Of a DNA stretch of 64,000 nucleotides, positions 1-64,000 are shown in pieces. Numbering within the stretch: position 1 is the first letter of the stretch; each line of letters begins with the position of its first letter. This DNA comes from Atriophallophorus winterbourni. Lineage: Eukaryota > Platyhelminthes > Trematoda > Plagiorchiida > Microphallidae. The notes beneath the pieces are model-generated. The model saw only the letters and a program-made list of their open reading frames with translations. It made no database searches and was not told the DNA's origin. The position numbers and the translations under genes are program-made. The DNA lies in the NCBI GenBank assembly GCA_013407085.1, contig JACCGJ010014207.1:36266-100265 (forward strand). Direction: 5' to 3'.

Positions 1-429
1 ATGACCAATCCTAGGTTACCTAAGATTATCAGGCGAGATCAAAATCAATTGATACGACCCCTTTGCATGCTTTGTAATCTCTTTATTGTTTATATATTGT
101 GGTGCTTACATCCCCATCCTTTGCACACCCTTGATTGTTATGATCGTTTGATGGTGCGATCAATTTCCGCTGACTGATAAGCCTGCTTGCGCAACCCGTG
201 TGCCAACTAGGGTTCATGTACGTTGAGCTTTATCCGCTGTAGAACCGGACGCTAGATTGGGAAGCTATCTGTCCCGTGCACCTTCTTGACCACATTCGCG
301 CCGGTTATGGTTGCTTTAAACGCCTCAGAATGCAACGCAATTCAAACTTGAACCAGGAATCGCAACGATTGTATGGCAAGCAGCCTAGACACGCAGGGGA
401 ATGTGGTATAAGTGTGGTAAACCTCAAGG

Positions 430-1680
430 CCCTTATGCTTCTCAAGATGTCATCTAGCTTGGTGACGAAACCTCCTCAACCCAATTTGCAACCTCGGCGA
501 ACACCCAAAAATGAACGAAATTAACCCTGTTTATTTTGACTCCCTTAGTAGACACAGGCGTCGCTATCTTTCGGTTTACGGAACATTGCGAAAACCCATC
601 ACTAACTTCGTTGCTTTGTGATGGATTTTAATAAATAGAGCAATGTCTTTTCGCAGCCAAAGAGCCCAGACCTCTAATTTCATTATTCTTGATAACGTTA
701 CCAGCGAGAATCTTCCAAATATTCTTCGATAGATACCTAAAAATCTGTTGGCCTGTCGACATATAAATATATATATATATGTATATATATATACATATAT
801 ATATTCTGGCAGTGCACCGTGCTCTTCAGGTTTCCACTAATCCATACTCCAAGATTTTTTTCCAACGAGCTACATGTTAAGTTTTCAATTCCTAATCGTT
901 ATGTCCTAGGAACATTCTTACCAAGGTGGAGGATCTTACTTTTTCGTATGTTGAATGTCATATCATTCATGGCCTCCCAATTTGACACGTGGTCCAAATC
1001 CATTTGCAGTTTCTCACAATCATCGGCAGAACTGATTTGCGTCCAAATTTTCATAGGACCATTTTGGATTATATGAGGGGGAGGGTAAATCGTTTATGTA
1101 AAATCGAAGGATGAGCTGCCATAGTACGAACCATTGTGAGACTCAGTTGGTGGTTTTGAACGTTTGGGTTAGCACTCGGTTTACTCTAACTCGTGCATGG
1201 CGATCTGACAGCTAGTCGCATAACCATGAGAGGGATGGCTCACATATTCCTAGACGCATCCGTTTTTGAAGAAGCAAATGGTGATTGACTCTGTTAAAAG
1301 CTTTAGAAATGTCTAAGTAATAGACGTGAATGCAAGAACTTCTATCTAACTCCTTCGTCCAGTCGTCTAACGCTATGAGAAGATTCGTTTGGCAAGAGCG
1401 ATGCGATCGAAATGCATGCTGCGCTGGCAAAAAACAAATTATGCTGTTCATAGTGTGCAATCATTCTATCGAGACTATACGTTCCATGATCTTATTAAGA
1501 ACAGGTAATAGTGTGACGGGGTTATAATTTGCAGCGTCAGATCGGCAGCCTCCTTTGAAGATTGGTGTTATCACGCCGGACTTACAATCTTTCGGTACCA
1601 GTCTCTTAAACATCGAATAGTTAAACAGGCTGGAGCGCGGTTTACAATGTTGATGATGACAGTATTTACCACTTTTCACA
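430..1680 (-). mobile_element. CR1-like non-LTR retrotransposon, reverse transcriptase remnant
   Basis: Minus strand reads KSGVITPIFKGGCRSDAANY, then YYLDISKAFNRVNHHLLL, LQMDLDHVSNWEAMND, and an eroded C-terminal part (TKLVMGFRNVP). Frameshifts and stops throughout. A (TA)n tract at 762-804 interrupts it. Confidence 0.8.
762..804. repeat. (TA)n simple repeat
   Basis: Alternating TA/TATA tract with a few G and C breaks. Confidence 0.95.
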
Positions 1681-2339
1681 GCAAACTAAGTTTATTTTTC
1701 CAACCTGGTTTGGGCAAACGACTAGAAACGGTTAGTAGTTTGCAAGTGCAGAGTTTGTGCTCACCTTAAAAAGTATTTTCTTCCAAACACTTGGTAATGC
1801 TGTATCAGATGCGCTAAGTTTCATAGAATAACCAAACTTATGAACATCCAAATCTCTTGCTCTCATCCATGCAACTGGGTTTGCCAATTTAGCGTCTGAA
1901 TGTGGCACATAAATTCTACATCCATCGAATTTACCATATGAATCGAACGGTGTTTTTTAAAGTCAACTCATTTATCTTGGAACACTATCGTTAAATGAAT
2001 GAGAGTGTTGCAATTTACTAATAAACAATAAATTAGAATGCTACTTTGCTTGTTCAAGAAGTCTGCTTAGTTTATGCCTACTGTTCAATAAAAGTTTCGC
2101 ACAGTCCCCGCGAATGTAACAAGGCCAGGCGTAGTGCTGGTATCCGTTCTCAATGACCTGTGGTCACTTGCCACGATTTCTCAACCACGTTGTAAAATGT
2201 GCTCTTGCAATTTAATATGATACATTCATAGACCTTTTACGTGGTGCAAGTAGAATATCATTCAAAGTAGAGAGCAGCTATCACATACGGGCAGAAATAG
2301 GAGAAAAACATAATTATTCAAGTCGAAAGATAACATCAA

Positions 2340-2545
2340 TCACACTCAAATTATGCAACAAGAGGAATCAATGCTCACTGAACCTAATCTTACTGTCTCC
2401 ACCTGATGATGGCAAACAGTCAGAAACCGGTAGTGGAGTGTCATTTCGGGGGACGTGAGCAACACATCACTTAGGAATCTTGAATTTGAAACCACCATCA
2501 TATTGGGTCCGTACAACGAACAAGAATGTTGCAAGACAATCACAA
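2340..2545 (+). repeat. Hammerhead repeat, A-type unit
   Basis: One unit of the dispersed family, with the ribozyme at 2399 and flanking text shared with copies at 14.4, 26.2 and 58.2 kb. Confidence 0.8.
2399..2436 (+). ncRNA. Hammerhead ribozyme (type I-like)
   Basis: Stem I CCAC pairs with GTGG. The core is CTGATGA, stem II is TGGC with GTCA (one G-U), loop AAACA, then GAAA, palindromic CCGG stem III, and a TA cleavage dinucleotide. All required boxes are present. Confidence 0.8.
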
Positions 2546-2944
2546 ATCGAATCTTAGTAAAGCGTTAGTTAGAAATGATCAAAATATTTTGTTCTAGTGG
2601 GTGTCAGCCATAAAACACAATACATTTTAACGAGCGATAAAACACAAAGACCACATTTTGTAACCATTCCATTCAGTGGAGTCTGTTCATAAGTGTGCAG
2701 GGGGTGTAAGCTTCTGCCCATAAAATTATTAACAATGTGAAATGCGTAATGAAATTTTCCACCATTCAGGGCGTAATGTCATTTCGGGCAAACATTCTGG
2801 CCAAGATATCTAAACGCTCGTCCTTACGGTTTTGCTTTCTCTACATTTTCAAGTAAACAAGTATAGCTTATCAGCAAAATCCTCTCGATGTTCCTCAACC
2901 TACCATTTGTATATATCTCCGCTTTTGGTTGAAAGCTCATTCGA

Positions 2945-3190
2945 TACAATCTATTGTGGTGCTCACATCCCATTTACTTACATATCAAAAGCGGTTTCGG
3001 GCTGTTTGCAGTCATCAGCTGGATACAGTAAGTTCGAGTCCAATGAACTTTGAAACAGTTTCAAAGTGCTAAACAAAATTAACAAGAATGCCACTGTTAA
3101 ACAGTGTTCTTACAGAGAACCCCGATGTTCAAATACTGAAACACAAAGCGCATCCTGCCCAAGCACTTATTATCGAGCAATACGGTGCTG
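2945..3190 (-). repeat. Hammerhead repeat, A-type unit
   Basis: Contains the shared ATTGTGGTGCTCACATCCC segment, the degenerate ribozyme and the conserved downstream region near 3088-3160. Confidence 0.75.
2986..3024 (-). ncRNA. Degenerate hammerhead ribozyme
   Basis: CTGATGA and GAAAC are kept with the AAACA loop, but stem I is eroded. Lies 350 bases before the first visible NRF exon. Confidence 0.5.
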
Positions 3191-3375
3191 CTAATCTATA
3201 CGTATCGATTCATTTATTCGTAAACGCTGGTAATCTGCAAAACATATTTATCTCACTCTGTACCATCTCCCGTCACTATAGAGTCCACTTTCGGAGTATA
3301 TTGCTCATAAACGTTTTTTTAGAAAATGTTTTCGAATTCCTTCTGTCTCATGTTTTGTTATGCGTTCCACTTCAG

Positions 3376-3480
3376 TGGCCTACTCACAGTCTACCTCACT
3401 CTCGACCGCTTCCGTTCGGTACGCACTGCGCTCGGGATGCTTAAATTCTGGGCCGTTTATGTCTTACACCGGTTTATGAG
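3376..3480 (+). CDS. NRF-like gene, first exon seen (SGLL motif)
   Basis: Follows a pyrimidine-rich acceptor (TGCGTTCCACTTCAG). It reads SGLLTVYLTLDRF and ends KFWAVYVLHRFMR, the conserved run before LTPLY in this family. One base completes a codon from the missing upstream exon; two bases carry over to the next exon. The donor is GTTCGT, weaker than the others. Confidence 0.82.
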
Positions 3481-6400
3481 GTTCGTAATCGAGTTTTGAA
3501 CAATTTGATCCCATTATAATGTTCTTTTTCTATGCTATTAGTCAAAAGAGCAAGGTGAGTTTGAGTATCTGGTGTGTATTGTTACTTGGTGTTTGTATAA
3601 CCGAACATGCGGGATGGGTCAATATATTTATAAATAAATAGAAATATAAATTACAAATAAATCAAGATTTATAAGCAAAGATATTCAGCACGGTGAATCG
3701 GTAAAGAGCTCTAGCGGAAATTGTCTCGTCGTTCGTTCAAAATACTCCATAAAATTGTGATAATGGTTTTTTCGGACAAGACGTATTGAGCAACTCTTAA
3801 AAATGATAAGTGCCAATTGGCAAAATAAAAAGAAATCAAACAAGTTCATCCAACTAATTAACGTAACAAGTTGCTTGAAATCATGAAAACCATGCTAAAA
3901 CGGTTCCACCTAATTTTACAGACCCATTCGAGATTAGAACAGAGTGACGAGGAAAGCATGTTATGATCCATGGCAGCGAAAGCCATAAGGAAGCTATCGT
4001 TCTACTCGTTAACGAAACTTGTTTTAATGCATGTTCCACTCGAGGTGTAGGCATATCATTCCAGTTTGTTTGTGTTTACTCTTCTATAAAATCCGTAGCT
4101 ATTTAAGTCCCACCCTTCCCCATGTTTTAGGATTTTACTTTTTCATAGTTGCATGGCAGTTAAGCATTCGGTACATACTATCGGTGTAATGGTGTCTCTG
4201 GTGATGATGATGCAAATGCCCATAGGTGCTTTACTTTCTGAAATGACACCTTAAGTTTTAATACGAATAAGGGGATGGATTGCTTTAATTTCAGTCAACG
4301 GAGATTGTTGTTGTTGTTGTTGGCCTCCGTCGGTCGATGTCGACCATGGATGTACATCACATCGCATGAATTTCATGTTTTGCAACTTTTTGAATGACTA
4401 AACAGTCCGATTCGGGAGGAACAATCTCTCCCGCAGCGCTTGCAACGATAGTCAGAACTCTGTTGTATTGCATCAGTTGCACGCCGGCGGCGTGATCTGC
4501 GTTCAGCAGCCAGGAGCTGTATTTGCTCCTCCCCGGCTTGCAGTCGACGCTTTACACAATGCCTCCAAAGTGAGCGGTCAAGAGCAAGTTCTTCCCAGCT
4601 TGCGGGGTCAATGTCAAGAGCTTTCATATCTCTTTTGCAAACATCTTTGTACCGCAAGTGCGGTCTGCCCAATGGTCGACTTCCTAATTGCAAATCACCG
4701 TAGAGTAGATCTTTCGGAATACGACCATTTTCCATTCTATAGACATGACCAAGCCACCGCAGGCGGCGCTGACGTAATAGGGTGAACATGCTCTGTAGAC
4801 CAGCTTTTGAAAGCACTTCAGCGTTAGTCACTCTGTGGTTCTGCTTAAAATGGAGACTAAATTGATCAGCTTGTTGTCGTTGTTGTTGGTCTCCTTCGGT
4901 CGATGTCGACCATGTATGTACATCACAATCGCAGCTTGTAATCGATCATTTATTCTAGTGAAGATGCGAAGAACTTACGCGACAACCTTGGACACAAGCG
5001 TCCATAGACATTGGCGAAAACAGATCACATTTAAAAAAGCGTCTACATGGCATGTGTCAACGTTAACAGTTGAAACAGAACAAAAAATTATTTAAGCGAA
5101 CATTGTGTCGATAAATGTTTTGCAGAGCCGGTACTTTACATTATAATCGATTCATAAGAATAAACAATCGATTGACATCTATAAACTACTGGTACAGAGT
5201 TGCACCAAATATTACCTAACTCTATTAAATTTGGACACACATTATATTATTCTGTAGATTATATTTTGCGAAGAACTACCGGTGTTCAGTATCTAGAAGT
5301 ATTCATATCGTTCCGCATATTACAATACAAGATCTTATTAAAACGCGAAAAGTTTTGTAGATTACCCCGGATTTGTATTATATGAAATAATGAGAAACGA
5401 AGTCCACACAGGAGGTTGAATACTCAAAGAAGTCATCAACAAGGCGGTTCACTCATTGAGTATGTACGTTAAGATACCCGCAAATTTGATTTAAAATCGA
5501 GTGGAGCTTGGCTCGGCACATAAATAAATCAGTCTACACAAAGTTCACTTTTACTGGAGCCCATGGACACTGCAAATCCAATTCCGTGTTGGGACTCCAC
5601 CATCAATTTATAATGAACGTGTTATCATGAATAGCAATGTCAATTAGAATACGTTGCGATCAATTTCACTATGTTTGATTCGAAGACCAGGCCACGAATT
5701 GATAATTGCTAGGTTGAGCGATCGTAGCTGGCTTCTTTCCGGCAAGTTGGTCTAAACATCCATACTTTAAATGTGTCCAGCGAAAGATAGATTGATGTAT
5801 GGCTTACCGCAATGTCCGAAACAACAGTTGAAACTGATTGTTCAACCCTTTGTCTACGGTAATTGGATATACGTATTTTATGATATTATTGTGTTATTCT
5901 GCTTAATTGTGGCATAAATAAAACACATGATTAATTTTATGAATCAGATGCCCGACGCCGCCTGACAAGTGCACTCCGATGGTGACTGAAGGTACCGACG
6001 GAAGCTACTGAGCAACCGACTGCTTGTTTGAGGTGGTAACTAAAGTTACCGTCAGTAGACAAAGGGTTAAAGGGTATTTTTTGTTTCAAGGCCACGGGTT
6101 TAACACAATCCACAAGTGTGTGGACACATGTGATTGAACCAGTTTGTCGTGCCAAACGCATCCAGCAGTGGATAACAAGTTCAAACCTTGTTAGACGATT
6201 TAACGGCTTTAATCTATACTCGGATAATCGTGCGCTCGAAACAAAACACCAAGATTATATGCATCGCTTAGCGTTTTCGTCAGACGCGAAACTCCAGCTC
6301 TACGATTCATTTATGCGCAGACACGATCAACATCATGACTTCATATGAGTATCTAGTGCTGACAACGAGTCTCGAAACAGTTTTAAAAATAAGTCTACAG

Positions 6401-9400
6401 ATAAATGATGTCATAGTCGAAACGAAAAGGATCCAGGGGTCGAATTTCTGGATTCGATTTTGAGGTGAGACTATCTAGTCGAGTCTTGAATCACAATCAT
6501 CATGCCCAAGTACGGCAGTGAAATTGATCAAGATATTCATCTCATTATCTGCTCTAGCTTTTCTGCTGTTTTGACACGATCAACTTGTTTAAAATAGTTT
6601 GTCATTCTGCCTTTCACCTGGGTGAGCAATTACACTGTGTTATCATTTCACAGGTTAACTCCGCTTTACATGTTGGTACTGATTCTGTACACGGGTTTGC
6701 TAAACCACATATATGACGGTCCGTTCTACATGCAGGACCCAAAATCTTCTGACATACAATTTTGTAAAAATCACTGGTACCTTATATACCTTAANNNNNN
6801 NNNNNNNNNNNNNNTGTTGGATAAGGCTGGTACGACCAACCTGTTCAAAGCATGTGTCCAAACACATGTTAAATTGGGTTAAACCCATAACCATGAAACA
6901 AAATATTCATTTGCATGCTTTTCCGTCATTCACACCCCACGACCGGTTTCGTGCTGTTTGCACTCATCAGGTAGGGACAGTAAGCTCAGGATCCGCATGC
7001 GCTTGAAACAGTGGAAGAATGGTAAACAAGGAGCGCTTGTATGCCACTGTTGGATAAGGCTGGTACGACCAACCTGTTCAAAGCATGGGTTCAAACACAT
7101 GTTAAATGGGGTTAAACCCATAACCATGAAACAAAATATTTCATCCTGATCTTACTGTCCCTACCTGCTGAGTGGCAAACAGCCCGAAACCGTCGTTGGG
7201 TTGTGAATACTGAAAAGCATGCAAATGATATCTAAGTTACAACCTTGTTGGACGATTTAAAGTCTTTAAATCTATAGCGGATAATCTGCGGCTCGAAACA
7301 AAAACACAAAAGATTATATGCACTCGCTTACGCGTTTTTCGTCACACGCGAACACTCCAGTTCAATGATCATTTATGCACAGACACGATCAACTCATGAC
7401 TACATCTGAGTATCCAGTGCTGACGTACCGAGTCTCGACACAGTTTTAAAAAATAAATCCACAGCTAAGTGATTATAGTTCGAACCAAAAGGACTTGGGG
7501 AATTTCCGGATTAGATTTGAGCGTTAGGCTATTCTAGTCGCGTTCTCGAATCGCAATGATAAATGAATTAAAACGTTCATCGTGCCCAAGTGCCGCAGTT
7601 AAATTGATCAAAATATTCATCTCATTATCTGCTCTAGCTTTTCTGCTGTTTTGACACGATCAACTTGTTTAAAATAGCTGGTCATTCTGTCTTTCACCTG
7701 GGTGGAAAATCACACTGTGTTATCATTTCACAGGTTAACTCCGCTTTACATGTTGGTATTGATTCTGTACACGGGTTTGCTAAACCACATATACGACGGT
7801 CCGTTCTACATGCAGGATCCAAAATCTTCTGACATACAATTTTGTAAAAATCACTGGTACCTTATATACCTTAACAACTTGGTGAAGTCATCAGAAATTG
7901 TGAGTCGCTATTTTTTAATTTTGAGTAATTTAAAATTTCAATGCTGGCAGTGTCAATAATTTGATTAGATTTTCCATATTCTTTTGCAAACATGTTGGTA
8001 AGCACTGGTATAGACTTACTGTTTTTATCAAGTTCAGCTTGCAAGCCACCTTTGGGTAAGGTTGGTACGACCAACCTGTTCAATCGCATGTGCATGCACA
8101 CATTTAGATGGGGTTAACCCCCTAGTCCTCAACAAGGATCCTCATTTCCATGTGATATAGATGCTTTGTTCATAGTTATGGGTTTAACCCCATCTACAAA
8201 TCATTGAACAGGTTGGTCGTACCAACCATTTCTATCAGTGGCATACAAGTGCTACTTATTTATCATTCTTCCACTGTTTCAAGGGCATGCGGATCCTGAT
8301 GCTATTGTCCATACCAGGTGAGTGCAAACAGCACGAAACCGGTCGTGGCGTGTTGGTGTGATGGAGATGCATGCAAATGAGCTTTATAGGTCATGATCAT
8401 GGGTTCAAACACTGTCTACACGAGTGTGGGCTCGTGCGGTTGAACAGTTTGGTCGTACCAACTTTATCCAACAGTGTCATACAAGCACAACTTAGTTACC
8501 ATTCTTCCACTGTTTCAAACGCATGCGGATCCTGGTCCTACTGTCTCTACCTGATGATTGCAAACATATCTTCACCGGTTGTGGGTTGTGTGTGTGTGAT
8601 GGAAATGCATGCAAAATGAACATCAATACCAGTAGCATAATTCAAGTGTCGGTTGGCGAACGGACTATGGATAACATCAGTGAAGTTGTTCTCAGCAGCT
8701 GTTTGCAATATAGAAATGGATATTCTATTTAAATATTCGGTATACGGATGGAGATTCCCATAGCTTTTACGTTGCTTATTCTCGTGCTGAATTTGATTTA
8801 TTTGTCTGTGTGTGAAGTGTACGTGTACGGTGAAAATGCTCAGCTCATCTACATGTGTATGAGCACAAGCAAATGAACATGTTTGTCGTACCAGCCTTAT
8901 CCAACGGATGTGTAATCGCACAGTACTTCTGTTCTGTACGGCTAACATCGTGCTAAATTGATTGGCCAGAGGTAGTGAGCTGCATGCTGAAACAGGCTGT
9001 AGTCTCACTACCATTTCCTGTTCTTTTTTCTTCCTCATATTTGTCTAGGCCTATGCAACCTGAAAGTATCTTAGCCCAAGTGCAGTCTGACTGTGCGGCA
9101 CTTTGCCTGGATCATGTTTGTGCTTTCATACCATCATACCATACGATCCAACAGTGAAGTATGAATCTTTGCACTTTGTCTGGCTCCAGACTTGTGCTTC
9201 ACGATGATGACGATATTGAAGTATGAATTCACACTTTGTTTACCATTTCATCATTGCTTGAAAGCTTGCGTATCCTGATCCGGCTGTCCCTACCTGTTAC
9301 AACACCAAACACGTCATGGGGTGTATGTGATTGAAATGCATGCAAGCACATATATGTATTTCAAGCATATGGTTTTAACCCCAACCAAAGGTGTGTGGGC

Positions 9401-12400
9401 ACCTGCGATTGAACAGATTGGTCCTGCCAGTCTTATCCAACTGTGAACCATAAGTTCAAGCTTTGACTAATTTTTATTCTACCTCACCGAGATTCAGTGG
9501 TAATTTCGCATTGAGTTTAACCATGAATCAATACTTTTTATTAGCTACAGTTGATCAGATATTGCATATGAAATGTTGAGTGCCAACCAAACAAAAATAT
9601 TGTAATCTCATGTTTAATGTTCATTTATAGTGTATGGGATGGACCTGGTACATGTCCAACGACATGCAATTCAGTCTCGTTTTGGCACCAATTTTTATCA
9701 CTCTTGCTACTTGGTGAGTAATAAGTAGTCTCAACGTTTACTTTTTGCGCACTCACTTATTTTGCGTTTTCCCGGAAGGCGGCGTTCTTTGTATCCTCCG
9801 AGCGCGCTTGATTTAAACTATCCGCCATTGTGAATCAAGCCATCTGCAATAGGTTCGCTAATGTGGCATATTCGAACGGAATTATTGAATGGTGTAAAAC
9901 TAGAAAGAATCTATTTCGGGGAATGTGAGCAACACATTACTTTAGGAAGAATCTATGTTATTGAACGTGTTGCTTCTAGACTCAGGATTAATTCACTTAA
10001 GCATTTGACATTTGCGCTAAAGTGAATGTTTTCGAGACAACACGACAACAAGAAGCGATTTGCTTCAAATCTTTATAAAGAAATATCAATGTGTAAATAT
10101 AAAGGGCACGCGAAGGATGTTCGTCCATTAAATTCGACACAGAACAGTTCAATTACACATTATATAAGTAGTCGGGAAACGAATAATTAAACGGAAACTT
10201 GTCCAATTTAGTTTTAAACTCATGCTAGTCAGTTGACTGAGTAAATGTAGAAGGTAAACTGTTCCTACTAAAACAGACACGGGCAGAATAAAAATGCCTT
10301 CTCCAGTGTATTCGGGAAATGGGTCAAAAAGCGAATATTCATGAGTGAGATAGTTCCGTGTTTCCCTTCGAGAGCATGAATGATTTAACGTATGAAATAT
10401 TTTGTAAAGTAGTAAAAGATCTCGTATGGTTCGTCGATAAGGAAAAGGGAACAAATTCAGGCGAGTGCTTCTTTCTTCGCAAGCACGTTTTCGAGTGTGG
10501 GATCCACAGTAACATTAACATTTGCACAATCAGACTATTCTATCACATACAAAATGTAAATCTGAAGCGTATGAACTGGAGCTTAATCGAACTAGGTGAC
10601 CATATTATCTGAAATACAGGGCCATACACCAGTGCATCTAGTTATATTTTAACAAGGCCAAATAAATTATCGCTGGTATTCTATATTTGAATTTGTAATA
10701 AGTGTTAAGTATCGTTCATACAATCAATGCACAATGTTCGACTACAGTTTCACCCAGTGATTTACGGTCATGCGTTGTTTTTGAGACACCGCTCCTAACC
10801 AATAAATCAGCCGGAATTGTTGATTGGCTGGAACTTGGACACCACACTTAACGATTGAAAACACCGACTTTAATTGGCCTGGGGTTTTGAAGAATTCTTG
10901 CAATCATTATCGATCTGGAAATATCGATCTATATGCTATAAGATTAGTGCTTACTTTCACACGATTCGCGTGAACATACATCGTTATTCCAAGAGTCAGT
11001 TGGCTTTTAGCCTTTTCTATGTTGGCACAACAACAAAGTGATTTTGGGGATCGACTTGGCTGAGAATATATTTTGCGACAAAGAAAACGCAAACCCAACA
11101 GCGATGAACACTAATCAATCACCAATGTGTTCTGTTGCTCACACATATAATACCGACGTGTAAGAGCCACAAAACACATCTAGCATGGATTCTTTCGTTC
11201 GCTTTATCAATGGCAGCGGCCCTGAGTGAGGTGGTCAGCACGATCCTGTGCTGTTCATCAGTTTCATTACTTTAGCATTTATTGAAATCGAATGTGACGA
11301 TCATACTTTAGCTAACCATGATATAAACCCCACCTATTGACAAATCATTTATCTACCTTACTTACATCAAGACAATTGATGCATATTATTTATACGTATA
11401 TATTTTGACGGTTATTGTAAAGTTGAGGTGATGGTGGTTACCTAACACACGTTTTTTCGATGAAACCACGTCACCCGTACTGCCTCATATACCGAACCCG
11501 AAGATATCCTCCGATTTTTGGTAAATACAAAAATCTGTAACGGCAACTTGTTAACGTAAGCAATCAAGCAACCCTATTTGATATAGTTTAGTCGGGACAC
11601 GCATAATCAATAATATGTTCTGAGCTCAGGAACATCATTATTTCGTAAAAGGAAATCAAACATGCACAGGGTTGCTCACTCATTCGAGCAATTACACTCC
11701 ACAACCGGTTTCCGGATGTTTGTCGTCATCAGATGGAGACGATAACTTTGGGTTCTTTGAGTCTTAGAACAGTTAAATACATTTGTCCTATTGAATTATC
11801 TCCAAATCCGTTGAGGTGCGAGCGATTATATCCGGGGAAACTTCTTACTGAAGTATTTCGAGAACACAAAATAATTGAATGTTTATCCTATAACAAAGTG
11901 GTCAACTTTTCATCAATAGTTAACGATGGATATTCCGCAGATTTATCAGGCACCACAGGGTTAAACTCATGTAAATTTGAACCCCACATCAGAACAGCGG
12001 TTTTGCTTTAAGTTGATTGCATCCGTATAATTTTAAAACGAAATTTCGCATTACGAAACATATGCATCACCAGTAAAACGATCCATTACAGGAACGACTA
12101 CGTCGGCTTAGCGTTCGCCAGTTCTCTGGTGGTCTCATCTGCAGCAACTTACGGAATAATCAGCTACCAAAAGGGATATGGTATTATCACTGTCGACGTG
12201 TGAGTGATTTTGTTTAATTCGAAGTGTTCGATATTAGTTGTAAATTTATTCACAAGGTTTCTAGTAGAATAATTCAAATGTCCCGTTCCACTCTGGTCCC
12301 AAGTTACTTCCGTTTATTAGGCTAAGTATTGTTGTTCGTATTGGTCTACTTCACATTCGGACACTGTTTTCTTCTGTTGAATGATATATATATTATTAAC

Positions 12401-15400
12401 GTGTTACATTGTTTACCAAGAGTTCATTCTGTTCGATTGATTGAACAAAGAACATCAACTGGATTAGCTTTGCATAATGATGGAAAATGCGATGGATGTT
12501 CCTTAAATCAAAAGCATTTAGTTTCCATTCGCTTCTCGCACTCAGTACACACATTCTGCATACCATGATTTTTGTTTTCGCGGTCAGATAGAGTTCAAAT
12601 GAGACAAAGTAACGGCTGCTCTTCCAATCCTTTGATCAATCTGTGTTTAACGGAAGTTTGACTACAATATATGAACCAATATATGTAAAGAATGGTCCAT
12701 TAGCAATTCTCATGAAAATAAGCCGATAGTATTTTTCATTCGGTCTTCGTACATCTCAATAATGATCCACATTTAGATAACTCTTCCAGTTGTGCTCATG
12801 GAATCCAGCTTTCTTGTGTGTACGCATCGGATAGACAGCCACGGAAGTTCATACTGGGAGCGTAGGTCACGGATATCACGTTTTTGTGCTCGATAAACTC
12901 GGTACAATCAGCATCCACAATGCGGTGTCTTTATGACGCCGCCCTTACTTCAAACTTATTAAATTTTCCCCTTATGAAAAACACAATGCCTAACGGCATA
13001 CAGTTTCACAATTCAAAACCCCCGGTGAAAATGAGTGAACCGATAGTTCACTTAACGGAAACATACACGACAACAGCCACATATTGCCATCATATAGAAT
13101 AGAATTAGCAAACCAACCCCCACCATTGAGATGAATACTAAATACATTCGTATTAAAAACAGCCATCCTAGTGTCCAGTTTCAAATATTCATTACATTTG
13201 TGCACTGTTCTATGTTCCATTTTACCTGAAAGAACTGACGCTGGTTATGAATGACGGAGATCAGAAGCCGCTCTCGACCAATCAGGAGGGAATTTTATTA
13301 GAACCAGTCAAAAGTAACTCGTAGATCATGTCTGACCACGCTACGTTGAATAAAGAAGCATTTAGCGGGCGTGAAATTAAGCGTATTTTCGTATGTTTTG
13401 GTTAATTGACCAAGGAAACAATGGGCATAGAAGGTCAAACTCTGGAATAACGGTACCATAAGGAATAGAACGGAAAAAAGGAGAGAGCCGAATTGAGAAA
13501 GTTGAAAATGTATCATGTAACTCATGAATACGATTGAGTGTATCTCGTTGTGATTGTCATTCTCACACGGTTCAAGGATTCCCGAGATGCACAAGCTTTC
13601 TTTCAACTCTCCAGTTAGAATTTTACGTGAGGCGTTGATCACATACCATTATCCTAACATAAGAGGGCAAACGTAATTTAGGTATCTCTTCCTAACTCTG
13701 AGCTAACACGTTCCAAGTCATATGGATCAAATTAACTGTTCAATTTTCACTTTTCTTATGTGTGTATTGTAGAGCTCGGTGTGTGAATACTGAAACGGAT
13801 ATCCTATGCTCTAATTGCGTTTTAATGAAAGCAAAATATGTGTTGAAACCTGTCTTAACACAACTGACATTTGCCTTGTTTTTCATATTATTTATACACA
13901 GGCAATTTTACGATGCCAATGCTGCTTGCTCTCTGCTCAGTTGAGCCCTATTCAAATCCGTTTCGGTTTAGATCAATCCTGTTTAAGAATTCAAGTCCAG
14001 TGCAATATCAGACTAATTCTATCACAACTAAACTAAACAGTCACAGACTAACGAAGTGCAAGTGGTAAAAATAGCATCGTCTACATATCACATGCACAAT
14101 AATCTCTGCCGTTGCAACTGCGTTTAATGGTAATTTTGTTGTGTTTTAGACGCTGGTTTTCTGACTTGTATGTCCTACCGTACACCAGATGGGGTGCGTA
14201 TGCGATCGGCATGATACTTGGGTGGCTATTGCTGAGACATCCGACAATACCATTGGTAAGTTTAAATGAATCCCTTGTGAGTGCACGTGACAAACAACCA
14301 ATAAGAAGCTAGGAGATTATTGATTTAGAATTCAAGTTATAAATATAACGCAACATACAAGACCAATGTATTGTGGTGCTCACGTCCTCATCCCTTACAC
14401 ACCACTACCGGTTTCTGGCTGTTTGCCGTCGTCAGGTGGAGACAGTACGCTCAGGTTCAGTGAGCCTTGAAACAGTGGACAAGTGGTAAACACAGTTATA
14501 CTTGAATGTCACTATTACATAGAGTTCGTATAACGAAGCACGATGTTCAAATAGAGAATCACAAAGTGATTCTTGGTCAAGCAAACAAGGCGTTTATGGA
14601 TGACTAAAGTTATGTGTTTCTCATATCCCCCACAGTTACACATCACTACCGGTTTCTGACTCTTTGCCTTCATCAGGTGAAGACAGTAAAGATTAGATTC
14701 AGTGAGCCTTGAAACTGTGGACAAGTGCTTAACAAAGTTATACTTGAAATTTTAATTCTAGATAGCATATATCAGAGAGCCTCTTATTTTGTTAATGGGC
14801 TCGAAAATACGTCTTCGCCGAGCGACTCAGACGACTGGAGCTGAGGAGACTTGTACAACGGATAATGCGAGGTGATCTCATCCTCGCATACAAAATACTT
14901 AATATTGTTTCCCAACCCCTGGATATATTATTCCATACAAGCATTACATATAAGCGCTTTGAAAAAAATGAAAGACCCGTTTCCTACGGTTATTCGCAAC
15001 TAGTAATTGGTGGTTTTATTTCACGAATAAAGGTAATAACTTGATTTCGATCATTTTTGTGATTTAACCTTGAATATTTTGTTATCATATGTGCAAAATA
15101 GATTAGCTTGCCTGAATGCAATTTACAAAATAAAGTTTCAACTCAGAAATGCAATGTAAAAGGAATATTGAAGATCCTGGACATCAAGAAAAAGGAATAT
15201 GCTGCCCGGCTGCTTCAAAGAACAAAGAAAAACAATTTTGCTCTTGTTTCTTACAAAATTTAGCAAATCGCAGATGGCTGCATAGACCAAAGCTGCGAAA
15301 AAAATGTTTCTACTGAAGTCTAACAAATGTGCAAATTTACCGCTCGAACTCATTGGCTGTCCTCCAAAATGTCTTACTTTTCTTCATTCTTACACGGATT

Positions 15401-18400
15401 ACACAATTGCGCTTCAAATAGGTTTTAAATTTAAAGATGCGGCAAACTAGAAGGTTACGAACCTTTATTCTTGTTCGTATTCTTCCCATGCTTCTAAAGA
15501 ATCAGATCTTTATAAAGGGTTTTACTTAATAACATGGTGTGACGATCAGCTATTTAATGTGAATTGTGTAAGAGTAAATATCGAGGTGGTTATTTAGCAA
15601 TCCATGAAATGATGCTCACTTAGCAGACCACGGCGTACCCCATCATCCGTGTCAGCTTCATTCAAAGCTGCTCTTCGTTTGTCTTGTTAGACTCTTGGAG
15701 CAGTAAAATATAGTTAGAGTATATGTCTAGGACAACCACTAGCTGATGTTACCTTAGGACAGTGAAACCCGGACCCAACCAGCTTAGGTTACGCTTGTTG
15801 GATTATGTTTTACGGAAGCCGGACCACCGACTTCCGAAACGGATTCTTTATGCGACGCCACATCCCGATTGGCGTAAATCTTCTGATGGCCAAATCGTCA
15901 CGTAGCATAGGCAGTTAAAAACCCTTACTAGTAACCTTTCCAAAGTCAGCGCAGCGTGTCTTCCAGTCTGATGTCCCCGCGATCAGATATCGCAGTGATT
16001 AGTTACACTTCCGGATATGTCTCGAAACCGTGTTCAGCAGTAGTCTTGTACTAAGCATCTTCTTGAAGTGTTTGATTAACCTTGTATGTTGTCAAGCGGA
16101 GTGACGAGAAAAGCTTGTAATGATGCATGACAGTGAAAGCCGCAAGGAAGCCACCATGCTGATGTCGCTCTACTCGTTCAAGAAACTTGTTTGAATGCAT
16201 GTTCCATTCGAGGCACATCATCCCAGTTTAATTGTGCTTTCTCTTCTATCGAATCCGTAGCTATTTAAGTCTCACCCTTCCCTATCTTTTAGTATTTTAC
16301 TTTTTCATGGTTGTGTGGCAGTTAAGCATTCGGTACGTGCTACCGGTGTAATGCTGTCTTTGATGATGATGATGACCACCCAAGCAAAACACAAACTGCA
16401 GAGAAATTCTGTTCACTTGAAAATCATTTGTATCCTTAGATGGTTAGAGTATCGAAATGCAGAAGTGCTCTCAAAAGCTTGCTGACATAGTTTGTACGCC
16501 CTAATGCGACAGCGGCTTCATTGTTTTCCCCAATTAGATACAGGCCAGAAGAGCAGCAACTTTGAGCCTTGAAACAGCAGATTTGAGATAAACCCACCCA
16601 TAAAGTTCCCCATATTTAAGATGATCACATCGTAGTTCTCAATAATGGAACCACCGTTTACATCTCATGATGTTTCGGTGATCGTTCTCATCCAAATCAA
16701 CTCCGCCGAGGACGGTCCCAAACCCGTCTGCAAAAGGAGGAGGGTTGAGCGTAAGGCTAGCTACCACACCTTCTAGCGCTGAAACGCCAACAAGAATACT
16801 AACAGACAACACGGACCTGAGATGGAAAGTGGATGACGTCGGACGGTGAAGCCAGAGTCATCTGGAAGCCGTCAGGCCGACGACTATCGTCTCCACCAGG
16901 ACCACCACTACCATCGCCACATGGAACGTCCGAAACCTGTATGATACTAGAAGGACAATTTAAGAAGCCGCAGATATGAGGAAGTATAACCTCACCATCT
17001 GAGGAATCAGCGAATCAAGATGGTTTGGTTCAGGGCAGATGCGACTGACTTTGGGTGAATTATTGCTCTACTCGGACCACGAGCAGGAAGATGCCGCACA
17101 CATCCAGGGAGTGGCCCTGATGCTTTCCAAGTCGGCACAGAGAGCGTTCATTGGGTGGAAGGCGTATGGACCACCAATATCAGGCTCTTCAACACCTTAG
17201 TAAAGCTAATACTAATCTACGGAGCATATACCTGGAGAACCACAGTTACCATCATGAATAATATCCATTCATCATTACATTCTTTCGGAAGATCCTAAAG
17301 ATCCGCTGGTCCGACAAGATCAGCTATGAATAATTGTGGCAACGAACGAAGCAGAAGCCTTACGACAAAGTCATCCCACAGAGATGCTGGCTATAGATTG
17401 GCCACACCCTCCGCAAACCTGCATCAAGCATTACCCCCAAGGGGAGAGAGGGCGACCTAGAAATACTTGGCGCCGAGGCCTGGATGCCGACGCCTAGCAG
17501 ATGCACAAGACGTGAGGACAGCTGGAGAAACTTGCCCAGAATCTGATGCTTAGAGAGACCTGGTTGGCGGCCGATGTCCCAGACGGGACCAAAAGAGGAA
17601 ATAAGTATGTAATAAGTCTTTTCCAAATCACTAGGTCGATTGCTCTGATTGCAGTAAACAGAACGACCCAGAAAATGTTTCCCTTCGCTTTATTTGATTG
17701 CAACATTTTACGCGAAGTATGAACTAACTACGATACAACCTTAGTGTAATTACGCATAATGTGACATTAAGCGGCGTTCGTTTCCGCACAACGTACATTT
17801 ACAAGTTCATAAAGCACATCACCAATTTTACAGAAACGAAATCTTCGCAATCTGATCTTGGTTCCGCTCGTTGGAATCGGAATCGCATCGACTTTGTGCT
17901 TGCTGGTGGTCTATGGATCCTACGGGGTGACCAGTGGAGAGCTTCCTCCACTTGATAAGGTCACTGAAGCTACGTATCTTGGGCTGCAGCGCCCAACGTT
18001 TGCCATCGGTCTGGCGATCACAGTGTACCTATGTGCTACCAGATGGGCAGGTTAGTTGGCTGACGCTTCGGATATCATATATCATATAACTTTATTTAGT
18101 TGACGTGTTAATTTTGGATTCTGCTAATGATTTTTGAGATCCATTTCAAACAAATCTATGGTGTTGCTCATATCTCCAGCACTTACACTGCGCAACCGCT
18201 TTCTGATTGTATGTTGACATTATGTGGAAACAGTGAGTCTTAGACATCGGAAAAAAGATATAATTTGAATCCATTGTTAAATAGGGATTGTACAACCGAA
18301 AAGGTTTAACTGACGAGAAAAATATAGCAGATGCTAACTGTTTCGTATAGATGATTGGGGACATCCGCTCACTAAATTATCCTCGCAACTCAAGCACCCC

Positions 18401-21254
18401 CTACTGTTTCAAGCGGAGGCAAGGTGTGTGATCATTAAGCGAGCAAATACTGGATATGAACGGCAACAAGACTGGGGTAATCTTTCAAGATTAGAAGCAA
18501 GTGTGATGAAACCCAGATAGATGTATGGGCATACATGTTCTAATGAACTATTTACACCCGATTCTATCAAAGTGATAAGAGGTTACTAATGAAATAACAA
18601 CGATTGAAGTAGCAATTTCATCGACAGATCATAAGTTGGGTGTTTTTGGCGTAGAGAGCTCATATTTAAACTCTTAATGAAATATAGTCTAACTTAGATG
18701 CGAAGTTGCAAACTAAATATGATTAAATAAGAAAGAATATCACCAATGTATTGTGGTGCTCACATCCCATCCCTTACATGCCACTAACGGTTTCTGGCTG
18801 TTGATGATATAGCATCCACGTCTTTGAGCGCCTCATGGACTGTTATAATCAAAGGCCTGATAATACCCATGATCCAGACAAAAGGCTGAAAACATGAATA
18901 GTACAGAATTATTGATTCAACCCCAAATGTTATTTTATGCTCCATAAAATCCTAAAAGGATATAGACAGCTCATTCTTTCTTCATACACACTGTAAATGA
19001 AAGCGATAAGAAAAGATCATTAGTGAAGCCTCAATCACTAAAACAATTTGAAAATAAAATGGGTTGATTCTGGATCTTGTTGGAATGCAAACTACGCTGA
19101 GATGGCGTTGGTGTAGCTACAGTGCGTGAACAAAGGCACTGTTGGCCTTCTTCGATCAATGTTGATTATGGATAGACAGTAAAAGCGCGTGACGGTTTCA
19201 TGCTCCACAGCGTTTCAGAGGAATATACAATGTGGCATTCGGGAGGAACAATCTCTCGCGAGGCGCTCACAGCGATAAGCAATACTCGATATCAGTTGCG
19301 AGATCTACAATCAAAAGCGAAAAGCAGTATCTACTTTTTCTCTAGCTTAGACATGACGTTTTACACAGTGCCTTTAAATTGAGCGATCAAGAGCAAATTG
19401 TTCCTAAATTGTAGAGGCAATGTCCAGAGCGAGGCACTAGTAGTTCCTTAAAGCAACGTTTATCACATTTTCGCAGTAATAAATGCTTGGTTATCCATAA
19501 TTTTTTTTCATTTTAGAACCGATAAGAATGGTGTTATCGTGGTCAGCTTTCCGGATTCCTGCTCGTTTAACTTATGGAGCCTATATGTTTCATCTTATTG
19601 TCATTTACCACATGGTGTATGGAAGTAAAACCACGTTTAGTGTGGACACGTTCTTGTGGGTAAGTTCAAGATGAATTTGGAAAGCGTTTTGATGCTAATT
19701 CCCTTTTTTCGATATAACTGCGAATGGATCGGATCCCTATCCTCACATCGGATCTTGGTTTATGCATAAGCGGTACCGTGCGACCGACGTGTAATAATGA
19801 ACGTTTAGTACTCATGAGTAATCTGAAAACCAATCTAAAAATCCAACGGTGGCATACAAGCGTTCCTTGTTTACCATTCCTCAACTGTTTCAAGCGCATG
19901 CGGATCCTGATCTTACTGTCTCTACCTGAAGAGTGCAAACAGCACGAAACCGGTCGTGGGGTGTTTGTGTCGGAAAAGCATGCAAATGAATATTTTGGTT
20001 CATGGTTATGAGTTTAACCCCATTAAACATGTGTTTGGACACATGCTTTGAACAGGTTGGTTGTACCAGCCTTATCTAACAGTGGCATACAAGCGCTACT
20101 TGTTTCATTCCTCATCAAGCGCATGCGGATCCTGATGTCTCTACCTGAAGAGTGCAAACAGCACGAAACCGGTCGTGGGGTGTTTGTGTCGGAAAAGCAT
20201 GCAAATGAATATTTTGGTTCATGGTTATGAGTTTAACCCCATTGTGTTTGGACACATGCTTTGAACAGGTTGGTTGTACCAGCCTTATCTAACAGCATAC
20301 AAGCGCTACTTGCATATCAATATATGGAATTTCGGACAAATCATCAATTTTCTAGATGTGGCCGATGACTTAGATCATGTGGATCGATCGACTCAGCAAA
20401 TTCCGTTTAACAGTGGCGCCACACCATAGCTTTGAAAAGCAGTATGCGTTCATGCAGACATAATGCCGAGCTTACAGAAGCTGAAATTTCGAATCAAGCT
20501 TCATCCTCCTTCTTCACAATTTTCCATTTCACTTCCTTGAATTCAACAGACATGAGGTAGGGTGAATTAGTGAGAGCCGTGAAATTATCACTCTAAATCA
20601 ATCGTGCAAACGGTGTTCATATAATGTACATGTGACTAAACAGACTGGCCGTGCCAGCCCAATGCAACAATGGCATACAAGTTCGTACTCGGTCTCTGTT
20701 CATACTTCCACCTTTGGTCTGACGAAGCCCCTGAATCAGAAGCGAAACGTGACCAATAAACCGCTCTCACCGATTAATTACAAACTTTCTTTTTCCATGA
20801 ATATGAATCCCCGATCGGTCACGAACGTTTTTCACTACATCGCCAAAGTTCTTACTTGGTTTACAATTTTTTTATTGTCTCAAAGCATGCGGATCCAGAT
20901 ATCCCTACCTGATGAGTGCAAACAGCGCGGTGGAAATGCATGCAAATACAGATTTCTGTGTACGAATTTTTGGGGCACATGTGATTGAGAGATCCATGTT
21001 CCGTTTAAATTTCTTCAACCCAAATGAGCGTGTCAACAGCCTTTGTGTTTAGCGCATCCACTAAAATCATACACAACTACGCAATTCCCAACCATTCAAT
21101 CCATTTTCAGGTCTACCAATTTTTCTCCGTTTTATGCATAAGTTATCTTGGGAGTTTCGTGCTGTCCATGGTGAGCGAGGCGCCTGTACATGCGATGGAG
21201 CGTTTCATTCGTCGACCAGCGAAGCATTCACGCGACCGACCATTACTGCCATAA
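3376..21254 (+). CDS. NRF-6-like acyltransferase-3 membrane protein (C-terminal 356 aa, 8 exons)
   Basis: Multi-pass membrane protein of the acyltransferase-3 family, nose-resistant-to-fluoxetine branch. In nematodes NRF-6 relatives act in lipid and drug movement across epithelia; the substrate here is unknown. Exons are 3376-3480, 7734-7899, 9631-9713, 12092-12199, 14150-14255, 17834-18050, 19517-19659 and 21111-21254. All acceptors end in AG, all donors begin with GT, and phases agree at every junction. Joined, they give one open frame of 357 codons ending in TAA. Family signatures are SGLLTVYL, HRFMRLTPLY, CMGWTWYMSNDMQF, LPYTRWGAYAIGMILGWLL, and the C-terminal SMVSEAPVHAMERFI. At least eight hydrophobic segments are visible. 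The first exon starts in mid-codon, so upstream exons with the extracellular NRF domain exist; I could not find them in 1-3375. Family assignment is firm from motifs; function is by homology only. Confidence 0.9.
3940..4216 (+). mobile_element. RTE-like LINE 3' untranslated end
   Basis: Matches the 3' region that follows the reverse transcriptase end at 16.1-16.4 kb, finishing in a GATGATGATG tail. Confidence 0.75.
4308..4835 (-). mobile_element. LINE C-terminal ORF (152 aa) with Cys-His motif
   Basis: Reads RRLRWLGHVYRMENGRIPKD, YKDVCKRDMKALDIDPASWE, and a C-terminal C..CGRDC..RIG...H...C zinc-like motif. Open from 4831 to 4373, then a 3' tail ending in (CAA)n. This is the end of a reverse-transcriptase polyprotein, 5' truncated. 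Confidence 0.85.
4868..4945 (-). mobile_element. Second 3' end of the same LINE family
   Basis: Repeats the (CAA)n-ended tail with the GGTCGATGTCGACCATG palindrome found at 4332. Confidence 0.7.
4950..6170. other. NRF intron, nothing recognised
   Basis: AT-rich sequence without coding matches. 5990-6060 has a short inverted relation to 5840-5870 (GGTACCGAC, AAAGGGTTAA) but no clear element. Confidence 0.5.
6654..6794 (+). other. Duplicate copy of the NRF LTPLY exon, cut by the assembly gap
   Basis: Same acceptor and same 47 codons as the exon at 7734, truncated by the run of N at 6795. It differs at three bases, all synonymous (CTG/TTG, TAT/TAC, GAC/GAT). It may be a true alternative exon, a pseudo-exon, or an unmerged haplotype copy. 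Confidence 0.85.
6795..6814. other. Assembly gap (20 N)
   Basis: Exactly 20 N characters. Left flank is the duplicated exon; right flank is a hammerhead repeat that also occurs at 7048. Gap length is probably a placeholder. Confidence 0.99.
6935..6976 (-). ncRNA. Hammerhead ribozyme, complete
   Basis: Read on the minus strand: stem I CCCTAC pairs over six positions with GTGGGG. Core CTGATGA, stem II GTGC/GCAC, loop AAACA, then GAAA, palindromic CCGG, and a TC cleavage dinucleotide preceded by G (GTC). Every consensus position is met. Confidence 0.88.
7159..7200 (+). ncRNA. Hammerhead ribozyme with a core change
   Basis: Same design as the copy at 6935 but opposite strand. The core reads CTGCTGA, changing a required A, so activity is doubtful. 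Confidence 0.5.
7734..7899 (+). CDS. NRF-like gene, exon with LTPLY membrane segment
   Basis: Reads LTPLYMLVLILYTGLLNHIY, then a lumenal or extracellular loop with a cysteine (FCKNHWYLIYLNNLV). Acceptor TCATTTCACAG, donor GTGAGT, phase 0 at the 3' end. A near-identical copy of this exon lies 1080 bases upstream. Confidence 0.92.
8311..8351 (+). ncRNA. Degenerate hammerhead ribozyme
   Basis: Stem II GTGC/GCAC, GAAA, CCGG and GTC are kept, but the first box reads CAGGTGA instead of CTGATGA. Likely inactive. Confidence 0.45.
8545..8590 (+). ncRNA. Degenerate hammerhead ribozyme
   Basis: CTGATGA is kept, but the GAAA box and the second strand of stem II are replaced. It is the second unit of a tandem pair with the copy at 8311. 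Confidence 0.4.
8910..9145 (+). mobile_element. SINE-like element (230-bp family)
   Basis: Nearly full length in sense orientation: starts GGATGTGTAATCGCACAG, ends GCTTTCATACCATCATACC. Confidence 0.8.
9240..9460 (+). repeat. Hammerhead repeat, B-type, eroded
   Basis: Shares the CATGCAAG and GATTGAACAGATTGGTC segments of the family; ribozyme core lost. Confidence 0.65.
9631..9713 (+). CDS. NRF-like gene, CMGWTWYMSNDMQF exon
   Basis: Acceptor TTCATTTATAG and donor GTGAGT. Encodes the family hallmark CMGWTWYMSNDMQF followed by a membrane segment. Two bases (TG) are carried to the next exon to complete Trp. Confidence 0.93.
10149..10610 (-). mobile_element. Non-LTR retrotransposon, reverse transcriptase C-terminal remnant
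   Basis: Minus strand reads PYRRTIRDLLLLYKIFHTLN in one frame with the upstream part in another. Typical of the C-terminus of CR1/jockey-like proteins. Confidence 0.6.
11670..11770 (-). repeat. Hammerhead repeat, A-type fragment
   Basis: Short fragment around the ribozyme at 11699. Confidence 0.6.
11699..11738 (-). ncRNA. Partly degenerate hammerhead ribozyme
   Basis: CTGATGA, loop AAACA, GAAA and CCGG are present; stem II has mismatches. Confidence 0.5.
12092..12199 (+). CDS. NRF-like gene, membrane-segment exon
   Basis: Encodes NDYVGLAFASSLVVSSAATY, a transmembrane stretch, then a polar loop. Donor GTGAGT splits a valine codon that the next exon completes. Confidence 0.88.
12200..14100. 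other. NRF intron, nothing recognised
   Basis: Short open frames at 12329 and 13298 (minus) have no family resemblance and no flanking splice sites that fit the gene phase. Confidence 0.5.
14150..14255 (+). CDS. NRF-like gene, PYTRWGAYAIGMILGW exon
   Basis: Encodes RWFSDLYVLPYTRWGAYAIG, then MILGWLLL. The YTR..Y..G..LGW pattern is typical of the family. Acceptor GTGTTTTAG, donor GTAAGT, phase 0 out. Confidence 0.92.
14402..14439 (-). ncRNA. Hammerhead ribozyme, first of a tandem pair
   Basis: Minus strand: stem I CCAC/GTGG, core CTGACGA (allowed CTGANGA), stem II CGGC/GCCA with a terminal mismatch, GAAA, CCGG, TA. Confidence 0.72.
14641..14682 (-). ncRNA. Hammerhead ribozyme, second of a tandem pair
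   Basis: Minus strand: core CTGATGA, stem II AGGC/GTCA partly paired, GAAA, CCGG. Cleavage sites of this copy and the one at 14402 are 241 bases apart. Confidence 0.65.
14800..15090 (+). mobile_element. CR1-like LINE C-terminal remnant
   Basis: Plus strand reads LRRLVQRIMRGDLILAYKIL, the conserved end RR.RGDLI..YKIL of CR1 reverse transcriptases. Confidence 0.7.
15600..16375 (+). mobile_element. RTE-like LINE, C-terminus and 3' end
   Basis: Plus strand reads ATPHPDWRKSSDGQIVTWHR and ARLPGWCPRDQISQWL, then the 3' region ending in GATGATGATGATG at 16363-16376. Confidence 0.82.
16640..17615 (+). mobile_element. LINE with endonuclease joined to C-terminus (internal deletion)
   Basis: Plus strand begins with TIATWNVRNLYDTRRT, the AP-endonuclease signature, continues to ALMLSKSAQRAFIGWKAYG, then jumps to LILIYGAYTWRTTVTIMN and a C-terminal PQGERGRPRNTWRRGLDADA. 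The reverse transcriptase palm is missing. Several stops. Confidence 0.82.
17834..18050 (+). CDS. NRF-like gene, two membrane segments
   Basis: Encodes a long hydrophobic run (LILVPLVGIGIASTLCLLVV), a loop, and a second one (RPTFAIGLAITVYLCA), with the family RP.WA-like motif as RPTFAIG. Acceptor CAATTTTACAG, donor GTTAGT. Confidence 0.92.
18140..18320 (-). repeat. Hammerhead repeat, A-type, eroded
   Basis: Recognisable flanks but mutated boxes (CGCTTTCTG for CGGTTTCTG). Confidence 0.6.
18740..18805 (-). repeat. Hammerhead repeat, truncated A-type
   Basis: Starts with the family segment ATTGTGGTGCTCACATCCC and breaks off inside stem II. Confidence 0.65.
19140..19450 (-). mobile_element. Eroded copy of the LINE at 4308
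   Basis: Shares AGGAACAATCTCTC and the TTGTTGGCC-like end with 4308-4450, in the same orientation. Confidence 0.6.
19517..19659 (+). CDS. NRF-like gene, LTYGAYMFHLIV exon
   Basis: Encodes SWSAFRIPARLTYGAYMFHL, the late family motif (L.RLTY..YL.H), then a membrane segment. Acceptor CATTTTAG, donor GTAAGT, phase 0 out. Confidence 0.93.
19920..19961 (+). ncRNA. Hammerhead ribozyme, complete
   Basis: Stem I CTCTAC pairs with GTGGGG using G-U pairs. Core CTGAAGA (allowed CTGANGA), stem II GTGC/GCAC, loop AAACA, GAAA, CCGG, GTC with cleavage predicted after 19955. Confidence 0.83.
20139..20180 (+). ncRNA. Hammerhead ribozyme, complete, tandem to the previous
   Basis: Identical in all core elements to the copy at 19920. 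Predicted cleavage after 20174, 219 bases from the first, which gives the monomer length of this array. Confidence 0.83.
20635..20960 (+). repeat. Hammerhead repeat with inserted second repeat
   Basis: Family flanks at both ends; CTGATGAG and the loop remain but GAAA is deleted. 20690-20830 is another repeat (CTTTGGTCTGACGAAGC) also at 21.66 and 55.8 kb. Confidence 0.65.
21111..21254 (+). CDS. NRF-like gene, terminal exon
   Basis: Acceptor CCATTTTCAG. Encodes the last membrane segment and the family ending SMVSEAPVHAMERFI, then a basic cytosolic tail ending DRPLLP and TAA at 21252-21254. No clear AATAAA was found just downstream. Confidence 0.93.
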   Translation, partial: VYQFFSVLCISYLGSFVLSMVSEAPVHAMERFIRRPAKHSRDRPLLP

Positions 21255-21639
21255 GTCAGTCAGGAAACCAGCAGTTTCAACCCCGTGATTTCTATCCACA
21301 ACCGCATGCATCATAAATTCATTTTTTTTGATTTGAACATTTTGTACGCAATTGCGCATTTCACCGATTGAACCGGCTTCGTTCATGAATTATTTTGTGA
21401 TTTGTGAAACATTTGAAAATTATATATAAAAAATTGAATCTGTCTGCAATATCAGAAATATCGACAGAGTATTCTAAAACTAAATGACGATTTGATACAA
21501 CATACACAGAGCCATCAATTTGAGCAAAGTGCCAAGCTCTCGTACTCAGTAGCGTGTAGTTGAGTAAAAAGGTCAGTGACTAGGGTGTCAAGTCAACGTA
21601 CGCGCATTCATGTAACTCGTCAACTGATCGCCTCCATGC

Positions 21640-21800
21640 TACTACTACCTAATCACGTTCCCTGTCCTGACTATCACCCTTGGTCTGACGAAGCTTCTGT
21701 GTCAGAAGTGAAAGGTTACCCAAAACTGCTCTAACCGATTGCATTCAAATTTATTTGCATTATGGATCGGTCACAAAAATATTCCAATCGATCGCCTCCA
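21640..21800 (+). repeat. Dispersed repeat (CCTTGGTCTGACGAAGC family)
   Basis: Also at 20690-20830 (plus) and inverted at 55730-55870. Confidence 0.7.
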
Positions 21801-21829
21801 ATTTTGTAAATATATCGCTGGATGGTGGC

Positions 21830-22400
21830 TCACCACCTTAAAGGTCGCCGTGTACTTAGGGTCCCACACATGTTAAGAAATTTCGTAAACATATAGCACA
21901 CAACCAAAACGGTGCCGGCAATCAAGCGTAAATTTGGGGTATGTCCGTGTCTTACCACACTCTTGAAAGAAGTGTCTTCCGGTTGACACAGTTCTATAGG
22001 TAAGAAGAATATCACGCCGTATCCTCCTAGGAGTAAAGTCACATAGACCCAGACGCCGCAACCTTTGTACATGACATTACGGAGACCCATCAATAACTTC
22101 GTCTCTCTGTTATAGATTTTATCAAAGGGGGCAATACCGTTTCGCAGCCAATGAACCTAAACCATTATCGCATACTCCATCATTGGGCGAAGTTTATTGT
22201 CCTTTATAACGTTAATGGTGATCCAGAAAAAAAGATTATGAAGCGTATTTATAATGAGATTGTGATATTCCGCATTCCAAAGAATGCCATGATAATACAT
22301 AGTCGATCCAAAATAGACCGAACAGCCCACATGCGGTCTATGGCTGTGCGACACTTGCCTGGGCCAAACTGAGAAGAATTTCGTCATCATCATAGTCTAC
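21830..22400 (-). mobile_element. CR1-like LINE C-terminal remnant
   Basis: Minus strand reads LRPMMEYAIMV, stop, VHWLRNGIAPFDKIYNRETK, LLMGLRNVMYK, then in another frame RRLGLCDFTPRRIRRDILL. This is the L.P.LEY...W...TK...GLR...RL..L.L..LE.RR.R.D order of CR1 proteins, with a stop and a frameshift. Confidence 0.78.
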
Positions 22401-22449
22401 ATCGAACAGATTTTTATCACCGCCTGCCACTCTATTTACATTATATGCT

Positions 22450-22760
22450 TCCACTAGAACGTCAGTACAACGTTGAGCAATAATAGAGAAATCGGACACC
22501 CTCGTCAGACACCACTTACCATAGGAAAGTTGGCTGATTGGCTAACGTCGCACCGAGAACCAATCGAAGAAAGTGTCAGAAATATGTTTGCATACTTTTG
22601 CGGGACACATTTGTGAAAACAGGTAGTAAACAATGCGTTTCCATCACCCGATTTGTGGTAGTCTTACTCTAAGACTTGCGATTGTTTCAGTAACCTTGTA
22701 TGTTTGTCGGGCAATGTGATGAGGAACTGAACACTAATGAGACGCCCCAGTCTAGTCCAC
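22450..22760 (-). mobile_element. RTE-like reverse transcriptase fragment
   Basis: Aligns at the DNA level with 45330-45540, which encodes FKGTFDSVDRNALFNILSL. Heavily eroded. Confidence 0.6.
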
Positions 22761-22824
22761 AGGGTTCTTTCTCATAGGCGAGTCAATTAGAAAATTGAAA
22801 TGAAATGGAGTGTTTGGAAACCCT

Positions 22825-23640
22825 TGTCGGACACCACTGACCGTATGGAAGTTGGCTGACTGGCTATTGCACACCTTAACTCAACGAGAAGAATAAAAAT
22901 AGTGCCCTAAATAGGCTCAAGTAATTTTGCGAGACATATTTAAGCATCCGTCGTATCTCGAACATATCGTGGATGGACAGAGTGACTAATGCTGAAGTAC
23001 TTTCAAAAGCTGGACTACAGAGCATGTTCACCCTATTACGACAGCGCCGCCTGCGGTGGCTTGGTCATGTCTATGCAATGAAAAATGGTAGTATTCCGAA
23101 AGATATATTCTATGATGAGTTGCAATTAGGAAGTCGACTCTGAACCGCTCACATTGGAAGCATGGTGTAAAGCGTCGTCTGCAAGCTGGGGAGGAGCAGA
23201 TACAGCTCCGGCTGCTGAACGTAGATCATGCCGCCGGCGTGCAACTGACGTCCTACAACCGAGTTCTGACTATCGTTGCAAGCGCTGCGGGAGAGATTGT
23301 TCAAAAAGCTGTAGAACATAAAAATTCATGTGATTGTGATATACATCCATGGTAGACATCGACCGAAGGAGGCCAACAACAACAACTAAACAATGTGTTT
23401 CGATCAACCAAATCGTGGCAGTCTTAATATAAACCTCTTGCGGTTGTTTGAATAACCTTGTATGTTTATCAAACAGCGATAAGGAGAAATTGATCATGAC
23501 ATGCTTGCTAAGGCGCCTCAGCCCAGTCATCAAGGATTTCCCTCACAGGCTTCACCGATAAGTTTATGCCCATGAAATCGTGCTATGATTGCATGACGCC
23601 CAAGCAAGGAGACGCGACATATGAATGTCGATTAGCAACG
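22825..23640 (-). mobile_element. Second RTE-like fragment, split by another LINE
   Basis: 22825-22980 and 23395-23640 continue each other and repeat the fragment at 22450. The middle (22980-23395) is a plus-strand copy of the LINE end seen at 4308. Confidence 0.62.
22980..23395 (+). mobile_element. LINE 3' end nested in an RTE-like fragment
   Basis: Reads TNAEVLSKAGLQSMFTLLRQ, RRLRWLGHVYAMKNG, then stops, ending with GACCGAAGGAGGCC and (CAA)n. Confidence 0.8.
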
Positions 23641-24171
23641 TCAAGATGGAGAAGTAAAGTCATTATAATTCAAATGTATTTGAGCAGATCTGACGCTTCT
23701 GTAGTAAAACTGGTATATCAAATAGAAGGAAAAAGAAAATAAGGTAAAAAGCGTTACTTTCCTTTTTTGGTACGTCGCCTGAAAAAATGAAACGATAGCA
23801 CACGTTACCGGGAACACGAATGTGGGAGCGAAGCAGATGATGTCAGAGAAATATAGACACTTGGCAACTTTATGAATGACCAGATATTGAACTTGAAATT
23901 CGACAGCTATAGGTAGCAAAGGATGAGTTTATTTCCGCTTGACAATACCAATCCGCCCCAAGGAAACCCATTACTCCAACATGCGATAATCAACAACAAC
24001 GTAGTTTATCACTCAGATCACATGCATCGAAAGTTTGTCTTAGTCAATAGACGGCTGAAGCACGCGGGCAGGACGTTTGATTTTCAGTTGGACGGTCCAC
24101 GTACGAATCCCTCTCTGGGGTTACACCTTTTGGAAAATTTCCCCGACCTACCAGGTGCAGGATAGCTTCGG

Positions 24172-24275
24172 CAAATAGTCTAGACTTGGGCAACCTGACA
24201 GTATCGTAGCCCGCATGTAGTCTCTGACTGTACGACATGGCCTGGATCAGGCTTGTGCTTTCATACCATCATACC
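24172..24275 (+). mobile_element. SINE-like element, 5' truncated
   Basis: Only the 3' half, ending GGCTTGTGCTTTCATACC. Confidence 0.75.
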
Positions 24276-24439
24276 GTCGGCAAATAGTCGGAAAAAACTA
24301 CGAGAGAACAGCACCCCGACAAGTGGGTGAGGTCATTATGTCAGGTCAGTCGAGGTCTCATTGTGCTGACGTTTATTACGTTGTTTAAAAATAGGCTTCG
24401 AGCACACCGGATGTAACATTAATCACGTCAACTAACCGT

Positions 24440-24680
24440 GTTGACGGGGGTGCAGTACATCCGTGCTGTGCAGTGAGCTGCATGCGGAAACACGCTGGAG
24501 TCTCAGCGTCATTTCTATTTGCATGTACGAAAGCATAGGCCTGATCCAGGCAAAGCGCCTGCATGTAGGCTAAGATTTTCATGTCTCTCTAGGTCTGGGC
24601 AACCTGACAGTATCTTAGCCCACGTGAAGTCAATGATTGTACGGCACTTTACCTGGATCAGACTCGTGCTTTCATACTAT
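24440..24680 (+). mobile_element. SINE-like element with internal rearrangement
   Basis: Family sequence in sense orientation, with an inverted piece near 24515-24570 (AAAGCATAGGCCTGATCC). Confidence 0.7.
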
Positions 24681-24734
24681 ACAATATGCCGATACAGCAT
24701 TATCTTACATTGTATGCTTCGCAACGAATTAGCT

Positions 24735-63363
<38,629 letters not shown>

Positions 63364-63599
63364 CTGAAGGCAACGGTCATACAACGAATGACATTTTGAT
63401 AGGTATAAAATATGTTGTGTGTTCGCTGAGCTGGCATTGTAACAGTAGGACGTTTCGTCATCAAGCTAGATGACATCGTCAGCTGAGCTTCTTGCGAAGT
63501 ATAAAATATCCCCATTGGTGATTGATAATATCACGAGAAAACGAAGCGAAACTGTGCTCAGCTTTTGATCACAGTACGTATATAGCTATTTACAGGGGG

Positions 63600-63780
63600 A
63601 CATAACTATTATTCAATGTATTGTTTTGCTCACACTCCGCTACTGTTATTAGATTGTATAAATCAAACAAGGATTAAAAATCCCACGACCGGTTTTAGGT
63701 GATGTTTGCACTCATCAGTAGGATCAGGATCCGCATGCTCAACATCCATACTAACCTTTCCACTGTTTTAAGGCATTTAT
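63600..63780 (-). repeat. Hammerhead repeat, mixed A and B fragments, eroded
   Basis: GACCGGTTTTAGG replaces the usual box; core partly lost. Confidence 0.6.
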
Positions 63781-64000
63781 GTATGGTATGAAAGCACAAG
63801 CCTGAACCAGGCAAAGTGCCGCACAGTCATTGACTGCACATGGGCTTAGATACTGTCAGGTTGCCCAGGCCTAGATAGATATTAGAAACAAAAATAAAAA
63901 TGAGACTCCAGGGTATTTCAGCATGCAGCTCACTACCGGTGGCCAATCAATTTAGCACGGTGTTAGCCGCACAGCGCAGAAGTGCTGTACGATTGCACAT
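63780..64000 (-). mobile_element. SINE-like element, runs to window end
   Basis: Well preserved: GGTATGAAAGCACAAGCC through GCTGTACGATTGCACAT. Confidence 0.85.

Follow-up and report, generated by a model that had tools for sequence, protein, structure and literature searches.

The window (the whole stretch of DNA analysed, 64,000 nt) contains 16 copies of a dispersed repeat with a hammerhead motif, which fall into two subfamilies (Table 1). Subfamily A comprises four intact copies (6935, 19920, 20139 and 56111) and three decayed ones (7159, 8309 and 8545), and subfamily B comprises five intact copies (2397, 14400, 14641, 26363 and 58243), three decayed ones (2983, 11697 and 18188) and one that is split (58559). 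In the intact A copies, stem I pairs CCCUAC or CUCUAC with GUGGGG, stem II pairs GUGC with GCAC, and the site is GUC; in the intact B copies, the proximal stem I is CCAC/GUGG-like, stem II is GGC/GCC-like and the site is GUA or GUU. The subfamilies can be aligned beyond the hammerhead (e.g., 19849-19964 with 14512-14397, 77% by self-BLAST), and we therefore treat them as one family. The same 64 kb also holds an unrelated hammerhead family (family C) and a twister-like motif, and thus three kinds of ribozyme-bearing sequence. Protein-coding traces include a reverse transcriptase (RT) frame at 39.1-40.4 kb; the named relatives of its 39.7-40.4 kb portion come from Spirometra, Schistocephalus, several Schistosoma species, Trichobilharzia, Heterobilharzia and Opisthorchis, with one from a cuttlefish. 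Together with a piece at 16.9-17.2 kb whose two relatives are both from Schistosoma, this makes a platyhelminth, perhaps a trematode, the probable source. There are also exons of a GCN2-like kinase within 41036-44030 on the minus strand, whereas the matches found at 56.2 kb and at 63.1 kb are weak ones, to kinases in general.

Table 1. Hammerhead copies and paired units in the window, with the evidence for each.
Feature	Positions	Strand	Evidence
A hammerhead, core and proximal stem I	6935..6976	-	Rfam 32.9 bits; descriptor; B-built model; 66-nt stretch with distal stem I is 6921-6986
A hammerhead, single truncated unit	56111..56152	-	Rfam 32.9 bits; descriptor; B-built model
A hammerhead, first of tandem pair, predicted cut 19955/19956	19920..19961	+	Rfam 32.0 bits; descriptor; B-built model
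A hammerhead, second of tandem pair, 219 nt on, predicted cut 20174/20175	20139..20180	+	Rfam 32.0 bits; descriptor; B-built model
A head-to-tail unit pair and start of a third	19841..20312	+	self-BLAST 19841-20102 vs 20074-20312, 89.7%; sequence read
B hammerhead, sole intact B copy with stem II fully paired	2397..2438	+	descriptor; model training row
B hammerhead	26363..26404	+	descriptor; model training row
B hammerhead	58243..58284	-	descriptor; model training row
B hammerhead, one of tandem pair	14400..14441	-	descriptor; model training row
B hammerhead, other of tandem pair, 241 nt away	14641..14682	-	descriptor; model training row
B head-to-tail unit pair	14361..14756	-	self-BLAST 14748-14602 vs 14506-14361, 81%
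Decayed B copy, helix III CCGC, weak stems	2983..3024	-	model training row; fails descriptor
Decayed B copy, stem II broken, boxes intact, distal stem I GUUAU/GUAAU	11697..11738	-	model training row; fails descriptor
Decayed B copy, broken CUGANGA box	18188..18229	-	model training row
B copy split by short retroelement 58331-58562, apparent 8-nt target duplication ACCTGATG	58559..58600	+	model match 58554-58614; duplication by eye
Decayed A copy, head-to-head with 6935-6976	7159..7200	+	B-built model
Decayed A copy, first of pair 236 nt apart	8309..8350	+	B-built model
Decayed A copy, GAAA box lost	8545..8586	+	B-built model
Family C hammerhead, inside imperfect palindrome 48179-48398 (82%)	48258..48302	-	Hammerhead_1 34.4 bits, above gathering; HH9 38.3 bits (gathering 52); descriptor
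Family C hammerhead, 3' of tRNA A/B box-like stretches	48694..48747	+	HH9 30.8 bits (gathering 52); descriptor; within 48600-48760

The structural descriptor, composed after the motif had been seen, required the CUGANGA box, a stem II with three pairs or more (one mismatch being tolerated), the GAAA box, a short helix III, UH, and a stem I in which four or more pairs run without interruption. In the window it matched 11 times, as compared with a mean of 0.01 and a maximum of 1 in 300 dinucleotide-preserving shuffles. Nine of these matches were the A/B loci that a first-pass annotation, made from the letters alone, had named as hammerheads, and the other two belong to family C (48296 minus and 48705 plus). 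Both catalytic boxes occur at all nine named loci in pattern and descriptor scans, as do the NUH site and stems I and II, with one stem II mismatch allowed; the B coordinates given there lie 2 nt inside ours because a 4-bp stem I had been counted. "Weaker ones" had been mentioned with no coordinates attached, and we found seven decayed or split copies among the 16, all of which fail the descriptor. In the suggested comparison with Rfam, Hammerhead_1 (RF00163) matched four of the nine loci, namely the A copies, at 32.0-32.9 bits (E 2.5e-4 to 4.9e-4; gathering 34), the five B loci were absent from the matches at E up to 10, and none of the nine reached the gathering score. The sole Rfam match above gathering (34.4 bits) was the family C locus at 48258-48302 on the minus strand, which lay outside the earlier list.

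We built a covariance model from eight B copies only and searched the window with filters off. Sixteen loci were matched at E 2e-6 or better, comprising the eight training rows, the four intact A copies (E 1.5e-15 to 1.5e-11) and four damaged copies (58554, 8299, 7149 and 8535); the next matches had E 0.089 and worse, and family C was absent among the best 30 matches listed. Because A and B are homologous beyond the hammerhead, this recovery of A does not count as an independent line of structural evidence. When viral_contigs and genome_contigs were searched with a 30-letter IUPAC pattern of the A/B core, no exact match came up.

Pairing in the alignments exceeded that of shuffled controls. 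In the 16-copy alignment (14 distinct sequences), 77.8% of cells pair, a value that none of 500 shuffles attained, and the covariation score was reached by one of 500. An extended structure, drawn on 12 copies (7159, 8309, 8545 and 58559 were left out), pairs in 83.3% of cells with a covariation score of 0.245, either of which was reached by 0/500 shuffles; six of its 15 pairs changed on both sides (28/500 shuffles reach that), and slid structures on the 12-copy alignment pair in 25-42% of cells. As related rows may exceed shuffles even if no structure exists, and as much of the change amounts to a single A/B difference, we take the covariation as supportive rather than strong. The first-pass annotation had called it strong; covariation is indeed present, but it is modest, since much of it is that one difference and the base of stem II is unpaired in most intact B copies. 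Both stem I subtypes that had been proposed, CCCUAC/GUGGGG for A (with CUCUAC as a variant) and CCAC/GUGG-like for the proximal stem of B, were found in the intact copies. For stem II, the A version (GUGC/GCAC) held, but the B version was not TGGC/GCCA: copy 2397-2438 reads TGGC/GTCA and the four others have a mismatch at the base. That basal pair is U-A in 2397 only, and C.A in three and A.A in one of the other intact B copies, leaving four of the five lacking the first stem II pair. Single-strand folding of A/B stretches was no better than that of shuffles (z -1.12, -0.26 and 0.37; 0.66, 1.17, -1.29 and -1.29).

Outside the proximal stem, and behind an internal loop, B copies carry a distal stem I in which CUUAC pairs with GUAAG; the sides of the loop hardly vary, being UGU ahead of the proximal stem and GU following it. 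This stem is paired in 46 of 60 cells across the 12 copies (B 33/40, A 13/20, the subfamily split being counted by eye), with four A copies retaining 4, 4, 3 and 2 of the five pairs and the decayed copy 11697 keeping it as GUUAU/GUAAU. As read from sequence, the conserved internal loop, the distal stem I of B and a loop II of AAACA, found in 13 of the 16 rows, may provide the sides of a loop 1-loop 2 contact. A view of the A/B motifs as minimal hammerheads of the type found in Penelope-like elements (PLEs) was dropped once the distal stem I had been seen and counted.

Helix III consists of one A-U pair closed by CCGG, forming the palindrome ACCGGU, and is intact in 13/16 copies. We computed two-strand energies for seven sequences, without tertiary contacts and with the distal stem left out. 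The double hammerhead was the predicted minimum for both A sequences computed and, except for one isolated outer pair, for the B copy at 14400-14441 (3/7 overall), whereas in the other four dimers, all B, another fold was lower in energy. For none of the seven monomers was the exact hammerhead the minimum. The evidence supports assigning the A/B loci to type I hammerheads, for which self-cleavage is predicted. The earlier reading of type I hammerheads in a dispersed repeat family is thus upheld by the shuffles, by pairing kept through changes and by the recovery of A copies with a B-only model, and its predicted cut at 19955/19956 falls at the correct position.

Comparing copies that share a flank, hammerhead identity between A and B was 0.75 against 0.60 for the upstream flank (12 pairs) and 0.73 against 0.46 for the downstream flank (28 pairs), indicating that the hammerhead was kept while the subfamilies diverged. 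The corresponding values for hammerhead and flank within B were 0.81 and 0.79 on the upstream side (6 pairs), and 0.77 and 0.60 on the downstream side (21 pairs); within A they were 0.97 and 0.96 on the downstream side (6 pairs). Inside a subfamily, the hammerhead is therefore hardly better kept than the near flanks, which makes no case for selection on the copies themselves; single copies decay at about the rate of their near flanks. An initial comparison of 12 copies had put hammerhead identity at 0.97 for A, 0.79 for B and 0.73 for A against B, with flank blocks at 0.54-0.90, 0.28-0.61 and 0.31-0.48, respectively; the wider gap seen there arises partly from truncated copies, whose flank is other DNA.

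Neighbouring hammerheads are spaced by 219 nt in the intact A pair, 241 nt in the intact B pair and 236 nt in the decayed A pair (8309/8545). The remaining copies are single or truncated, some lying head-to-head (6935/7159 and 58243/58559). Tandem Repeats Finder listed none of the three pairs, looser settings included, probably because an array amounts to about two copies and these contain indels. One array, 19841-20312, was inspected for target-site duplications, and none was seen at its ends. We noticed no tRNA-like head by eye in the A/B units, and ARAGORN found no tRNA in the window. In six-frame Pfam scans of 1.8-6.7, 6.8-16.3, 18.0-21.6 and 54.5-59.3 kb, neither an RT nor a GIY-YIG domain appeared at E up to 0.1, and there were only two unrelated weak matches; such scans can miss decayed frames, as they were silent at 16.7-17.8 kb despite a transposon-like piece.

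Two units are interrupted by a dispersed element of ~230 nt with an (ACAT)n-like tail (8904-9140, 26416-26649, 41537-41768, 58331-58562 and others), for which a profile gave 32 matches above the inclusion threshold, eight of them training copies. By eye, this retroelement splits one B unit inside its hammerhead with an apparent duplication of ACCTGATG, and the same kind of element splits an A unit at 8904-9140 with an apparent duplication of ATCCAAC. The closeness of the units to its tails was not significant (p 0.14-0.24; 21 tails, circular shifts). Near the 6935 locus, a 298-nt direct repeat (6497-6794 and 7577-7874, 95%) sits beside a 20-base N gap (6795-6814), and is possibly an assembly effect.

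The arrangement of the A/B units is akin to that of metazoan retrozymes, described as tandem arrays whose repeats measure 150-450 bp and carry type I hammerheads, with platyhelminths named among the hosts (PMC7229834). The A/B repeats likewise form head-to-tail units within 150-450 bp around a type I hammerhead (220-240 bp in coral; PMC7229834), have a GC content below 50% (0.45 and 0.44 in two units), and show no relevant Pfam domain in the frames scanned. The motif, its pairing, the A-B conservation, the two intact head-to-tail pairs and the absence of a coding partner in the stretches scanned directly support the reading that we favour, and hold to be probable if some way from secure: A and B form one non-autonomous retrozyme-like family, partly decayed, for which we infer cutting, action as dimers, circles and retrotransposition. 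In such a cycle, a tandem copy would be transcribed and the type I hammerhead of each unit would fold into a stem I whose internal loop 1 faces loop II, a stem II, and a helix III that is too short to be stable by itself. Two adjacent hammerheads could then join into a double hammerhead by pairing between their palindromic ACCGGU segments; this would cut after GGUC in A, or GGUA/GGUU in B, and free RNAs one unit long (about 220-240 nt). These could be circularised by a host ligase, and the enzymes of a retrotransposon encoded elsewhere might copy the circles back into DNA as tandem copies.

This version of the hammerhead probably works in pairs, and the closest parallel for its helix III lies in amphibians. 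According to PMC7229834, the axolotl HHR_Amex1 has a one-pair helix III with a palindromic tetraloop, which A/B share, and cuts much better as a dimer. HHR_Amex1 and the satellite hammerheads of newt also share a loop 1 in stem I and tandem repeats, and cut as dimers (PMC7229834, PMC6155905), but they differ from A/B in host, in sequence, in their ~330 bp as compared with a spacing of 219-241 nt, and in far longer arrays. For most invertebrate retrozymes, in contrast, cleavage is reported for the monomer, with a helix III that is stable (PMC7761336), and A/B differ from them by the one-pair, palindromic-tetraloop helix III and the short arrays. The dimer-type helix III in an apparent invertebrate is one point of interest here, and the three kinds of ribozyme-bearing sequence within 64 kb are another. 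One may tentatively propose, as a possibility we would not yet expect to hold, a flatworm retrozyme lineage dependent on hammerhead dimers, in which helix III has been cut down to ACCGGU and kept so in both subfamilies while stems I and II changed, and only multimeric transcripts are cut. If true, the published division into invertebrate retrozymes that cut as monomers and amphibian ones that cut as dimers would no longer hold, and cleavage would become a test of tandem copy structure. The ACCGGU helix III offers a simple test of dimer dependence in invertebrate retrozymes.

Compatible with a retrozyme-like family, and a serious possibility though not the state of affairs that we would assume, is that the copies are relics only, the source element having used hammerheads and no copy here being transcribed or cut today. 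The descriptor rejects seven of the 16 copies, another insertion has split one, and the rate at which the hammerhead decays within subfamilies is about that of the near upstream flank. Against this, the tandem A pair carries two identical intact 42-nt hammerheads, and those of 6935 and 56111 are likewise identical to each other, suggesting that these copies or their source are fairly recent.

It is unlikely, in our estimate, that the units are instead broken-off pseudo-LTR pieces of a PLE, with the ribozyme belonging to the RNA of the autonomous element. PLEs are known to carry minimal tandem hammerheads that lack a real helix III and are possibly dimeric (PMC7761336, PMC6155905 and PMC11167929), and A/B resemble them in a minimal helix III and in dispersed, often truncated copies. 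The PLE forms are also tandem and probably dimeric (PMC7761336, PMC11167929, PMC6155905), but they are described as mostly without helix III or the tertiary contacts, and A/B differ from them by an internal loop and by a distal stem I, which B has and A retains in part. The stretches scanned, moreover, yielded no PLE domain, RT or GIY-YIG, at E up to 0.1, bearing in mind that decayed frames can escape.

Far less credible is a role of the minus-strand copies 56111, 58243 and 48258 as intronic ribozymes on a GCN2-like pre-mRNA, like the amniote HH9/HH10 motifs. Two stretches, 43.5-44.0 and 41.0-41.4 kb, do hold minus-strand GCN2-like exons, what may be an N-lobe piece at 56.2-56.5 kb (best E 0.17, and not to GCN2) would place 56111 and 48258 in one intron, and 48258-48302 scores best with Hammerhead_HH9; yet the plus-strand copies are equally well kept. 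The consensus boxes are short and the folding energies of the A/B stretches unremarkable, but chance matches to the boxes are ruled out, to a degree that leaves them practically negligible, by 11 descriptor matches as compared with a mean of 0.01 in the 300 shuffles.

Trematode hammerhead repeats have long been known, and the A/B family looks like one more family of a known kind; it adds a hammerhead repeat family, with two subfamilies that can be compared, in a flatworm-like genome. About 38,500 hammerhead candidates have been counted in Schistosoma mansoni (PMC7229834, PMC6155905, PMC7761336, PMC11167929, PMC2770079 and PMC8490949, taken together), and three of five W-element hammerheads tested cut in vitro, the other two having core or site defects (PMC8490949). 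The SINE-like Sm-alpha/Sj-alpha hammerheads of Schistosoma and the W-elements are likewise short trematode hammerhead repeats (PMC2770079 and PMC8490949). By Rfam score and inspection by eye, A/B differ from Sm-alpha in scoring below gathering and in showing no tRNA-like head. Among the literature matches listed, those on five fluke genera did not include "hammerhead ribozyme", and no title or abstract start was about the A/B repeat itself.

Family C may resemble Sm-alpha-like SINEs, with the Hammerhead_1 gathering score reached at one locus and tRNA-box-like stretches at the other. These stretches, which lie ~34 nt upstream of the C hammerhead at 48705, were picked out by eye and look like tRNA A and B boxes. 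A weaker hammerhead-like motif at 43454-43495 on the plus strand has both boxes and a paired stem I, with a poor stem II, and fails the descriptor; a B-box-like GTTCGAAT is found upstream of it. At 16694-16748, also on the plus strand, a Twister-P1-like motif scored 35 bits (E 7e-4; gathering 67.2). Some 160 nt downstream of it lies a decayed piece (16907-17176) that is 65% and 52% identical to two unnamed Schistosoma proteins; Pfam found no domain in this piece, which by motif resembles the endonuclease of an RTE-type element. Truncated twisters have been described as conserved at the 5' ends of RTE elements (PMC7761336).
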